From positions 356,903 to 420,902 of the forward strand of contig NZ_AOIQ01000014.1 in the NCBI RefSeq assembly GCF_000337515.1: DNA of 64,000 nucleotides, in the 5' to 3' direction. Numbering within the stretch: position 1 is the stretch's first letter; every line of letters starts with the position of its first letter. Positions 1 through 64,000 of the stretch are shown piece by piece. The notes beneath the pieces are model-generated. The model worked only from the letters and a program-made list of their open reading frames with translations. It had not been told where the DNA came from and did not search any database. Both the position numbers and the translations under genes were made by a program. Source of the DNA: Halovivax asiaticus JCM 14624. GTDB lineage: Archaea; Halobacteriota; Halobacteria; Halobacteriales; Natrialbaceae.

Positions 1-15
1 ACATGCGCCGTGTAA

Positions 16-222
16 ATGTCCCGGGTGGGATCAGCACCCGAGACGTGGCTTCTCCCTCATACGAGGGCACCGATAGAAGCCATGCTTAGAGATTCACCAT
101 CGAGACAAAAAGCTCTCGCACACCTGTGGTATCGTCAGCCGAAGCACTACCCCGAATTCGTCTGGGATTCGAAACTCGTCGAGGATCTGGTTCTCAGGTT
201 CGGCACTCTGAAGGTGAACTGA
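16..222 (+). CDS. Hypothetical protein, 68 aa, first of a two-gene unit
   Basis: Not recognised. A stop codon lies immediately before the ATG in frame, so the 68-residue frame cannot extend upstream. The protein is basic and aromatic in its middle (HLWYRQPKHYPEFVW) with no membrane segment or cysteine motif. It ends one base before the next ATG, so the two genes are probably co-transcribed. That spacing and the Shine-Dalgarno-like AAGGTGA overlapping its last codons are the main support for its being real. It lies in an accessory stretch at the window edge. Confidence 0.45.
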   Translation: MSRVGSAPETWLLPHTRAPIEAMLRDSPSRQKALAHLWYRQPKHYPEFVWDSKLVEDLVLRFGTLKVN

Positions 223-223
223 G

Positions 224-451
224 ATGGGCCGCTACGACTACGACGAGCCGGAGCCGGACGAGCCGTGTCCGCGCTGTGGGCAGGATCTGGAGCAGACGGA
301 CTGGGCCAAACTGCGGGCTGTCCACGACGGGCCGTCCGCTGCTGGGTATCGAGATTCGGAGAAGCGGATGTGCGTGGACTGCCTGGCAGCGCTCGGGATG
401 CTAGAGTTCGAGATGAACGGTGTGTCTGGGGGTGGACAGAGATCGGTGTGA
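224..451 (+). CDS. Small putative zinc-binding protein (two CxxC motifs)
   Basis: A 75-residue acidic protein with CPRC near residue 16 and CVDC near residue 50. The two CxxC knuckles could bind one zinc ion, as in the many small zinc-finger proteins of haloarchaea. The function is unknown. The start is supported by AAGGTGA about 9 nt upstream, which matches the archaeal anti-Shine-Dalgarno, and by the tight coupling to the gene ending at 222. The last 15 residues are low-complexity and may not be conserved. A T-rich stretch about 100 bp downstream could end transcription. Confidence 0.6.
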   Translation: MGRYDYDEPEPDEPCPRCGQDLEQTDWAKLRAVHDGPSAAGYRDSEKRMCVDCLAALGMLEFEMNGVSGGGQRSV

Positions 452-548
452 GGGTGGCATGTAAGTGGGGGACTTGCCTAGTACTGTTCTGCAGTTGAGT
501 TGGCCGTGATCAAGACAATGTAAATTTTGCCTTTCTAATGTGGCTGGC

Positions 549-563
549 GTTTGTTTTTTTATG
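549..563 (+). terminator. T-rich putative transcription terminator
   Basis: A run of seven T within a T/G-rich stretch lies about 100 bp past the small zinc protein gene. Archaeal RNA polymerase terminates on T-runs without needing a hairpin. The rest of 452-737 shows no gene; it is markedly AT-richer than the window average and separates this two-gene unit from the convergent membrane gene. Confidence 0.4.
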
Positions 564-737
564 TACAGTATAGATGGCTGTAATTTCGACCTGATCCCAT
601 CCTAGGGGTCTCAATCTACTGTCTCTCGTGAACACGGAGATCCTGGTGATGTGTTCATTCAGTGGAAAGCAGAGTTGTTAAGCCACGATCACTGGGGTTG
701 AGCAATCACGATTTCCACTATTCGGACGCACCCACAT

Positions 738-1589
738 TCATAATAAGAGGGTTTTAATAAGCACCGAATATACATATGTCGAAATAATCGCAGAGAGAAG
801 AAAATAAAACAAGAATTGGTACACTCTCTTACGATAATCTTCTCTAAGTAGAATTTCTTTAATCAAATATTTATTTATGATATAATATGATTCGATGGGA
901 TTCTCTACATGGTTGATCAACTTCCCAATAATCACAACAGTGTTTTTGGCCATTATATATGTGAGTAGAACTATCCATAGAGTCTCGAAAATGGAGAATA
1001 TTTGCCCGGATTCGAGCTCAACGAGGGCAGAGCCTACTGAGGAGCGTGTATACCAGTTCAAAATTAATTCAACAATAGATCCGAAACTATCGAAGGGGAC
1101 TGATGGATCAAAACCCTCCGCATTTGTGATATTTGAAAAAATGTTCCGGAGCAAATCACGGGACAATGCCCAGATCAACCAAAATATAAAAGCAATAATA
1201 ATTATTGATACTGCTCGATAGCTTTGCTTGCTGATTCTACACACTGTCTCGAATTCCAAATTTTCCTCAACAGTGTAGAAATCCGTTTTCACAGAACTTG
1301 TAGTTATAGAATCCAGTGAAATGCGTATCAATACCAGAACCACTCTTATGAGATAGTATATAAAAAATGTGGTGCTTGTAAGGGCCATCACTGCAAAAAC
1401 GAACGGGATTATTGGAACAGAATAGGACCCCTGTATAACATATGCAAAAGCAAGCAAGAACAAGGAGATGATTGTGAATAAGGATGGAATTCCTAAAAGG
1501 AAACAAAATGTCCTCATTTTTGCTACATACTCATCGAGCAGTCTATCTACCGCATTAATCAATTCCGGGTCGATTTGTGCTCCTGGCAT
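738..1589 (-). CDS. AT-rich five-helix membrane protein of unknown function
   Basis: A 283-residue protein with about five hydrophobic helices, near residues 26-53, 56-88, 125-145, 200-226 and 256-282. The cytosolic parts are short, and no catalytic or transport motif is recognisable. Codon use is AT-rich (ATA, AAA, TTA and AAT are frequent) and Ile, Lys and Asn are common, quite unlike the GC-rich acidic genes around it. That suggests recent acquisition from a low-GC donor or a mobile region. The start follows a TATA-like stretch (GTATAGACTATTTT) about 25-30 nt upstream, consistent with leaderless transcription. The function cannot be assigned. Confidence 0.6.
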   Translation of the reverse strand: MPGAQIDPELINAVDRLLDEYVAKMRTFCFLLGIPSLFTIISLFLLAFAYVIQGSYSVPIIPFVFAVMALTSTTFFIYYLIRVVLVLIRISLDSITTSSVKTDFYTVEENLEFETVCRISKQSYRAVSIIIIAFIFWLIWALSRDLLRNIFSNITNAEGFDPSVPFDSFGSIVELILNWYTRSSVGSALVELESGQIFSIFETLWIVLLTYIMAKNTVVIIGKLINHVENPIESYYIINKYLIKEILLREDYRKRVYQFLFYFLLSAIISTYVYSVLIKTLLL

Positions 1590-2237
1590 AGATTCTAAGA
1601 AAATAGTCTATACTCGATTGGAGCGAAATGTGTAATCGATTTAGATATATCTGTCTATCCCAGTATCCTCGATACCGAGATTTGTTTAGCAATGTTCTCT
1701 GCCACCACTCGCTTGCCTCTCCAGTTCCTCTAATTGTTCCTCGATCTCTATCAGATGACACTCGTGAGCTAGCAAAATCGAAATATGGTGGTCATCTTCG
1801 GATTATGATGTTTCTGCAACATCCCAGCGCCAGAGCGGTTACGAATATGATCGAAAAGGCGCCTGAACTGATACTGATGCTGTGTACGGAGTGCTAGATG
1901 ATACATCGACCACTATTTTCGACTGCTTCCACTGGAGTATGCAGTGCGGAGTGAGTCGGTGTGGTGTAATTTTTTTGGCGTTGTCCCCTAGGGACCCGCT
2001 GTGCGGTGCTGTTACGGTTGCATTCACGCTATAGTCCACTTCTCACCCAACCCAAACCCCTCCGTTTCGACTGGAGTAGCCATAACCACGCCTCACGTCG
2101 GCGCCGGCGGCCCGTTTCTGCCTCCGAACACATTGCAGAAACAATTATAGTAATCTAAATTGAACTGGCTACGTATGATGCGTTCACAGAATCCACTGAT
2201 CTCCAAAACCCGCACTGTCCCCGCGGAGGGCGGGTAG
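1590..2237. other. Long non-coding gap with decaying AT-rich DNA
   Basis: About 650 bp between the AT-rich membrane gene and the toxin gene. Short open frames exist on both strands (for example 1628-1897 on +), but their translations look random and have no plausible start context. GC content rises gradually toward 2200. No terminal inverted repeats or transposase fragments were recognised. A GGAGGG Shine-Dalgarno at about 2225 precedes the toxin start. The gap is probably old integration or recombination scar DNA (inference). Confidence 0.4.
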
Positions 2238-3197
2238 ATGGGCCGGAAGAAGCGCCGGCGGCGCGCCGATCGGGAGCGCGCGACCGAGCGCGACCAGGAC
2301 GACGAGGCGGAGCGCGACGCAGCGTCGACCGTCGGGACCCCACTGGGCATGCCGGACGCGCCGATCCCCGATTCTCCGATGCCCGACGCGCCCATGCCGG
2401 ACGCGGGCGTTCCCGACATGGGGATGGGAGGCGCGGCGATCCAGCGCCACCCGAAGTCCGAGGGACAAGGGCAGGCCTCGATGGACGGCGAGGCTCGTGA
2501 ACGCTCATCGCTGGAGTCGCTGTACGACTCGCTCGACGGGTCCAGGCGCGAGGCGCTGGAACAGATCAGGGCGGACGACGAGCTGTGGGCCTCCTGGCAG
2601 TCGACCATCGAGTCCGACGTGATCCAGCGTGAGATCGACGCCAACGGGTGGGACGTGATCGAGAATGCGCTCGATCGGTATCATCGAAATATCGTCCAGC
2701 AGGGCCACGAGCCGGTCGCGTTCATGACCGGCGACGAAGCCAATGAATGGTACCTCGATTTGAACCCAGAAGACGAATCGCCACATCAACCGGCGTGTAT
2801 CGCCATCAGCTTCGAACCAGGAAGCGAAGACACATTGTACCGAATCACTACGGACGGATTCCCTATTGGCTCCTTTTTGGCCAGAAAAGAAGCCTTCGAG
2901 TCCAAGAAATCACGAGAAGACGTGATGAATTCCTTCTCCTTGAAGGAAGAGTGGGGGGAATACAACAAGATTGCGACCCTCTCACTTGATGGATCGGAGT
3001 CTGGCCAAATTATTATCAGTTCAGCCGCTCCAGTTACTGACGACTCGGAATCCGTCGTCTCAGAGAGGGACGGTGCTATAGACCGTCAGGGTGGTGTTGA
3101 ACAGTACTGGCTTACCAGCCGACTCGACGATGACAAGTTCAAAATGCTCGATGAACCTTATGACGACCTTGGAGTCTTCCTGGAGGAGTACCTATGA
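2238..3197 (+). CDS. Polymorphic toxin with ADP-ribosyltransferase/NADase-like C-terminus
   Basis: A 319-residue protein in two parts. Residues 1-165 are a charged, disordered leader: Arg-rich 3-20, then Pro-Asp repeats (MPDAPIPDSPMPDAPMPD, 38-55), 'AIQRHP' at 67-72 and an acidic helical stretch. Residues about 185-319 resemble C-terminal toxin domains of the ART/NADase fold seen in bacterial polymorphic toxins: 'LYRITTDG' with Arg202, 'GSFL' at 211-214, a middle strand region ending in 'AAP', and 'GGVEQYW' at 285-291, where Gln289 would be the active-site-loop residue. The next gene overlaps by four bases and looks like a cognate immunity gene, as expected for a toxin. A GGAGGG Shine-Dalgarno supports the start. 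Base composition falls from very GC-rich to mixed at about position 2730, the boundary between leader and toxin. There is no signal peptide, so delivery would need a dedicated system (inference). Catalysis is inferred from motif order only. Confidence 0.65.
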   Translation: MGRKKRRRRADRERATERDQDDEAERDAASTVGTPLGMPDAPIPDSPMPDAPMPDAGVPDMGMGGAAIQRHPKSEGQGQASMDGEARERSSLESLYDSLDGSRREALEQIRADDELWASWQSTIESDVIQREIDANGWDVIENALDRYHRNIVQQGHEPVAFMTGDEANEWYLDLNPEDESPHQPACIAISFEPGSEDTLYRITTDGFPIGSFLARKEAFESKKSREDVMNSFSLKEEWGEYNKIATLSLDGSESGQIIISSAAPVTDDSESVVSERDGAIDRQGGVEQYWLTSRLDDDKFKMLDEPYDDLGVFLEEYL

Positions 3198-3529
3198 CTG
3201 AAATATCATACGAAGATAACGTGCTCACTATTTCAGGGGAAACGCACACGCTTCGTCATTCGATCGGTGACGTCCTTGAGACGGAGGAGATCATCCTCGT
3301 CAAATTGAACCCGGAGAGCGGTGAGTACGATTCGCGGAACGTGCTCGGTTTCGACCCCACAGGAACGAAGGTGTGGGAGTCGGAAGTTCCGGAGAAGGAC
3401 ACCCGTCACACGTTCTCCGGAATCGCTCTGCGGGACGGCGAGATCATCGGCCGTAGCTGGAACAATCACTGGTACGCAATCGATCCCGAAACCGGTGCAC
3501 TGGACGACCGTGGGTTTGCTGGCAAATAA
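3194..3529 (+). CDS. Putative cognate immunity protein
   Basis: A 111-residue protein starting in an ATGA overlap with the toxin stop codon, the usual arrangement of translationally coupled toxin and immunity genes. It is beta-rich, with the pattern 'LNPESGEYDSRNVLGFDPTG', then 'W', then 'IIGRSWNNHWYAIDPETG'. This is characteristic of small propeller-blade-like immunity proteins found next to bacterial polymorphic toxins (family knowledge). It has no signal peptide or membrane helix, so it would neutralise the toxin in the cytoplasm. Like the toxin C-terminus, its DNA is less GC-rich than the flanking core genes. A general cytosolic role cannot be excluded, but the coupling makes immunity the best reading. 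Confidence 0.65.
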   Translation: MTEISYEDNVLTISGETHTLRHSIGDVLETEEIILVKLNPESGEYDSRNVLGFDPTGTKVWESEVPEKDTRHTFSGIALRDGEIIGRSWNNHWYAIDPETGALDDRGFAGK

Positions 3530-3676
3530 AATACTCCAGCGAACGGTCAGACCTACAGCCCCGAGGCCCAGCAGCACATTCACCGCTCGCGAGCCGACGG
3601 ACGCTGCTGCCGACCAGAAGCGGCGAAAATCTCCCCAGCCCCGTTTGCGATAGGCGCGTGGCCCCTACCCGGCGTG

Positions 3677-4774
3677 ATGACTGACGACGTGTTTTCGCCG
3701 CTCGCGATCCGAGAGACGACGATTCGAAACCGGTTCACCTTGTCGCCGATGTGTCAGTATTCCGTCGAGGAACGGGACGGCCTCGCGACCGACTGGCACC
3801 GCGTCCACCTCGGCTCCCGCGCCGTCGGCGGCGCCGGCGTCGTGCTGACCGAAGCCACCGCCGTCGAGGAACGCGGCCGCATCACGCCGGAGGACCTCGG
3901 CATCTGGAGCGACGCCCACCGCGACGCGCTCGCCCCCGTCGCGGAATTCGTCAAATCACAGGGCGCGACGCCGGGTATCCAGCTCGCCCACGCCGGCCGA
4001 AAGGCGTCGAAGACGCGACCGTGGGATGGAAGCGAGCCCCTTCAGCTCGACGACGGCGGCTGGGAGACGGTGGCGCCGAGCGCCGTTCCGTATCCGTACG
4101 ACGAGGACCCGCCCGTGACGACGCGGCTCGACGCGGCCGGGATCGCCGACGTCGTCGACTCGTTCCGGGCGGGAGCGCGCCGCGCTCGCGAAGCCGGCTT
4201 CGAGATCGCTGAGATCCACGCCGCCCACGGCTATCTCCTCCACGAGTTCCTCTCGCCGATCACGAACCACCGCGACGACGAGTACGGCGGTAGCTTCCGG
4301 AACCGGACCCGGATCGTCCGCGAGATCACCGAGGCCGTTCGCGACGAGATGGGCGACGGCCGGCCCGTCTTCGTCCGCATCTCCGCGACCGACTGGGTCG
4401 ACGATCGCGACTCGTGGGATATCGAGCAGTCCGTTCGGCTCGCGGACGACCTCTCCGAATTGGGCGCCGATCTCATCGACGTCTCCTCGGGCGGTATTCA
4501 CCCGGATCAGACCGTCGACTGGGTCGGTCCGAACTACCAGCTCCGATTCGCCGAACGCATCCGAAACGAGTGCGATACAGACGTGAAAGTCGGCACCGTC
4601 GGCGGGATCACGGCCGCCGAACAGGCCGACGCAATTATTCGCAACGACCGAGCGGACCTCGCCGTCGTTGGCCGGAAATTCCTCGAGGATCCCCACTTCC
4701 CGCTGCACGCGGCCGTCGAACTCGGCCGCGAGGACGCCGTCGACGTCCCCGTCCAGTATCAGCGCGGATTCTAA
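3677..4774 (+). CDS. NADH:flavin oxidoreductase, Old Yellow Enzyme family (YqjM-like)
   Basis: A TIM-barrel FMN enzyme of 365 residues that reduces activated C=C bonds with NAD(P)H; the physiological substrate is unknown. Family marks include 'SPMCQYS' with Cys26 (position as in the redox-sensing Cys of YqjM), 'QLAHAGRKA', 'IHAAHGYLLHEFLSP' with the His pair that binds the substrate carbonyl, 'TNHRDDEYGGS', and the C-terminal FMN-phosphate loop region 'VGTVGGIT...VGRKFLEDP'. A GTG one codon upstream is possible, but ATG at 3677 is preferred. It converges on the cupin gene with 21 bp between them. The length and motifs are normal. Confidence 0.93.
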   Translation: MTDDVFSPLAIRETTIRNRFTLSPMCQYSVEERDGLATDWHRVHLGSRAVGGAGVVLTEATAVEERGRITPEDLGIWSDAHRDALAPVAEFVKSQGATPGIQLAHAGRKASKTRPWDGSEPLQLDDGGWETVAPSAVPYPYDEDPPVTTRLDAAGIADVVDSFRAGARRAREAGFEIAEIHAAHGYLLHEFLSPITNHRDDEYGGSFRNRTRIVREITEAVRDEMGDGRPVFVRISATDWVDDRDSWDIEQSVRLADDLSELGADLIDVSSGGIHPDQTVDWVGPNYQLRFAERIRNECDTDVKVGTVGGITAAEQADAIIRNDRADLAVVGRKFLEDPHFPLHAAVELGREDAVDVPVQYQRGF

Positions 4775-4795
4775 CCCGGCCACCGACGCGGTTGC

Positions 4796-5281
4796 CTAGA
4801 GCGTCATCTCGGTCCCGCACTCGTTGCAGGAGAGTCGAAACCGTCCCTCATCGGTGAGCTCCGTGGCGTGAACCCGTTCGTCGTCGCAGTCACCACAGTA
4901 GACGAGCGATTCGAGCTGTTCCCAGTCGTGGCTCGCGCTGGGCGCGCCGAGTGCCCAGCCGACCACGCCCTCGCCGTCTTCGACGGCGTACCCCTTCTGG
5001 AACTCGCCGGGTTCGAATCTGATGAGCTCGCCGGCCTCGACCCGGTGTTTTTCGCGCTCCCGTCCGACCTCGAACGCGGCCGTTCCGCTCTCGATGTAGA
5101 AGACCTCCTCCTGGTCTAAGTGTCGGTGGATGCCGCCCGAAAACGAGTCTCCCGGCTCGAGTTCGAAGTAGTTCATCGCGAAGTGTTCGATTCCGAGTGC
5201 TTTGGAAACGGGGCGGCGCACGTCGTGTACCTGCAACGGGTTCACCTGATTGTCGACCTCGTCGATCGTGACTTTCTCCAT
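4796..5281 (-). CDS. Cupin-domain protein with C-terminal zinc ribbon
   Basis: A 161-residue protein. Residues about 35-110 form a cupin beta-barrel: 'GGIHRHLDQEEVFYIESG' supplies the HxH-like metal ligands and Glu, followed by 'RFEPGEFQKGY'. The tail has CGDC and CNEC spaced about 30 residues apart, a zinc-ribbon pair. Cupin plus ribbon proteins are common in haloarchaea, but their substrate is unknown. The gene converges on the OYE gene and lies 138 bp downstream of the NAD(P)-binding gene on the same strand, so the two may share a transcript. Confidence 0.8.
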   Translation of the reverse strand: MEKVTIDEVDNQVNPLQVHDVRRPVSKALGIEHFAMNYFELEPGDSFSGGIHRHLDQEEVFYIESGTAAFEVGREREKHRVEAGELIRFEPGEFQKGYAVEDGEGVVGWALGAPSASHDWEQLESLVYCGDCDDERVHATELTDEGRFRLSCNECGTEMTL

Positions 5282-5419
5282 AGGCGCACAATCGGCGGAA
5301 TCCCAATAGCTCTGTTGCCGACGGCGGGCGCCGGTGACGCGCTGTCCGGCTGCGTCTCCTTCAGGGAGTCACCACGGAAGACCGGTCGCCGTTCGCGGAC
5401 CGCTCACCGACCCGTGCGA

Positions 5420-6055
5420 TCAGCCGTCCAGGGGCGCCTGCAGCGCTTCCTCGATCGACTCGTCGCCGGCCGCGAGTTCGAACGTTTCGCCGTCCGTGCT
5501 CTCGGCCCCGAGCGCCGCGACCAGCGTCCGGGCGACGTCCTCGCGCGGGATCTCGACGTCGTCCCTGTCGAGCTCGGTGCCGGTTCTGATTCGGCCGGTG
5601 GCGCTCTCGTTCGTCAGCGGCCCAGGCCGGACGATCGTGTGCGTCAGGTCGCTCTCCCGGAGGTATTCGTCGGCCTCGGCCTTCGCCCGGAGGTACTCCC
5701 GCAGCGCTTCCGGGCTCTTCTCGGGCCGATCGGCGTTGAGCGAGCTGAGCATCACGAACCGTTCGATGCCCTCGGCTTCGGCAGCTTCGATGAGATTGAT
5801 CGCGCCGTCGCGGTCGACGCCCCACACGTCCTCGCCGCCCGAACCCGCCGCGAAAATGATCGCGTCGATTCCCTCGACGGCGTGCGAGACGTCCCCGGTC
5901 AGATCCGCGACGACCGCCTCAGCGCCCAGGTCCGTGATGTCTGGCGCCTGCGACTCCGTGCGAACCATCCCCCGAACGCCGTGGTCGCTCTCGGCGAGGA
6001 TGCGGGTCACGTGTCGGCCGACCTGTCCGTGTGAACCGGCGATGAGCACGTTCAT
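5420..6055 (-). CDS. NAD(P)-binding atypical short-chain dehydrogenase (NmrA/YwnB-like)
   Basis: A 211-residue Rossmann protein. The N-terminal 'MNVLIAGSHGQVGRHV' carries the GxxGxxG dinucleotide motif, then 'FAAGSGG' and 'RFVMLSSLNAD', with 'VRPGPLTN' near residue 155. It lacks a classical YxxxK dyad; 'LREYLRAKAEAD' offers Tyr and Lys at loosely similar spacing. This is the small NAD(P)-binding family used as reductases or redox sensors. The frame stays open 41 codons upstream, but that extension is Pro/Ser-rich and untypical, so the Met directly before the Rossmann strand (6055) is chosen. Confidence 0.82.
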   Translation of the reverse strand: MNVLIAGSHGQVGRHVTRILAESDHGVRGMVRTESQAPDITDLGAEAVVADLTGDVSHAVEGIDAIIFAAGSGGEDVWGVDRDGAINLIEAAEAEGIERFVMLSSLNADRPEKSPEALREYLRAKAEADEYLRESDLTHTIVRPGPLTNESATGRIRTGTELDRDDVEIPREDVARTLVAALGAESTDGETFELAAGDESIEEALQAPLDG

Positions 6056-6220
6056 ACGCTGGAATATCGGTGGGAATCGTGAAGAAGGTGGGGCCGTAGG
6101 CGGCCGCAGGGGCGACGCAATAGCGTCCCACCGCTCCAAGTCTATGGCGTCCGTGCGAGAGACACGGTGCGTATTCACCAGTCAGTGATCTCTCTGTCCG
6201 GGACCTGTCAAACGGATCCC

Positions 6221-6433
6221 TCAGCGCGTCGCTCGCTTGCACTCCCGGAGCCCCACGGTATCGCCGTCCAAGCCCTCGGCCGGGCACTCAAGCACCGCCC
6301 AGCGAAACAGGTCTGCGAGGCGCTCGTCGATCGAGCCCGTCGATGAAACGCGGAACTCGGGGTTCTCAGCCGAGCCGACGCGGCGGCGAGTCTCCTGCGC
6401 GGGATCGACCGACGGCCCGTAGGCCCTGCGTAC
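6221..6433 (-). pseudogene. Possible small protein remnant without a start codon
   Basis: On the minus strand a frame ending at 6221 gives about 65 residues with natural-looking composition ('PEFRVSSTGSIDERLADLFRWAVLECPAEG'). It has amphipathic helices and the acidic bias of a haloarchaeal protein. No ATG, GTG or TTG is found in a sensible place; the open frame runs into the antisense of nhaC. It may be a decayed gene or chance. The rest of the 406-bp gap between 6056 and 6461 holds only the nhaC promoter. Confidence 0.22.
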
Positions 6434-6439
6434 TTTTTT
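6431..6439 (+). promoter_or_regulatory. TATA-like box for the antiporter gene
   Basis: The only A/T-rich stretch in a GC-rich gap is TACTTTTTT, centred about 26 nt before the ATG at 6462. That is the normal distance for a haloarchaeal leaderless promoter and supports this start. Confidence 0.5.
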
Positions 6440-6461
6440 CGCCCAGCCTGAGACGTGGCGT

Positions 6462-8213
6462 ATGGCTGAACACTTCGGGATCCTCGCGCTGGCGCCGCCG
6501 CTGTTGGCGATCGTGCTGGCGATGACGACGCGGCAGGTGCTGGTGTCGCTGTTCGCCGGCGTCTGGATCGGCGCGTTGCTCGTCGCCGAGTGGAACCCGA
6601 TCGCGGCCACGGCGCTGACGATGGACTGGATCGTCGCGGTCGTCCGGGAGCCGTTCGACGCCAAGTTCATCGTCCTGATCCTGTTCATGGGCGCCGGGGC
6701 GGCGTTCATCTACCGTTCGGGCGGGATCCTGGCGCTCGAACGCGCGATCGGGGATCGGGTGACCACCGCGCGCGATTCCCAGCTGCTCACCTGGGTTCTC
6801 GGCGTGTTCATCTTCTTCGACTCCTACACGAGCACCGTCGTGACGGGCAACGCGACGCGCGAACTCGCCCAGGAGAATCGCTCTTCCCGGGAGATGCACG
6901 CCTACGTACTCGACTCGACGACGTCGCCCGTGACCACGTTCGGCCCGGTGTCGAACTGGGTCGGCTTCCAGGTGTCGATGGTCATCGTGGGATTCGAGGC
7001 GGCGGACGTCACCGCCGAGAGCCTCGACGTCACTGCGTTCGGCCTGTTCCTGCAGTCGATTCCGTGGAACATCTACTGCTTCATGGCCTTCTTCATGGTC
7101 GGCTTTATCGCGCTCACCCAGCGGTTCTACGGGCCGATGATAGACGCCGAGTGGCGCGCCCGCTCGACGGGCCGGACGATCCGCGAGGACGCGACGCCGC
7201 TGTCGGACGTCTCCGCGGACGTCGGCGAGCCGAGCGAGAAGAACCCGAAACTTGCGAACTTCTTCGTTCCAATCGCCGTCCTGCTCGTCGTCGGCCTCGT
7301 CTCGATGTGGTACCTGGGTGGCGGGCACCAGCCCGGCGTCGACGTCGCGACCGCCTTCGAGGAGACCGACGTCGCGCTCGGACTGCTCTACGGCGCGTTC
7401 GCGTTCATGGTCACCGGGTTCGCGGGCTCGCTCGCCTACCGGACGATGGACTTAGACGAGGCGAGCGACACGATCATCGACGGGTTCAACACCATGATGA
7501 TCGCCGTCGCGATCATCGTCCTCGCGTGGGCCATCGGCCTGGCGGCGGAGGAGGTCGGCACCGCCGAGTTCATCGTGGACGTGATGGTCGGCAGCGGTGT
7601 CCCCGGCGACTTTCTCCCGCTGATCGTCTTCCTCGCGGCGATGTTCGTCGCCTTCACCACCGGAACCTCTTGGGGAACCATGTCCATCCTGACGCCGCTC
7701 GCGATCCCCCTCGGCCTCGAACTCGTCGGCCCGTCGGTGCTCCCGGTCGTGATCGGAATGTTGTTCGGCGGCGCCATCTGGGGCGACCACAGTTCGCCGA
7801 TCAGCGACACGACGGTGATGTCGTCGATCTTCGCCGGCTCCGACCACATCGACCACGTCAACACGCAGGTCCCGTTCGCCGCGACGGCCGCCGGCGTCAC
7901 CGTGATCGTCCTCGTGCTGTACGGCCTCGGACTGCGGAGCCCGCTCGTCGCGCTGCCGCTCGCGTTCGCGCTGACGATCGTCGCGGTCCTCGCGCTCAAC
8001 AAACTCGACGCGCGGCGCAAGGGCCTCCCCGAGGTGATGCCGACGGCAGCGGCCATCGAGTCGGGTGCGGCCGACGCCGAGCGTCGCGAACCCGACGACG
8101 TCGCGGGGGCTGACGGCGGGTACGACTACCTCTCGCCGATTCCCGTCATCGCGGTCACCGTCACCGCCGCGTACGTCGCGCTGGTGTTCGCGTTCGCGAC
8201 GCTCGGCGGGTGA
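6462..8213 (+). CDS. NhaC-family Na+/H+ antiporter
   Basis: A 583-residue polytopic membrane protein with about 12-13 hydrophobic helices, expected to exchange Na+ for H+ across the cytoplasmic membrane, a key function in a halophile. The NhaC signature is clear: 'FFDSYTSTVVTGNATREL', 'DSTTSPVTTFGPVSNWVGFQ', 'FTTGTSWGTMSILTPLAIPL' and 'GDHSSPISDTTVMSS'. A hydrophilic loop lies between residues about 230 and 265. The C-terminus ends in one further helix after an Asp/Glu-rich linker. It stands alone and converges on the kinase-like gene 31 bp downstream. NhaC members can also exchange organic acids (for example malate/lactate), so the substrate is not certain. Confidence 0.92.
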   Translation: MAEHFGILALAPPLLAIVLAMTTRQVLVSLFAGVWIGALLVAEWNPIAATALTMDWIVAVVREPFDAKFIVLILFMGAGAAFIYRSGGILALERAIGDRVTTARDSQLLTWVLGVFIFFDSYTSTVVTGNATRELAQENRSSREMHAYVLDSTTSPVTTFGPVSNWVGFQVSMVIVGFEAADVTAESLDVTAFGLFLQSIPWNIYCFMAFFMVGFIALTQRFYGPMIDAEWRARSTGRTIREDATPLSDVSADVGEPSEKNPKLANFFVPIAVLLVVGLVSMWYLGGGHQPGVDVATAFEETDVALGLLYGAFAFMVTGFAGSLAYRTMDLDEASDTIIDGFNTMMIAVAIIVLAWAIGLAAEEVGTAEFIVDVMVGSGVPGDFLPLIVFLAAMFVAFTTGTSWGTMSILTPLAIPLGLELVGPSVLPVVIGMLFGGAIWGDHSSPISDTTVMSSIFAGSDHIDHVNTQVPFAATAAGVTVIVLVLYGLGLRSPLVALPLAFALTIVAVLALNKLDARRKGLPEVMPTAAAIESGAADAERREPDDVAGADGGYDYLSPIPVIAVTVTAAYVALVFAFATLGG

Positions 8214-8244
8214 ACGTCCTGTCGAGACTGTACTGTCGGTGGGA

Positions 8245-9999
8245 CTACTCCCGCTCGACGTCGACCCCGCGAAACGCGACCGCCGTCCCTTCGTCGCTCT
8301 CGGCGACGCCGACGTGCCAGCCGTGGGCGGCGGCGACACGCTCGACGCGGCCGCTTCGCAGGTCGGTGCCGTCCACGGTTGCCGTTCGCTCTGCGGCCGA
8401 CTTCTCCTCACCTGTCGACCGGCCGGCGACGTAGAAGCCGTCGTCGGTGGCGCCGACGGAGACGACCGGCGCCGCGGCGGCGTCTCCCTCCTTTTCGGAC
8501 TCGCCTGCCGCACTTTCGTCCCCGCTCGCGACCGATAGCAGGTCTTCGAACACAGCCTGCAACTGGTCGCGGTTCCCCTCGAAGCGGGCGTTCGGCCCGA
8601 GGTCGAGCGAGGCGTCGCCGGTGTCGGCGTCACTCCAGGCCCGGCGGGCGAGGTCGTGGAGGTCGATTGCGGCGCGCTCGACGACCATGGCGTCGCGGCC
8701 CACGAGTCGAGTGAGGTGGGCGGTCGTCTCCGCGAGCGCGTCGTGGGCATCGTCGACCTCGGCGAAGTGCTCTCGATCGCCCGTCTCCTCGGCGACCTCG
8801 AGATAGCCGCGGGCGACGTTGAGCGGCTCCTGGAGGTCCGACTCGACCAGTTCGGCGATCGACTCCAGCCGCCGCGACCGGGCGGCCAGTTCCTCCTCGG
8901 CGCGTCGTCGCTCGGTGACGTCCCTGCAGGCGACGAGGCCGGTGTCGGCTCCCGGGCCGTCACCCGCAGTGGCCGGGGGGACGACCGTGACCGTGGTCGC
9001 ACGCTCGCCGTCGGCTCCGTCGTATCGTCCGTCGAGCGTCGACTCACGGCCCTCACCACCAGCGATGGCGTCAGCGGACGTCGTCCCGTCGCTCGCCCCG
9101 CTCCCACCTTCCGAGGCGACCGTCGGGCCGGCGGCCGGTCGCTCTCCGGTGACCCAGTTCTGGTCGGCGTCCGCGGGATCGAGGGCGGCGCGGAAGCGCT
9201 CGTCGTCGACCTCGACCCCCGCCGCGTCGACGACGTCGAGCACCGCTTCCCCCCGTGCGGTGTCGGGGTCGACGCCGAACGTGGCCGAGAAGGCGTCGTT
9301 GACGGCCCTGACGGTTGCCGTCCCCGCCGACTCGACGGTGTAGGCGCAGACGGGATCGGGGACGATCGAAACGGTCCGCTCGAACCGGTCGCGTTCCTCA
9401 CGAAGTTGGTCGCACTCGTCACTGAGTCGATCGCGTTCCGCTCGCAGCCGGCCACGCTCCTCGCGGAGCCCATCGGCCACCCCTGCGAGGTGGCCGGCTG
9501 CGGTCTCGAACCGATCGCGCTCGGCTGTCAGTTCGGCCACCCGGCGCGTGAGCCGTCCGTATGACGATGCGAGGTGGGCGGCGGCCCGCCGGTGGCGGTC
9601 GCCCTCGTCGACCGACGCACCCGCCTCGGTGCCGGGCGAACACAGCCACGCAACCTCGTCGGCGAGGTGGGCCACGGCCTCGGGGGTGTCACTGCGGACG
9701 TAGGCGGTGACACCGTCGGTCGAGTGGGCCATCGCCGGGTCGAACGATCGCTCGCAAAAGAGGATCAGGGGCGTGCCCGCCGCGACGTCGATCACGTCGA
9801 GGATGGCCGCGCCCTCGGCTGTCGTCGGCGTCTCTGCGAAGACGATGCAGTCGGTCATCTCGGCGGCGTACCCGATCTCCTCGACGGTCGTCGCCGGTTC
9901 GACGGCGAGGCCGTCCGCCGCCGACTCCAGTGCGGACGCGCCGCTCTCGGCGGCCTCGATCGTCGCGGCGACGTAGACCACTGTTCGGGTATCCGACAT
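8245..9999 (-). CDS. PAS-containing histidine-kinase-like protein, probably catalytically dead
   Basis: A 584-residue soluble signalling protein. Residues 1-115 look like a receiver-type fold, but the phosphoacceptor region reads 'DCIVFAETPTT' with no Asp at the expected strand end. A coiled coil (about 155-210, 'RLRAERDRLSDECDQLREERDRF') leads into a PAS domain (about 211-390) with an inserted Gly/Ser-rich loop. The HisKA region reads 'VESDLQEPLNVARGYL', where active homologues have SHDLRNPL, so the phosphorylated His is missing. The ATPase N-box reads 'LQAVFEDLLSVASG' without the catalytic Asn, and the G-boxes are gone. In this window the kinase at 50601-51635 keeps these residues. It probably acts as a scaffold or sensor partner of an active kinase (inference). 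The promoter would lie just past 9999. Confidence 0.8.
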   Translation of the reverse strand: MSDTRTVVYVAATIEAAESGASALESAADGLAVEPATTVEEIGYAAEMTDCIVFAETPTTAEGAAILDVIDVAAGTPLILFCERSFDPAMAHSTDGVTAYVRSDTPEAVAHLADEVAWLCSPGTEAGASVDEGDRHRRAAAHLASSYGRLTRRVAELTAERDRFETAAGHLAGVADGLREERGRLRAERDRLSDECDQLREERDRFERTVSIVPDPVCAYTVESAGTATVRAVNDAFSATFGVDPDTARGEAVLDVVDAAGVEVDDERFRAALDPADADQNWVTGERPAAGPTVASEGGSGASDGTTSADAIAGGEGRESTLDGRYDGADGERATTVTVVPPATAGDGPGADTGLVACRDVTERRRAEEELAARSRRLESIAELVESDLQEPLNVARGYLEVAEETGDREHFAEVDDAHDALAETTAHLTRLVGRDAMVVERAAIDLHDLARRAWSDADTGDASLDLGPNARFEGNRDQLQAVFEDLLSVASGDESAAGESEKEGDAAAAPVVSVGATDDGFYVAGRSTGEEKSAAERTATVDGTDLRSGRVERVAAAHGWHVGVAESDEGTAVAFRGVDVERE

Positions 10000-10102
10000 C
10001 GGTTTCGGCCGTCTGTCCGTACGCTATGCGTAGATGCCGTAATGTAAGTATTGTCTGTGTCAGTGGATAATCAGTCCGACCCGTCCGTGCCGTTATCCGA
10101 CG

Positions 10103-10801
10103 TTACGCGGCGCGTCGACGCAGTGAGACGGCGAACAGGCCCACGACGGCGAGCGGGACGAGCCAGTAGAGCGCGAACGGTCGATATGCCGACAGTACTC
10201 GCGTCGGTGCCTGCAGCGCGAAGCGGGTCACGGCTCCGGCCGAACCGGCGACGATGATGCCGACGGCGAGGACGTGCTGCTGTGACGGCATCGACAGTGG
10301 TTCATCGGGATGGGATCGACACGTTCTGACGACGGTGACGGCGAGGGCAGCGGCGGCACCGGCCGCACCGGTCGTCAGCGACACGGCGAGGTCCAGGTCG
10401 AGAACCCAGCGAAGCGCGAGGAGTTCTCCGACGAACTCGGGCGCGAGCGCGATGGCGAACGCCAGGACCGGCCCCCCGTTCCAGATCGCGTAGCCGACGG
10501 GGCCGAGCGTCGCGACGAAGAGCCCCACCAGGATGAGGACCGTACTCAACGCGTCGAACGCCGGCGAGAGCGTCTGCAGCTTGCCGCTACGGAGCTCCCC
10601 TCGCGTGAGCGCACTGAGGGCGTAGAGCCCCCACAGGACGAGTAGGGTTCGCAGCGTGAGGGCGGTCCGGCGCCCCGTCAGGCCCAACAGCGACCGATCG
10701 AAGCCGAGGCGGGTCGATCCCGTTCGACCGAGCGTACTCGCTTCCGAGGCCGAGGGGTCCCGGGACGGTCCGCCCGTCGACCCAACCGAATCGTCGCTCA
10801 T
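10103..10801 (-). CDS. Polytopic membrane protein, partner of the upstream Tat protein
   Basis: Not assigned to a known family. 232 residues: a Ser/Gly-rich cytosolic N-terminus of about 45 residues, then about six hydrophobic helices starting at 'ALTLRTLLVLWGLYALSAL' and ending 'FALYWLVPLAVVGLFAVSLRRRAA' with positive charges on the cytosolic side. Its ATG overlaps the stop of the preceding Tat-signal gene (ATGA), so the two are translationally coupled and probably act together at the membrane. No catalytic residues are evident. Confidence 0.72.
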   Translation of the reverse strand: MSDDSVGSTGGPSRDPSASEASTLGRTGSTRLGFDRSLLGLTGRRTALTLRTLLVLWGLYALSALTRGELRSGKLQTLSPAFDALSTVLILVGLFVATLGPVGYAIWNGGPVLAFAIALAPEFVGELLALRWVLDLDLAVSLTTGAAGAAAALAVTVVRTCRSHPDEPLSMPSQQHVLAVGIIVAGSAGAVTRFALQAPTRVLSAYRPFALYWLVPLAVVGLFAVSLRRRAA

Positions 10802-11610
10802 GCCGCCCGCTCCCGTGGACCCTCTTGCCACTGCCCCCGATCGGGTGCGGGCGGCCGAACGAGCGACGCGAGCCCGTCGTGATCTACGGCGTCGCCGTTC
10901 GCGAGGTCGAGTGCACGGGGGGTGACGCGCCAGCCGGCCGCGTCGTAGATCGCTTCGATCGTCTCGCGAGCGCCGACGTAGGTGGTGATCCCGTGTGTGG
11001 GCCGGACGGGCGTGTCTTCGTGGGCTTGCATCGAGACGACGCCCTCTAGCTCCCAGCACCGGACGTGGAGGCGACCGTGTAGACCGAGCGCGGATTCGGC
11101 CGCCGTCGCGTGCTGGTGAACGTACGCGTCCTGGGTCCGATCCCACGCGTATCGGGCGTACTCCTCGACGTATCGCGTCCAGCCGGCCGTCTCGAGGACC
11201 GCCATCACGCCGTCGAGGCCGATCTCGGCGTCGGCGAGCGGGAAGACGACGTTGATGGGACACGTCGGGGCAAACCCGTCGGCCGTCGGCTCGTAGTGGT
11301 AGCGAGCGATCGGACTCGCCCCCTCGCTCTCGATGTGTGCGCCGTCGAACGCACCCGCGTCGTCGGTCGCGGCGGTCACGGTCGACGGGCGCGTGGGTGG
11401 CGACGGGGCCAGCGCGAGTCCACCGACTGCGGCGAGACCGATGGCACCGAGATCCCGGAGGACCGTTCGGCGACGTCGGTCCGACTCTCCATCGTGGCTG
11501 GTCTCCGGACTGGGCTCGGACGGACTGCTGGCTCGGCCGTCGCCATCGCCCTCTCCCGCCCGCCCTTCACGGATATTATGAGATAATATATCTTCAGATT
11601 TATTGGCCAT
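10798..11610 (-). CDS. Tat-exported protein of unknown function
   Basis: 270 residues. After a hydrophilic N-terminus, '[22 protein letters not shown]' is a twin-arginine signal with its hydrophobic stretch at about residues 50-68, so the mature domain works outside the membrane in folded form. The mature part is acidic, with conserved-looking aromatics ('[10 protein letters not shown]', '[19 protein letters not shown]', '[26 protein letters not shown]'). Its length and pattern suggest a haloarchaeal-specific family; no enzyme motif was recognised. The gene overlaps the membrane protein gene by four bases, and an exported domain with a membrane partner is the likely unit. Confidence 0.7.
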
Positions 11611-11696
11611 CTAATCGGTGTTTCTCTGTGGATCGTATTGACAGTTTCGACCTGGCCGCACCTGGGCGGGGACATACTCGTTCTGCGGCCACCACT

Positions 11697-11769
11697 GATC
11701 ACGTCGACCACCTCCGGTCACGTCGACCGCCACCGAACACGTCGTCCACCCCGATCACGCCGCGCGCCG
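11697..11769 (+). repeat. Degenerate tandem 19-bp repeats upstream of alaS
   Basis: Three complete copies and part of a fourth, with consensus GRTCACGTCGACCRCCWCC, begin at 11697, 11716, 11735 and 11753. They lie about 30-100 bp upstream of the alaS TATA box and carry no open frame of their own. They could be operator sites for a DNA-binding protein or a replication-slippage remnant. Confidence 0.5.
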
Positions 11770-11799
11770 TTCGCCCGCGCTGGGGCGGGTGCGGAACTG

Positions 11800-11805
11800 T
11801 TTTAC
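11800..11805 (+). promoter_or_regulatory. TATA-like box for alaS
   Basis: TTTTAC stands out in GC-rich DNA and is centred about 28 nt before the ATG at 11830, which fits a leaderless transcript. It supports starting alaS at 11830 rather than at the longer open frame. Confidence 0.5.
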
Positions 11806-11829
11806 CCGCTCCGGCGCGAAAACGCACCA

Positions 11830-14607
11830 ATGAGCGACCTCGAGGAGGAGTACCGTCTCGAGTACTTCAGGGAGGAGGGGTTCGAGCGTGTGGAGTGTGT
11901 CTCCTGTGGAAATCACTTCTGGACGCGCGATCCGGAGCGCGAGGTGTGCGGGGAACCGCCGTGTGCGACCTACGACTTCATCGGCGATCCCGGCTTCGAC
12001 GAGGAGTTCACCTTGGCGGAGATGCGAGAGGCCTTCCTCTCGTTCTTCGAGGATCACGACCACGAGCGCATCGAGCCGTACCCGGTCGCGGCGAACCGCT
12101 GGCGTGACGACGTCCTGCTCACCCAGGCGTCGATCTACGACTTCCAGCCGCTGGTCACGTCGGGCCAGACGCCGCCGCCGGCGAACCCGTTGACCATCTC
12201 GCAACCGTGTATCCGGATGCAGGACATCGACAACGTCGGCAAGACCGGCCGGCACACGATGGCCTTCGAGATGATGGCCCACCACGCGTTCAACGCCCGC
12301 GAAGATCTCGACGACCCCGGCCAGTACGCCTTCGAGGGTGAGGTCTACTGGAAGGACCGCACCGTCGAACTCTGTGACGAGCTGCTCGACGAACTCGGCG
12401 CGGACATCACCGAGGTCACCTACATCGAGGACCCGTGGGTCGGCGGCGGCAACGCCGGGCCCGCGATCGAGGTCATCTACAAGGGCCTCGAGCTGGCGAC
12501 GCTGGTCTTCATGTGTATGGAACAGGATCCCGACGGCGAGTACGAACTCAAGGACGGGAACACCTACTCCTACATGGACACCTACGTCGTCGACACCGGC
12601 TACGGCCTCGAACGCTGGACCTGGATGAGCCAGGGCACGCCGACGGTCTACGAGGCGATCTACCCGGAGATGATCGCGTTTCTCAAGGACAACGCCGGCC
12701 TCTCCTACACCGACGAGGAGTCCGATCTCGTCGGCCAGGCGGCTCGCCTCTCCGGCAATCTCGACATCGACGACGTGGACGACGTCGAGGCGGCCCGTGG
12801 CGACATCGCGGCGGAACTCGGCGTGGACGTCGCCGAACTGCGCGACCTGGTCGAGCCGTTAGAGCACATCTACGCCGTCGCCGATCACTCGCGCACGCTC
12901 GCGTACATGCTCGGCGACGGCATCGTCCCCTCGAACGTCGCGACGGGCTATCTCGCGCGGATGGTCCTGCGGCGGATGAAACGCCTCTGTGACACCGTCG
13001 GCGTCGACGCCCCGCTCGACGAACTCGTCGACATGCAGGCCGAGCGCCTGGGGTACGAGAACCGCGACACGATCCGCGACATCGTCCGCACGGAAGTCGA
13101 GAAGTACCGCGAGACGTTAGAACGCGGAAGCCGCCGCGTCGAGGATCTGGCCGAGGAGTACGCCGAACGCGAGGCACCGATCCCGACGGACGACCTCATC
13201 GAGCTCTACGATTCCCACGGCATCCAGCCGGACACGGTCGCCGAAATCGCCGCCGACCACGGCGCCGACGTCGCGGTTCCGGACGACTTCTACGCGCTCG
13301 TCGCCTCGCGACACGACGAGGAGGTCGCCGCCACCGCCCAGAGCGGCGACGAGGACCGGTTCGAAGACCTCCCCGAGACGGAAAAGCGCTACTACGACGA
13401 TCAAGAGCGCACCCAGTTCGAGGCGGTCGTCCTCGACGTCTTCGAGCACGACGACGGCTACGACGTCGTCCTCGACGGCACGCACTTCTATCCCGAGGGC
13501 GGTGGCCAGCCCGCCGATACGGGGACGCTCTCGACCGACGAGACCACCGTCGACGTCACGGACGTCCAGGAGGAAGGCGGCGTGATCCTCCACCGGACCG
13601 ACGACGAACTCGGCAAGGGTGAGTTCGTCACGGGCCGGATCGACGCCGACCGACGGCGTCAGCTCATGGCCCACCACACCGCGACGCACATCGTCGGCCA
13701 CGCGGCCCGCGAGGTGCTCGGCGAGCACATCCGCCAGGCTGGTGCCCAGAAAGGTGTCGACTCTTCGCGCCTCGACGTCCGCCACTACGACCGGCTCTCC
13801 CGCGAGGAGGTCGAGCAAATAGAACACGTCGCGAACGCACTCGTCACGGCGAACGTCCAGGTCTCTCAGGAGTGGCCCCACCGAAACGAAGCCGAGGCCG
13901 AGCACGGCTTCGACCTCTACCAGGGCGGCGTCCCGCCGGGCGAGAACATCCGCCTGATCCACGTCGCCGAGGACGTCCAGGCCTGCGGCGGCACTCACGT
14001 CGCCCGCACGGGCGACATCGGCGCGATCAAGATCCGCTCGACCGAGCGCGTCCAGGACGGTGTCGAGCGCCTCGTCTTCGCGGCGGGCGAAGCCGCCATC
14101 CGGGCCACCCAGGAGACCGAGAACGCCCTCTACGAGGCTGCCGATATCTTAGACGTCGATCCGCAGAACGTCCCCGAGACGGCCGAGCGCTTCTTCGAGG
14201 CCTGGAAGGACCGCGGCAAGCGCATCGAGGACCTCGAAGAACAGTTAGCGACGGCCCGGGCCGGCAACACCGACGACGCCACGGAGGTCGACGTCGGCGA
14301 GGCGACCGCGGTCGTCCAGCGAATCGACGCCGACGTCGACGAACTCCGGGCGACCGCGTCCGCGTTCGTCGAAGAAGGCCAGATCGCCGTCCTCGGCAGC
14401 GGCACGGACAGCGCCCAGTTCGTCGTCGCCGTTCCCGACGGCGTCGGCGTCAACGCCGGCGAGGTCGTCGGCGAACTCGCCGCCCAGGTCGGCGGCGGCG
14501 GTGGCGGCCCCGCCGACTTCGCGCAGGGCGGCGGCCCCGATGTCGACGCGCTGGAAGACGCACTCGAGGCCGCGCCGGAGATCCTCCGGCAGGTCCGTAA
14601 CGCCTAA
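11830..14607 (+). CDS. alaS: Alanyl-tRNA synthetase (archaeal type)
   Basis: A 925-residue cytosolic enzyme that charges tRNA-Ala and edits mischarged Ser/Gly. The archaeal N-terminal zinc motif is present (Cys23, Cys26, Cys40, Cys45), followed by the class II core with '[23 protein letters not shown]' and '[18 protein letters not shown]'. The editing domain has '[17 protein letters not shown]' and '[13 protein letters not shown]' (Cys719, His723) as zinc ligands. The C-terminal region holds the 'DLEEQLATA' coiled coil and a Gly-rich '[15 protein letters not shown]' tail. Length is normal for archaea. The frame is open upstream to 11638, but the ATG 28 nt after the TATA box aligns with the family N-terminus. 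A solitary gene. Confidence 0.97.
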
Positions 14608-14701
14608 CGCGGCTCGACGAAACGCCGTTCGCGACAAATTGTGACTGTGGTTCGATAGTCCGTTCGATTCGATCCAATCCAATTGTTGCTGGCGTCGTCA
14701 C

Positions 14702-15148
14702 TCAGTCACTCTCACTTCGGTTTCCGTCGTCCGTCTCCGGGGCGGCCGACACCGTTTCGTTCGCCTCGACCCACCCTGCGTCGCCACCTTCGACGATTTT
14801 TGCGCGTGCGTCGTACGTTTTCCCGTCGAGGAACGGTGACTCCCACCGGAACGGAAGCGCGTACATGTACTCGTCGACCTTCGCTCGGACTTCGAACTGC
14901 TGTTCGTGGGAGTGATCGTACGTGTTCACAAACAGTAGCTCGGCTCTGAGATGAAGGTGTCCCGACCCCGAATCGAGTTTGGTGACGGTCGGCGCGACGA
15001 ACACCGTTCGATCGTCGGGCTGGTACACTTGGACGTCCTGAATCTCGAACGAGGGTCCGCCGTCGTCGCCGGTGATCGTCGAGAGACAGCCAGCTCCGGC
15101 TGCGGTTCCGAACACGCCGGCGGTGGCGACGAACGGTCGTCGTTTCAT
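14702..15148 (-). CDS. Tat-type lipoprotein of unknown function
   Basis: 148 residues. 'MKRRPFVATAGVFGTAAGAGCLST' is a short RR signal ending in a lipobox (AGAGC), so the protein is probably exported and lipid-anchored through the Cys near residue 21. The mature domain is beta-rich ('FEIQDVQVYQPDDRTVFVAPTVTKL', 'LHLRAELLFVNTYDHSHEQQFEVRAKV') and resembles immunoglobulin-like haloarchaeal lipoproteins of unknown role. An alternative Met lies three codons upstream; the Met before KRR is preferred. It is separated by 240 bp from the small genes upstream, so it has its own promoter. Confidence 0.72.
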   Translation of the reverse strand: MKRRPFVATAGVFGTAAGAGCLSTITGDDGGPSFEIQDVQVYQPDDRTVFVAPTVTKLDSGSGHLHLRAELLFVNTYDHSHEQQFEVRAKVDEYMYALPFRWESPFLDGKTYDARAKIVEGGDAGWVEANETVSAAPETDDGNRSESD

Positions 15149-15390
15149 CGGTGGCAACGAGCTCGGCGACTCGGTTCCGTCTGGTGTCGGTGCGGCGGGT
15201 GCGACGCGCTCGGGTGCCGATATCGGAGCCCGCTATCCATGGTTCACTGATCTTCGCCAGCGCCCTTAGGTATATCTGTTCCAACTTGTGTTCGGGGAAA
15301 ATTGGTCGGCCGCCTGTCCGCTCGACGCATACTGCATCATTCGTGTTCGTGGAAGAGCTGCCGGGTCGGGGACCGAACACACGATCGCCG

Positions 15391-15603
15391 TCACCGCGGG
15401 CGGCGTTCCGGATAGTCGTGGCCGAGGACGAGCGCGACGACGTTGAGCGCGAGCAGGGAGACGAGCAGGCCGAATCGCATACCCGAGTCCACACCGGCCA
15501 GCAACAGCGGAAGGTAGACGATCGGTAACAGTGTCCCGACCCAGAAGGAGACGGCTGTTAGCGAGGGCGTTCCGGCGAGCGCGGACTGACGATCGGTGCT
15601 CAT
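15391..15603 (-). CDS. Small two-helix membrane protein (70 aa)
   Basis: Not recognised. It has two hydrophobic stretches, 'LTAVSFWVGTLLPIVYLPLLLAGV' and 'GLLVSLLALNVVALVLG', and a charged C-terminus 'HDYPERRPR'. Its ATG overlaps the stop codon of the upstream gene (ATGA), so it is coupled to the DUF7511-like protein. The frame extends 32 codons further upstream, but that part is an Arg-rich shadow of the overlapping gene, and the Met at 15603 is the real start. Confidence 0.65.
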   Translation of the reverse strand: MSTDRQSALAGTPSLTAVSFWVGTLLPIVYLPLLLAGVDSGMRFGLLVSLLALNVVALVLGHDYPERRPR

Positions 15604-15800
15604 CGCATCCGCTCTCTGTCGACGAATCCGTCGCCGGTGGCGCGGATCCAGCCGGTGGATTCTGACGCCGAGGCGTCCGCTGGCGGGACGAACGCACACT
15701 CGTCGGGCCCGTTCGGGTGGTCGACGATCACGTGCTCGAAGCAGTCGGTTGGTTCATCGGTGGCTACCGCCGGCCACTCGGTGTCGGGTGCGGTGCTCAT
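15600..15800 (-). CDS. DUF7511-like small haloarchaeal protein
   Basis: 66 residues. The core 'FEHVIVDHPNGPDECAFVPPD/A' pattern is that of a short haloarchaeal domain (DUF7511-type as I recall it) with unknown role. The C-terminal 'GWIRATGDGFVDRERMR' also fits. It overlaps the two-helix membrane protein gene by four bases. The frame is open 28 codons upstream, but the Met at 15800 precedes the conserved part and gives a typical acidic N-terminus. 15801-15988 shows no gene and should hold the promoter. Confidence 0.65.
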   Translation of the reverse strand: MSTAPDTEWPAVATDEPTDCFEHVIVDHPNGPDECAFVPPADASASESTGWIRATGDGFVDRERMR

Positions 15801-15988
15801 GTGTGTTCGGGCCAGCCCTGCTACGCGTGAATCGGGCATTGTTATCGAAGGGCTACACGCGCGGGTGGAGCGAGTTGTCGGCACCTACCGGCGAGAAGGC
15901 GGCGCGTACCCGGCGGTGCGGGAGTTTCCTCGTCCGAAGGTGACATCGTTCACGGTGCGTCGTCGCCGTGCCTGCACTCCGGGCGGCG

Positions 15989-17101
15989 TCAGGGTGAGAC
16001 CGGCCGGGCGCCGAGTGTCAGGTCGACGGTCGTGCGCTCGCCGTCGCGGATGAGTTCGACCGGGACGGTCTGGCCGGGGCTCGTCTGGAGAGAGAGGACG
16101 CGCGAGAGGGCGTGGTTGTCGGGAACCGGTTCGCCGGCGAGGCCGACGACGACGTCGCCGCCGACGGGGATGGGGACGCCGTCGCGGGCGACCCGTCCGT
16201 CGGCGCCCTGCAGGACGCCGTCGGCCGGCCCGTCGCGGGGCGTCTCGACGATCATGACGCCGGTGGCTTCTTCGAGGTCGTTAGCGGCCGCGACGGCGGG
16301 CGTCACTTCGCGTAGCTTGACGCCCATCCGCGGGTGCTCGTATCGGCCGGTCTCGATCAGGCTGGGGAGGACGCGAGTCGCCAGCGCGGCCGAGATGGCG
16401 AAACCGACGCCCTCGACGATGCCGGCGTTGATCATACCGACGACGCGACCGTCCATGTCGAGCAGCGGGCCGCCGCTGTTGCCCGGATTCACGCCCGCGT
16501 CAGTCTGGACGGCGTTGGGGATGTCGTAGTCGTTCGGGCCCGGGAGCGAGCGGTTCACACCGCTGACGATCCCGCGGCTCATCGTGCCTTCGAGCCCGTA
16601 CGGGTTGCCCACCGCGACGACCTCCTGGCCGACGGTCGGGAGGACGTCGGTGAACGAGAGCGAGGTGGCGGCCTCGGGCCGGTGGACGACGTCCAGCGCG
16701 GCCAGGTCGCTGTAGACGTCGGTGCCGACGACCTCGGCTTCCGTCCAGTCGCCGTTCGTGTACTGCAACTGGATCGTGCTTGCCCCTTCGACGACATGGT
16801 TGTTCGTCACGAGGTGGCCGTCGTAGACGAACGCCGATCCCTGGCCGCCGATTTCCTCGCCGTTCTCGTCTTCGACGCCGCTGACGGTCACCATCGCGAC
16901 CGAGTCGATGACGTCCGCGTAGATTCCGGTGTAGACCGTACCGTCGGCGCGCTCGTCGAAGTCGACGGCGCTGGGGAGCGAGGAGTCGCCGCGACCCGCC
17001 TGCGCGCGGGACCCGGGTTCTGCGCACCCGGCGATGGCGGCCAGGAGCCCGCCGCCACCGGCCGCCAGAAACGCTCTGCGAGAGGGAGCCGGATCGTCCA
17101 T
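15989..17101 (-). CDS. HtrA/DegP-like serine protease, Tat-exported lipoprotein
   Basis: A 370-residue trypsin-like protease plus one PDZ domain, for quality control of exported proteins outside the membrane. 'SRRAFLAAGGGGLLAAIAGC' is a Tat signal ending in a lipobox Cys at residue 26. The triad is intact: His in 'LVTNNHVV', Asp in 'SDLAALDV' and Ser in 'GVNPGNSGGPL'. The PDZ domain follows ('MGVKLREVTPAVAAAN', 'GDVVVGLAGEPV'). One PDZ and the length are usual for archaeal members. The gene is transcribed divergently from pus10 with a 139-bp gap. Confidence 0.94.
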   Translation of the reverse strand: MDDPAPSRRAFLAAGGGGLLAAIAGCAEPGSRAQAGRGDSSLPSAVDFDERADGTVYTGIYADVIDSVAMVTVSGVEDENGEEIGGQGSAFVYDGHLVTNNHVVEGASTIQLQYTNGDWTEAEVVGTDVYSDLAALDVVHRPEAATSLSFTDVLPTVGQEVVAVGNPYGLEGTMSRGIVSGVNRSLPGPNDYDIPNAVQTDAGVNPGNSGGPLLDMDGRVVGMINAGIVEGVGFAISAALATRVLPSLIETGRYEHPRMGVKLREVTPAVAAANDLEEATGVMIVETPRDGPADGVLQGADGRVARDGVPIPVGGDVVVGLAGEPVPDNHALSRVLSLQTSPGQTVPVELIRDGERTTVDLTLGARPVSP

Positions 17102-17240
17102 ACGCCGGCCACGACCTGGACCACCTTCAAGTCCGTGATCCGGTACTTCGCGTGAGAGCCGAGGCAGGTGCGCGGTGCGAGAGCGCTCCCGAGCGCACGA
17201 ATGGAAAGCGTGTTAGGCCCGCCCGCCCCACCTAGGCCCA

Positions 17241-18755
17241 ATGACTCTCACGGATGCGGCGGCCGACCTGCTCGCGGGCGGCCCCGTCTGTGACGCCTGC
17301 CTCGGGCGGCCGTTCGCCGACCGAAGCTTCGGCCTGCGAAACGACGAGCGCGGTCGGGCGCTGCGGACCACGCTGGCCCTCGAGGCGAACGAGCCGTACG
17401 ACCCGGTCGACCCGGTCGAGTGTTGGGTCTGCGAGGGCTACTGCGGGACGTTCGACGCGCTCGCGGACGCCGTCGTCGAGACCCTGGAGGGGGTCGACTT
17501 CGCCACGTACCAGGTCGGGACGGTCGTCCCGCCGCTGGTCGAGGAGAACGACCGCTTGCTCCGCGAGGACGCCGGCATGGAACCCGACGCTGGTGAACCC
17601 CTCAAACGAGAGGTCAATCGCGAGGTCGGCCGCCGCGTCGGCGCGCGGACCGGTGCCGAGGTCGACTTCGACCGGCCGGACGTCCTCACCGTGCTCGACC
17701 TCTCGGCGTTCGACCCACACGCGTTCCTCGAAGATGGCGACGCCGTCACGGCCCACGCCGTCGACCGCCAGATCAACCCCGCGTTCGTCTACGGCCGCTA
17801 CCGCAAGATCGAGCGCGACATCCCGCAGACGGAATGGCCCTGCCGAGAGTGTGGCGGCAGCGGCATTCAGCTTGCCGACGACGGCGAGGAGCCCTGTGAC
17901 TACTGCGGCGGGTCGGGCTACCTCTACGACACGAGCATCGAGGAGACGGTTCGCCCCCACGTTGTCGCGGCGATGGACGGCCGCGAGGGAACCTTCCACG
18001 GGGCGGGCCGGGAGGACGTCGACGCCCGGATGCTCGGCACCGGCCGCCCGTTCGTCCTCGAAGTCAAACACCCTCACCACCGGACGCCCGACGTCGAGGC
18101 GCTCGAAGCCGAGATCAACGAGGCCGCGGCGGGCGCCGTCGAAGTCGAGGGCCTCCGCCTCGCGACCCACGACACGGTCGAACGCGTCAAGGAGCACGAC
18201 GCCAGCAAGCGCTACCGCGCCGCCGTCCAGTTCGACGAGCCGGTGAGCGCGACTTCCCTCGACGAGGCGTTCGCCGAACTCGCGGGAACCACCGTCGAGC
18301 AGTACACGCCCCAGCGGGTCGACCACCGCCGGGCCGAGTTGACCCGCGAACGGACCGTCTACGCCATCGACGGCGAGCCGGGAATCGCCGACGAAATGGC
18401 CGACAGCGTCGAGACGGAACTCCTGGAGCCCGAAGACGTGGACACCACCGCCACCATCGAGGTCCACGGCGCCGGCGGTCTCTACATCAAGGAACTCATC
18501 AGCGGGGACGACGGCCGCACCGAGCCGAGCGTGGCCGGGCTGCTCGACACGGGCGCCGAAGTGATGGCACTCGACGTGCTCGCGGTCGAGGGCGAGGACG
18601 AGCCGTTCGAACGCGCCGACTTCTTCGTAGACGAGGCCGACGACGGAGGCGGGTCCGGTGACGCGGCGGCGGCCGACGGTGAAGACGAATCAAGTCATGC
18701 GGAGGAGGCCGACGACGAAAGCGACGCCGACGACGCTGCCGGTGGTGAGGAGTGA
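17241..18755 (+). CDS. pus10: tRNA pseudouridine synthase Pus10
   Basis: A 504-residue enzyme that makes pseudouridine 54 (and in some archaea 55) in the T-loop of tRNA. The N-terminus has 'CDACLGRPF' and a second 'CWVCEGYCG' cysteine set for zinc, followed by a THUMP-like domain. An inserted 'CRECGGSG...CDYCGGSG' zinc region lies mid-protein. The catalytic Asp lies in 'GAGREDVDARML', with 'RPFVLEVKHP' and 'RAELTRERTVYAI' nearby. The C-terminus after about residue 455 is an acidic Gly/Ser-rich tail beyond the usual family end. It overlaps the next small gene by four bases. Confidence 0.95.
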   Translation: MTLTDAAADLLAGGPVCDACLGRPFADRSFGLRNDERGRALRTTLALEANEPYDPVDPVECWVCEGYCGTFDALADAVVETLEGVDFATYQVGTVVPPLVEENDRLLREDAGMEPDAGEPLKREVNREVGRRVGARTGAEVDFDRPDVLTVLDLSAFDPHAFLEDGDAVTAHAVDRQINPAFVYGRYRKIERDIPQTEWPCRECGGSGIQLADDGEEPCDYCGGSGYLYDTSIEETVRPHVVAAMDGREGTFHGAGREDVDARMLGTGRPFVLEVKHPHHRTPDVEALEAEINEAAAGAVEVEGLRLATHDTVERVKEHDASKRYRAAVQFDEPVSATSLDEAFAELAGTTVEQYTPQRVDHRRAELTRERTVYAIDGEPGIADEMADSVETELLEPEDVDTTATIEVHGAGGLYIKELISGDDGRTEPSVAGLLDTGAEVMALDVLAVEGEDEPFERADFFVDEADDGGGSGDAAAADGEDESSHAEEADDESDADDAAGGEE

Positions 18756-18913
18756 CTCCCTCCGACCGACAACTCCACGTCCTCTACCTCGTCGGCGTCG
18801 CGCTCAACGCGATCGGGCTGGCCTACGCCATCGATTCCGGCGAGTACCTCTTCGCGGGGACCTTCGTGCTGATCCTCGCGTACATCGTCTTCCGATTCCG
18901 ACTGACGCGGTGA
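18752..18913 (+). CDS. Small two-helix membrane protein coupled to pus10 (53 aa, GTG start)
   Basis: Too short for routine ORF calling. A GTG inside the pus10 stop (GTGA overlap) opens a 53-codon frame: 'MTPSDRQLHVLYLVGVALN...', then 'GEYLFAGTFVLILAYIVFRFRLTR' and a stop at 18911-18913. It has two hydrophobic helices with positively charged ends. The four-base overlap, absence of frame breaks and haloarchaeal composition support translation. The function is unknown; it may be one of the small membrane proteins often carried behind pus10 in haloarchaea (inference). Confidence 0.65.
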   Translation: MTPSDRQLHVLYLVGVALNAIGLAYAIDSGEYLFAGTFVLILAYIVFRFRLTR

Positions 18914-18975
18914 GGCCACTGATTTTCGACTGCCACGCCGCCGTCGGCGACCAGTTCCACCCGGTCGCCACCCAC

Positions 18976-19434
18976 TTACTCGCTCGCGACGTGCCGACGG
19001 CGATACCACCCGGCGACCCCGTCGAAGAGCTGCCGCCCGAGAACGAGCAGTGCGAGCGGGATTCCCGCCGAGAGTGTGAGCAAGCCGCCGAAGAAGACGC
19101 AGCCGCCAGTGTCAGCGTACAGGGTATAGAGACTCACAACCGACAGAAAGAGTGTCAGTGCGGCGAGGAGCCCGATCCCGGCCGTCCAGAGGGCACGGGC
19201 GCTCTTGATTGCGGCGATACCGCCCGAAACGATCGAAGCGCTCGTCCGGAGCGCGCTGACGAGCACAACGACGGCCAGCGCGCCGGGAACCAGCAGTTCC
19301 GGATTGGCCGGAACGCCGGCCACTTCCGGCCACGAGGGGTACTCGACTGGGACTTCCGTACTTATGACCCAGACGACGAGGAGCACGCCGACGGCGAGGG
19401 CGGTCTCGACCGTTCGGACGATCTCCCGCTTCAT
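18976..19434 (-). CDS. Polytopic membrane protein of unknown function
   Basis: 152 residues with about four hydrophobic helices ('TALAVGVLLVVWVIST', 'LLVPGALAVVVLVSAL', 'ALWTAGIGLLAALTLFLSVVSLYTLY', 'GLLTLSAGIPLALLVLG') and a charged C-terminus ('WYRRRHVASE'). No family motif is seen. The start is placed at the Met of 'MKREIVRTVETALAV'; an upstream Met at 19497 would add 21 hydrophilic residues but would bring the start within 25 bp of the divergent rnhB start. It converges with the small gene behind pus10. Confidence 0.65.
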   Translation of the reverse strand: MKREIVRTVETALAVGVLLVVWVISTEVPVEYPSWPEVAGVPANPELLVPGALAVVVLVSALRTSASIVSGGIAAIKSARALWTAGIGLLAALTLFLSVVSLYTLYADTGGCVFFGGLLTLSAGIPLALLVLGRQLFDGVAGWYRRRHVASE

Positions 19435-19520
19435 TTTATTCGACCTATCGTTCAGTGCATCAGTCAATAAGCGTTCGGTCGGGCCGGTCGGAGTCACAAC
19501 GATTTTGCACCCCTCCGACG

Positions 19521-20228
19521 ATGACCCACCAGATGGTCTTCGGCGTCGACGAAGCGGGAAAGGGGCCGGCGATCGGGCCGATGATCGCCGCGGCCGTTCG
19601 GGTGGCCGACCGCGGCCACCTCCCCGACGGGATGGCCGACTCGAAGGACCTCGCCCCGGACCGGCGAGAGGACTTGGCGGCGCGGCTCCGGTCGGCCGAC
19701 GCCATCGCCGTCGGCGTCTGTGCGATCACACCGGACCGGATCGACGACCCGGAGACGGACATGAACGGACTCGCTGTCGCCGCCCACACGGGGGCGATCG
19801 AGGCGGCGCTGGCCGACGCGGACCACGGCTCGGGGGCCGACGTCGATCCTCCCGCGGGCGTCTGTGATGCCTGCGACACGGATGCAGACCGCTTCGCTCG
19901 TCGGGTGACCGATGCCTGTTCGCACCCGATCGACGTCGCAGCCGAACACGGCGCCGACGCCGACGACCCGCTCGTCGGCGCGGCGAGCATCGTCGCGAAG
20001 GTCGAACGGGACGCCCGCATGGCCGACGTCGCCGAAACCTACGCCGACGCCGGCTACGGCGACCCGGGGAGCGGCTACCCGAGCGATCCGAAGACGCGGG
20101 CGTTCCTCGAAGCCCACGTGGACGAGACGGGTCGGCTCCCCGACTGTGCCCGTCGGTCGTGGGCGACCTGCCGTGACGTGCTTGCCGACGCCCAGCAGTC
20201 GGGCCTCGCAGATTTCGCTGGCGAGTGA
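19521..20228 (+). CDS. rnhB: Ribonuclease HII
   Basis: A 235-residue endonuclease that cleaves RNA in RNA-DNA hybrids and at single ribonucleotides. 'GVDEAGKGPAIGPM' carries the first two catalytic acids (Asp10, Glu11). 'MADSKDL' and 'DPLVGAASIVAKVERDARM' follow, with further active-site and substrate residues near 'DPGSGYPSDPKTRAFLEAH'. Residues about 110-130 include an extra loop with a Cys pair ('CDACDTD'). Earlier in-frame codons exist, but the ATG directly before 'THQMVFGVDEAG' fits the family. It is followed at 54 bp by a small membrane gene. Confidence 0.95.
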   Translation: MTHQMVFGVDEAGKGPAIGPMIAAAVRVADRGHLPDGMADSKDLAPDRREDLAARLRSADAIAVGVCAITPDRIDDPETDMNGLAVAAHTGAIEAALADADHGSGADVDPPAGVCDACDTDADRFARRVTDACSHPIDVAAEHGADADDPLVGAASIVAKVERDARMADVAETYADAGYGDPGSGYPSDPKTRAFLEAHVDETGRLPDCARRSWATCRDVLADAQQSGLADFAGE

Positions 20229-20282
20229 TAGCCAGCAGGGAAACGGGGAGGCTTTTTCTCAGTTCCGTCCGCAGGCACCCGT

Positions 20283-20525
20283 ATGGAACACACGGCGGAG
20301 GAGTACGGGGACTACTGGGAGGGCGCCGTCCGAATCGCGATCGGCGTGCTACTCGCGTGGGTCGGTCGGACGGCCGCCGGTCCGTTTCTCGCGTTGGACG
20401 GCCTCGGCCCGACGGCGGTCGGCTTCGTGGTTTTCGCCGGCACCGCGCTGGCAGGAACGTACGTCGCCGTTCTCGGACTCGCCCGGGTGATAAGAACGGC
20501 CGTCGCTGCGGAGCGTCGGCGCTGA
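20283..20525 (+). CDS. Small two-helix membrane protein (80 aa)
   Basis: Not recognised. 'EYGDYWEGAVRIAIGVLLAWVGRTAAG' and 'AVGFVVFAGTALAGTYVAVLGLARVI' are hydrophobic hairpin segments with a basic tail 'AERRR'. It lies 54 bp downstream of rnhB on the same strand and may be read through with it. Composition is that of the core genome. It is probably a haloarchaeal-specific small membrane protein. Confidence 0.62.
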   Translation: MEHTAEEYGDYWEGAVRIAIGVLLAWVGRTAAGPFLALDGLGPTAVGFVVFAGTALAGTYVAVLGLARVIRTAVAAERRR

Positions 20526-20657
20526 TCCGCCCAATCGGAGCGAGGTGGCTTCTCTTTCTCACTTATTTCCGTTCGCTGGGCCCGCTTGCCGCGATCCTGT
20601 CGCCCTCGGCCGTATCACTTCGTCACGCTTTACCCATTGCGTTTCGAAAGTCGGTTC

Positions 20658-22451
20658 ATGAGTGACGTTCCCTCACGTGAAGAGGTGCCGACCGAACACA
20701 CCTGGGATCTCTCCCGTATCTTCGACTCGCCCGACGACTGGCGCGACGCCTACGACGACGTTACCGACCGGCTCGACGAACTGACCGCCTACGAGGGCGA
20801 GACGGCGACCGACGCCGCGATCCTTCTCGAGACGCTCGAGACGCGAGACGCCCTCATGCGCGAGGTCGAGCGCGTCGCGACCTACGCGCAGATGCGCCGC
20901 GACGAGGACACGAGCGACCAGGAGCGCCAGGCGATGGCCGCGCGGGCCGAGTCGCTCGTCGCCGACGCCCAGTCGGCCGCCTCGTTCGTCGAACCGGAGG
21001 TACAGGAACTCACGACCGACGAATTCGAATCCTACGTCGACGAGGAACCCGATCTGGAGCGGTATCGTCAGTACGTCGACGACGTCCTCCGGATGAAGCC
21101 CCACACCCGCTCGCCAGAGGTCGAAGAACTGCTCGCCGACTTCGGCGAGGTCACCGGGACCGCGGGCAACGTCTACTCGATGCTCGCGAACGCGGACATG
21201 ACGTTCCCCACGGTCGAGGATCCGGACGGCGAGGACGTCGAGATCACGCAGAGCAACTTCGTCAACCTGCTCAAGCGTCCTGACCGGGACTTCCGCGAAC
21301 GCGTCTACGAGGCGTACTTCGAGGAGTGGGACGACGTGCGAAACACGGTCTCGACGGCCTACGCCAAGAGCGTCACCGCCGACGTCCGGCTGGCCGAAGC
21401 CCGCAACTACGAGACGGCCCGCGAAGCCTCGCTCGACGACGCCAACGTCCCCGTCGAGGTCTACGACACGCTCGTCGACACCGTCAACGACAATCTCGAC
21501 GCGTTGCACCGCCACGCCGAACTCAAGCGGGAGGCCCTCGGCGTGGACAACCTCCGCCCGTGGGACCTCTACATGCCACTCACCGGCGGCGAAGGCCCAG
21601 AGATCCCCTACGACGAGGCCTGCGAGCACGTGATCGAGGCCGTCGCACCGCTCGGCGAGGACTACCAGGACCGACTCGCCGAGGGACTGGAGTCGCGCTG
21701 GGTCGACGTCTACGAGAACGAAGGCAAGCGCGCCGGTGCCTACTCCGGCGGCACGTACGACACCGAACCGTTCGTCCTGATGAACTACCAGGACGACGTC
21801 GCCTCGATGTACACGCTGGCGCACGAACTCGGCCACTCGCTGCACTCCGACAACACGCGGACGAACCAGCCGTACGTCTATTCGAACTACGAACTCTTCG
21901 TCGCCGAGGTCGCGAGCACGGTCAACGAGGCGCTCCTGACCGAGCACCTCTTGGAGACCGTCGAGGATCCCGAGTTCCGCGTCCACATCCTGAACGAGTT
22001 CTTAGAGCGCGTGCGCTCGACGCTCTTCCGCCAGACCCTGTTCGCCGAGTTCGAGCACCGCGCGCACGAACTCGAGGAGGCCGGCGAACCGCTGACCGCC
22101 GACCGCTTCGACGAACTCTTCGGTGACCTCAAGGCCCGCTACTACGAGCCGGCCGTCCTCGACGACCACATCGCCCGCGAGTGGATGCGAATCCCGCACT
22201 TCTACCGCGCGTTCTACGTCTACCAGTACTCGACCGGCATCTCCGCCGCGCTCGCGCTCGCCGACGACATCGTCGCGGACGGCGACGAGGCGGCCGACGA
22301 CTATCTCGAATTCCTCCGCCTCGGCTCCCGGGAGTACCCGCTCGACCTCCTCGAGATCGCCGGCGTCGACATGCGCTCGCCCGAACCCGTCGAACGGGCG
22401 ATCGACCGCTACGCCGATCGGCTCGACGAACTGGCCGACATCGTCGACTAA
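20658..22451 (+). CDS. pepF: Oligoendopeptidase F (M3 family metallopeptidase)
   Basis: A 597-residue cytosolic zinc peptidase that trims short peptides, for example those released by the proteasome. The zinc site 'LAHELGHSLH' (HExxH at residues 389-393) and the downstream Glu in 'FVAEVASTVNEALL' are intact. The N-terminal 'WDLSRIFDSPDDW' and C-terminal 'YDSR/YQYSTGISAA' regions match the family. The start is the Met 24 codons into the longest frame; a CTTTACCC box lies about 26 nt before it. It precedes pan by 126 bp, so two cytosolic proteolysis genes are adjacent. Confidence 0.95.
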   Translation: MSDVPSREEVPTEHTWDLSRIFDSPDDWRDAYDDVTDRLDELTAYEGETATDAAILLETLETRDALMREVERVATYAQMRRDEDTSDQERQAMAARAESLVADAQSAASFVEPEVQELTTDEFESYVDEEPDLERYRQYVDDVLRMKPHTRSPEVEELLADFGEVTGTAGNVYSMLANADMTFPTVEDPDGEDVEITQSNFVNLLKRPDRDFRERVYEAYFEEWDDVRNTVSTAYAKSVTADVRLAEARNYETAREASLDDANVPVEVYDTLVDTVNDNLDALHRHAELKREALGVDNLRPWDLYMPLTGGEGPEIPYDEACEHVIEAVAPLGEDYQDRLAEGLESRWVDVYENEGKRAGAYSGGTYDTEPFVLMNYQDDVASMYTLAHELGHSLHSDNTRTNQPYVYSNYELFVAEVASTVNEALLTEHLLETVEDPEFRVHILNEFLERVRSTLFRQTLFAEFEHRAHELEEAGEPLTADRFDELFGDLKARYYEPAVLDDHIAREWMRIPHFYRAFYVYQYSTGISAALALADDIVADGDEAADDYLEFLRLGSREYPLDLLEIAGVDMRSPEPVERAIDRYADRLDELADIVD

Positions 22452-22577
22452 CCGGCAAGCCGTTCTCTGTCGCACTCACGGCCTCGTTGTCTTCTCGCCG
22501 TTCACAGCTATCGCACGCAGCCGTACCCGCGACCCAAAGGCACATTTACATCCGCCGATTATCCATCGCTCATCAGA

Positions 22578-23807
<1,230 letters not shown>

Positions 23808-24049
23808 ACCGAACTTTTGCGCTGTCGTTCGAGAGAGCAAAGCTCTCTCGTGATGACGAAAGGCGCGAAGCGCCTTTCGAACCACGGGCCGGCTGCGCCG
23901 GCCCTCGGCAAAACTTCGATGAAAAACGCTCCTCCTTCCGTTACAGCCGCGCGTAGCGCGGCTTTCACATCAGTCGTCGGCCCGCTCGCTCGTCCACACC
24001 GTGGACTCGCTCACGGTTCTCGTGCTAGTGTAGCCCAGCCTTTCCCCGT
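23808..24049 (+). repeat. Mosaic hairpin-rich 3' element, copy 1 (after pan)
   Basis: It starts directly after the pan stop. Block A, ACCGAACTTTTGCGCTG (23808-23824), is followed by three perfect or near-perfect hairpins (about 23831-23850, 23859-23880, 23886-23905). Block B (23910-23987, 78 nt) matches the reverse complement of 27976-28053 at 76 of 78 positions and holds its own hairpin (AGCCGCGC/GCGCGGCT, about 23945-23963). Another hairpin follows (GTCCAC/GTGGAC), then block C (24025-24049), which matches copy 2 at 22 of 25 positions, and a last hairpin (GCGTGCCC/GGGCACGC). 24050-24150 shows nothing else and should hold the pdaD promoter. It could be a terminator or 3' UTR module or a miniature mobile element. 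Confidence 0.75.
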
Positions 24050-24150
24050 GCTCGCGTGCCCACCGGGCACGCTCGCGGCCGCCGCACCGCAATCGGTCTG
24101 GTGGATTGCGGATCGCAACGCCTTACGCCGTCGGGGCCTGAGGGCGGGTA

Positions 24151-24630
24151 ATGAGTACGATTCGGGTCGTCTGGGGGTCGGCGACGGGGCCGACGGAGAT
24201 GGCGGCCTACGACGCGGCGCTCGTGGATGCGGGTATCGAGAACTACAATCTCGTGGCCGTTTCGTCGGTGATTCCCGCAGGCGTGCCTGTCGTGGCGGTC
24301 GGGACGGCGCCGGATCTCGGACCGGCGGGCGAGCGCCTGACGGTCGTCGAAGGGCGGGCGCGGGCGGCCGGGCCGACGAGCGTGAGCGCCGGCCTCGGCT
24401 GGGTGGAGTCGATCGACGACGGGCCGGGGTTGTTCTACGAGGCGGCGGGTGAAGCGGACCCCGACGATGTCGAGCGTCGCGTTCGGGAGGGGATCGGCGC
24501 TGGTGCCGACCTCAGGGAGTGGGACCTCGGGGAAGCGAATGTCCACGTCGAGCAGGCCCGCGCCGAGTCGGGTGCGTACGCCGCGGCGGTCGTCGTGGCC
24601 GCCTACGGCGAGAGCGAACCGATCGTCTGA
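24151..24630 (+). CDS. pdaD: Pyruvoyl-dependent arginine decarboxylase
   Basis: A 159-residue proenzyme that self-cleaves to form the pyruvoyl cofactor and converts arginine to agmatine. In haloarchaea agmatine feeds agmatidine synthesis at the tRNA-Ile2 wobble base (established for archaea) and possibly polyamines. The cleavage site is 'NYNLVAVSSVIP', with Ser38-Ser39 as the likely scissile pair. 'GPTSVSAGLGWVE', and 'LFYEAAGEADPDDVERRV' with its active-site Glu, match the family. The length is normal. It converges on the MBL-like gene with a 21-bp gap, just past repeat element copy 1. Confidence 0.93.
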   Translation: MSTIRVVWGSATGPTEMAAYDAALVDAGIENYNLVAVSSVIPAGVPVVAVGTAPDLGPAGERLTVVEGRARAAGPTSVSAGLGWVESIDDGPGLFYEAAGEADPDDVERRVREGIGAGADLREWDLGEANVHVEQARAESGAYAAAVVVAAYGESEPIV

Positions 24631-24651
24631 GCGGTCCACCGTAGTGGACGG

Positions 24652-25356
24652 CTAGTCCTTCATCGCCGCGAGAAGCAACCTACTATTCGTTCCGAGCTGC
24701 TTCACAAGCGCACGAGGGAACCGTCGCCGCGAGTTGTGGAGAGCGTCGTCGAGTGCGTCCGTCGCGTCCTCCAGGACGCCGGTGCCGTGACCGAACAGGA
24801 TCCGATCCGGTTCGAGGTCCCCCAACGTCTCTCGGGGTGGAACGAGCCGATGGGAGAGTGCAATGCCGACCCGTTCGTCTGCGACAGTGTAGCCGGGTCC
24901 CGTGCCGGCGATGTCCGGGACGATGAGCGTCCCGTCCTCCGGTCGGTACGCGATCGCCTCTTGCCACATGCCGAGTGGTTCGATTCGGCTGACGGTGAAC
25001 CCCGAGCCGTCGATACGGGTATCGTATCGGGTGAGCGGTGCGTCGACGCGTTCTCCGATCCGTTCCATCCACTGCGGGACGAAAACGGGGACATCGTGAC
25101 GCGCGGCGACTGCGCCTGCATCGCGAGCGTGATAGCTGGAGAGAACGGCCACACCTGACACGGTCCCGTATTCGGCGATGAGGTCGTCGACCCCGTCTCC
25201 GTCGATCGGGTCGAATACCCAGACGCCGTCGTCCGCGACGATCGCGTGACTCGATCGCATCCCCGTCTCGTCGGGATGGGCTACCCAGCCGACGCCGCCT
25301 GACCATCGATCGATTACCTGCAATTCACCCGCCGAGGACCTGTCGTAGACGACCAT
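24652..25356 (-). CDS. Metallo-beta-lactamase-fold-like protein with degenerate metal site
   Basis: 234 residues. The alpha-beta pattern is that of the MBL fold: 'SSHAIVADDGVWVFDPIDGDGVDDLIAEYG', then 'VAVLSSYHARDAGAVAARHDVPVFVP', a middle region ending 'GTLIVPDIAGTGPGY', and 'PDRILFGHGTGV'. Active members have HxHxDH after the fourth strand. Here it reads SYHARDAG, with one His and one Asp misplaced, so zinc binding is probably weakened or lost. The role is unknown. The frame extends 131 codons upstream, but that part is an Arg/Ser-rich shadow; the Met at 25356 begins the fold. Confidence 0.75.
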   Translation of the reverse strand: MVVYDRSSAGELQVIDRWSGGVGWVAHPDETGMRSSHAIVADDGVWVFDPIDGDGVDDLIAEYGTVSGVAVLSSYHARDAGAVAARHDVPVFVPQWMERIGERVDAPLTRYDTRIDGSGFTVSRIEPLGMWQEAIAYRPEDGTLIVPDIAGTGPGYTVADERVGIALSHRLVPPRETLGDLEPDRILFGHGTGVLEDATDALDDALHNSRRRFPRALVKQLGTNSRLLLAAMKD

Positions 25357-25540
25357 CGGATACTTCAGACACGCGTACCGACTCAAAAAGCGATTTCGGC
25401 TCCACGCGCCGTTTCGCTCGAATAAAGCCCTTCTCGTGCGTATCGACGCGGCGGGAGTCGGACTGTTCCCTCGGTCGAGACGAACGCGGTGAGCCAAACG
25501 CTTTTGGCCAGCCGACTCGTTGAGTCGGTACCGACTTCTC

Positions 25541-25939
25541 ATGAACGCCAATACACCGTACGCCGGCCGCCCGGGAACCACACAGGCGGGGCACCGTTCG
25601 GCGGACGATCTCGACGAGGTGACGCCGATCCAGCGGCGTGCACTCCGCCGAGACGTCTCCCGCGTCGCCGCCCAGACCCGGGATCTGCTCCCCGACGAGT
25701 TCGTCGTCGACAGCGACATCACGCAGGGAGTCGGCGGCCCGCAGCTCACCGTCGCCGTCCAGCCCCCGATCGGTCACCCGGTCAGTGCGGGCTTCGCCCC
25801 TGACGTCTCGCTCGTCGAGGACGCCGACTCCGTCATCGACGACGACGAGTGCGCCGAGGTCGCCCGCGGCCTCGCCGCGAGCGCCGCCCTGCAGGTCAAA
25901 CAGGCCATGGGCACTGAGTTCACGCCGACTGCCCGCTAA
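25541..25939 (+). CDS. DUF5811-like haloarchaeal protein
   Basis: 132 residues starting 'MNANTPYAGRPGTTQAG'. The centre 'QRRALRRDVSRVAAQTRDLLPDEFVV', followed by 'VAVQPPIGHPVSAGFAPD' and the end 'VARGLAASAALQVKQAMG', is the pattern I know from the haloarchaea-specific DUF5811 family. It is cytosolic, acidic and of unknown function. An in-frame Met seven codons upstream is possible, but the family begins at MN-NTPYAG. It is transcribed divergently from the MBL-like gene with a 184-bp gap. Confidence 0.8.
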   Translation: MNANTPYAGRPGTTQAGHRSADDLDEVTPIQRRALRRDVSRVAAQTRDLLPDEFVVDSDITQGVGGPQLTVAVQPPIGHPVSAGFAPDVSLVEDADSVIDDDECAEVARGLAASAALQVKQAMGTEFTPTAR

Positions 25940-25975
25940 CGCGTCACCGCAGTACTTTCTCTCCGTCTGGCTCGC

Positions 25976-26182
25976 TTACTCCTCGACGAATCGCCAGGCG
26001 TAGGCGCCCCCGAGTACGACGGCGACGAGGACGATCACGAACAGCAGAAAGTACAGCAACGCCTCTCGATCGCCGGCCTGTACCTCGTTCGAGACGACCA
26101 TGAACCCCGCGACGAGGCTCACCACGACCACGAACCCGACGAGGCCACGCCGGCTGTCGAAACCCTCTAACACTTCTCTCAT
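25976..26182 (-). CDS. Small two-helix membrane protein (68 aa)
   Basis: Not recognised. After 'MREVLEGFDSRRG' come two helices, 'LVGFVVVVSLVAGFMVVSN' and 'LLYFLLFVIVLVAVVLGGAYAW', and a short 'RFVEE' tail. A start four codons upstream is possible. It lies 86 bp downstream of the lipoprotein hydrolase on the same strand. Composition and codon use match the core genome. Confidence 0.62.
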   Translation of the reverse strand: MREVLEGFDSRRGLVGFVVVVSLVAGFMVVSNEVQAGDREALLYFLLFVIVLVAVVLGGAYAWRFVEE

Positions 26183-26268
26183 ACCGCCGACCACAGACCC
26201 GGATCCTAAAACGATTCTGGCAGATTGGGTGGATCGGCCGGATATCCACTACACCAGTTCCGCCCAGT

Positions 26269-27651
26269 TTACTGGCTCTCACCGACGAACCCGGCCACGG
26301 TATCGACGACGCGTTCGTCGACGGGGTTCTCCGGTTCGACCCACTCGTTCGGCCTCGCCGGTTCGTCGCCGGACTGGAATCGGTGGTTCAGGTCGTCGAA
26401 CACTTCGATCCGCACGTCGGATTTGTCGCCGATGGCGTCCTCCCAGACGGGGAGGTCGTCTTCGACGGTCACCAGATAGTCGCGGCCGCCCTGGACGAGC
26501 AGAATCGGGACGTCCAGCCCGGCGGCGGTCGCGGTGTGGTCGTACGCCTGGAGCGTCCGCCAGAATGCGCGGCCGCGCCCGCCGGCGATCTCGAGTACTT
26601 CGTCGTCGCCGATGTCGAGCGTCCGGATGCGTTCGGTGAGGGCTTCGACATCGGCGAGCGCCGCCTCGTCCGCGTCCGACAGCTCGCCGTCGAGCGTCAG
26701 CACGTGCCGTTGCTGGCGGACGATCGCCTCGTGGACCGGGACGCCGGACGGGGCGAGCATGATCACGCCCGCCGCGTCGCTCCGCTTGGCGATCAGCGGG
26801 GCGAACTTCCCGCCGAGGCTGTGGCCGGCGACGTACACGGTGTCGATCCCGTCCGCCCCGCGGAGTCGTTCGACGGCCGCGACGGCGTCGTCGACGATGA
26901 TGTCGTCGACGGTGGCCGCCGTCCGGTCGACGTCGCAAGCGACCGTCCGTTTGTCGTAGCGGAGCGTGGTGATTCCCCGGGTGGCGAGCCCCCACGCGAG
27001 TTCGTTGAAGGTTCGATTAGCGCCGGCGGTCTCATCGCGGTCTTGGTCGCCGCTGCCGTGGACGAACACGATCCCCGTTCCGCCAGGGTCAGACGCTGGA
27101 CGAGTGAGCGTGGCGCCAATCGAACAGTCACCGGGGCCGTCGAGGGTCAGTTCGCGTTCGGTGAGTGCAGACTCGTCCGCGTACGCCGGCGGCGACCACT
27201 CTTCGCCCGGCTGCGCGACGAACTCGGCGATTTCACCCTTCGCGAAGGCGTACTCGAACCGGATCGTCGACTCGCTGAACTGCCCGCGAGCAACCACGAC
27301 AGCCAGTCCATCGTCCCGGTGGCCCCGAAACTCCACCGCGGCGAAGCCCTCGAGCTCGCCGGCCGGTCGAATCTGGTTCTCCCAGAACGACTCCATCTCC
27401 GCGGGCGGCAACTGGGACGCGAACGTGTCCGTCACTACCTCGTAGGCCGCATCCGTTTCGCCGGCATCGAGTGACTCGACGAATTCCCTGGCCCTGCGTT
27501 CCAATGTGCTCGGCTCGACTCCTCCGTCGTCGGGCGAGTTGCCATCGGATTCATCCGATTCATCGTTCCCCTCGGAGCCGGTGATACACCCGGCTAGTCC
27601 CACGACTGCTCCCGATACGATTCCCCGAACGATGGATCGACGCTCGATCAT
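26269..27651 (-). CDS. Lipoprotein alpha/beta hydrolase with N-terminal DUF3887-like domain
   Basis: 460 residues. 'ERRSIVRGIVSGAVVGLAGC' is a signal with a lipobox Cys at about residue 22, followed by an acidic linker, so the enzyme is anchored outside the cell. Residues about 50-150 form a small alpha-beta domain of DUF3887 type ('EFVESLDAGETDAAYEVVTDTFASQL'). The hydrolase follows: 'GIVFVHGSGDQDRDETAG', nucleophile Ser in 'VAGHSLGGKFAP', an acid in 'LVQGGRDYLV' and His in 'DDLNHRFQ'. DUF3887 plus dienelactone-hydrolase-like architecture is known in bacteria and archaea; the substrate is unknown. The AT-rich ATATAAAATA stretch just upstream may be part of its promoter but is unusually close to the start. 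Confidence 0.85.
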   Translation of the reverse strand: MIERRSIVRGIVSGAVVGLAGCITGSEGNDESDESDGNSPDDGGVEPSTLERRAREFVESLDAGETDAAYEVVTDTFASQLPPAEMESFWENQIRPAGELEGFAAVEFRGHRDDGLAVVVARGQFSESTIRFEYAFAKGEIAEFVAQPGEEWSPPAYADESALTERELTLDGPGDCSIGATLTRPASDPGGTGIVFVHGSGDQDRDETAGANRTFNELAWGLATRGITTLRYDKRTVACDVDRTAATVDDIIVDDAVAAVERLRGADGIDTVYVAGHSLGGKFAPLIAKRSDAAGVIMLAPSGVPVHEAIVRQQRHVLTLDGELSDADEAALADVEALTERIRTLDIGDDEVLEIAGGRGRAFWRTLQAYDHTATAAGLDVPILLVQGGRDYLVTVEDDLPVWEDAIGDKSDVRIEVFDDLNHRFQSGDEPARPNEWVEPENPVDERVVDTVAGFVGESQ

Positions 27652-27917
27652 GGTCGTATTTTATATCCAACACGAACGGCGATATAGCCGTTGGGATTGT
27701 CCCCGATACGCCGTCGCCGGCAGGTTTCGACTCGCTGTGAAAGATCCCCCGAGACGGCAACCCGAAACGGTGTCAGGACACAAGTGAGTCTACAACTACC
27801 CAAGACCGGGCACGCCAATCAACGTGTGTGACCGGATGATCCCCCTGCCGGACCCGAAATCGCACTCCCATGGCATCCCAAGTGGCCTGGCAGGCGGTTC
27901 GGTCAGAACCGCCTGCC
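27652..27917. other. Intergenic region between hydrolase promoter and repeat copy 2
   Basis: No gene seen. It contains the presumed hydrolase promoter and, at about 27890-27916, a strong hairpin (GGCAGGCGGTTC/GAACCGCCTGCC) that sits where copy 1 of the element also has its last hairpin. This hairpin probably belongs to element copy 2. Confidence 0.45.
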
Positions 27918-28124
27918 AACGGGGAAGGGCTGGTGTACACTAGTGTACTCGCCGCGAACGAGGCGTAGCCGAAGTGAGCGGGCCGACGACTGATGTGAAA
28001 GCCGCGCTACGCGCGGCTGTAACGGAAGGAGGAGTGCTTTTCATCGAAGTTTTTCCGAGCGTCGGCGAGACGGCGCCAGTGTGCTGGCGCACGTCTCGCC
28101 AGAGCGCAGCGAAAAAGTTCGGTG
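27918..28124 (-). repeat. Mosaic hairpin-rich 3' element, copy 2 (after infB)
   Basis: Read on the minus strand, it starts one base after the infB stop with ACCGAACTTTTTCGCTG (block A). A long hairpin follows (AGACGTGCGCCAG/CTGGCGCCGTCT type, imperfect), unrelated in sequence to the copy 1 hairpins. Then come block B (28053-27976, 76 of 78 identical to copy 1), a different spacer and block C (27942-27918). Copies 1 and 2 are inverted relative to each other on the chromosome but have the same orientation relative to the gene they follow. An open frame on the plus strand through this region is not credible. Confidence 0.75.
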
Positions 28125-29930
28125 TTACTTCCCCCAGAACGGGTCCCGTTTCCGGTGGCGGTCTAAGTACATGTTGAGGGCTTCGCGTTCGTCGCCGGGG
28201 ATCTCTTCGGCGAGTTCCTGTTCGAGAATCTTGGCGTGTTTTTCGGGGAGTTCGATCCAGAGCTCTTCGTCTTCGTGGATCTGGCGGCCGACGGTGGGGC
28301 CGTCGATGGCGACGGAGACGCGATTGCCGGCGCGGGCCTCGTCGACGTCCTCCCCCTGTTCCTGGATGCCCTTGACCACGCCGACGCGTTCGGTCTGGTT
28401 GCCGTCGAAGCGGACGACGCGTTCGTTGTTCTGGAGGGTGCCGGCGTTCACTTCGACGCCGACGACGGCCGGGTCGTTCTGCCGGAAGACGTGGTCGGGG
28501 AGGATGCGGAAGCGGGCGGGGCGGGTGATGTTCTCGAGGACGGTGTCCTGCTGGGCGCGTTCGAGTTCCTCGACGAAGTCCTCGTAGCCCTCGACGAGCT
28601 GGTAGATGACGTCGTCGGTGAAGAGGCGCACGTCGTCGATCTCGGCTCGCTCGGCGGCGTCGTCTAACACGTCGACGTTGAATCCGAGGATGACCTGCTG
28701 TTTGGTGTCCTCGGCGGTGGAGGCGACGGAGATGTCGCGCGGGGCGACGTCGCCGACCTCGGCGCGGACGATGGGGATTTCGGCCTCGCCGCAGGCGTCG
28801 GCCATGGCTTCCAGACTGCCGAGGGTGTCGGCCTTGACGACGACGCCCTGTTCTTCGGTTTCGACGGCGATCTCGGCGAGTTCGGCCTCGACCTCCTCGA
28901 TGACGTCGTCTCTGTCGCGGTCACGGACGACGCGAACGGGGGCGCCGGCCATGGCGTCGGCGAGGTCGGGAGCGGCGACCTTGATCCCGGCGGCGGCGTC
29001 GACCTGCTCGACGCGCTCGAAACGACTCTCCGTGCGGATTTCGGCCAGCGGTCGGGGCTGGAGGAGGGCGCGGACGTCGGTGACGATGGGTTCGGTCGTG
29101 CCGCCGACGACGATCGTGTCGTCGGTGCGGATGGTCCCGTCGTAGAGGACGATGTCGACCGTCGCGCCGAAGCCTTTCTCCTCTTTGACTTCGAGGACGG
29201 TGCCGACGCCGGGGCCGGCGACGTCGATCTCCATCTCCTCGCGCATGTAGCGCTGGGAGAGGCCCATCATCACGGTCAGGAGGTCGGGGACGCCCTCGCC
29301 GGTCATGGCGGAGACGGGGACGACGCCGATGTTGCGCTGGAAGTGCTGGACGCGCCAGTAGAGATCGGCGGAGAAGCCTTCGTCGGAGAGTTCGCCGATG
29401 ATCTCGTAGAGGCGTTCGTCGAGGTCGCCGCGGACGCGATCCGACTGGTTCTCGTAGGTGGGTTTGATCGGGGCGTCGTCGGTCGGGTTCCAGCCGGGGA
29501 CGGTGTCGATCTTGTTCGCCGCGACGATGAACGGCGTCTGGGAGCGCTGGAGGATGTCGAGCGCCTCGATCGTCTGGGGCTGGAAGCCGTCGTTGACGTC
29601 GACGACGAGGATCGCGATGTCGGCGAGGTTGCCCCCGCGCGAGCGCAGCGTGGTGAACGAGTGATGACCGGGCGTGTCGATAAAGAGGAGGCCGGGGAGA
29701 TCGAAGTCGTCGGGATCGACGAGGTCGCCCGCGATGGCGGAGATGACGTCTAGCGGGACGGCCGTCGCCCCGATGTGCTGGGTGATGGCGCCCGCCTCAC
29801 CCTCGATGACGGCCGAGCCACGGATCTGATCGAGCAGGCTCGTCTTGCCGTGATCGACGTGGCCGAGCACGGCGACGATCGGTGTCCGGAGCGAGGCGTT
29901 TTCGGGGGAATCAGTGTCTGAGTCCGACAT
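28125..29930 (-). CDS. infB: Translation initiation factor IF-2 (aIF5B)
   Basis: A 601-residue GTPase that promotes subunit joining and initiator-tRNA placement. G1 'GHVDHGKT' (residues 23-30), switch II 'DTPGHHSF' and 'NKID' are intact; 'IGATAVPLDVI' follows the switch I region. Domains II-IV follow ('GTVLEVKEEKGFGATVDIVLYDG', 'GVVVKADTLGSLEAM', 'GVVKGIQEQGEDVDEARAGNRVSVAI'). The length is typical of archaeal aIF5B, which lacks the long bacterial N-terminus. The longest frame extends upstream, but 'MSDSDTDSPENASLRTPIVAVLGH' is the proper start. It is divergent from the PRC-barrel gene. Confidence 0.97.
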   Translation of the reverse strand: MSDSDTDSPENASLRTPIVAVLGHVDHGKTSLLDQIRGSAVIEGEAGAITQHIGATAVPLDVISAIAGDLVDPDDFDLPGLLFIDTPGHHSFTTLRSRGGNLADIAILVVDVNDGFQPQTIEALDILQRSQTPFIVAANKIDTVPGWNPTDDAPIKPTYENQSDRVRGDLDERLYEIIGELSDEGFSADLYWRVQHFQRNIGVVPVSAMTGEGVPDLLTVMMGLSQRYMREEMEIDVAGPGVGTVLEVKEEKGFGATVDIVLYDGTIRTDDTIVVGGTTEPIVTDVRALLQPRPLAEIRTESRFERVEQVDAAAGIKVAAPDLADAMAGAPVRVVRDRDRDDVIEEVEAELAEIAVETEEQGVVVKADTLGSLEAMADACGEAEIPIVRAEVGDVAPRDISVASTAEDTKQQVILGFNVDVLDDAAERAEIDDVRLFTDDVIYQLVEGYEDFVEELERAQQDTVLENITRPARFRILPDHVFRQNDPAVVGVEVNAGTLQNNERVVRFDGNQTERVGVVKGIQEQGEDVDEARAGNRVSVAIDGPTVGRQIHEDEELWIELPEKHAKILEQELAEEIPGDEREALNMYLDRHRKRDPFWGK

Positions 29931-30132
29931 GCAAACCACCAGAGAAGGCTCTTGGTCGAGAGTCCCCGGGCCGACAGTTAAACCCATCGTCACGGAGTGT
30001 GGGTCGGCTCGGACGGAGGGCCCGTCGAGGCGAACCGCTCCCGGTCGAGTCGGCGTGGCTCGACACCGGGCGTCAGACACCTGTCTTCCACGAACCCGAA
30101 TGTTAATAGCCGACCGGCGTGACGTTGTCGGC

Positions 30133-30378
30133 ATGAGCGACATACTCGCCGAAAACCTGTCGGGCAAGTCCGTCATGGGGGCGGACGGGACCGAGCTCGG
30201 ACTCCTCTACAACATCACGATGGACCTCTCGTCGGGTCAGCTACACGATCTGGTCGTCGAACCTGACGAGGAACTGCCGGGTCGCGCCGTCGACTTCGAC
30301 CGCAACGACGCCGGTCGCTTCCAGATACCCGTCTCTCGGGTACAGGCCGTCAAAGACTACATCGTCGTCGAACGCTAA
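30133..30378 (+). CDS. PRC-barrel domain protein
   Basis: 81 residues forming a single PRC-barrel: 'LSGKSVMGADGTELGLLYNITMDLSSGQLHDLVVEPDEE' and 'FQIPVSRVQAVKDYIVVER'. PRC-barrels bind proteins or RNA (RimM-like) and occur beside infB and nob1 in haloarchaea, pointing to a ribosome-linked role (inference). GTTAATA about 29 nt before the ATG gives a leaderless promoter and decides the start against an upstream extension. nob1 follows after 21 bp. Confidence 0.88.
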   Translation: MSDILAENLSGKSVMGADGTELGLLYNITMDLSSGQLHDLVVEPDEELPGRAVDFDRNDAGRFQIPVSRVQAVKDYIVVER

Positions 30379-30399
30379 TTCTACGTTACTCGATCTCGC

Positions 30400-30858
30400 A
30401 TGTACGTTCTCGACTCGTCGGCGTTTATTCACGACTTCCACACCACCGAACAGACCGCGACGATCCCGCTCGTCCGCGAAGAACTCGAAGACGAGAGCGC
30501 CTATCGCTACGACGCGATGGAGGGCTCGGGGATGCACATTCACATTCCCGACGAGGACACGATCGAGAAGGTCCGCCGGGCGGCCCGCGAGTCCGGCGAT
30601 CTCGACGTCCTCTCGGACACGGACGTTCGGCTCGTCGCCGCGACGTTCGAACTCGACGGCACCCTGGTCACCGACGACTACGCGATGCAAAACGTCGCCG
30701 AGAAACTCTCGGTCGCCGTCGATTTCATCGCCCGCGAGGGGATCGACGAACAGCGCGACTGGCGCTTCCAGTGTCGCGGCTGCGGGCGAGAGTTCGACGA
30801 GAAGAAAGAGCGCTGCCCGATCTGCGGCAGCGAACTGACCCGAAAGAATCCGACCTGA
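30400..30858 (+). CDS. nob1: rRNA maturation endonuclease Nob1
   Basis: 152 residues. The N-terminal PIN domain cuts the 3' end of pre-16S rRNA: acids in 'MYVLDSSAFI' (Asp5), 'VREELEDE', 'LSDTDVRLVA' and 'VTDDYAMQNVA' form the metal site. The C-terminal zinc ribbon is 'CRGCGREF...CPICGSEL'. This is the standard archaeal architecture and length. It is co-directional with the PRC-barrel gene, 21 bp apart, and probably in one operon. Confidence 0.95.
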   Translation: MYVLDSSAFIHDFHTTEQTATIPLVREELEDESAYRYDAMEGSGMHIHIPDEDTIEKVRRAARESGDLDVLSDTDVRLVAATFELDGTLVTDDYAMQNVAEKLSVAVDFIAREGIDEQRDWRFQCRGCGREFDEKKERCPICGSELTRKNPT

Positions 30859-30970
30859 TCGGTACACCGGTCGCCCGCGTCGGTTGCGCGGGCGGCGGGT
30901 GTGGGTCCCGGTGGCTGGTGAGCGAGCTATCCTGACAGCCTGTCGTGTGGGTATCGCCTTCTCCTCCTAT

Positions 30971-30998
30971 GAGTACCACTGTCCGTGAGTACCACTGT
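30971..30998 (+). repeat. 12-bp direct repeat in the nob1/CPBP gap
   Basis: GAGTACCACTGT occurs at 30971-30982 and again at 30987-30998, a 16-bp period. It lies between the 3' ends of nob1 and the CPBP protease gene, so it is not a promoter for either. It may be slippage or a remnant duplication. Confidence 0.45.
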
Positions 30999-31044
30999 TG
31001 GTCTCTCACGCGTGCAGCGTTCGGATCCTCGGCAATAGTGTCGC

Positions 31045-32355
31045 CTATCCGACGAGTTCGAGGTACTGGGTGTAGTAGACGTACGCGTTGTAGAGGCCGT
31101 GGACGAGCGCCGGAACGAGCAGGTTGTTCGTCCGGGCGTAGACGACGCCGAGGGCGAGCGAGAGCGAAAAGACGATTCCCAGACTTACGAGGAGGCCGCC
31201 GACGGAGTCACCGGAGTAGGCGATCAGGTGGGCGCTGGCGAAGGCGACGCTGGCGACGACGATCGCACCGGGTTTCGAGAAATACTCGTACAGCCCCTTC
31301 TGGATCACGTTCCGGTAGAGCAGTTCCTCGAACGGCCCGATGACGAGGATCGAGGCGACGGCCAGGACGAGCAGGAGTTCGGGGGCGCCCTGGGCCCGAT
31401 CGAAGCTGCTGTGGTCGGTGTTCTCGACCCCGGCCGAGCCGAGGAGGAGTCCGATGGCGATCGCGATTCCGGCGAGGGCGGCGATGCCGCCGATGACGTA
31501 CCCGAGATCGCGTAGCCGGGGGACGCGCAGGTCGATGTACGACCGATCGCGACCGGTCCAGGCGAGGTAGGCGCCGGCGACGGAGGCCGTCCCGAGCACG
31601 GTCGCGATCTGCGTGAGGACCGCCATCGTGGTCGTCGGCAACTCGTTCGCCAGTTGGCCCGTGAGCAGCGGTACGGCGAGTCCGCCGATGAGTGTCGCCC
31701 AGGCCAGGATTGCCGCGTAGCCGAACGCCCCGAGCAGGCTGTAGCCAACCGTCGCACGGAGCCGGCGAACCAGTTGCTCGGTCGAGAACTCGGCGTAGAT
31801 GGCTACCCCCGCGGCGACGGTGAGTATCGACCCGACGAACGCGACGAGCAGTGACGGGGCGTTGGCGATCGGTGGCACCCCGAAGTCGGTCGTGTAGCCG
31901 TTGGTGAGTCCGTAGACCGCGCCGAGCGCGCCCCCGGCGCTCGTCAGTGCTACGAGCGGGCCCGCGACCGGACGCGAAACGATTCCGTGGCGAACGGCGA
32001 AGACGGCGGCGAGCGAGAGCAGTCCGAATCCGACGATGGCGAGCGAAACGGCGTCGACGCCGGCCGTCCGGAGCGGCCGGGCGGCGCCCAGGACCGCGAG
32101 CGTCGCGGTGAAGAGGCCGGCCACGATCGACACGTCCGCGACGGTGTCCGGAAACGGATTCGTCGAATCGGAACCGGTGTCCGACGACCCCGTCGTGGTG
32201 TCGCCGGTCGACCGGCCGTCGGTCGGTGTCGTGTCGACCGACCGGTCGTCATCAGCGGCAGGATCGGCCGACTGCTCGCCGTTCGCCGCCGGTTCGGTTG
32301 CGTCGTCCGGGCCGTCTGTGGCGGTGTCGTCGGCCTGGTCGCGTCCGCCGGTCAT
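31045..32355 (-). CDS. CPBP (CAAX/bacteriocin-processing) family intramembrane protease
   Basis: 436 residues with an acidic Thr/Asp-rich cytosolic N-terminus (about 70 residues), then about ten hydrophobic helices. The C-terminal Abi/CPBP core has motif 1 'PFEELLYRNVIQKGLYE' (EExxxR), motif 2 'ASVAFASAHLI' and motif 3 'NNLLVPALVHGLYNAY', supplying the Glu and His residues of this glutamate-type intramembrane protease. The substrates are unknown in archaea. The long acidic leader is unusual but common in haloarchaeal membrane proteins. Confidence 0.88.
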   Translation of the reverse strand: MTGGRDQADDTATDGPDDATEPAANGEQSADPAADDDRSVDTTPTDGRSTGDTTTGSSDTGSDSTNPFPDTVADVSIVAGLFTATLAVLGAARPLRTAGVDAVSLAIVGFGLLSLAAVFAVRHGIVSRPVAGPLVALTSAGGALGAVYGLTNGYTTDFGVPPIANAPSLLVAFVGSILTVAAGVAIYAEFSTEQLVRRLRATVGYSLLGAFGYAAILAWATLIGGLAVPLLTGQLANELPTTTMAVLTQIATVLGTASVAGAYLAWTGRDRSYIDLRVPRLRDLGYVIGGIAALAGIAIAIGLLLGSAGVENTDHSSFDRAQGAPELLLVLAVASILVIGPFEELLYRNVIQKGLYEYFSKPGAIVVASVAFASAHLIAYSGDSVGGLLVSLGIVFSLSLALGVVYARTNNLLVPALVHGLYNAYVYYTQYLELVG

Positions 32356-32461
32356 GCACGCCGGTTGGGCGACGATGCTAATGGGCCTGTGGATTTGGGT
32401 CGGCTGTGCTTCGAGGCCGTTCGGACTGTCCCGCAGGCACTAACAGGGCGCGACCGTCAGG

Positions 32462-33772
32462 TCACCGCTCGACGCGCAGCGACGTCTTCTCTTCGACGGC
32501 CCGCGCCTCCTCGAAGTCGCCACCACCGAGGAGGCCGCGGGTGGCCTTCTTGGCCCACTCGACGGCGGGCTGCTCGAAGGTGTTCACGCCGGCGAGTTCG
32601 CCGGCCATCACGCACGCGGCTTCGAGCCCGTAGAGGAGGCTGCCGAGTTCGAAGGCGTCGATGCGCTCGATCTCGATGCGGACCGTCGGACGGCCTGCCG
32701 CGGCGAGACTGGCCTCCGTGGCGCGGAACTCGGCGTCGAGGAGCTCCGCGAGCGAGCCGCCGCCGAGGTAGGCGAGGTCGTCGACGTCGGTCGGTGGAAT
32801 CGGCTGCTCTGGGCGCTCTTGGGGCGTGACGAACGTGACCTGTGTGTTTCGCGGGCCAGCCCGATAGAGCTGCAGTTGGGAGTGCTGGTCGGTGGCGCCG
32901 AGTGCGCGGACGGGCGTCTGGCCCAGTCCATCCTTGCCGAGGCTCTCGGCCCAGAGCTGGGCGAACCACTCGGCCGTCGTCTCGAGGGACTCGGCGTAGG
33001 GCATGAACGCGTTGGCCTGCGCCCCGCGGGCGGCGAGGGCGTGACAGGTCGCGCCGTAGGCGTAGGCTGGACACTCGTAGAGCGACCCGGTGAGCGTCTC
33101 GGCTTCGGCGGCGGCGCCGTCGAGCAGTGATTCGAGGTCGAGTCCACCCGCCGCCGCGGCGACGAGCCCGACCGCCGAGAGCGCGGCGTACCGGCCTGGA
33201 ACGCCGTCGGGCACGTCGAGCGCGGGCAAGTCGTGCGTCTCCGCGAGGTCGCGAAGCGGACCCGCCTCGCCCGTCGTCACGATCGTCCGCTCGGTCCAGT
33301 CGACACCCGCCGACTCGAAGGCCTCGCGGACGACGAGGAAGTTCGCCAGGGTCTCGGCGGTCGTGCCGGACCGCGAGACGACGTTGATCGCGGTTCGTTC
33401 GAGCGGGAGCGTGTCGAGGCTGTCGTGCACCCACTCGGGATCGACGTTGTCGAGGAAGATCGTCTCGACGTCGGCGTCGAGCGCGTCGACGATCGTCGCC
33501 GCGCCGAGCGCACTCCCGCCGATGCCGATCGTCAGAAGCGCGTCGATTTTGCCGCCGTCGGGACTGGCGATCGGCTCGACGGCCGCCCGAATCTCGTCCG
33601 GGTCGGTCCGTTCCGGCAGGTTCAGCGCGGCGTATCCGTGTTCGTCGGCTGCCCGTCCGGTGGCGATACGTTCGTGTGCGGTGGCCACCCGCTCGTCGAG
33701 TCGGTCGAGCGATGCCCGGGAGACGCCCGGGGACGCGACCGACGCGAGCGCGTTGCCGATGTCGACGTCCAT
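32462..33772 (-). CDS. pgi: Glucose-6-phosphate isomerase
   Basis: A 436-residue enzyme interconverting glucose-6-P and fructose-6-P, used for gluconeogenesis and polysaccharide synthesis in haloarchaea. SIS-domain marks are 'TIGIGGSALGA', 'NVVSRSGTTAETLANFLV', 'SAVGLVAAAAGGLD', 'SLGKDGLGQTPVRALGATDQHSQLQLY' and the C-terminal 'NTFEQPAVEWAKKATRGLL'. This is the bacterial-type PGI found in haloarchaea, at the shorter end of its size range. A longer frame would add nine residues; 'MDVDIGNAL' is the likely start. Confidence 0.95.
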   Translation of the reverse strand: MDVDIGNALASVASPGVSRASLDRLDERVATAHERIATGRAADEHGYAALNLPERTDPDEIRAAVEPIASPDGGKIDALLTIGIGGSALGAATIVDALDADVETIFLDNVDPEWVHDSLDTLPLERTAINVVSRSGTTAETLANFLVVREAFESAGVDWTERTIVTTGEAGPLRDLAETHDLPALDVPDGVPGRYAALSAVGLVAAAAGGLDLESLLDGAAAEAETLTGSLYECPAYAYGATCHALAARGAQANAFMPYAESLETTAEWFAQLWAESLGKDGLGQTPVRALGATDQHSQLQLYRAGPRNTQVTFVTPQERPEQPIPPTDVDDLAYLGGGSLAELLDAEFRATEASLAAAGRPTVRIEIERIDAFELGSLLYGLEAACVMAGELAGVNTFEQPAVEWAKKATRGLLGGGDFEEARAVEEKTSLRVER

Positions 33773-33920
33773 GCTGGCATTCCCGAGAGCAGCCGTCAAA
33801 GGCGTTCCGTCACGGTTCGATGCCGGCTTCTGTTGGCTGTCTCAGGCGGACGGCCCCCGACCGCAATCGCCATTGGAATTTACTATCTGACTTTATCTAT
33901 CCAAGACGAAGACGAATCGA

Positions 33921-33938
33921 TATTTATATAAAATAAAT
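33921..33938 (+). promoter_or_regulatory. AT-rich TATA region upstream of the channel-like gene
   Basis: TATTTATATAAAATAAAT is the strongest A/T stretch in this part of the window. It lies about 90 nt upstream of the ATG at 34019 and would give a leader of about 60 nt. It sits in the divergent gap with pgi, so it could serve either strand, but it is nearer the plus-strand gene. Confidence 0.45.
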
Positions 33939-34018
33939 ATCCGGGCTATAATCTGCATGCGAGAAAAATTAGAGGCTCGTCGTACAGCAGAAGAACAGAT
34001 TGGATCGGAGGGCACCCG

Positions 34019-34720
34019 ATGACGACCGAACAACTGATGACGGACGATCAGTCGTTCACCGGCGCGCTCGTGGACGCGATCGAATCCGGCGTCATCGCCG
34101 CGTTCGATATGCTTCCCGAACTGATCGTCGCGCTCGTCATCCTGCTTGTCGGTACCGTCGTGGCTCGTCGGGTACGACCGACGGTAGTCCGTATTGCGAC
34201 GCGTGCGCAGGCTGGCGACCTCGTCCGGCGGACGCCGCTCGGGACGCTCTTTGGCGACGGCGAACGTGCCGTCGAGAACGCGCTGGGTTCGATCGCGAAA
34301 TACTACGTCTTCCTCGTGGCGGTCTTTGCTGCGTTCGAACACATCGGGTTCACGCACGTCACTCAGTGGCTAGGGAGCGGGATTGACTACGTCCCCGTCT
34401 TCGTCGGCGGCCTTGGCCTCCTCGTCATCGGATTCGTCGTCGCGGACAACGCGACGCGACGAGCCCGTGACTCCGCACTGGCTGCCAAACTGGGTGACGA
34501 GGCTGCCGTTGCCGATGGCCTCAAGGCTGGGCTGTACGCGGTCGTCGCCGTCATCGCGCTCGACACGCTCGGCGTCAGCGTCACGATCGTGCACGTCGTC
34601 GCCGAGGCGTTCGCGTTCGGGGCCGGTATCGCGCTCGCGCTCGCCGTCGCGTATCTCATCGTCGTTCGACATCGGGACGAGATCGAATCCACGGCGAACG
34701 ACGTCGTCGCAGACGACTGA
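34019..34720 (+). CDS. Small mechanosensitive-channel-like (TM-helix repeat) membrane protein
   Basis: 233 residues with about five hydrophobic helices: 'LPELIVALVILLVGTVVARRVRPTV', 'GSIAKYYVFLVAVFAAFEHIG', 'YVPVFVGGLGLLVIGFVVADNATR', 'GLKAGLYAVVAVIALDTLGV' and 'FAFGAGIALALAVAYLIV'. The pattern of paired helices with 'RR' ends and 'DTLGV' resembles archaeal MscS-related transmembrane-helix-repeat proteins that lack the MscS beta domain. Osmotic release or membrane sensing would fit, but this is inference. It is followed by a DUF5812-like gene 51 bp downstream. Confidence 0.72.
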   Translation: MTTEQLMTDDQSFTGALVDAIESGVIAAFDMLPELIVALVILLVGTVVARRVRPTVVRIATRAQAGDLVRRTPLGTLFGDGERAVENALGSIAKYYVFLVAVFAAFEHIGFTHVTQWLGSGIDYVPVFVGGLGLLVIGFVVADNATRRARDSALAAKLGDEAAVADGLKAGLYAVVAVIALDTLGVSVTIVHVVAEAFAFGAGIALALAVAYLIVVRHRDEIESTANDVVADD

Positions 34721-34771
34721 GTCGACCCGCGAGCCGAAACCGCGAAAGGCGTGGAACGCGTCTTTCCGTCG

Positions 34772-35263
34772 ATGACCGACACGACGGAACCCGCGCCGAA
34801 ATCGGGCACGTTCGTCGTCACGCACGCGGACGAGAACAACGCCGTCCTCCGGGACGTCGAGACGGCGCAGGTGCACACGCTCTCCTCGAACCCGGATTTC
34901 GACGAACACGACGTGATCGAGGCGACCGTCGCGCCGGAGCGGCCGATGGGGGTCGCCTGGGAGGTAGCCGACCTCGTCGACCGCCGGACCGTCGACGTGA
35001 TCGACAGCGACCTCTCGCCGACCACGCACGAACGCGACCTCGCCGACGACCTGGCCGTCGGCGACCTGGAGACGGTCGAACGCGCCGGTACGGGCGAGAT
35101 CCACGTCCTGTCCGTGCCGCCGGAGGATGTCGAAGCGGCCGCCGCCGACGTCGTCGACGACGTCGAAACCGTCGCCAGAGCGGCCCGGCTCGACGCCGTG
35201 CGGGTCGAGGTCCGTCGTGACGGGGCCGAGGGCGTACTCAGCGTTCGGTACCTGCCAGATTGA
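34772..35263 (+). CDS. DUF5812-like haloarchaeal protein
   Basis: 163 residues, soluble and acidic. 'GTFVVTHADENNAVLRDVETAQVHTLSSNPDFDEHDVIEATVAPERPMGVAWEVADL' is an OB-like N-terminal half matching the haloarchaeal DUF5812 pattern as I recall it. The C-terminal half ends 'VRVEVRRDGAEGVLSVRYLPD'. The function is unknown. The start is the Met at 34772, seven codons inside the longest frame, because the family begins just before the 'GTFVV' strand. Confidence 0.75.
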   Translation: MTDTTEPAPKSGTFVVTHADENNAVLRDVETAQVHTLSSNPDFDEHDVIEATVAPERPMGVAWEVADLVDRRTVDVIDSDLSPTTHERDLADDLAVGDLETVERAGTGEIHVLSVPPEDVEAAAADVVDDVETVARAARLDAVRVEVRRDGAEGVLSVRYLPD

Positions 35264-35302
35264 TTGTCACGTGGCAACCGTGCTGGCTGATGATGGTCGC
35301 CG

Positions 35303-35692
35303 TCAGTTCGACTCGTCCGTCGCCGTCCCGGAGTAGCTGGGACCGCCGGCGCTCTGGACCGCCCAGCTGCCCTGCAGGTCGCAGGCCTCGCGAACCGTGT
35401 ACTCGATCTCGCTGTCTGCGTCGATCAGCGGTCCACCCTCGACACGCTCGACCTGGAGGGTGACGTCCAGACTGTTGCCGCAGCACCCGACGCCGACGAA
35501 CTCCTCCCAGCCGTCGCCCTCGCGGGCCTCGTCGTGTACCTTTCGGAGGTAGGCGCGGAACGAGGGCTTCTCGACCTGAAACCGGCCCCACGAGGAGAGG
35601 TCGGCAGGGTAGGAGACGACGACGCGCTCGGCCCGCTCGGGGTCGTTGTCGGCTGCGTCGATCGCCGGTGTCTGTGTGGACTGGTTGGCCAT
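35303..35692 (-). CDS. Hypothetical haloarchaeal protein (129 aa)
   Basis: Not recognised by function. Soluble, with 'VVVSYPADLSSWGRFQVEKPSFRAYLRKVHDEA', a 'GCCGNSLDVTLQVERVEGGPLI' strand pair with a Cys-Cys, and 'EIEYTVREACDLQGSWAVQSAGG'. The pattern looks like a conserved domain rather than a shadow, and the acidic bias is normal. It may be a small metal- or redox-linked protein (inference from the Cys residues). The longest frame starts 20 codons upstream; 'MANQSTQTP' is preferred. It is convergent with the DUF5812-like gene. Confidence 0.65.
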   Translation of the reverse strand: MANQSTQTPAIDAADNDPERAERVVVSYPADLSSWGRFQVEKPSFRAYLRKVHDEAREGDGWEEFVGVGCCGNSLDVTLQVERVEGGPLIDADSEIEYTVREACDLQGSWAVQSAGGPSYSGTATDESN

Positions 35693-35853
35693 ACCGATAG
35701 TGATGCACTCTACGCACAAAACCGTCTCGCCACCCGTCGTCTCCGCTCTCACGGGTCACTACAGGCAGCGAATTCGTCGGCTCGCGATGGAAACCCCGCC
35801 CTGGGTCCGATTGAGAAGGTTTACGTGGCGGCCATTGGTAGCCGGGAACATCT

Positions 35854-36771
35854 ATGGCCTCACTAGAGGTACCCGAGCTGGCGTACGAGGAGTACACGAA
35901 TCGCCAGCTCGCTGCCGTCCCGCTCGCGATTCTCGCCGTCGCAGTGGCCGTACTGGGGATCACCTTCGCGTTGACCGGCACGCCACTCGCCCTCGGCATC
36001 GAGTTCACGGGTGGTACGGAGTTGACGATCGCGACCACGGCCGATCAGGACGAGGTCGCTGCGGCGTTCGAGCAGGAACCGACGTCGATCCAGCCGGTCG
36101 AAGGGCAACAACAGTACATCGTCCGGTTCGCCGCCAGCGATCTCGAAGGGTTCGACGAGGACGGGCAGGCGATACTCCAGGATCTAGTCGACCAGGCCGA
36201 CCAGAACCTGGAGCCAGCAGCCGGGGCAGACGGCTCGTCGCCAGTCGTCGGTGAGTCGCTGACGTCGGCGTCGTTCGGCCAGCAGATCCAGTTCACTGCG
36301 CTGATCGGGCTGGTCGTCGCGTTCATCGGTATGAGCGCCATCACGTTCGGGCTGTTCCGGACGTTCGTCCCGTCGGTCGCCGTCTCCCTCTCGGCCTTTT
36401 CGGACCTCATCATCCCGCTCGCATTCATGAGTCTCTTCGATATCCAGCTCACCCTCGGAACCGTTGCGGCCCTCCTGATGCTCATCGGCTACTCGGTCGA
36501 CTCGGACATCCTGCTCAACAACCACGTCCTGCGCCGGAGCGGCTCGTTCTACGAGAGCGTCCACCGCTCGATGCGGACGGGGATCACGATGACGGTGACC
36601 TCGACGGTCGCGATGCTCGTCATGGCGATCGTCGCGTGGTTCTTCGGGATCGGTCTCCTTCGTGACATCGGCCTGATCCTGGCCGTCGGTCTCATCGCGG
36701 ACCTGATGAACACCTACCTGATGAACGTGAGCCTGCTTCGCTGGTACAAGTTCGAGGGGGTGGCCCGATGA
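35854..36771 (+). CDS. secF: Protein-export membrane protein SecF
   Basis: A 305-residue partner of SecD that uses the ion gradient to help Sec-exported proteins leave the translocon. It has one N-terminal helix, the extracellular P4-type domain ('GIEFTGGTELTI'), and five C-terminal helices with 'FGLFRTFVPSVAVSLSAFSDLIIPLAFMSLF' and 'GYSVDSDILLNNHVLRR', a hallmark of the family. Its stop overlaps the secD start (ATGA). The F-before-D order is usual in archaea. Confidence 0.96.
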   Translation: MASLEVPELAYEEYTNRQLAAVPLAILAVAVAVLGITFALTGTPLALGIEFTGGTELTIATTADQDEVAAAFEQEPTSIQPVEGQQQYIVRFAASDLEGFDEDGQAILQDLVDQADQNLEPAAGADGSSPVVGESLTSASFGQQIQFTALIGLVVAFIGMSAITFGLFRTFVPSVAVSLSAFSDLIIPLAFMSLFDIQLTLGTVAALLMLIGYSVDSDILLNNHVLRRSGSFYESVHRSMRTGITMTVTSTVAMLVMAIVAWFFGIGLLRDIGLILAVGLIADLMNTYLMNVSLLRWYKFEGVAR

Positions 36772-38447
36772 GCGCCCGCGAGACGTTCTCGAAGTGGTGG
36801 CGGATCGCCGTCCTCGTGTTGCTGGTGAGCGTCGCCCTCTACGCGCTGTTCATCCCCGGCGGAATGTTCGGCTCGTCGGACACCGGGTCCGTCGGCGACG
36901 CGAACGAGACCGCAACCGACGACTCGCTGCACAACCTCGTCTTCGGCCTCGATCTCGACGGCGGCGCCCGTATCAGCGCGCCGGCGACCGGGATGACAGT
37001 CGACGACGTCACGCTGGATCACGGCGGAACACCCGAACAGGCCCAGCAGGCGGGCAACGACCTGGAAAGCACCCTCAGGGAGTCGTTCCAGTCCGAGTAC
37101 GACGACTTCCAGGCCGCCGACGTCACGGTCCGGTACCACCAGGGCGACGACAGCTACACTGTCGAAGTGTTCGACGACAACGTCTCGGCCGCCGCGTTCG
37201 CCGAGACGCTCTCGGCGGAGGGCCACGACGTCTCCGAAAACGACGTAGAGGATCGTGTGACCGAAGAGACCCGCGAGTCGATGGTCTCCGTCATCACGAG
37301 CAAACTCAACCAGGCCGGGCTCTCCGGTGGGCAGGCCTACACGACGGAGACGCTCGGCGGCGAGCACTACATCGTCGCGGAGGCGCCGGGGTACACGGCG
37401 GCGGAACTCCGGGCACTGCTCGAACAGCGTGGTTCCATCGAAGTCCGGGCGTACGTCCCCGACGGGAACGGGAGTCAAGAAAACATCACGCTGCTCCAGC
37501 AGGAAGACTTCGACACCATCATGTCGGCTGAGTATGATAACGAACAGAATCAATACCAGGTCGGTGTGACGCTACACGACGGCCCTGCGGCCGAGTTCGA
37601 GTCGCAGATGAACGAGATCGGCTTTACCTCCGAGGGTGTTGGACAGTGTTCTCTCCGACAGAACGCTGCCGGGAACTACGACTTCGCCGACAGCGGTGAC
37701 CAGTGGTGTCTCTTGACCATGTCCGACGGCGAGGTCGTCAGTGCCCTGGGGCTGGAAGATAGGCTCGCTACAAATATGCGGTCCGGAGAGTGGAAAAACG
37801 ACCCGCGATACAACATGGTAACCGGCCGCGGCGAGGGGAATGAGGAGGCTGCCCAGCACGCGAACGAAATCTCGATGAACCTCCAGGCCGGTGCGCTGGA
37901 CGCTCCGCTCGACTTCGGGAACGCGCAGGTGATGTCCGTGCAGTCGTCGCTCGGTGACCAGTACAAAACCGATTCGCTACTGATCGGCATCTTCGCGGTG
38001 TTCGCCGTCAGCGGGATGGTCTACGTCCGCTATCGCGACCCGCGCGTCGCCCTGCCGATGATCCTGACGGCGCTGTCGGAGGTCGTCATCCTGCTCGGCG
38101 TGGCCGCCGCGGCGGAGATGGCGATCACGCTCGCGCACGTCGCCGGGTTCATCGCGGTCGTCGGGACGGGGGTGGACGACCTCGTCATCATCGCCGACGA
38201 GGTGATGGACGAGGGCTCGGTTACCCAGGCGCGGATCTTCAACAATCGCTTCCGCAAGGCGTTCTGGACGATCGGCGCCGCGGCGGCGACGACGATCATC
38301 GCCATGAGTCCGCTGGCCGTCTCGAGCAGCCTCGGTGACCTCCAGGGCTTCGCCATCATCACCATCCTCGGCGTCCTCATCGGCGTCTTCGTCACCCGAC
38401 CGGCCTACGGCTCGATTCTCCGGAAGCTGCTGACGAGCGAGGAGTAA
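36768..38447 (+). CDS. secD: Protein-export membrane protein SecD
   Basis: 559 residues: an N-terminal helix, a large extracellular domain starting at the family motif 'GLDLDGGARI', then five helices with 'GVTHAVGTGVDDLVIIADEVMDEG'-like sequence (read as 'IAVVGTGVDDLVIIADE' here) and 'FRKAFWTIGAAAATTIIAMSPLAVS'. It forms a complex with SecF in the membrane. A less GC-biased stretch of the extracellular domain (about 37540-37870) differs mildly in codon use and may be fast-evolving. The start is coupled to secF by a four-base overlap. Confidence 0.96.
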   Translation: MSARETFSKWWRIAVLVLLVSVALYALFIPGGMFGSSDTGSVGDANETATDDSLHNLVFGLDLDGGARISAPATGMTVDDVTLDHGGTPEQAQQAGNDLESTLRESFQSEYDDFQAADVTVRYHQGDDSYTVEVFDDNVSAAAFAETLSAEGHDVSENDVEDRVTEETRESMVSVITSKLNQAGLSGGQAYTTETLGGEHYIVAEAPGYTAAELRALLEQRGSIEVRAYVPDGNGSQENITLLQQEDFDTIMSAEYDNEQNQYQVGVTLHDGPAAEFESQMNEIGFTSEGVGQCSLRQNAAGNYDFADSGDQWCLLTMSDGEVVSALGLEDRLATNMRSGEWKNDPRYNMVTGRGEGNEEAAQHANEISMNLQAGALDAPLDFGNAQVMSVQSSLGDQYKTDSLLIGIFAVFAVSGMVYVRYRDPRVALPMILTALSEVVILLGVAAAAEMAITLAHVAGFIAVVGTGVDDLVIIADEVMDEGSVTQARIFNNRFRKAFWTIGAAAATTIIAMSPLAVSSSLGDLQGFAIITILGVLIGVFVTRPAYGSILRKLLTSEE

Positions 38448-38620
38448 CGGGCCGTCCTCTCGTTCGCCGCCCATCTCTCTCTCAGTTTTCGCCGCGTTCA
38501 CCTGGACCTGGAGTCCCTGGTGTCACGCTCGAGTAAGTCCGCCAGGCGACATCGACGGCCGCTGGTGCTCGGTAACCAACCGAAGGCGACCATCGGGTGT
38601 GCCCATTCGTGTCGCCGTGA

Positions 38621-38631
38621 AAATATTTTTA
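38621..38631 (+). promoter_or_regulatory. TATA-like box before the small CTG-start frame
   Basis: AAATATTTTTA is an isolated A/T-rich box. Its centre lies about 30 nt before position 38657, the spacing expected for leaderless transcripts in this genome. Confidence 0.5.
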
Positions 38632-38656
38632 CACCAAGGCGTTCGAATTCGAGATA

Positions 38657-38812
38657 CTGACCGACGACGAACTCAGGCCGCCCGACCGCGATCCAAACAA
38701 GGGAATCGACCACCCGATCCCGGAGGGTAACGCCCGTCGGTGGGCTGTCATCGCGATGCTGGTGCTCTTCGGGGTCGTGACTATCGGTGGGTTTCTCGCC
38801 ACGTTCCTGTAA
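38657..38812 (+). CDS. Small single-helix membrane protein, apparent CTG start
   Basis: The frame from 38657 reads '(L)TDDELRPPDRDPNKGIDHPIPEGNARRW', then a helix 'AVIAMLVLFGVVTIGGFLATFL' and a stop at 38810-38812. It has the form of a common haloarchaeal small membrane protein type: a short acidic head starting with TDD, a 'P-EGN--RW' linker and one C-terminal helix. No ATG, GTG or TTG lies between the upstream in-frame stop (38618-38620) and the conserved head; the first residue is encoded by CTG. The TATA box at 38621 is correctly spaced. Either CTG initiates or the gene has lost its start. The rest of 38448-38656 holds nothing else. Confidence 0.5.
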   Translation: MTDDELRPPDRDPNKGIDHPIPEGNARRWAVIAMLVLFGVVTIGGFLATFL

Positions 38813-38847
38813 CCGGGTTCGTTGTCGTGGTGACCGTGGCGCCCCGA

Positions 38848-39750
38848 TTATCGAACGCCGTCTCGTAGTTGCCCGGCGACGCGGCTACCGACCTCGCGGT
38901 CGATCCGGCGTTGCTCGAACACGTGCCGGGCGCTCGTCGCCGCCTCGTCGTCGACGGCGAACTCGGTGTCGGGGTAGGTCACGTCCGCGAGGACGAGCGG
39001 TTCCGGCGGCGCCGGTGGAATGCCTCCGTGCCCCGGGAGTGACTCGGCGGCCAGGACGCGATCGATCTTCTCGAGCGGGGCCTCGCCCGTCCCCACCCGG
39101 TGGAGGAGGGTGACGAGCCGACGGACGAGCTGGCGCGCGAAACCGCCCGCCTGGACGGTCACGGTGAGAACGTCCCCGCCCCGATCGGCCGCGAGCGAGA
39201 GCGTCCGCTCGGTTCCCTCGTCGTCCGGCGTGAGGTTGTGGTAGTCGTTGTGGCCACTCAGCCCATCGAGCGCCTCGTGGAACAGGGCATCGTCGACGCG
39301 ACGTTCGTCGGCGGCCGCAAGGCGTCCCCGACGTCGATCGTTCCTGCTCTCGGGCGGCGCGTACAGGTGGTAGGTGTAGGTCCGCGCCGTCGCGTCGTGG
39401 GTCGCGTGGAACGAGTCGGGCACGTCGGCGCTGGCCCAGGCCCGGATCTCGGCGGGGAGTTCGGCGTTGAGCGCTCGCGGGGTGAGCCACTCGGGGGCGT
39501 CGAAGGCGACGGTCTGGGCGAGCGCGGAGACGCCGGCGTCGGTGCGCCCGGCGGCGGCGTAGCCCTGCGGGCGGTCCGGGACGGGTCCGGCAGACTGGCT
39601 GTCGCTGGCCGAGGTCGACGCCGCCGCAGGGCGGTACGCGTCGAGCGCCCGGAGCGCGTCGAAGAGGGCGTCCTCGATGGTCGCGACGTCGGGCTGGCGC
39701 TGGAAGCCGAAGTAGTCGCGACCGTCGTAGGCGAGCCGGTAGGCGCGCAT
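38848..39750 (-). CDS. truA: tRNA pseudouridine synthase A
   Basis: A 300-residue enzyme that makes pseudouridine at positions 38-40 of tRNA anticodon arms. The catalytic Asp71 is in 'GRTDAGVSALAQ'; 'YDGRDYFGFQRQP' at the N-terminus and 'GGFARQLVRRLVTLLHRVGTGE' near residue 225 are family marks. An inserted Ala/Ser-rich loop (residues about 41-62) is typical of haloarchaeal orthologues. The longest frame adds 55 residues, but the Met before 'RAYRLAYDG' is right. It converges with the small membrane frame. Confidence 0.95.
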   Translation of the reverse strand: MRAYRLAYDGRDYFGFQRQPDVATIEDALFDALRALDAYRPAAASTSASDSQSAGPVPDRPQGYAAAGRTDAGVSALAQTVAFDAPEWLTPRALNAELPAEIRAWASADVPDSFHATHDATARTYTYHLYAPPESRNDRRRGRLAAADERRVDDALFHEALDGLSGHNDYHNLTPDDEGTERTLSLAADRGGDVLTVTVQAGGFARQLVRRLVTLLHRVGTGEAPLEKIDRVLAAESLPGHGGIPPAPPEPLVLADVTYPDTEFAVDDEAATSARHVFEQRRIDREVGSRVAGQLRDGVR

Positions 39751-39873
39751 CGTGGGCGAATTGCGCCGCGATCGGGTTAGCTCCGTCGGGACCGATGTCG
39801 AGTGCTGGCGCGACTGACCCCCTGCGTACGCCGGGGCGGTGACCTTCCCCGCTTCTGCTGCAGATAGGGTACC

Positions 39874-41394
39874 ATGACGACGCACGGCGATTCGGCGGAC
39901 GACGAAGAGCGCCATGGCAATGGGCGGTCAGGGACGCAAGAAACGGACAGACCGAACGTCTGTCTGGTCGTTCTCGACACCGCGCGGGCGAGCGACGTCG
40001 ACGCGACGACGATGCCGACGCTCACCCGTCTCGGCGAGGACGGAACGCGGTTCGAACGCGCGTTCTCGACAGCCCCGTGGACGGTCCCGTCGCACGCCTC
40101 GCTCTTTACGGGGACGTACACGAGCGAGCACGGGACCCACGGCGGCCACCAGGTGCTCGACGATCGGTTGCGGACGCTCCCGGAGGCCTTCGCGGCTGCG
40201 GGCTACGAGACGGTCGGCGTCTCGAACAACACCTGGATTACCGCCGAGTTCGGCTTCGATCGCGGATTCGACGCCCTCCGACGGGGGTGGCAGTATCGCC
40301 AGTCCGACACCGACATGGGAACCGTCGTTCGCGGCGAGTGCCTCTCCGAGAAGCTCCGGGCCGCCCGCGAGCGTCTCTTCGAGGGCAACCCGCTGGTGAA
40401 TCTGGCGAACGTCGTCTACAGTGAGTTCCTCCAACCGGCGGGCGACGACGGCGCCGCCCGGAGCGTCGACTGGATCGACTCGTGGCTCCGAAGCCGGTCG
40501 ACCGACGAGCCGTTCTTCTGCTTCTGTAATCTCATTGAACCCCACGTCGTCTACGATCCACCCCAGTCCTCCGCCGAGGCGTTTCTCCCGTCGGGCGTCT
40601 CACACGAGGATGCCCGTGCAATTCGGCAGGACCCCCGTGCATTCGACTGTGAGGAGTACAGTCTCGACGAGGAGGACTTCGCAGCCCTCCGCGGACTGTA
40701 TCGCGGCTCGCTCGCGTACGCCGACGCCCAGCTGGCCCGGCTGCGGGAGTCGCTCGAAGCAACTGGCGCGTGGGAGAACACGATCGTCGTGGTCTGTGGC
40801 GACCACGGTGAACACGTCGGCGAACGCGGTTTCTTCGGTCACCAGTACAACCTCTACGACACCCTCTTGCACGTCCCGCTAGTGATCCACGGTGGCCCGT
40901 TCACCGATGGGACGCCCCGTCGCGACCTCGTTCAGCTGCTGGACTTCCCTGAAACGCTGCTCGACGTGACGGGTGTGTCGGACCCGCCCCTTCGGGAACA
41001 GGGCGCCGGTCGATCACTCCATCCCGGCGCCGACGAGTCCCCGAGAGACGCCGTCTTCGCCGAGTACGTCGCACCGCAGCCGTCGATCGAGCGTCTCGAA
41101 GCTCGCTTCGGCGAGGTACCCGATCGCGTCCGCGCGTTCGACCGTCGCCTCCGAGCGATCCGGACGGCCGAGTACAAGTACGTCGAGGGCTCTGACGGCT
41201 TTCGTCGCCTTCACTATCTCCCCACCGACCCCGACGAACGGCGCGATATCGCCGCCGAAAACCCGTCGGTGGTAGCCGACCTCTCGGCCAGGCTGGACGC
41301 CCAGCTTGCGGGCGTCGACCACACGCCGCAGACGGAAACCGTCGCGATGAGTGACGGGACGAAGCAGCGCCTGGCCGATCTGGGTTATCGGTAG
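39874..41394 (+). CDS. Sulfatase-superfamily hydrolase with Thr nucleophile
   Basis: A 506-residue protein of the alkaline phosphatase superfamily. Metal-site marks are 'NVCLVVLDTARAS' (first Asp) and 'VVVCGDHGEHVGE' with 'GHQYNLYDTLLHVPLVI'. The nucleophile motif reads 'APWTVPSHASLFTG': Thr70 stands where classic sulfatases have the formylglycine Cys or Ser, and His74 where they have Arg. It is therefore not a formylglycine sulfatase by sequence; a Thr nucleophile is used by phospho-transferring members of the superfamily. No signal peptide, so probably cytosolic. The true substrate is unknown (sulfate, phosphate or phosphoglycerol esters possible). Confidence 0.85.
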   Translation: MTTHGDSADDEERHGNGRSGTQETDRPNVCLVVLDTARASDVDATTMPTLTRLGEDGTRFERAFSTAPWTVPSHASLFTGTYTSEHGTHGGHQVLDDRLRTLPEAFAAAGYETVGVSNNTWITAEFGFDRGFDALRRGWQYRQSDTDMGTVVRGECLSEKLRAARERLFEGNPLVNLANVVYSEFLQPAGDDGAARSVDWIDSWLRSRSTDEPFFCFCNLIEPHVVYDPPQSSAEAFLPSGVSHEDARAIRQDPRAFDCEEYSLDEEDFAALRGLYRGSLAYADAQLARLRESLEATGAWENTIVVVCGDHGEHVGERGFFGHQYNLYDTLLHVPLVIHGGPFTDGTPRRDLVQLLDFPETLLDVTGVSDPPLREQGAGRSLHPGADESPRDAVFAEYVAPQPSIERLEARFGEVPDRVRAFDRRLRAIRTAEYKYVEGSDGFRRLHYLPTDPDERRDIAAENPSVVADLSARLDAQLAGVDHTPQTETVAMSDGTKQRLADLGYR

Positions 41395-41444
41395 CCGCGT
41401 CACTATCCGACCTGGCTCGACGGAGAATGGGGTCGCGATGCGAC

Positions 41445-41771
41445 TTACTGTGCCACGTTGTAGTCGACGTGGACGGTGGGTGTACTCTCCGATTCCGGTG
41501 CGGGGACGCCGTTCCAGTCGACGAGGTTGACGGTGGCCAGCTCGCCGGAGAAGCGAAGGCGGGTGATGCCCACCTCGATCGTTCCCTCGGCGGCTGATCC
41601 GGAGACGATCGTCCCGTCGGCGACGGGGTCGTCGGAGGCAGCCTCGATCTCGCCGTCGACGGTGACCTCGAACGACGAGGGGACGCCGCGACCGACGATC
41701 GTCACGAGATTTGGAAGCGGTTCGTCTGTGGTCGACTGCGTACCGGTCCGTACCGGCGTGTCGCGTGCCAT
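41445..41771 (-). CDS. Hypothetical beta-rich haloarchaeal protein (108 aa)
   Basis: Not recognised. After a Thr-rich N-terminus, the sequence 'NLVTIVGRGVPSSFEVTVDGEIEAA' and 'ITRLRFSGELATVNLVDWNGVPAP' alternates strands like a small beta-sandwich. Composition and acidic bias are those of a real haloarchaeal gene. It is convergent with the sulfatase-like gene at 50 bp and has no partner on its strand. An AT-rich ACTTATGG box lies about 25-30 nt upstream. Confidence 0.6.
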   Translation of the reverse strand: MARDTPVRTGTQSTTDEPLPNLVTIVGRGVPSSFEVTVDGEIEAASDDPVADGTIVSGSAAEGTIEVGITRLRFSGELATVNLVDWNGVPAPESESTPTVHVDYNVAQ

Positions 41772-42244
41772 ACCGGGAAACGCCGGGGCCCCACCATAAG
41801 TCTTCTAGTCGAAAGGCTCGTTCGTTCATGAAAGGTGGGAAAATCTGGATTTTATTGGTATGATTCTGTGAATGTCTTTGAGTTTGTACAGTAATATGGG
41901 GTTACGGACGGCCGAGTCGTCTCGGTTACCGCTTCTGGAGCGTCTGTGCGTCGAAACCGTCGACCTCGTCACCAGTGTTCACTCGCTGTGATGGAGGGAG
42001 CAGCTGACAGCATCGCCCGCGGCTACCCCCTCTCGGTGGCCAGGTGGGAACTGGTCGACGGCTGTGTCTCCGGTGGCGAGGACGGTGAGTGTCGAACGCA
42101 CCACGGCCCGGTTGCTGTCTGGATGCGTCGGTTTGTCTCACCGCGCCTCGTATTGGCCCCGCTACTCTGCTGGTATGGATGGCCTAGGAATCGTACGGCG
42201 GGAGTAACAACGGTCTGTCGGATGGAGTGTCTCTTCGGTTGTCG
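41772..42244. other. 473-bp gap upstream of the PadR gene
   Basis: No convincing gene. The first 130 bp (41790-41920) are AT-rich and must hold the promoter of the hypothetical gene. The remainder is GC-rich with short frames on both strands that give Arg-rich, unnatural translations. It could hide decayed coding DNA. Confidence 0.35.
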
Positions 42245-42520
42245 ATGCACGAACTCACCGGGTTTCAACGCGACCTGCTGTACGTAATCGCCGCGGCCGA
42301 CCAGCCGTCCGGCCAGGACGTCAAATCGGAGATCGAGGGGTACTACAGCGCCGACATCAATCACGGTCGGCTCTATCCGAACCTCGATACCCTCGTCAAT
42401 CGGGGACTGGTCGAGAAAGGCCAGCTCGACCGCCGGACGAACTACTACGACATCACGGGAGAAGGCGAGCAGCTGATTCGGGAACGACGCGAGTGGGAAT
42501 CACAGTACGTCGATACGTGA
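42245..42520 (+). CDS. PadR-family transcriptional regulator
   Basis: A 91-residue winged helix-turn-helix protein: 'LTGFQRDLLYVIAAADQPSGQDVKSEIEGYYSADINHGRLYPNLDTLVNRGLVEKGQLDRRTNYYDITGEGEQLI'. This is the compact haloarchaeal PadR type without the long C-terminal dimerisation domain. It binds DNA as a dimer and is often autoregulated (family knowledge). The start is the Met before 'HELTGF', six codons inside the longest frame. It stands alone and faces the hyuB 3' end with a 283-bp gap in which nothing was recognised; control of the hyu genes is possible but unsupported. Confidence 0.88.
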   Translation: MHELTGFQRDLLYVIAAADQPSGQDVKSEIEGYYSADINHGRLYPNLDTLVNRGLVEKGQLDRRTNYYDITGEGEQLIRERREWESQYVDT

Positions 42521-42803
42521 TCGGTCACGATCGCGTGCGAGCCACCCCTCCTCGTCACCAACGACGCCCCTGACAGCGCCGCGGCGGACCGGTCCTCCAC
42601 TCCGTCGCGAGCGGCGCCGACGGTCGGTTGTGCGGCGCGAGGTCTCGACAGCCTCGCGACCGCCGGTCGGTCGGGTCGGCTTCGATAGCCGGGCATCCCG
42701 TTCGCCCAGCGTTGCGGCCCCATCGGCGCCGCCTTGGCCTCTCCTGGTGCAACATCGGGCGCGGGCCGGTGACCCGACATGCCTGTTCTTCGCGACGATG
42801 TGC

Positions 42804-44783
42804 TCACCGCGACTGCGCCGACTCGTCACCGTCGACGGTTGCGTCCAAGTCGGCCGCGACGCGTTCGACAAGGTCGGTGTCGTACGCTTGCCGGGCGCTC
42901 TCGACCGAAAGCAGCCCATCGGCGAGATCGCGTCGGAGCGCATCCGGGTCGCGGTCGGCGGGGTCGCCGTACCCGCCGCCACCCGGCGTCCGGATGCTGA
43001 CGACGTCGCCGGCGTCTAGGTGCTGCGTGCACTTCGCCGGGAGCGCCTCGGTACGTTCGTCGGGTCCGTCGACGTCGTCCGCGTCGCTCTGATGGACCGC
43101 GGCTCTGTACAGCACGTCCTCACCAGGCGCACCGCTTTCGCCGCCTGCGACGCCGTACGGGGCGTGCGTTCGGCGGTCGGCGAGCAGGCTGAACGCCACC
43201 CCGGTCGATCCTGTGGCCCGGACGCGAATGTCTCGTCGAAGGCCGAGGCCGCCACGGAACTCGCCCGCACCGCCGGTGTCCGGCCGGTAGGCGTAGCGCT
43301 CGACGGAGAGCGGGTAGGCGGTTTCTAGCACCTCCGCCGGCGTATTCATCGTGTTCGACATGTGGACGTGGACGCCGTCCATCCCGTCGCCGCTCGCGTG
43401 CGCGCCGAAGCCGCCTCCGCCGGTCTCGTAGAAGGCGTAGGGGTCGTCGGTCCGCGGGTCGATGCCGCCAAACGTGACGTTGTTCATCGTTCCCTGGCCC
43501 GCCGCGAGTGCTCGTTCCGGCGCGATTTCGGCGAGGGCACCCAGGACGACGTCGGTCACGCGCTGGGAGGTCTCCAGGTTGCCGCCGACGACCGCGGCCG
43601 GCGGTTCGGCGTCGACGACGGACCCGTCGGGCGTCTCGATCTCTATCGGCCGGTACGCGCCCGCGTTCGCGGGAATCTCGGGATCGGTCACGCAGCGCAC
43701 CGCGTAGTACGTCGCCGACGCCGTGACCGCGAAGACGGCGTTGATCGGGCCCGCGGTCTGGGCGTCCGTCCCGTCGAAGTCGACGGTGAGCGCGTCGCCG
43801 TCGATCGTCACGCTCGCCTCGATCCGGACATCCTCGCTGGCGCGGCCGTCGTCGTCCAGCACGTCGGCGTAGCCGTAGGTGCCGTCGGGCAGGTCCGTGA
43901 TCGCCGCGCGCATCCGTTTTTCGGCGTAGTCCTGGACGGCGTCGACGGCGGTTCGCAGCGTGCCGACGCCGTGGTCGCCCACGAGATCGAGCAGTCGCCT
44001 CCGGCCGGTCTCGTTGGCCGCGTGCTGGGCGCGCAGGTCGCCCCGGCGCTCGTCGGGCGTCCGCACGTTCGCGAGGAGCAGTTCGACCGTGTCCGTGACG
44101 ACGTCGCCGCCGTCGTAGAGCTTCACCGGCGGGATCCGCAACCCTTCCTGATAGATCTCCGTCGAGTCGGCCGCGACGCTGCCCGCCCGGGCGCCCCCGA
44201 TATCGGCGTGGTGGGCGCGGTTGGCCGCGAAGCCCAGGAGTTCCAGGTCGTCCGTGACGGGTTCGTCGTCAGCACTTCTTCCGACCGAATCGGCCGTGAC
44301 CGCGCCGTCTGTCCCCTCGTCGTCGACGAAGATCGGCGTCACGAGCGTGAGGTCGGGCAGGTGGGCGCCGCCGCGGAACGGGTCGTTGAGGACGACGGCG
44401 TCGCCGGGCGAGAGCGTCTCCGGCGGGAAGCGCTCCAGCGCGGCCGCGACGGAGAAGGGCATCGCGCCGAGGTGGACGGGCATCGTCTCGGCCTGGCTCA
44501 GCATCTCGCCGTCGGCGTCGAACAGCGCGCACGAGCAGTCCTTACGTTCCGTGATGTTCGGCGAGTAGCCCGTCCGGACCAGGTTGGCGTTCATCTCCTC
44601 GGCGACCGCGGCGAAGGCGTTTCGAAGGACTTCGAGCGTGATCGGGTCGATGTTGTCGCGGTCGGGGTCGGTCCGCTCACCGTCGCCGCCGGTGGGGCCC
44701 CGACCGCCGCTCCCACCGAGACCGTCTCGCTTGCCGTCACCGCCGGTGCCACCTGCTGCCCTCGGATCGGATTCGTCGCTCAT
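42804..44783 (-). CDS. hyuB: Hydantoinase/oxoprolinase subunit B (HyuB)
   Basis: 659 residues. After an acidic Gly-rich leader of about 45 residues, the family begins at 'DPITLEVLRNAFAAVAEEMNANLVRTGYSPNITERKDCSCALFD' and continues with 'VVLNDPFRGGAHLPDLTLV', 'HHADIGG', 'TNMA/GQGTMNNVTFGG', 'GGGGFGAHASGDGMDGVHVHMSNTMNTPAEVLE' and 'TPGGGGYGDP' near the end. With HyuA it should hydrolyse a cyclic amide (hydantoin, 5-oxoproline or acetone-carboxylase-like substrate) at the cost of ATP. Its ATG overlaps the hyuA stop (ATGA). The actual substrate cannot be told. Confidence 0.93.
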   Translation of the reverse strand: MSDESDPRAAGGTGGDGKRDGLGGSGGRGPTGGDGERTDPDRDNIDPITLEVLRNAFAAVAEEMNANLVRTGYSPNITERKDCSCALFDADGEMLSQAETMPVHLGAMPFSVAAALERFPPETLSPGDAVVLNDPFRGGAHLPDLTLVTPIFVDDEGTDGAVTADSVGRSADDEPVTDDLELLGFAANRAHHADIGGARAGSVAADSTEIYQEGLRIPPVKLYDGGDVVTDTVELLLANVRTPDERRGDLRAQHAANETGRRRLLDLVGDHGVGTLRTAVDAVQDYAEKRMRAAITDLPDGTYGYADVLDDDGRASEDVRIEASVTIDGDALTVDFDGTDAQTAGPINAVFAVTASATYYAVRCVTDPEIPANAGAYRPIEIETPDGSVVDAEPPAAVVGGNLETSQRVTDVVLGALAEIAPERALAAGQGTMNNVTFGGIDPRTDDPYAFYETGGGGFGAHASGDGMDGVHVHMSNTMNTPAEVLETAYPLSVERYAYRPDTGGAGEFRGGLGLRRDIRVRATGSTGVAFSLLADRRTHAPYGVAGGESGAPGEDVLYRAAVHQSDADDVDGPDERTEALPAKCTQHLDAGDVVSIRTPGGGGYGDPADRDPDALRRDLADGLLSVESARQAYDTDLVERVAADLDATVDGDESAQSR

Positions 44784-46882
44784 GCGTTTTCCTCCATGAC
44801 GATGGTGCCGTACCCGTCGACAGTCGCGCGCCAGCCGGGGCGGACGACCACCGTGCTCTCCGGTCCGTCGACGATCGCGGGGCCGGTGACGTCGCTCCCC
44901 ACGCTGAGCGCGGGGCGGTCGTACACCGGCGTCTCGCGGGTCGTCCCGTCGAAGACGACCGATCGCGTCCCGTGGACCGCCTGGTCCGCGTCCGAACCGG
45001 TTCCCTCGGCCGCCGAGAGCCTCGGTGGCTCGACGACGGCTCGGACGCGCGCCCGGACGGTGACCAGTTCGACGGGTTCGTCGGGCGAGGCGTGCCCGTA
45101 GCGTCGCTCGTGGGCCGCGTGGAACGCCTCGACGGCGTCGGTGAGCGTCTCGTCCGTGACCGGCCCCTCGGGCAGGTCGACCGTGAGATCGAACGACTGG
45201 CCGGCGTAGCGCAGGTCGATCGAGCGCTCGACGACGATCGAGTCGGTTGTGGCGTCTAGCTGCGCCCACCCCTCGTCTTCGAAGTCGGCGAGGGCGGTTT
45301 CGATCGCGCCCGGGTCGACGGCCGCGAGCGGGCGGACCATCGACGCGCTTCGCTCGACGAGCCGATCACTGACCAGCAACCCGAGCGCCGAGAGCACCCC
45401 GGCCGTTCGGGGGACGAGTACTCGCGGGATGGACAGGGACTCGGCGAGTGCCGCCGCGTGGGCCGGTCCCGCGCCGCCGTAGGCGACCAGCCCGAAGTCG
45501 CGCGGATCGTGGCCCGCTTCGACGCTGACGACCCTGAGCGCCCGCTCCATGCTCGCGTTCGCGACGTCGAGGATGCCCTCGGCGGCCTCGGGGACCGAGA
45601 GGCCGAGCGGCTCGGCGACGTGTTCGGCCACCGCGGCTTCGACGGCGTCCCGATCGATACCCGCGGTCCCGGGGTCGTCCGCGTCGCGATCCAGGAAGCG
45701 GGCCGGATCGAGCCGGCCGCACAGGACCTGCGCGTCGGTCACCGTCGGCTGCGTGCCGCCGCGGCCGTAGCAGACCGGGCCCGGCTCAGCGCCGGCCGAT
45801 CGCGGGCCGACGCGGAGGGCGCCGCCGTCGTCGACCCACGCGATCGAGCCGCCGCCCGCGCCGATGGTATGGACGTCGATCGATGGCACGGCGACCGGAT
45901 ACTCTCCGATCTCGAGGCCGGTCGTGACCGTCGGTTCGCCGTCTCTGACCAGCGAGACGTCGCAGGAGGTGCCGCCCATGTCCATCGTGATGACGTTGCC
46001 CTCGCCGCGGAGCCCGGCGACGTGGGCCGCCCCGCGGACGCCCGCTGCGGGCCCGGAGAGCAGGGTATTGACGGGCCGCGTCCGGGCGCGATCGGCGCCG
46101 ATCGTCCCGCCGTTCGACTGCATGATGCGAAGGGCGGGCTCGATCCCGCGATCGGCGACGGCTTCCTCCAACCGCCCGACGTAGGCGTCCATGACGGGCT
46201 TGAGCGCCGCGTTCAGCGCCGTCACCAGCGTCCGCTCGTACTCCCTGATCTCGGGCCGGACGTCGCTCGACAGCGAGAGGGAGACCGGCGAATCGCCGCT
46301 CTCGTCGACGGTATCGTCGTCACCGCCGAGCTCGTCTTCGAGAATCTCCGCGACCCGGCGCTCGTGGGTGTCGTTCTCGAACGCGAAGAGCAGCGAGACG
46401 GCGATACTCTCGATTTCCGCGGGGAGCTCGTCGGCGACCGCGCGGACGGACGCCTCGTCGAGCGGCGTCCGTACCTCGCCGCGTTCGTCGAGACGCTCGG
46501 TCACCTCGAAGCGGCGGCGCCGGGGGACGACCGGCTCCGGTTTCGACACGGTGTAGTCGTAGATGTCGGGGCGATCCTGTCGCCCGATCGCCAGCGCGTC
46601 GCGAAAGCCCTCGGTGGTCACGAGCGCCACGTCGGCCCAGTCACGTTCGAGGACGGCGTTCGTCGCCACGGTCGTCCCGTGGGCCAGATCGGCGACGCCA
46701 GCGACGGCGTAGCCGGCGGCGTCGCGGCTCAGTTCGAGGCCGTCGACGACGCCCTCGTCCGGCGCGTCGGGCGTCGACGGCGTCTTCGTGACGGTGAGCT
46801 CGCCGTCGCGAACCGCCACGACGTCGGTGAACGTCCCGCCGACGTCGACGCCGATCCGGACGCCGGGCGATGATTCTGTCAT
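44780..46882 (-). CDS. hyuA: Hydantoinase/oxoprolinase subunit A (HyuA), ATP-binding
   Basis: A 700-residue ASKHA-fold subunit. 'VRIGVDVGGTFTDVVAV' is the N-terminal phosphate loop, 'HGTTVATNAVLER' follows, 'MQSNGGTIGADRARTRPVNTLLSGPAAGVRGAAHVAG' and 'NVITMDMGGTSCDVSLV' form the second phosphate loop, and 'GAGGGSIAWVD' and 'YGGAGPAHAAALAE' complete the site. It is coupled to hyuB by a four-base overlap. The sulfatase gene lies 98 bp upstream on the same strand. The longest frame is 41 codons longer, but 'MTESSPGVRIGVDVGG' is the sensible start. All active-site motifs are intact. Confidence 0.94.
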   Translation of the reverse strand: MTESSPGVRIGVDVGGTFTDVVAVRDGELTVTKTPSTPDAPDEGVVDGLELSRDAAGYAVAGVADLAHGTTVATNAVLERDWADVALVTTEGFRDALAIGRQDRPDIYDYTVSKPEPVVPRRRRFEVTERLDERGEVRTPLDEASVRAVADELPAEIESIAVSLLFAFENDTHERRVAEILEDELGGDDDTVDESGDSPVSLSLSSDVRPEIREYERTLVTALNAALKPVMDAYVGRLEEAVADRGIEPALRIMQSNGGTIGADRARTRPVNTLLSGPAAGVRGAAHVAGLRGEGNVITMDMGGTSCDVSLVRDGEPTVTTGLEIGEYPVAVPSIDVHTIGAGGGSIAWVDDGGALRVGPRSAGAEPGPVCYGRGGTQPTVTDAQVLCGRLDPARFLDRDADDPGTAGIDRDAVEAAVAEHVAEPLGLSVPEAAEGILDVANASMERALRVVSVEAGHDPRDFGLVAYGGAGPAHAAALAESLSIPRVLVPRTAGVLSALGLLVSDRLVERSASMVRPLAAVDPGAIETALADFEDEGWAQLDATTDSIVVERSIDLRYAGQSFDLTVDLPEGPVTDETLTDAVEAFHAAHERRYGHASPDEPVELVTVRARVRAVVEPPRLSAAEGTGSDADQAVHGTRSVVFDGTTRETPVYDRPALSVGSDVTGPAIVDGPESTVVVRPGWRATVDGYGTIVMEENA

Positions 46883-46980
46883 AGCACTCGCTTGCAGCGA
46901 CCGGGGCATAATGGTTGGCGAGGCGGCAGGCGGGAGACGAGGGAGGACGAATCCTTCCGCGAATGCGTGGTGGTACGTCG

Positions 46981-48450
46981 CTACGAGAACGTCTTCGGCA
47001 CCCACGTCCGGTACGGATCGTCGGTCGCGTCCATCCAGGCGACGAGTCGGTCGGCCAGCTCCCGGCGGACGTCGGCGTAATCCGGGTGGTCGATCAGGTT
47101 CTGGAGCTGGGCCGGGTCGGCCTCGCGGTCGTAGAGTTCGTTCACGTCGGGGCCGTTGTAGACAAACGTGTAGCGTTCCGTGCGGACCAGTCGTTGGGTG
47201 TAGAGGCCGAATTCCTCGCCGGAGTACTGGCCGAAGGTGGAGTCGGGCCAGGCGTGCGGTCGCCGGCCGGAGAGCAGCGGAACGAGACTTCGGGCGTGGA
47301 ACGATTCGGGGACCGAGACGTCGGCGAGTTCGCAGAACGTCGCCGCGAGGTCGTGTACGTGGACGGGTGCCTCGCAGGTCGTCCCCGGCTCGATCTCGCC
47401 GGGCCAGCGGACCTGCAGCGGGATCCGGTAGGTGTCGTCGTACATCAGCGGCCCCTTGTTGAACTGGCGGTGCCCGCCGACGAAGTCGCCGTGATCGGCC
47501 GTGTGGACGACGACGGTGTCGTCTTCGAGTCCGTGGTCGGCGAGTGCGTCTATGACACGACCGAACTCGTCGTCGATGAGCGAGACGAACCCCCAGTACT
47601 TTGCAAGCACCTCGCGCCAGGTCTCCCGGTCGAAGTCCGCGACCCCTCGATAGCGGAGGAACTGCTCGTGTGCCCGGGGCTTCCCGTCGAACGTCTCGGC
47701 GTAACTCGCCGGCAGGGAGACGTCGGCCGGGTCGTACATCGAGGCGTAGGGCTCCGGGATCACGTACGGATGGTGCGGGCCGTAGAAATCTGCCCGGTGG
47801 AAGAACGGCCGGCCGGCGTCAGCGTCGCCGTCTCCGGACCGGTCGACGTCGCCCTCCGCGTGAGCGTCGATCGCTTCGATCGTCCGGTCGGCGAGAAAGT
47901 GCGCTCGTGTCGCCTCGATGGGGACCGGGGTCGTCGCCGCGACGAGCGTGCCGTCCTCGCCGGCGGTGTAGATCGCGTCCGAGAACTCGATCTCGCCCAG
48001 CGGGAGGCCCCGTTCCTCGCGGTAGCGTGCGAAGGCGTCGTCCAGCGCGTCGTCGTGGTGGTCGTCGCTCCCGCCGCGGTAGGCGAAGCCGAATTTCTCG
48101 GGCGTCGCCTCGTGCCCGACGTGCCACTTCCCGGTGTAGGTGAGGGCGTATCCCGCCTCGGCGAGGCGCTGGGAGAACGTCGGGATCTCAGGATCCAGGT
48201 TCGACCGGATCGCGTCGGCCTCGTGGTGGTTGTTCAGCATGCCGTGGCCGTGGGGAAACTGGCCGGTGAGCAGCGAGGCCCGTGCGCTCGTACAGATGCT
48301 CGTCGGCGTCGTCGCGTTCGTAAAGCGCATTCCTGCTGCGGCGAGGCGGTCCATCGCGGGCGTCTCGACGAGCGGTCCGTCGGGCGCGGAGACGTCGTAG
48401 CGCTCCTGATCGGTGAGCGCGAGCAGGATGTTCGGCGGCGCGTCGGCCAT
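46981..48450 (-). CDS. Formylglycine-type sulfatase
   Basis: A 489-residue hydrolase of sulfate esters. 'NILLALTDQERYD' provides the first metal acid. 'TSICTSARASLLTGQFPHGHGM' is the maturation motif, with Cys53 and Arg57 (C-x-S-x-R type), so it needs conversion of Cys to formylglycine. 'YTGKWHVGHE', 'HTADHGDFVGGHRQFNKGPLMYDD' and 'IPLQVRWPG' complete the metal site. No signal peptide is evident, so it acts in the cytosol or exports by other means. No formylglycine-generating enzyme gene is in this window. It is on the same strand as hyuA, 98 bp upstream, a possible catabolic operon. Confidence 0.9.
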   Translation of the reverse strand: MADAPPNILLALTDQERYDVSAPDGPLVETPAMDRLAAAGMRFTNATTPTSICTSARASLLTGQFPHGHGMLNNHHEADAIRSNLDPEIPTFSQRLAEAGYALTYTGKWHVGHEATPEKFGFAYRGGSDDHHDDALDDAFARYREERGLPLGEIEFSDAIYTAGEDGTLVAATTPVPIEATRAHFLADRTIEAIDAHAEGDVDRSGDGDADAGRPFFHRADFYGPHHPYVIPEPYASMYDPADVSLPASYAETFDGKPRAHEQFLRYRGVADFDRETWREVLAKYWGFVSLIDDEFGRVIDALADHGLEDDTVVVHTADHGDFVGGHRQFNKGPLMYDDTYRIPLQVRWPGEIEPGTTCEAPVHVHDLAATFCELADVSVPESFHARSLVPLLSGRRPHAWPDSTFGQYSGEEFGLYTQRLVRTERYTFVYNGPDVNELYDREADPAQLQNLIDHPDYADVRRELADRLVAWMDATDDPYRTWVPKTFS

Positions 48451-48659
48451 CGGGCGGCGTACACCGACGGCAGTGATAATGGTGGGGTGCGAGCGAACTG
48501 CGGATCCTCGTGACCGAACCGTTCGAATCCGGTAGTCTCGGTCGCGGTTCGTCGCGGGCGGAAGGATTAGGACAGTTCGGTCAGATTACTCGGCTAAAAA
48601 TGCCTGTCCCAGTACACCCTTCGACTGACCGCCTTCGGCTCGCTATGTGGTGGTAAGCC

Positions 48660-48869
48660 GTGACTACTGCCTACTGTGCGGTCTGTGGCTGGTCCCACGA
48701 AACGGGGCCGGAGACGACCCGCTCCGACCTGAACAGAGCGATGATCGACCACCACGTCGAGACGGGCCACACGCCGATCGAGACGGACGAGGCGACGCCG
48801 CGTGCTAAACCGGCAACCGCCGCAGCCGAACCGGACGTCGAGTGGACGCCTGTCGAACGAGAGTTCTGA
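48660..48869 (+). CDS. Small putative zinc-finger protein, GTG start (69 aa)
   Basis: 'TTAYCAVCGWSHETGPETTRSDLNRAMIDHHVETGHTPIE' carries a Cys pair and a His cluster spaced like a C2H2-type finger (Cys6, Cys9 and two His about 20 residues on). The C-terminal half is Ala/Pro-rich and disordered. The start is GTG at 48660, since no ATG is available. Its end lies 18 bp from the convergent hisS stop. The role is unknown; DNA or protein binding is plausible. Confidence 0.6.
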   Translation: MTTAYCAVCGWSHETGPETTRSDLNRAMIDHHVETGHTPIETDEATPRAKPATAAAEPDVEWTPVEREF

Positions 48870-48886
48870 TATACGGTAGCGATCGA

Positions 48887-50209
48887 TCACTCGAAGTCGT
48901 CGATGCTCGGCCGCTCGCGCTCGCCGGGGAAGTCGTCGACGGGCGCGGTAACCTGGTCGCCGCTCTCCATGTCCTTGATCGTCACCTCGTCGTTCGCGAG
49001 GTCCTGTTCGCCGACGATGACGACCGTCTCGGCGTTGATCGAGTCGGCGTAGTTCATCTGGGCGCCGAAGGAGCGCCCGGCGACGTCGCCCTCGACGACG
49101 TGGCCGGCTGCCCGCAGCTCGCGGGCGATCCGGGCGGCCGTGGGGCGGGTGTCGCCGACCTGCAGGACGTAGTAGTCGGTCGCGAGTTCCTCGTCGGGCC
49201 AGACGCCGGCGCGCTGACAGAGCAGCGAGAGCGTCGCGTAGCCGGGTGCGACGCCGACGGCGGGCGTTGGCTGGCCGCCGTAGGACTCGATGAGGTCGTC
49301 GTAGCGACCGCCCCCGAAGATCGAGCGGGAGACCTCGCCGGTCGAGTCGAAGCACTCGAAGACGACGCCGGTGTAGTAGTCGAGGCCGCGGGCGGTGTCC
49401 AGCGAGACGGTGCAGTACTCGCGAGCGCCGAAGTCTTCGGCAGCAGCGAGGACGTTCTGAAGGTTGTCGACGGCCTCGGTCACCCGATCGGAGTCGGTGT
49501 GGGCGAGGACGGCGTCGAGGTCGTTTCGCTCGATCAGCGAGGCGAACTCCTCGGCCTGGTCGCCCGTGAGACCGGCGTTTTCCAGCAGCCTCAGGTACTC
49601 GGCACGGTCGACCTTCTCGGATTTGTCGACTGCGCGGATGCCGGCCTCGACGTCGATGTCGCCGGCTGCGTCCCCTGCCGTTCCTGCAGCGTACTCTTCG
49701 AAGAGCCCGCCAAGGATGTCGCGGTGAGAGATCCGGAAGTCGAAGTGCTCGCCGGTGAGTCCGAGGCTCGTCAGCGCGTCGGCCGCCCAGGCGAGGATCT
49801 CGGCGTCGGCTTCCGGCTCGCTGGAGCCGAAGATGTCGACGTTCGTCTGGTAGAACTCGCGCTGGCGGCCCTGCTGGACCTGCTCGTAGCGCCAGAAGGG
49901 TCGTGTCGAGAACCACTTGATCGGCTTCGAGAGCGCCTGCTGTTTCGCGACGACGAGCCGGGCGACGGTCGGCGTGAGCTCCGGCACCATCGTGACGTGC
50001 CGGCCGCCCTGATCCTCGAAGGCGTACAGCTCCTCGACGATGTCGTCACCGCTCTTGTCCGTCCAGATTTCGGCGCGTTCGAGCGCCGGCGTTCCGATCT
50101 CACGGAAGCCGTAGCGTCGGGCGGTGCCTTCGAGCGCGTCGATGGTCTCCCGACGGGCGCCCATCTCCTCCGGATAGAAATCGCGGAAGCCCTTGATGTG
50201 GTCGTACAT
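48887..50209 (-). CDS. hisS: Histidyl-tRNA synthetase
   Basis: A 440-residue class II synthetase that charges tRNA-His. Motif 1 lies in 'GFREIGTPALERAEIW', motif 2 in 'PIKWFSTRPFWRYEQVQQGRQREFYQTNVDIFG' and motif 3 in 'PAVGVAPGYATLSLL'. The His-binding 'RGLDYYTGVVFE' and the C-terminal anticodon domain ('YYVLQVGDTRPTAARIARELRAAGHVVEGD') are present. The Met before 'YDHIKGFRDFYPEE' is the start. It is divergent from the kinase gene with a 391-bp gap. It ends next to the small zinc-finger gene. Confidence 0.96.
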   Translation of the reverse strand: MYDHIKGFRDFYPEEMGARRETIDALEGTARRYGFREIGTPALERAEIWTDKSGDDIVEELYAFEDQGGRHVTMVPELTPTVARLVVAKQQALSKPIKWFSTRPFWRYEQVQQGRQREFYQTNVDIFGSSEPEADAEILAWAADALTSLGLTGEHFDFRISHRDILGGLFEEYAAGTAGDAAGDIDVEAGIRAVDKSEKVDRAEYLRLLENAGLTGDQAEEFASLIERNDLDAVLAHTDSDRVTEAVDNLQNVLAAAEDFGAREYCTVSLDTARGLDYYTGVVFECFDSTGEVSRSIFGGGRYDDLIESYGGQPTPAVGVAPGYATLSLLCQRAGVWPDEELATDYYVLQVGDTRPTAARIARELRAAGHVVEGDVAGRSFGAQMNYADSINAETVVIVGEQDLANDEVTIKDMESGDQVTAPVDDFPGERERPSIDDFE

Positions 50210-50600
50210 AGCGGCCCGTTCGCGCGGGGCGTACTTTGATGTGTCCACTCGGATCCGGCCTCGGTTGCCCGTCGAACGATGGTAGAGCACCGCGGTACCG
50301 GCCGCCGAACCGTCAGGCGAGGCAGTGGCGAGACGGCGAACGTGGGACCGTCGGAACAACGAGATTGGGACTGCCGAGATAGCGGGCGTGCGATCGGCGA
50401 GCTAAGAGGCCGTGGAACTGACGGGCGACAGGCGGGGTACTGCAGTGTGACTCGTTCCACCGAACAACCGGTTCGAATCACCACTCCTCATTTTCCCCTG
50501 GTGGAGTCGCTAATTCCAGTCGCTCGGCACGATTGGTTCGAACGGGCGGGGCGTGAGCACAGCCCGGAGATTCATTTAGTCCCGGTTCGAGACACAGTTT
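50210..50600. other. Divergent intergenic region hisS/histidine kinase
   Basis: No gene recognised; open frames here are shadows of the kinase or hisS in other frames. CATTTAG at about 50572-50578 is a TATA-like box 26 nt before the kinase GTG. The region must also hold the hisS promoter. Confidence 0.4.
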
Positions 50601-51635
50601 GTGAACGCGACGGTCGAGGAAGACGACTGGGTGGCGGACGTCGCCGAGCGATTGCCCTTCTCGCCGCTGTCGGCACTCGGACTCTTTCTCGCGATGATCA
50701 TCTCCGTTCGGACAGTCGTCGAGCAGACCACGTCGCAGGCCATCCTCGAAAGTATCGGCCCGCTGGCGGCCGCGACGGCGGTCGTGGTCGCCGATCGTTA
50801 TCTGGTCAGTCGGGACGTCGCGCCACGGGACCGACTGACCGTCTTCGCTTGGGGACTCAGCGGCTTTCTCGCGGCGGCGCTCGTGACTGCCCTGCACCTG
50901 CTGGTACTCAGCATGGAGGGTGTTGGGCCGCGAAATCCACTGTATCTGACGCTGTTGTCGGGAACGATCGGCGTCGCGGCGGGGAGCGTCGCCGGCTGGT
51001 ACGAGATCCGTCAGCGTGCCGCGGTTCGCGAGGCCCGCCGCCAGCGCGAACGCCTGGATCAATTCGCTTCCGTCGTCAGTCACGACCTCCGAAACCCGCT
51101 CTCGGTCGCCGACGGACGCCTGCAGGAGGCGTTCCGGACTGGCGACGCCGAACACCTCCACGTCGTCGACGAGTGCCTCGACCGGATGGACGAACTCATC
51201 GACGACAGCCTCTCGGTCGCCCGCAGCGGCTCCGAGGTGATCGACCCCGAACCCGTCCCGCTGGTCGACCTCGCCGCCTCCGCCTGGGACGCCGTCGATA
51301 CCGGCGACGCCACGCTCGAACTCGAGGGCGATCGCACGCTCCGCGTCGAGGAATCGCGCGCCCAGAGCCTCTTCGAGAACTGCTTTCGCAACGCTGTCGA
51401 GCACGGCGGGGCCGACACCGTCCGCGTCGGCCCGCTTCGAACCGGCTTCTACGTCGAAGACGACGGCACGGGCATTCCCGAGGACGTGCGCGACTCGCTC
51501 TTCCAGCAAGGCGTCTCGTCGAGCCAGGACGGATCGGGACTCGGGCTCGCCATCGTCCAGGCCGTCGCCGAAGCCCACGGCTGGGAGCCGACCGTGACCG
51601 AGAGTGACGAGGGCGGCGCCCGGTTCGAGTTCTGA
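50601..51635 (+). CDS. Membrane histidine kinase
   Basis: 344 residues. Four hydrophobic helices in residues about 20-130 form a membrane sensor ('ALGLFLAMIISVRTVV', 'LAAATAVVVADRYLV', 'LSGFLAAALVTALHLLVLS', 'LLSGTIGVAAGSVAGWYEIRQ'). The HisKA 'FASVVSHDLRNPLSVADG' has phosphoacceptor His161, and the ATPase domain has the N-box 'FENCFRNAVEHGG', G1 'VEDDGTGIPED' and G2 'SGLGLAIVQAVAEAHG'. All catalytic residues are present. No response regulator is adjacent, as is common in haloarchaea. GTG start with a TATA-like box 26 nt upstream; an alternative ATG would cut into the sensor. Confidence 0.92.
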   Translation: MNATVEEDDWVADVAERLPFSPLSALGLFLAMIISVRTVVEQTTSQAILESIGPLAAATAVVVADRYLVSRDVAPRDRLTVFAWGLSGFLAAALVTALHLLVLSMEGVGPRNPLYLTLLSGTIGVAAGSVAGWYEIRQRAAVREARRQRERLDQFASVVSHDLRNPLSVADGRLQEAFRTGDAEHLHVVDECLDRMDELIDDSLSVARSGSEVIDPEPVPLVDLAASAWDAVDTGDATLELEGDRTLRVEESRAQSLFENCFRNAVEHGGADTVRVGPLRTGFYVEDDGTGIPEDVRDSLFQQGVSSSQDGSGLGLAIVQAVAEAHGWEPTVTESDEGGARFEF

Positions 51636-51742
51636 GAAACCCGCTCGGAGGGTTCTCTTCCCCACTCGAACACAGCGGCTGAAACGGGGCTGAACTGTCA
51701 CTACGCACAGTTTGTCGGTCGACACTGGTCGACGCGCGCCTG

Positions 51743-51946
51743 TTAGTCGTCGAGATCGGCGTACTGTCGAACCAGTCCGCACTCGGGACAGCAAAACGAA
51801 TCGAGAGTCGCGTAATCCCCGAGACCGAGTCGCTTTAAAATCCCGCCGTCGCGCTTCGTTTTGACGTAGAGCGTGCCTGCCCCGTCCGTCGTGACGGTCG
51901 TCGGTTCCATCTCGACGGCACACGTTGGACACCGAGGATCGGTCAT
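51743..51946 (-). CDS. Small zinc-ribbon protein
   Basis: 67 residues: 'CPTCAVEMEPTTVTTDGAG...' and 'FCCPECGLVRQYADLDD' give two CxxC knuckles about 40 residues apart, a zinc ribbon widespread as small haloarchaeal proteins. Residues between them are beta-rich ('LYVKTKRDGGILKRLGLGDYATLDSF'). The frame is open to 52048, which would add a Gln/Asn/Arg-rich N-terminus. The Met before 'TDPRCPTC' is preferred, because it begins the ribbon and has an AT-rich box (TGTAAATG) about 30 nt upstream. The function is unknown. Confidence 0.68.
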   Translation of the reverse strand: MTDPRCPTCAVEMEPTTVTTDGAGTLYVKTKRDGGILKRLGLGDYATLDSFCCPECGLVRQYADLDD

Positions 51947-52088
51947 CGGTTGCCCGTTGTGTGCTTCACCATTTACATTTCCCCCTTCGGCCGACCGTCT
52001 CGCTTTCCGGTTCGGCTGCTGATTCGATTCGGCCATTGTCCCGCCCACGCGCTCGAATTCGCCCGTAGTGCCGGTGAGAGGTCACTAC

Positions 52089-53728
52089 TCACGGTAGCTG
52101 GTACGCATCGAATCGACGAACAGCTCGTCGATAGGCGATCACAGATAATACGGCCGCAAGGAGTATCGAACTGACGAAGGCACCAATGTGGATGGTTGCT
52201 GGTGTCACGCCGAGTTCTGTGGCGACTGGCCTCCTGATCTCCCCGACGTAGCTGGCGAACGCGGGAAGAGCGACGAGGACGAGTACCCCGATTGCCTGGC
52301 CAGCGTAGCGGAACGGTTCGTTGCCCTGTTGTCCGTACATCCACGGAAGGCTCGCCAGTGGGAGTGACGGGACGACGACAAACGTCGAATACGCAAATTG
52401 CATTCCGAGCGCCATCGAGGTCGTGATCGCACAAACACAGAGGAGGCACCCTAACACACCGACTAATATGAGTTCGACCACTCTCACCGGGCTCCCGATT
52501 CCGGAAAGTATCGTGAGAAGGAGCGTCAGTGGGATGCCAAGTGTGAGCCCAGCAAGCAACGTCCCGCGGCTGATGTCGTGGCCCGATACAGCAGTGAGTG
52601 TCGTGGGTAGCCCCTGATACTCCGCAGGGAGAACGTATATCCCGAACCCAAGGCCCGTTCCGAGCGCGCAGGTAACTGCAATTACAAGCGGCGCGACGGC
52701 CGGTACTGGCGAGGGACTGAGTGCGTATGCCAGAACGCCACTTCCAATGAACGTCAGGAGACCGAACATCGAATGCGCTGCCCGCGGAACTCGGCGTTCC
52801 TGAACTAACCGCTTCCGGGCGACAGTTAGTACCGGCCGTGAGACCCGGCCAGCGAACGCCTGATCCATGAACCCGTCACCGATAATCGGCCGTGAGCGAT
52901 GGGTTGGCGCTGACTTCGTTCCGTCAGTCTGCCAGACCTGTCTCCCGAGTACTGATGCCGAGCCAATGAGGAGGGCCACTCCCGCTGTGAATAACCCGAT
53001 CACGCCGATGCTACGACCCACGCTCCCACCGATGGTGGCATCCCCGACCAGGGCCAGATCGACGAACCACGCGATCGGGAGCCTCCCAGCACGGTGAATA
53101 GCACCTCTCCCGACAGTGACGAACTCGTCACGACGAACCACGCGAGCACAGGCAAGCCGTAGAGCACGATCGAGTACAACCGCGTGAAGAGGACGGACCG
53201 CCGTTTCAGATGCAATTTTGCGAGTCCGAGTGTGCTCCCGCCGACGACGAGTAGCGTGAGGAGGGCGCCGCCCGCCCCCACGATCGAGACGACCATCCCG
53301 GGAGCACCGACCCCGAGCGCAAATCCAGTTGCGAGGCTGCTGACTGGCAGCGCCAGGAGGAGTGTATACTGGGTGAGTAGAAATCCAACGACCCCGAGGA
53401 CGATCTCGCGCGTCCGAACCGTCGTGAACAGGTGATCGATGGCGAGCTGCTCGAACGTCACGGCCGCACGCCTGGTGGCATTTGCCAGAACGACCAATCC
53501 AAGCACTGTGGTGACGGCCTGTATTACGCCGATCGGCAGCGTCAACTCACTCTCACCAACGCCCTGGCCCACACTGTAGGCCCCGATACCGATGCCGATC
53601 GAAAGGCCAGCGATTGCGACCGTTCTGAGCGCTCGCTTGGCGGGTGATCGGCTATACTGCCGCCGGTGGCGGAGCCGTTCGATGTGTGCGATGAGGCGGC
53701 TGTTCCTCACAGTTGTATCCAGGGACAT
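52089..53728 (-). pseudogene. Long polytopic membrane protein gene split by a frameshift
   Basis: Two overlapping minus-strand frames (53728 to about 53085, and about 53085 to 52089) read as one protein of about 546 residues. The first half ends '...SLSGEVLFTVLGG' and the second continues 'LPIAWFVDLALVGDATIGG' in another frame. One missing base in GGAGGCTCCC near 53080-53090 joins them. The joined protein has at least ten hydrophobic helices, a basic cytosolic N-terminus ('IERLRHRRQYSRSPAKRALR') and a cytosolic middle region ('GRVSRPVLTVARKRLVQERR'). It resembles large permease subunits of ABC-2-type exporters in haloarchaea, but no ATPase gene is adjacent. Either an inactivated gene or a sequencing error. 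Confidence 0.75.
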
Positions 53729-53932
53729 GACGGTCGCCGTCTATCTTTCCCCGACGACAGTATGATACAAAAATTATTTCACTTGAATCAAACCATCTCT
53801 GGTGAGTGGGCGTTTGTCTCGGTCGGAAGGGAGAGGCAGCCGCTCCCCTGAACGGAAGTGAGAATCGGGTACAGATAGGCGCTACAACGGTTACAGCCAT
53901 CGATCCGGCCGTTTTGATTGGGCTGATCTGCC

Positions 53933-54526
53933 CTACCGCCGGCCCGTCACGTGCGTCTGGTCGTGATCGGGGAAGCACTCGGCGACGGCCTCCTGGCCGC
54001 CCTGATCGGCGATCACGGCTCGTAGTTCGGCCTCGTAGTCCGCGCGCGGGATCTCCTCGCTCGGACCGACGGTGACGTCGAGCGTCGAGTCGACGAGCCT
54101 GTCGACCGCGCCACGACCGAAGCCCGACAACGGGGCGACGTAGTCGACGTCGTGGCGATCTTCGAGGCTCTGAGCTTGGGCGCGCGAGACCGTTGGGACG
54201 CGGTCGTCGCGTCGAGTGCCGTCGGCGATGGCGTCGAAGTCGTCGGCGGCCGCCAGCGCCTCAAGCGCTTCCTGGTGGACGTGCTGGATACCATTTCGGG
54301 GGAAGCCGTCCTCGCGGATGCGTTCGGCGGCGTCGTGAGCGACCGCGTCGTCGAGTTCGATCCGGCGAAACGGCAGGTCGAGTTCGGCGGCGGCGCGTTC
54401 GGCGTGTTGCCAGTCGTCGGTGATGCCGAAGTGTGCGGTCGCCAGGGTGACGTCGTAGAAATTCTCCAGGAGCAACGCCGCGAGCGTCGAGTCCTTGCCG
54501 CCGCTGTACAGCAGTCCCAGTTGCAT
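53933..54526 (-). CDS. N-type PP-loop ATP pyrophosphatase family protein
   Basis: 197 residues. '[20 protein letters not shown]' has the SGGKDS PP-loop (residues 8-13) that binds ATP and adenylates a substrate. 'TAHFGITDDWQHAERAAAELDLPF' and 'IADGTRRDDRVP' are further family marks; the closest relatives I recall are Dph6/asparagine-synthase-like archaeal proteins of unknown substrate. It probably acts in tRNA or cofactor modification (inference). Its ATG overlaps the stop of the PDCD5 gene (TAATG), so it is translated from the same message. Confidence 0.82.
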   Translation of the reverse strand: MQLGLLYSGGKDSTLAALLLENFYDVTLATAHFGITDDWQHAERAAAELDLPFRRIELDDAVAHDAAERIREDGFPRNGIQHVHQEALEALAAADDFDAIADGTRRDDRVPTVSRAQAQSLEDRHDVDYVAPLSGFGRGAVDRLVDSTLDVTVGPSEEIPRADYEAELRAVIADQGGQEAVAECFPDHDQTHVTGRR

Positions 54527-54873
54527 TAGCGTCGGCGGATGTCGAAGCTCTTTGTCTCGGGCTTCAGTTCGGTCAGCAGTTGTTTCATCTTCTCGTCGTC
54601 GATCTTGCCCTGGATGCGCCCGCTCCGGGCCAGCGCCACGACCTGGCGTTCGACCTGTTCGCCGAACTGCTCTTTGCTCATCTTGACCGTGTTCAGGCGC
54701 TTTCTGGCGTCGTCGGTCAGGTGCTGGCGCAGGACGGCCTTCTTCTGGGCCTCGGCCTGTTGCTGGGCGGCCTGCTGGGCCTCGGCGTTGCCGCCCTGTG
54801 AGTCGGCCCGCTCTTTCAATTCCTCCATGCGCTCGCGCCGCAGTTCGTCGATCTCGTCGTCCGCGTTGCTCAT
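54526..54873 (-). CDS. PDCD5 (TFAR19)-family DNA-binding-like protein
   Basis: A 115-residue, highly charged helical protein. '[22 protein letters not shown]', a Gln/Ala-rich stretch, and '[56 protein letters not shown]' form the family three-helix core, and the tail reads 'TKSFDIRRR'. Archaeal members bind DNA weakly and often neighbour rps19e, suggesting a ribosome-linked role. It lies between rps19e and the PP-loop gene on one strand with very tight spacing. Confidence 0.92.
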
Positions 54874-54972
54874 ACGTGTGCGATTGGGTCGCGGCGGGGA
54901 AAATGATTACGGAGCCTGCTCGGAACCCGCCTCGATGCGGCGGTCGAACTGCTGCGATGCCTCGAACGAAAT

Positions 54973-55428
54973 TTACGCGTAGCGCTCGAGTTCCGGTCGA
55001 TCGAGGTCCGAGAGGACGGTACCGGCAGTTTCGTCGAGGAGGCTGCGGCCCTCGGCGGTGATGCGGCGTCCCTCGCCCTCGGCGGTCTCGACGTAGCCGG
55101 CGTCCTCTAGCTGCTGGAGGATCGTCCGGATGACGTTCTTCGAGCCGTCGGCGCGCTTGTCGGGTGCGACGCGGTAGCGGGTCGAGCCGCGCTTGGAGCC
55201 GCCGTAGGCCGTCGAGAGACGCTCGACACCGACGGGGCCGGTGTCGGCGACCTTGCGCAGGAGGCTGGCCGCGCGGGTGGCCCAGAAGTCGTCCTGTTCC
55301 GGGGGGAGTTCGTTACTGACACCGCTCTTGGCGAACGGCGCCCAGTCGGGCTCGTCCAGTTCGTCGTCGAGGTCCGCGGCGACCGCCTCGATGAGGGCGT
55401 CCGCCGGGACGTCGTACATCGTAGCCAT
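54973..55428 (-). CDS. rps19e: 30S ribosomal protein S19e
   Basis: A 151-residue archaeal/eukaryotic small-subunit protein needed for 18S/16S rRNA maturation. It begins 'MATMYDVPADALIEAVAADLDD' and has the family middle 'DDFWATRAASLLRKVADTGPVGVERLSTAYGGSKRGSTRYRVAPDKRADGSKNVIRTILQQLEDAGYVE', the winged-helix core. The frame is open 12 codons upstream, but the family starts at MATMYD, and the TATA box 28 nt upstream agrees. It is followed by the PDCD5 and PP-loop genes on the same strand. Confidence 0.96.
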   Translation of the reverse strand: MATMYDVPADALIEAVAADLDDELDEPDWAPFAKSGVSNELPPEQDDFWATRAASLLRKVADTGPVGVERLSTAYGGSKRGSTRYRVAPDKRADGSKNVIRTILQQLEDAGYVETAEGEGRRITAEGRSLLDETAGTVLSDLDRPELERYA

Positions 55429-55451
55429 TGCCCGAGCGTATCCTTCGGCGC

Positions 55452-55460
55452 CATTTAAGG
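55452..55460 (-). promoter_or_regulatory. TATA-like box for rps19e
   Basis: On the minus strand CTTAAATG is centred about 28 nt before the ATG at 55428, the expected spacing for a leaderless message. It settles the choice of that start over the longer frame. Confidence 0.5.
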
Positions 55461-55530
55461 CCATCGTATCGGCCTGGGCCGCCCGGTCGTGGTCGGGGCG
55501 CTTTTCTCACGGGCCGTCCAACCCGCCCGT

Positions 55531-56445
55531 ATGGACGAGCGCGCGGCACTCACCCTTCTGGGAGACGAACTCGCCCACGCGGGCGACGACGCGGCCGTCG
55601 TCGACGGCCAGGTGCTGACGACGGACATGCTCCACGAGACGACGGACTTCCCCGAGGGGACGACCCGGTACACCGCCGGGTGGCGGGCGGTCGGTGCCTC
55701 GCTGTCCGACGTGGCCGCGATGGGTGCCGAGGCGACGGCCGCCGTCGCCGTCTACGCCGCGCCCGAGTTCGACGACGAAGCCCTCCTCGCGTTCGTCGCG
55801 GGTGCCCGGGACGTCTGCGAGCACGTCGGGGCACAGTACGTCGGCGGCGACCTCGATCACCACGCGGAGTTCACGGTCGCCACGACTGCCCTCGGTCGTG
55901 TTCCGGAACCGGCTGGCGCAGTCGAGCGGCAGCACGCTCCCCCAGTTCGTCGCAGCGGTGCCCGTCCCGGCGACGTCGTCTGCGTCACCGGCACGCTCGG
56001 TCGGAGCGCCGCCGCCCTCGAACTGTTCGACCGGGGCGCGATCGAGCGAGCGAACGACCTGTTCCGCTTCGTCCCCCGGATCGACGCCGGCGTGGCGCTC
56101 GCCCCGCACGCGAGCGCGATGATGGATTCGAGCGACGGCCTAGCGCGCTCGCTCCACCAGCTCGCCGACGCCTCGGACTGTGGGTTCGCCATCGAGTCCG
56201 CCACCGTGCCGGTCGACGATGCCGTGTCGGCCGCCTACGCGGACGAATCTAACGACGCCGTTCTCGAGACGGCGCTCACGTTCGGTGAGGACTTCGAACT
56301 CGTCTTCACCGTCGCTCCGGATGCACTGGAATCGGTGCGAACGGCGGTCCCCGTCGACGTGACGGTGCTCGGCGAGGTCGTCGCGTCCGGCGTGACGATG
56401 GACGGCCAGGCCCTTCCCGACGACGGCTACGATCACGGGGCGTGA
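55531..56445 (+). CDS. thiL: Thiamine-monophosphate kinase
   Basis: A 304-residue enzyme that phosphorylates thiamine-P to thiamine-PP, the last step of cofactor synthesis. PurM-like fold marks are 'GDDAAVVDG', 'TTDMLHETTDF', 'AGWRAVGASLSDVAAMGA', 'GGDLDHHAEFTV', 'MMDSSDGLARSLHQLA' and 'FGEDFELVFTV'. The N-terminus is shorter than in bacteria, as usual in archaea. It is divergent from rps19e, and the site-2 protease gene converges with a 33-bp gap. Confidence 0.93.
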   Translation: MDERAALTLLGDELAHAGDDAAVVDGQVLTTDMLHETTDFPEGTTRYTAGWRAVGASLSDVAAMGAEATAAVAVYAAPEFDDEALLAFVAGARDVCEHVGAQYVGGDLDHHAEFTVATTALGRVPEPAGAVERQHAPPVRRSGARPGDVVCVTGTLGRSAAALELFDRGAIERANDLFRFVPRIDAGVALAPHASAMMDSSDGLARSLHQLADASDCGFAIESATVPVDDAVSAAYADESNDAVLETALTFGEDFELVFTVAPDALESVRTAVPVDVTVLGEVVASGVTMDGQALPDDGYDHGA

Positions 56446-56478
56446 CCGTAGTTCGCCGAATCACGATCCGACGCCGAG

Positions 56479-57597
56479 CTACCCGACGATTTCGATCGGA
56501 ACGGGCGTGAAACACAGCGTTCCCAGCCCGAAGGTGAGCGCCCCCAGCACTCGTCGACGGGAGTCGAGGCGTTCCTCCACGAACGGTTTCGCCGGGCCGG
56601 CGATCGCGAGCAGCGTCGTCAGGACGGCCCAGAGGATCCAGACGGAGGCCGCCTGCCCGGTGTGATCGGTGAGGAAGTAGAGGTAGCCGGCGAGTCCGAG
56701 CAAGGCTGCGGGGACGAGCGCGCCGACGGTCTCCTGATCGGGGCCGATCATCGCCCGGAGGATGTGCCCGCCGTCCAATTGGCCGACGGGGATGAGGTTG
56801 AGGAGCGTGACGAACATCCCGACCCAGCCGCCGATGACGACGGGATTCACCATCGTCGTCGGATCGCCCCGGTACAGCGGCTGGTCGAAGAGCGCGGCGA
56901 GCCCCTCTAGCAGGGGTGGGAAACCCAGATGTAACTGGACGGCGTCGGGACTCTGGACCACCGCCGCGGGCGCGTGTATCGGATCCATGTGCAGGCCGAC
57001 GGTCGTCACCGTGACCGTGGCGACGAGGCCGGCGAGTGGACCCGCGACGCCAATGTCGAACAGCGCTTTCCGGCTCGGCATCCGACCGTTCATCTTGATC
57101 ACGGCGCCCAGCGTCCCGATCAGCGTCGGGATCGGGATGAAGTACGGGAGCGAGGCCTGGACGCGGTGGTAGCGACTCGCGACGTAGTGACCCATCTCGT
57201 GGACGCCAAGGACGAACAGAATCGCCGCCGAGAACGGCCACGCCCGGAGGAGCGCCGCGGGCTCGGCGAACGGATCGATGTGGTACCAGAACGTCCCGGC
57301 GAACAGCGTCGAGAGCACTGTCGCGACGAACAGGCCGATGTGTTTCCACGGAATCCCGTCGACGCCGAGCGACTGGGGTTCGGCGACGAGCGCAACGCGC
57401 CCGCGGGCGCCGCGCAGTTCGAGCTCGTACCCGGCGTCGTGGAAGGTCGGCCACAGTTCCTGCGTCACGGCGTCGGGCGAGACGCGCGGCTGGCCGACGT
57501 AGACGAGTTTATCGGCTGACCGATGGATTTCGGTCACGGCGAACACCGACTCGATCGCTTCGAGCGGCGGTCCGTCGGCCGGCGACTCGGCTGCCAT
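56479..57597 (-). CDS. Site-2 protease family (M50) intramembrane metalloprotease
   Basis: 372 residues. A cytosolic N-terminal domain of about 100 residues ('FAVTEIHRSADKLVYVGQPRV') precedes about seven hydrophobic helices. The zinc site is 'VLGVHEMGHYVASRYH' (HExxH) with the third ligand Asp in 'NLIPVGQLDGGHILRA'. It cleaves transmembrane segments of membrane-anchored substrates, often regulators (family knowledge). No anti-sigma-like substrate is nearby. The Met at 57597 is chosen; one three codons upstream is possible. It converges with thiL. Confidence 0.93.
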   Translation of the reverse strand: MAAESPADGPPLEAIESVFAVTEIHRSADKLVYVGQPRVSPDAVTQELWPTFHDAGYELELRGARGRVALVAEPQSLGVDGIPWKHIGLFVATVLSTLFAGTFWYHIDPFAEPAALLRAWPFSAAILFVLGVHEMGHYVASRYHRVQASLPYFIPIPTLIGTLGAVIKMNGRMPSRKALFDIGVAGPLAGLVATVTVTTVGLHMDPIHAPAAVVQSPDAVQLHLGFPPLLEGLAALFDQPLYRGDPTTMVNPVVIGGWVGMFVTLLNLIPVGQLDGGHILRAMIGPDQETVGALVPAALLGLAGYLYFLTDHTGQAASVWILWAVLTTLLAIAGPAKPFVEERLDSRRRVLGALTFGLGTLCFTPVPIEIVG

Positions 57598-57806
57598 CGG
57601 CGGCACTTGGTCGTCCGTCCGGATAAATCGCCTGTTGGCTCGCAGTCACCGATCCGTCTCGGCGCTCACCCTCGCCGCTCGTTGCTCGCCGTGGTCGGTC
57701 CGGATGCGTCTCTCGGTGTGTGAAAACGGGGTGAGAATGCAGGGTGTTGCGGGGACCCGGGTCGGCGTCGTCCGCCGACGCAACCCGAGAGACGGTTTCG
57801 TTCCGA

Positions 57807-58052
57807 TCAGGCGGCCTCGACGCGCCACGTGGTCGCGCTCGTGTAGGACCACTTCTCGACTTCGAGGTCGTCGGCGGACTCCGCGAGGGAGACCATGAGC
57901 GCGCCGATCTCTTTCGGGGAGAGCCCGACGTCGTCGGCGATGAACTTCCCTTTGAAGTACATCTCGCCATCTTCCGCTCGTTCGCGCAGGTACTGCTTCA
58001 GGCGACGTCGCTTGGTGTCGGTGGAGGGTGATGCAGTCGTGCTCATCGTCAT
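57807..58052 (-). CDS. DUF7123-like haloarchaeal protein (81 aa)
   Basis: The core 'KQYLRERAEDGEMYFKGKFIADDVGLSPKEIGALMVSLAESADDLEVEKWSYTSATTWRVE' is a winged-helix-like fold that I recall as a haloarchaea-specific DUF7123 family. It may bind nucleic acid; the function is unknown. A strong TATA box (CTTTATAAC) is centred 27 nt before 58052, so the start 'MTMSTTAS' is favoured over neighbours at 58061 and 58046. A solitary gene. Confidence 0.8.
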   Translation of the reverse strand: MTMSTTASPSTDTKRRRLKQYLRERAEDGEMYFKGKFIADDVGLSPKEIGALMVSLAESADDLEVEKWSYTSATTWRVEAA

Positions 58053-58538
58053 CTGACCCAACCGGCCGGGACCTGTTATAAAGGGAGGTTACTTTGGCAC
58101 GTTTCGTGTTCGTTCACGATACTGGCTGGTAATGAACGAATAGCTGGCGTTTCGCCGACTCTTCACGAATGGCTCAAAAACGCTTAGACGTTTTATAATC
58201 CTTTCTTATCTTTTATTCGCGTGGATCACTTCGGCCGCTAGTGTAGACGGATAGTAATCAAATAAACTGGGTTTTTCTCGGTACCTGAATACTTTCGGGC
58301 CGTTCATCTGCGCGCTCTGGAGTCCGTTGAACAATCGGTCTGGTGGCCGAAACCGGTCGGCAACGTTCCTGATACTGTAATAATGGCAAGTATTCGGTGT
58401 TCATTCACGCTCTCAAGCTGACCAACGGATGGAGAACGGTGGCGCCACTGTAGTCGGGGCGTGTGGGGCTCGATCTCGTTGGCCGGTGGGCGCGGTAACT
58501 GGTTCGCGGGGTAAAACCGGCGATTCGCGGGCTACCGC
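58053..58538. other. AT-rich 486-bp gap with palindrome next to a TATA-like box
   Basis: No open frame makes sense. It begins with the DUF7123 promoter (TATA at 58075-58083). At 58177-58194 there is a perfect inverted repeat, AAAACG-6-CGTTTT, overlapping TTTTATAATC, an arrangement expected of an operator on a promoter. Further AT-rich runs follow at about 58195-58220 and 58250-58275. It could drive an unannotated RNA to the right or a longer DUF7123 leader to the left. Confidence 0.4.
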
Positions 58539-60248
58539 CTACGAGTAGGTTTGCCCGTTAACTTCGATCTCGTTCCCGCTGCCGCCGGAGATTTCGATCG
58601 GGCCGGAGCCGTTGTCCGCGGCGCTGTTGCCGGAGCCTTGCGTGTCGTTGGAATCTTCCACGTCGTAGCCGTAGTCCCCGTTATCGTCGGAGGAGTTCTT
58701 GGAGAGAACGTTTCCATCTGATTCGTCGAGTTCGATGCCGTTGTCACCATTCTCGTTTGTGGTGTTTCCTTTCACGGTGTTCTCGTCCGACTCGTCGAGA
58801 TCGATGCCGTCGTCGTCGTTGTCGTTGGCCGTGTTGTTCTTGATCTTATTTTTGTGTGAATTGTCGAGATCGATGCCGTCGTCTCCGTTGTCGTTCGCGA
58901 TGTTCCCCGCGATCGTGTTCTTGTACGAGTAGTCGAGGTCGATCCCGTCCGCACCGTTGCCGGTCGCTTCGACCTTCGCGATGGTGTTCTTCTTCGAGGC
59001 GTCGAGGTCGATCCCATCGTCGTCGTTGTCGTCCGCACGGATCTTTTTCAGGGCGTTTGCGTAGGACAACGTGAGCTGGACGCCGTCGTCGCCGTTGTCA
59101 GTCGCGAGTACGTACGAGAGCGTGTTCTTCTTCGATCCGAGCAGGTACACGCCGTCTTCGTCGTTGTCTTGCGCTTCGAGGCGCGAGATCTCGTTGCCGT
59201 TCGACAGGACGAGAGCTAACCCGACGAAGTCGTTGTCGTTCATCTCGTTTCTCTCGATGGTGTTGTCGTCGGATCTCCAGAGGATGGCTCCGAAGGCGTT
59301 GCGCCAGGACCGGTTCTTGACCAGCGCGTTCCCGTCGGCGTTCACGAACAGGAATCCCGGGCCCCAGTTGTCGGCCGGATTGTTCCACTTGAGCGTGTTC
59401 CGGCTCGATTTGTGGAGGACGAACCCGAATCCGCTGTAAACCGCGACATTGGACTTCAGGGTAGTCTTGTCGGAGCGGTAGAGGTAGTAGCCAACCAGGG
59501 TTTCATCGGTCCGATTGTCGTAGATAGTCCCACCTTTCGTGTGCACGAAGGCGATTCCGGTGGTGCACCGTTCCACGTTGAGGTTCTTGACCGTCACGTT
59601 GGAGAGGCGGTCCCGGGAGTCGCCCTTCTTGCCGTCCTTCTTTCCGTGCTTGCCGGATTTCTTGTGGTGCTTTCCGTGATGGTGGGGCCGAACGAGGACG
59701 CCGACTCGTCCGACCTCCCACAGTCGCGGCCGCTCGCCGTTCATGCCGAGCGAGCCGTCTGTCACCGCATCCAGGTCGATCGAGTCGTCGAGCGAATCCA
59801 GATCGAGCGAGCCGTCCGTCACCGCATCCAGGTCGATCGAGTCGTCGATCGAGTCCAGATCGATCGCGGACGGACTCCTCGGCCCGTTCAGGGGACCGTA
59901 GCACGAAATCGTGTGGCCCTGGCCGTCGAGCGTGACGTCGCTCGCGCGGATCTCGATGCAGGCGTGCGTGTGGTCGTGGTGGTGGCCGTTGCACCCGCAG
60001 TCGCCGTTGTTGTTCCCGTTGTCGTTGTTCCACTCCAGATCGCTCTCCAGGACGTAGTGACCGGGCTCGTCGATGACGTAGCCACAGTGGTCGATCACCG
60101 TGACGCCCTTCTTTTTCTTGTGGTCTTTCTCTTCGTCTTCGCCTGCGCTCACGGCGCCGGTGCCGAGTGCGGCTGCGCCAGTCGCAGCGGCGCTCCGAAG
60201 GTACCATCGTCGGCCAATTCGCGAATCGCCGGTGTCATCGTCTGACAT
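58539..60248 (-). CDS. Tat-secreted right-handed beta-helix protein (NosD-like)
   Basis: 569 residues. 'SRIGRRWYLRSAAATGAAALGTGAVSAG' is a Tat signal, so the protein is secreted folded. A His cluster (HHHDHTH, residues 89-95) lies within 'NGHHHDHTHACIEIRASDVTLDGQGHTI', the start of a parallel beta-helix. Residues 130-167 hold two tandem 19-residue Asp-rich copies, and 189-213 form a His/Lys-rich insert. About ten coils of 23 residues follow (N-G-D-D-G-I-D-L-D-x-S-x-x-N-x-I), ending at a short C-terminal cap. Related proteins are NosD-like or surface carbohydrate-active beta-helices; no catalytic site is obvious. Asp/Asn-lined coils suggest Ca2+ or another cation binding (inference). It has its own promoter near 60260-60300. 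Confidence 0.85.
   Translation of the reverse strand: MSDDDTGDSRIGRRWYLRSAAATGAAALGTGAVSAGEDEEKDHKKKKGVTVIDHCGYVIDEPGHYVLESDLEWNNDNGNNNGDCGCNGHHHDHTHACIEIRASDVTLDGQGHTISCYGPLNGPRSPSAIDLDSIDDSIDLDAVTDGSLDLDSLDDSIDLDAVTDGSLGMNGERPRLWEVGRVGVLVRPHHHGKHHKKSGKHGKKDGKKGDSRDRLSNVTVKNLNVERCTTGIAFVHTKGGTIYDNRTDETLVGYYLYRSDKTTLKSNVAVYSGFGFVLHKSSRNTLKWNNPADNWGPGFLFVNADGNALVKNRSWRNAFGAILWRSDDNTIERNEMNDNDFVGLALVLSNGNEISRLEAQDNDEDGVYLLGSKKNTLSYVLATDNGDDGVQLTLSYANALKKIRADDNDDDGIDLDASKKNTIAKVEATGNGADGIDLDYSYKNTIAGNIANDNGDDGIDLDNSHKNKIKNNTANDNDDDGIDLDESDENTVKGNTTNENGDNGIELDESDGNVLSKNSSDDNGDYGYDVEDSNDTQGSGNSAADNGSGPIEISGGSGNEIEVNGQTYS
59748..59861 (-). repeat. Two tandem 57-bp repeats inside the beta-helix gene
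   Basis: Codons 130-148 and 149-167 encode nearly identical 19-residue units (DLDS-I/L-DDSIDLDAVTDGSL). The DNA copies are almost identical too, indicating recent duplication by slippage. In frame, so the gene stays open. Confidence 0.8.
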
Positions 60249-60619
60249 GACGATTGAGGCAACCCTGACTGACTATTTAGCTACGCAGTAGGTATAACAG
60301 AGCCGACTATTCGACGAACCGGTAAATACGCGAGTGACGGAGCGTACCGGATTCATTATCGTCACCATCGTTGAAACGTGTATTTCGTGCGTACGGGGGG
60401 CAGAATGGGCGGCTTACGGCCAATATCGGGGTGAATGGGTCGCCTACGCCGATCGTCGGTGTAGCCGTTCGGCCGTATTCGGAGTGTACCGGCCGTTTGG
60501 GCGCCATTACTGGGGCAAACCGGCGACAATCCGCCCGGTCCGTCCGGCTGCTCGCGACCCGGCGAGATCCGTTTCGCTACCCACTTGCGTGCGAAACGCA
60601 GTCTCCCCTTCTGGCGCCC
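60249..60619. other. 371-bp gap between the beta-helix gene and moaE
   Basis: It contains the promoter of the beta-helix gene at its left end (AT-rich TTATACC and CTAAATAG on the minus strand). 60400-60530 is GC-rich with several overlapping CGGCC/GGCCG inverted motifs, but no gene was recognised. Frames across it are shadows. Confidence 0.35.
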
Positions 60620-61441
60620 TCAGCGGCGCTCGTGCGCCCAGAACTCGTCGTCGACGGTAACCTCCTTCTTGAACAGCGGGACCTCGTCTTTGAGCCGATT
60701 GATCCCGTCCTCGACGGTACGAAACGCCTCCCGCCGGTGGCCGGCGAGGACGACGACGAACACGATGTCTTCGCCCGCCGGGACGATACCGGTCCGGTGG
60801 TGGAGTTCGACTGCGAGCACGCCGTCGCGACGGGCGAGGTCGGATTCGATCGCCACCAGTTGCTCGTCGGCGAACCCGTCGTACTTCTCGAACTCGAGGT
60901 GCTTCGTCCGGACGTCGTCGGGACCGTCTCGCGCTCGCACGCGCCCGGTGAAGGTAGCAATCGCCCCTGCTCGATCGGCCTCGGAGGCGTTCGTGACCGT
61001 CTCGACGAGCGAAGCGAGCGTCTCGTACGATTCGCGCTCGTGGAGTGCGTCGACGATGGTTTCGAGGTCGAGGTCGCGCGGGTGCTCGACGATGGCGAGC
61101 GGATCGTTCACGCCCCTGGCCGGGCCGCCGATCACGACCTGTGGCTGGGCGAGTCTGTCGACCCCGTCGACGATCGCGTAGTCACAGTCGCTCGCGAGCC
61201 CATCGAGCGCGTCTCGAACGGACAACCCGGTTCCCGTCGCCGCCCAGTCGCCGTCGGCTCCGAGCTCGTACGTGACGTCACCGCCATGGCGCTCCGGCCG
61301 GCTCGCCGCACCGTCCGCGATCGTCGCGTCGTACCGGACGACACCGACTCGGCCAGCTTGTCCGAGTCGATCGGCGACGCGATCGACCGCCTGGTTGCGA
61401 CTGTCCGTCGGCGCGTCGCCGGTGATGCCGAGAACGTACAT
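60620..61441 (-). CDS. moaE: MobB-like/MoaE fusion, molybdopterin synthase catalytic subunit
   Basis: 273 residues. The C-terminal half (about 140-273) is MoaE: 'AGAIATFTGRVRARDGPDDVRTKHLEFEKYDG', 'VELHHRTGIVPAGEDIVFVVVLAGHRREAFRTVEDGINRLKDEVPLFKKEV', with the catalytic Lys in the PLFKKE region. It transfers sulfur from MoaD to precursor Z. The N-terminal half ('MYVLGITGDAPTDSRNQAVDRVADRLGQAGRVGVVRYD') resembles MobB, but the P-loop is degraded: 'GITGDAPTDS' lacks the GK(S/T). Haloarchaeal MoaE proteins with this extension are known. The MoaD partner is not in the window. Confidence 0.9.
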   Translation of the reverse strand: MYVLGITGDAPTDSRNQAVDRVADRLGQAGRVGVVRYDATIADGAASRPERHGGDVTYELGADGDWAATGTGLSVRDALDGLASDCDYAIVDGVDRLAQPQVVIGGPARGVNDPLAIVEHPRDLDLETIVDALHERESYETLASLVETVTNASEADRAGAIATFTGRVRARDGPDDVRTKHLEFEKYDGFADEQLVAIESDLARRDGVLAVELHHRTGIVPAGEDIVFVVVLAGHRREAFRTVEDGINRLKDEVPLFKKEVTVDDEFWAHERR

Positions 61442-61539
61442 GTGTCTGTAGAGGCCGTCTCACGGTTTGTACCTGTCGTTCCCTGCGGTATCCGTCACGT
61501 CGCTTTCGCGGGTATCGTCGCAGTGGCTCCCTGGGAAAA

Positions 61540-62005
61540 ACTGGGTGAGAGGAGTAAGCCCCCTTCTGTTCGGCCCGGCATTTGGCTAAGCGTCCACGCC
61601 GCCCACGGCGATGCCGTGGCGTGCCGAACTACCAGCGACGTGGACTTGCACCGGTGAGGATTCGCCGTTCCATCGATCCTCGGCCATCGGAAGCGTGGTT
61701 CTCGTGTCTGTGACACCCTGAACCGCGCTGTTCGTGCTCGCGGCGTTTGCCGCTCGCTTCGTCGTGGTTCTCGCCCTTCGGGCTCCGAACCACGCATCCC
61801 TCGGCGGGTCAACTCCCCTTCCTTTCGGTCGGGTTCGCTCGCCTCATCGGTCCGGCCGAGACGTGTCGTTTCTGTTCCAGAGCCGGCGGTCTCCCGCCCC
61901 GGACTTGCGTCCGGTCACCCGTTCGGCAGGTGGGGGGACTTTCCTCGCAGGCGTGGCCCGTCCCGGAGGGACGGACCACGTTGGCTGCGTCGCCCATCTC
62001 GGAGA
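61540..62005 (-). ncRNA. rnpB: RNase P RNA (archaeal type A)
   Basis: The RNA subunit of RNase P, which removes tRNA 5' leaders. On the minus strand the 5' conserved GAGGAAAGTCC (61946-61936) is preceded by a P3-type hairpin (61979-61953, loop TCCG). GAACAGAAACGACACG (61877-61862) marks the specificity-domain region, GGTGCAAGTCCA lies near 61650-61640, and the 3' conserved ACAGAAGGGGGCTTAC is at 61569-61554. Order and spacing are those of archaeal type A RNAs. Ends are approximate; I could not assign P1 with certainty. No protein frame fits this region. 62006-62326 then holds only the promoter side of the AMMECR1 gene. Confidence 0.93.
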
Positions 62006-62326
62006 GATGGACACGCTACTGACGCGCCAGGCCTCGCGGCGTGGTGCGACCGACGCGACGATCGTCGCGCTGTTGGCGTGACCGACGCTGGCTAACCAGG
62101 GCACGGTCACGGTGCAGGGACGAGTCGTGCTTCTGGACGACCCACCCCCGTTCTCCGGGTATCCGGAGTCATCGAGCGTCCCGTTGCCGGGGCACTCGTC
62201 GCGGCAGTCGGGCTCTCTCACCCATTTTGCGGTAGGAATCGCCCACATTTATGTCTCGCGGTCGTCACAGTCGTGGGGGCGTACGAATGGAAGCGCTTTT
62301 GGGTGGTAATCCCTATGTACTCGTGT

Positions 62327-62929
62327 ATGTCCCAGGGACAGGGTGTCGAACTTTCCTACGAGGACGGTGCTCGCGCGGTCGAACTCGCGCGTGAAGCCGT
62401 CGAAGCGTTCGTCCGACACGGGCAACGAGAGCATCCGGGTAGCATGCGAGAGGCGTTTTACGAGCGAACGGGCGCGTTCGTCCGCCTCGAGTCGACCCGG
62501 GGCCGCGGCAGCCTCCGTGGCTGTGCCGGCGGCTATCGCACCGACGACCAGCTCGGTCACGTCATCGTCGACTCGGCGATCGGGGCCGCGAGCGAGAACT
62601 CCTGTGGCTCGGAGGTCACACCGACCGAACTCGACAATCTCACGGTCTCGGTCTGTGTGGTTCGGAACGTGATCCTGACCGACGATCCGCTGGCCGACAT
62701 CGACCTCGGGGCCCACGGTGTCGCGATCGAGGGGCGCGGTCAGTCCGGCTGGCTCTACCCGACCGTCCCCGTCGAGAACGACTGGAGCGACCGCGAGTAT
62801 CTGGATCGTACCTGCCGCAAGGCCGGCCTCCCGCCGACCGCCTGGCAGGACGACGACGTCGCCGTCACACTCTTCGAGGGACACGTCTTCCGCGAGCGCG
62901 CATCCGACGGCACGATCGAAGAACTGTAA
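62327..62929 (+). CDS. AMMECR1 domain protein
   Basis: 200 residues of the AMMECR1/TIGR00296 family, found in archaea and eukaryotes, with unknown biochemical role (redox or nucleic-acid binding suggested for relatives). The family core 'RGRGSLRGCAGGYRTDDQLGHVIVDSAIGAA', 'LTVSVCVVRNVILTD', 'HGVAIEGRGQSGWLYPTVPVEN' and 'LDRTCRKAGLPPTAWQDDDVAVTLFEGHVFRE' is complete; the conserved LRGC Cys is present. The frame is open 18 codons upstream, but the Met at 62327 fits the acidic N-terminus of haloarchaeal members. Confidence 0.92.
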   Translation: MSQGQGVELSYEDGARAVELAREAVEAFVRHGQREHPGSMREAFYERTGAFVRLESTRGRGSLRGCAGGYRTDDQLGHVIVDSAIGAASENSCGSEVTPTELDNLTVSVCVVRNVILTDDPLADIDLGAHGVAIEGRGQSGWLYPTVPVENDWSDREYLDRTCRKAGLPPTAWQDDDVAVTLFEGHVFRERASDGTIEEL

Positions 62930-63018
62930 CGGCGGAGCCGATCGCTGTTCCTGACAGTCGTCTTTCTCGGTAGTCGTCTCTATACGAGCGGCCGGAATCG
63001 GTGCGATTGCGACGCCGC

Positions 63019-63450
63019 TCACGCCCGCCGATCGAGATGCTCTTCGAGCGCTTCCACGATGGCCGGCTCCGTCTCGATGATATCCGCCCGCGACCACCTT
63101 CTGTCCAGCTGTGGGAAAGGACGGTGTAGGACGATGGCATCGTTGGTTACGCTGAAGCCGCTACTCGTCTCCCAGGCGAAGTGGGTGCGCTTGGTGGGTC
63201 CCCACCGGATCGGTCGTCGCTCCAGCCCGGTCGTCGTCGCCCGGTAGGTATACTCACTCTCTATCACGGCCAGGACAAGTACCAGAACCAGTCCACCAGT
63301 GACCATCCCGCGTATCGGCGGATCACCGCTCGAGACCCACACCAACCCGTAGAGACAGGCGACACTCAGCGCCGTCGTGAGCCGGATCACGAACGTGCGT
63401 TTCCGAGGTCGCCTGGCCGTCCATTCGATCGGCACATCGGCGGCCGCCAT
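63019..63450 (-). CDS. PH-like domain membrane protein
   Basis: 143 residues. Two N-terminal helices ('IRLTTALSVACLYGLVWVSSG', 'RGMVTGGLVLVLVLAVI') are followed by a beta-rich domain: 'YTYRATTTGLERRPIRWGPTKRTHFAWETSSGFSVTNDAIVLHRP...', the pattern of bacterial PH (bPH-type) domains on membrane proteins, and a C-terminal helix 'EPAIVEALEEHLDRRA'. The function is unknown. A longer frame would add 45 Arg-rich residues; the Met before 'AAADVPIEW' is chosen. An AT-rich AATTATAAATTT promoter stretch lies just upstream (about 63470-63485). Confidence 0.7.
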   Translation of the reverse strand: MAAADVPIEWTARRPRKRTFVIRLTTALSVACLYGLVWVSSGDPPIRGMVTGGLVLVLVLAVIESEYTYRATTTGLERRPIRWGPTKRTHFAWETSSGFSVTNDAIVLHRPFPQLDRRWSRADIIETEPAIVEALEEHLDRRA

Positions 63451-63530
63451 CACTGAATTATTGGGGCGGAAAATTATAAATTTCACCGAAGTCTTTCCAG
63501 AACGCACTCCGATCGTTCTAGGCTGGAGTG

Positions 63531-64000
63531 TTATGGAGCGTCTTCCATACCGCCGAACCCGACAGCCTCGGCGTCGGCCAGACACCGGTCGGTGGCCTCG
63601 TCCAGTGTTGCCTCCCGAACGACCTCGCCGTCGCGGACGAGTGGTTCGAGGAGTGACTCGCCCTCGTCCGGCCCGTCGCCATCGGCGAGTGCGACGTGGT
63701 GGCCGCCATCCGGCGTCCGGTAGACGTCCTTCACGCCGGAGAGTTTCCCGCGCTTGGAGACGGGTTCGCCGTCGATGGCGACGATATCGAGACTGAAGTC
63801 GAGCGGGTCGGCGTTCGTGACCGCGCTTCCGACGCCGAAGCCGTCGGCGACGTCGCGCAGTTCGCGGAGCTGGGTGGGGCCGAGGCCGCCGGAGAGGAAG
63901 AGGTCGACGTCCTCGCGGCCCCGAGCGTCGAGTTCCCAGCGGACCTCGCGGACGATGTGGCGGAAGTCGCCGCGCCGGGAGCCGGTCGTGTCGAGGCGGA
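63531..64000 (-). CDS. Nicotinate phosphoribosyltransferase, C-terminal part (5' end off window)
   Basis: The minus-strand frame enters from beyond 64000 and ends at 63531. It reads 'RLDTTGSRRGDFRHIVREVRWELDARG', 'DVDLFLSGGLGPTQLRELRDVADGFGVGSAV', 'NADPLDFSLDIVAIDG', 'KRGKLSGVKDVYR', then the C-terminal 'GGHHVALADGDGPDEGESLLEPLVRDGEV'. 'LDTTGSRRGDF' and 'LSGGLGPTQLREL...GFGVGS' are hallmarks of the PncB/NAPRTase barrel, which makes nicotinate mononucleotide from nicotinate for NAD salvage. About 157 codons are visible; the N-terminal half and start are outside. Confidence 0.88.
   Translation of the reverse strand, partial: RLDTTGSRRGDFRHIVREVRWELDARGREDVDLFLSGGLGPTQLRELRDVADGFGVGSAVTNADPLDFSLDIVAIDGEPVSKRGKLSGVKDVYRTPDGGHHVALADGDGPDEGESLLEPLVRDGEVVREATLDEATDRCLADAEAVGFGGMEDAP

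Follow-up and report, generated by a model that had tools for sequence, protein, structure and literature searches.

A recurrent folded element at haloarchaeal gene ends, possibly a two-way boundary between transcription units

The window analysed here, a 64,000-nucleotide (64-kb) stretch of the genome of the haloarchaeon Halovivax asiaticus JCM 14624, carries pan and infB on opposite strands. The pan reading frame runs from 22578 to 23807 on the forward strand, with its stop codon at 23805-23807, and that of infB occupies 28125-30176 on the reverse strand, with its stop codon at 28127-28125; the NCBIfam names are proteasome-activating nucleotidase Pan2 and translation initiation factor IF-2, respectively. 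A common sequence, ACCGAACTTTT, starts at 23808 (+), directly 3' of the pan stop, and at 28123 (-), one base past the infB stop. A first-pass annotation of the window had reported sequence shared by the two genes right at their stop codons, in three blocks (A to C) read in the same direction as the preceding gene; its coordinates are right, all three blocks are real, and the orientation holds for both copies. The copies align over ~160 bp with the mismatches given there (76 of 78 and 22 of 25 positions matching in the second and third blocks), and in a whole-genome search with the pan copy the match has E = 3e-37, far beyond chance. Twenty places in the genome were found by that query, 18 of them in addition to pan and infB; a few are fragments of one copy or the nested insert described below standing alone. 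The two genes also differ from their neighbours: among the 52 gene ends in the window, only theirs are followed by a run of at least four T (T4+) beginning no more than 8 nt past the stop, one further gene end having such a run at 9 nt, so that the feature is special to these two genes. The parts of both copies are listed in Table 1.

Table 1. Features of the pan and infB copies and of the segment between them (window coordinates)
Feature	Position	Strand	Basis or remark
pan copy, type I, A arm to C' arm	23808..24018	+	covariance model match L001:1508-1718; begins right after pan stop
pan copy A arm CGAACTTTTGC, sense T-tract 23815-23818	23810..23820	+	pairs with 23908-23918; pairs covary, 110 copies
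pan copy N1, nested two-hairpin insert in H1 region	23825..23887	+	most copies without N1; found alone at L010 and on haloarchaeal plasmids
pan copy H1 hairpin GGGCCGGC-TGC-GCCGGCCC	23886..23904	+	sequence; arms vary from copy to copy
pan copy A' arm GCAAAACTTCG and second A-tract (two minus-strand T-tracts)	23908..23926	+	sequence; 136/151 copies with exactly two antisense T4+ runs
pan copy B, pyrimidine tract CTCCTCCTTCC	23929..23939	+	conserved columns of alignment A1
pan copy H2 hairpin AGCCGCGC-GTA-GCGCGGCT	23945..23963	+	sequence; arms variable and covarying
pan copy C block TCAGTCGTCGGCCCGCTCGCTC, H3 hairpin (23992-24006), C' arm	23970..24018	+	conserved A1 columns; helix 6 of alignment A2 95.4% paired
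pan copy D, optional tail CTAGTGTAGCCCAGCCTTTCCCCGT and hairpin	24025..24080	+	common to a subset of copies
infB copy, type I	27950..28123	-	covariance model match L002:1533-1706; one base past infB stop
infB copy A arm CGAACTTTTTC, T-tract 28112-28116	28111..28121	-	sequence
infB copy A' arm GGAAAAACTTCG	28045..28056	-	sequence; one mismatch, otherwise complementary to A arm
infB copy H2 hairpin	28000..28018	-	sequence
infB copy D tail, hairpin GGCAGGCGGTTC..GAACCGCCTGCC	27888..27949	-	sequence; this tail stands after pan in relative G003
Segment between the copies, inverted in G003	23998..26231 (matching: 23998-24626, 25491-26231)		blastn against G003:C1:78960-83830

Both copies belong to a form of the element that we call type I, whose parts follow one order from the gene end. 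The A arm (CGAACTTTTNC) is followed by hairpin H1, with variable arms, and by the A' arm (GNAAAACTTCG or matching variants); then come GAT(G/C)AAAAGC, the pyrimidine tract CTCCTCCTTCC and hairpin H2, again with variable arms; and TCAGTCGTCGGCCCGCTCRCTC, hairpin H3 and CGCTCGCGGT complete the element, with a tail (CCAGCCTTTCCCCGT) and a further hairpin added in some copies. The sequence of the C block is GTCGTCGGCCCGCTC. Two modules are nested in some copies, N1 in that of pan and N2 in those of aIF-1A and the polymerase II large subunit. Two pattern searches and a reading of the loci gave 20 type I copies in the window's own genome (G000), a number that rules out a local duplication of two copies, and the type I model (R1) has matches in 40 of 61 genomes, G000 included; like the other counts, these rest on model and pattern searches. 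Judged by the names of the matching public contigs, the type I carriers are Natrialbaceae. Seven low-scoring matches in the relative G003 brought to light a simpler form, type II, in which the stop codon is followed by CGAACTTTTT-hairpin-AAAAACTTCGATGAAAAAGGCC-hairpin; its model (R2) has matches in 53 of the 61 genomes and in 46 of 51 haloarchaeal genera tested, the fetched copies being the best-scoring ones and calls of absence depending on model thresholds. The search of haloarchaeal genomes that the first-pass annotation had proposed therefore decides for its structured 3'-end family over its local duplication, and the pan and infB copies are members of a previously uncatalogued family of folded elements at haloarchaeal gene ends. 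A literature search, with most subscription papers outside its coverage, found no description of such a family in haloarchaea. The covariance models of Rfam 15 give chance-level matches only over the window region and, at the loci of the copies, SRP RNA and tRNA only, which rules out a known Rfam RNA as the identity of the element.

The tabulated distances to stop codons and orientations are strongly non-random. The start of the element lies at -4 to +3 nt of the stop of a coding ORF on the same strand in 118 of 155 type I copies, and within -4 to +4 nt of a same-strand stop in 30 of 60 type II copies. Other copies begin at the 3' end of a structural RNA or a few nucleotides past it: three follow SRP RNA (L034, L083 and L127), and tRNA-Met (L335) and tRNA-Pro (L318) are also followed by copies. 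The carriers form a small set of core genes that recurs in different genera, including those for uL16 (10 copies), TbsP (10), geranylgeranyl reductase (9), EngB (8), thermosome (7), GyrB (6), acyl-CoA dehydrogenase (6), Pan2 (5), TFS (5) and the polymerase II large subunit (5). Carriers in haloarchaeal families beyond Natrialbaceae again include thermosome, polymerase II large subunit, PhoU-like, SRP RNA and tRNA genes. The downstream gene is convergent in 71 of the 150 classifiable copies and co-directional about as often, which rules out a terminator for convergent genes only. Even the exceptional placements show conservation: five copies sit in the interval between divergent genes, upstream of a gene read from sequence as ribosomal protein S6e (rpS6e), and two lie upstream of a glutaredoxin-like gene, with no gene ending on the A side at either kind of site. 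Long flanking duplications (31-127 nt), which repeat the neighbouring region on the A side, accompany 11 of 231 copies, mostly in reversed orientation behind a convergent gene.

The hairpins seen in the window are backed by covariation in both types. Scored on an alignment fitted to a covariance model built from 13 G000 copies, so that the counts lean towards the model, 110 type I copies from other genomes have 95.7% standard pairs, against 82.9% when shuffled and at most 46% with slid partners, and 402 cells changed on both sides, against 132 in the shuffles; for type II the figure is 95.4%, against at most 54% when slid. The pair position after the T-tract, for example, occurs as G-C, A-U, U-A and C-G. 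Compensatory change of the kind expected of a structured RNA family is thus present beyond both controls, but the tolerance of G-U pairs that known structural RNAs have is not: G-U wobble makes up ~0.8% of standard pairs (22 of about 2,900 in type I, as tallied from the covariation table with an invariant U-G pair left out), compared with 10-12% in SRP RNA from three genomes belonging to the same family. Such scarcity suggests either that both strands are constrained or that template switching keeps the arms identical. In every one of 151 copies, the more stable fold is that of the antisense strand.

The T-tracts also keep to a common layout. Among 151 type I copies, 146 have a sense T4+ run within the first 18 nt and 136 have two antisense T4+ runs, no more and no fewer; many type II copies carry TTTTTC exactly. 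Copies thus have what defines a T-stretch terminator in sequence, a T-tract with a nearby C downstream of a gene. The GC hairpin followed by a T-tract on the sense strand that defines a bacterial intrinsic terminator is absent from the pan and infB elements, at which a standard hairpin-then-T scan returned no site. In vivo, a T5C sequence ended 95% of transcripts in Haloferax volcanii, where the median 3' UTR is 97 nt (PMC7237163).

Comparison of genomes indicates that the elements are inherited at fixed sites over short distances and come and go over longer ones. The close relative G003 has the element at 19 of the 20 G000 sites, with arms and hairpins altered; in the uL16 copy several compensatory changes separate the two genomes at once, on both arm sides. 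Across 30 Natrialbaceae genomes, by contrast, pan has the element in 10 and lacks it in 20, and SRP RNA has it in few genomes, mainly G000, G004 and G005. Orthologous sites do gain or lose the element, and no remnants are left; with so many orthologous genes lacking it the element is not essential, and an essential terminator is not supported. Copy similarity does not track the genome of origin: mean identity is 0.686 for copies within a genome and, for copies from different genera, 0.684 when the genes differ and 0.714 when the gene is the same. Copies also recombine. Relative to G003, the outer flanks of the pan-infB region are collinear (22464-23824 and 27961-29630) and two inner stretches are reversed (23998-24626 and 25491-26231). 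The breakpoints fall inside the pan and infB elements, and the inversion is best read as the product of recombination between the two copies. In G003 the flanks of one G000 thermosome copy belong to two different direct copies, ~5 kb apart, as expected of recombination between direct copies. Recombination of the copies, suggested on first inspection in the form of gene conversion, has in this way been demonstrated in a stronger form.

The explanation that we hold somewhat more probable than all others together is a bidirectional terminator, or boundary element of transcription units, that is inherited at fixed gene ends, comes and goes over time, and recombines with its sister copies; the elements probably mark transcription ends from both sides. 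RNA polymerase coming from the carrier gene would meet the sense T-tract (T4 in Natrialbaceae type I, T5 in type II) ~8 nt past the stop codon or mature RNA end, which would act as a hairpin-independent archaeal terminator. Transcription arriving from the other side would be stopped by the two mirrored T-tracts of the opposite strand, on which the GC-rich H2 and H3 come first, and the arms would stay complementary so that the signal works both ways, while homologous recombination would swap parts between sister copies. We infer termination by T-tracts in either direction, and favour it, from the T5C stop in Haloferax, the T-tract layout and the singular position of the pan and infB T-tracts in the window; the scarcity of G-U pairs is what would be expected if both strands matter. 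Placement right behind stop codons and RNA 3' ends, the return of the same carriers across genera and families, and the covarying arms also speak for the two-way terminator. Such a terminator would be usable at most of the exceptional sites, with the divergent rpS6e sites fitting least well. Several observations count against it. The T4 tract is shorter than the assayed T5C; with fewer than half of the downstream genes convergent, half of the copies have no obvious need of an antisense stop; at the divergent rpS6e sites and the glutaredoxin-like sites no gene ends on the A side; the conserved B and C blocks have no assigned role; many orthologous genes do without the element; and a simple hairpin-then-T scan finds no site. 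A more elaborate version, which we regard as unlikely, would make the family an order-wide boundary system: a targeting process would bring a recombining element precisely to gene 3' ends, a dedicated factor would recognise its double-stranded or both-strand structure, and the element would serve as a two-way transcription insulator for a fixed set of core genes.

The structured 3' UTR that the first-pass annotation had put forward would have the element transcribed into the mRNA, its stop-adjacent hairpins protecting the 3' end or binding a protein, with termination further downstream. The strong compensatory changes in both types agree with this, as do the conserved B and C blocks, which lie past the first T-tract, and a 3' UTR of the median Haloferax length would take in much of the element. 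Structure and 3'-end placement are thus upheld, but selection on one RNA strand alone sits badly with the scarcity of wobble pairs, the more stable antisense fold, and the copies that follow SRP RNA or tRNA or lie between divergent genes, so that we think this reading unlikely. Slightly less likely still is a REP/BIME- or MITE-like palindromic mobile element that prefers gene 3' ends and whose host function is incidental, even though presence varies at orthologous sites (pan and SRP RNA), copy number differs between genomes, modules are nested, copies are mosaic and 11 have flanking duplications. Similarity between copies is no higher inside one genome than at different genes in different genera, which does not support a recent transposition burst; 19 of 20 sites are common to G003, and the same genes recur across families. 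The stop-abutting copies (class 1) show no target-site duplications above control. Y1/REP transposases (PF01797) have no matches in G000, with its 20 copies, or in G041 and G052, each with many, and transposases show no visible relation to copy number, so that a REP transposase link is not supported either. Viral contigs, searched with the exact core pattern, and phage records contain no copies, ruling out a viral or phage origin; of the plasmid matches listed, most concern the nested insert N1. The miniature self-moving element first suggested to target 3' ends therefore finds no support. We judge it very improbable that the element acts at the DNA level, as a recombination hot spot or as a site for gyrase or a nucleoid protein, and that template switching, not selection on a transcript, keeps its arms perfect; near-perfect arms without wobble, the joint change of both arm sides in uL16 orthologues, and the pan-infB and thermosome rearrangements agree with this reading, but it leaves unexplained both the spacing of the T-tract from the stop codon and the single orientation at most gene ends.

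The definition of gene ends in archaea is poorly understood, with bare T-stretches and the nuclease aCPSF1/FttA as its main known players. A family with strict stop spacing, mostly one orientation, carriers across the order and a constraint on both strands offers natural test sites for gene-end definition, and its covariance models make it easy to annotate. Such sites also reshape genomes, as the pan-infB inversion illustrates.

Known systems resemble the family in part. Bacterial REP/BIME sequences are likewise palindromic, intergenic, repeated, mosaic and located behind genes, but REPs are linked to Y1 transposases and propagate within genomes, whereas the haloarchaeal family abuts the stop codons of the same orthologous genes with no transposase link. 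Paired DNA-uptake sequences in the terminators of naturally competent bacteria are also dispersed repeats at transcription ends (PMC1852404), a likeness by analogy only, with no evidence of uptake for the present element. The antisense strand of the element, with GC-rich hairpins ahead of T-tracts, recalls bacterial intrinsic terminators, whereas on the sense strand the T-tract precedes the hairpin, right behind the stop codon. The T5C terminators of Haloferax volcanii (Berkemer et al. 2020, PMC7237163) share with the family a T-tract followed by C right behind a gene in a haloarchaeon; that motif is a bare T-stretch, whereas here the tract forms one arm of a conserved hairpin and stands at a fixed spacing from the stop codon, accompanied by mirrored T-tracts and further conserved blocks.

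Copies of the palindromic gene-end element are flanked by direct repeats of 31-127 nt, mostly the 3' end of a convergent gene, at L447, L448, L441, L450, L453, L191, L333, L336, L323, L473 and L478, and at the last two of these loci the entire unit is present in tandem duplicate. Beside tRNA-Leu(tag) and tRNA-Gly(tcc), the 3' end of the tRNA gene recurs approximately 100-130 nt downstream, inside an inverted repeat, and the element comes after this repeated end, not after the tRNA itself. A short subfamily (approximately 125 nt), found in several genera, lacks hairpin H2, and most of its cases have no adjoining recognised stop codon.

In the segment between pan and infB, sequence comparison found no match for window positions 24627-25490 and 26232-27884 in the corresponding segment of G003, a close relative in which this region is inverted. 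The second stretch contains an open reading frame (26269-27651, minus strand) whose product, judged by eye, is predicted to be a hydrolase-like protein.

Two modules, each with two hairpins, are nested inside some copies. Several copies carry N2 (AAAAGAGC, hairpin, GGACCTCGCGG, hairpin, CTTAG) as an insertion at their A' arm, and the internal position is identical among them. N1 reads TCGTTCG, hairpin, CGTGATGACGA, hairpin, TCGAACCACGG; besides its nested place it is also present alone at another genome site, and a sequence search found it on many haloarchaeal plasmids, with identity up to 97%.

Loci and positions of element variants and nested modules
Feature	Location	Remarks
Short subfamily	L155, L157, L159, L146, L096, L193	
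Repeated tRNA 3' ends with element	L004, near 1377-1494; L024; L110	L024 and L110 adjoin tRNA-Gly
N1	window 23825-23887; L010	within pan copy (window)
N2	L008, L036, L416, L417, L419, L420, L369
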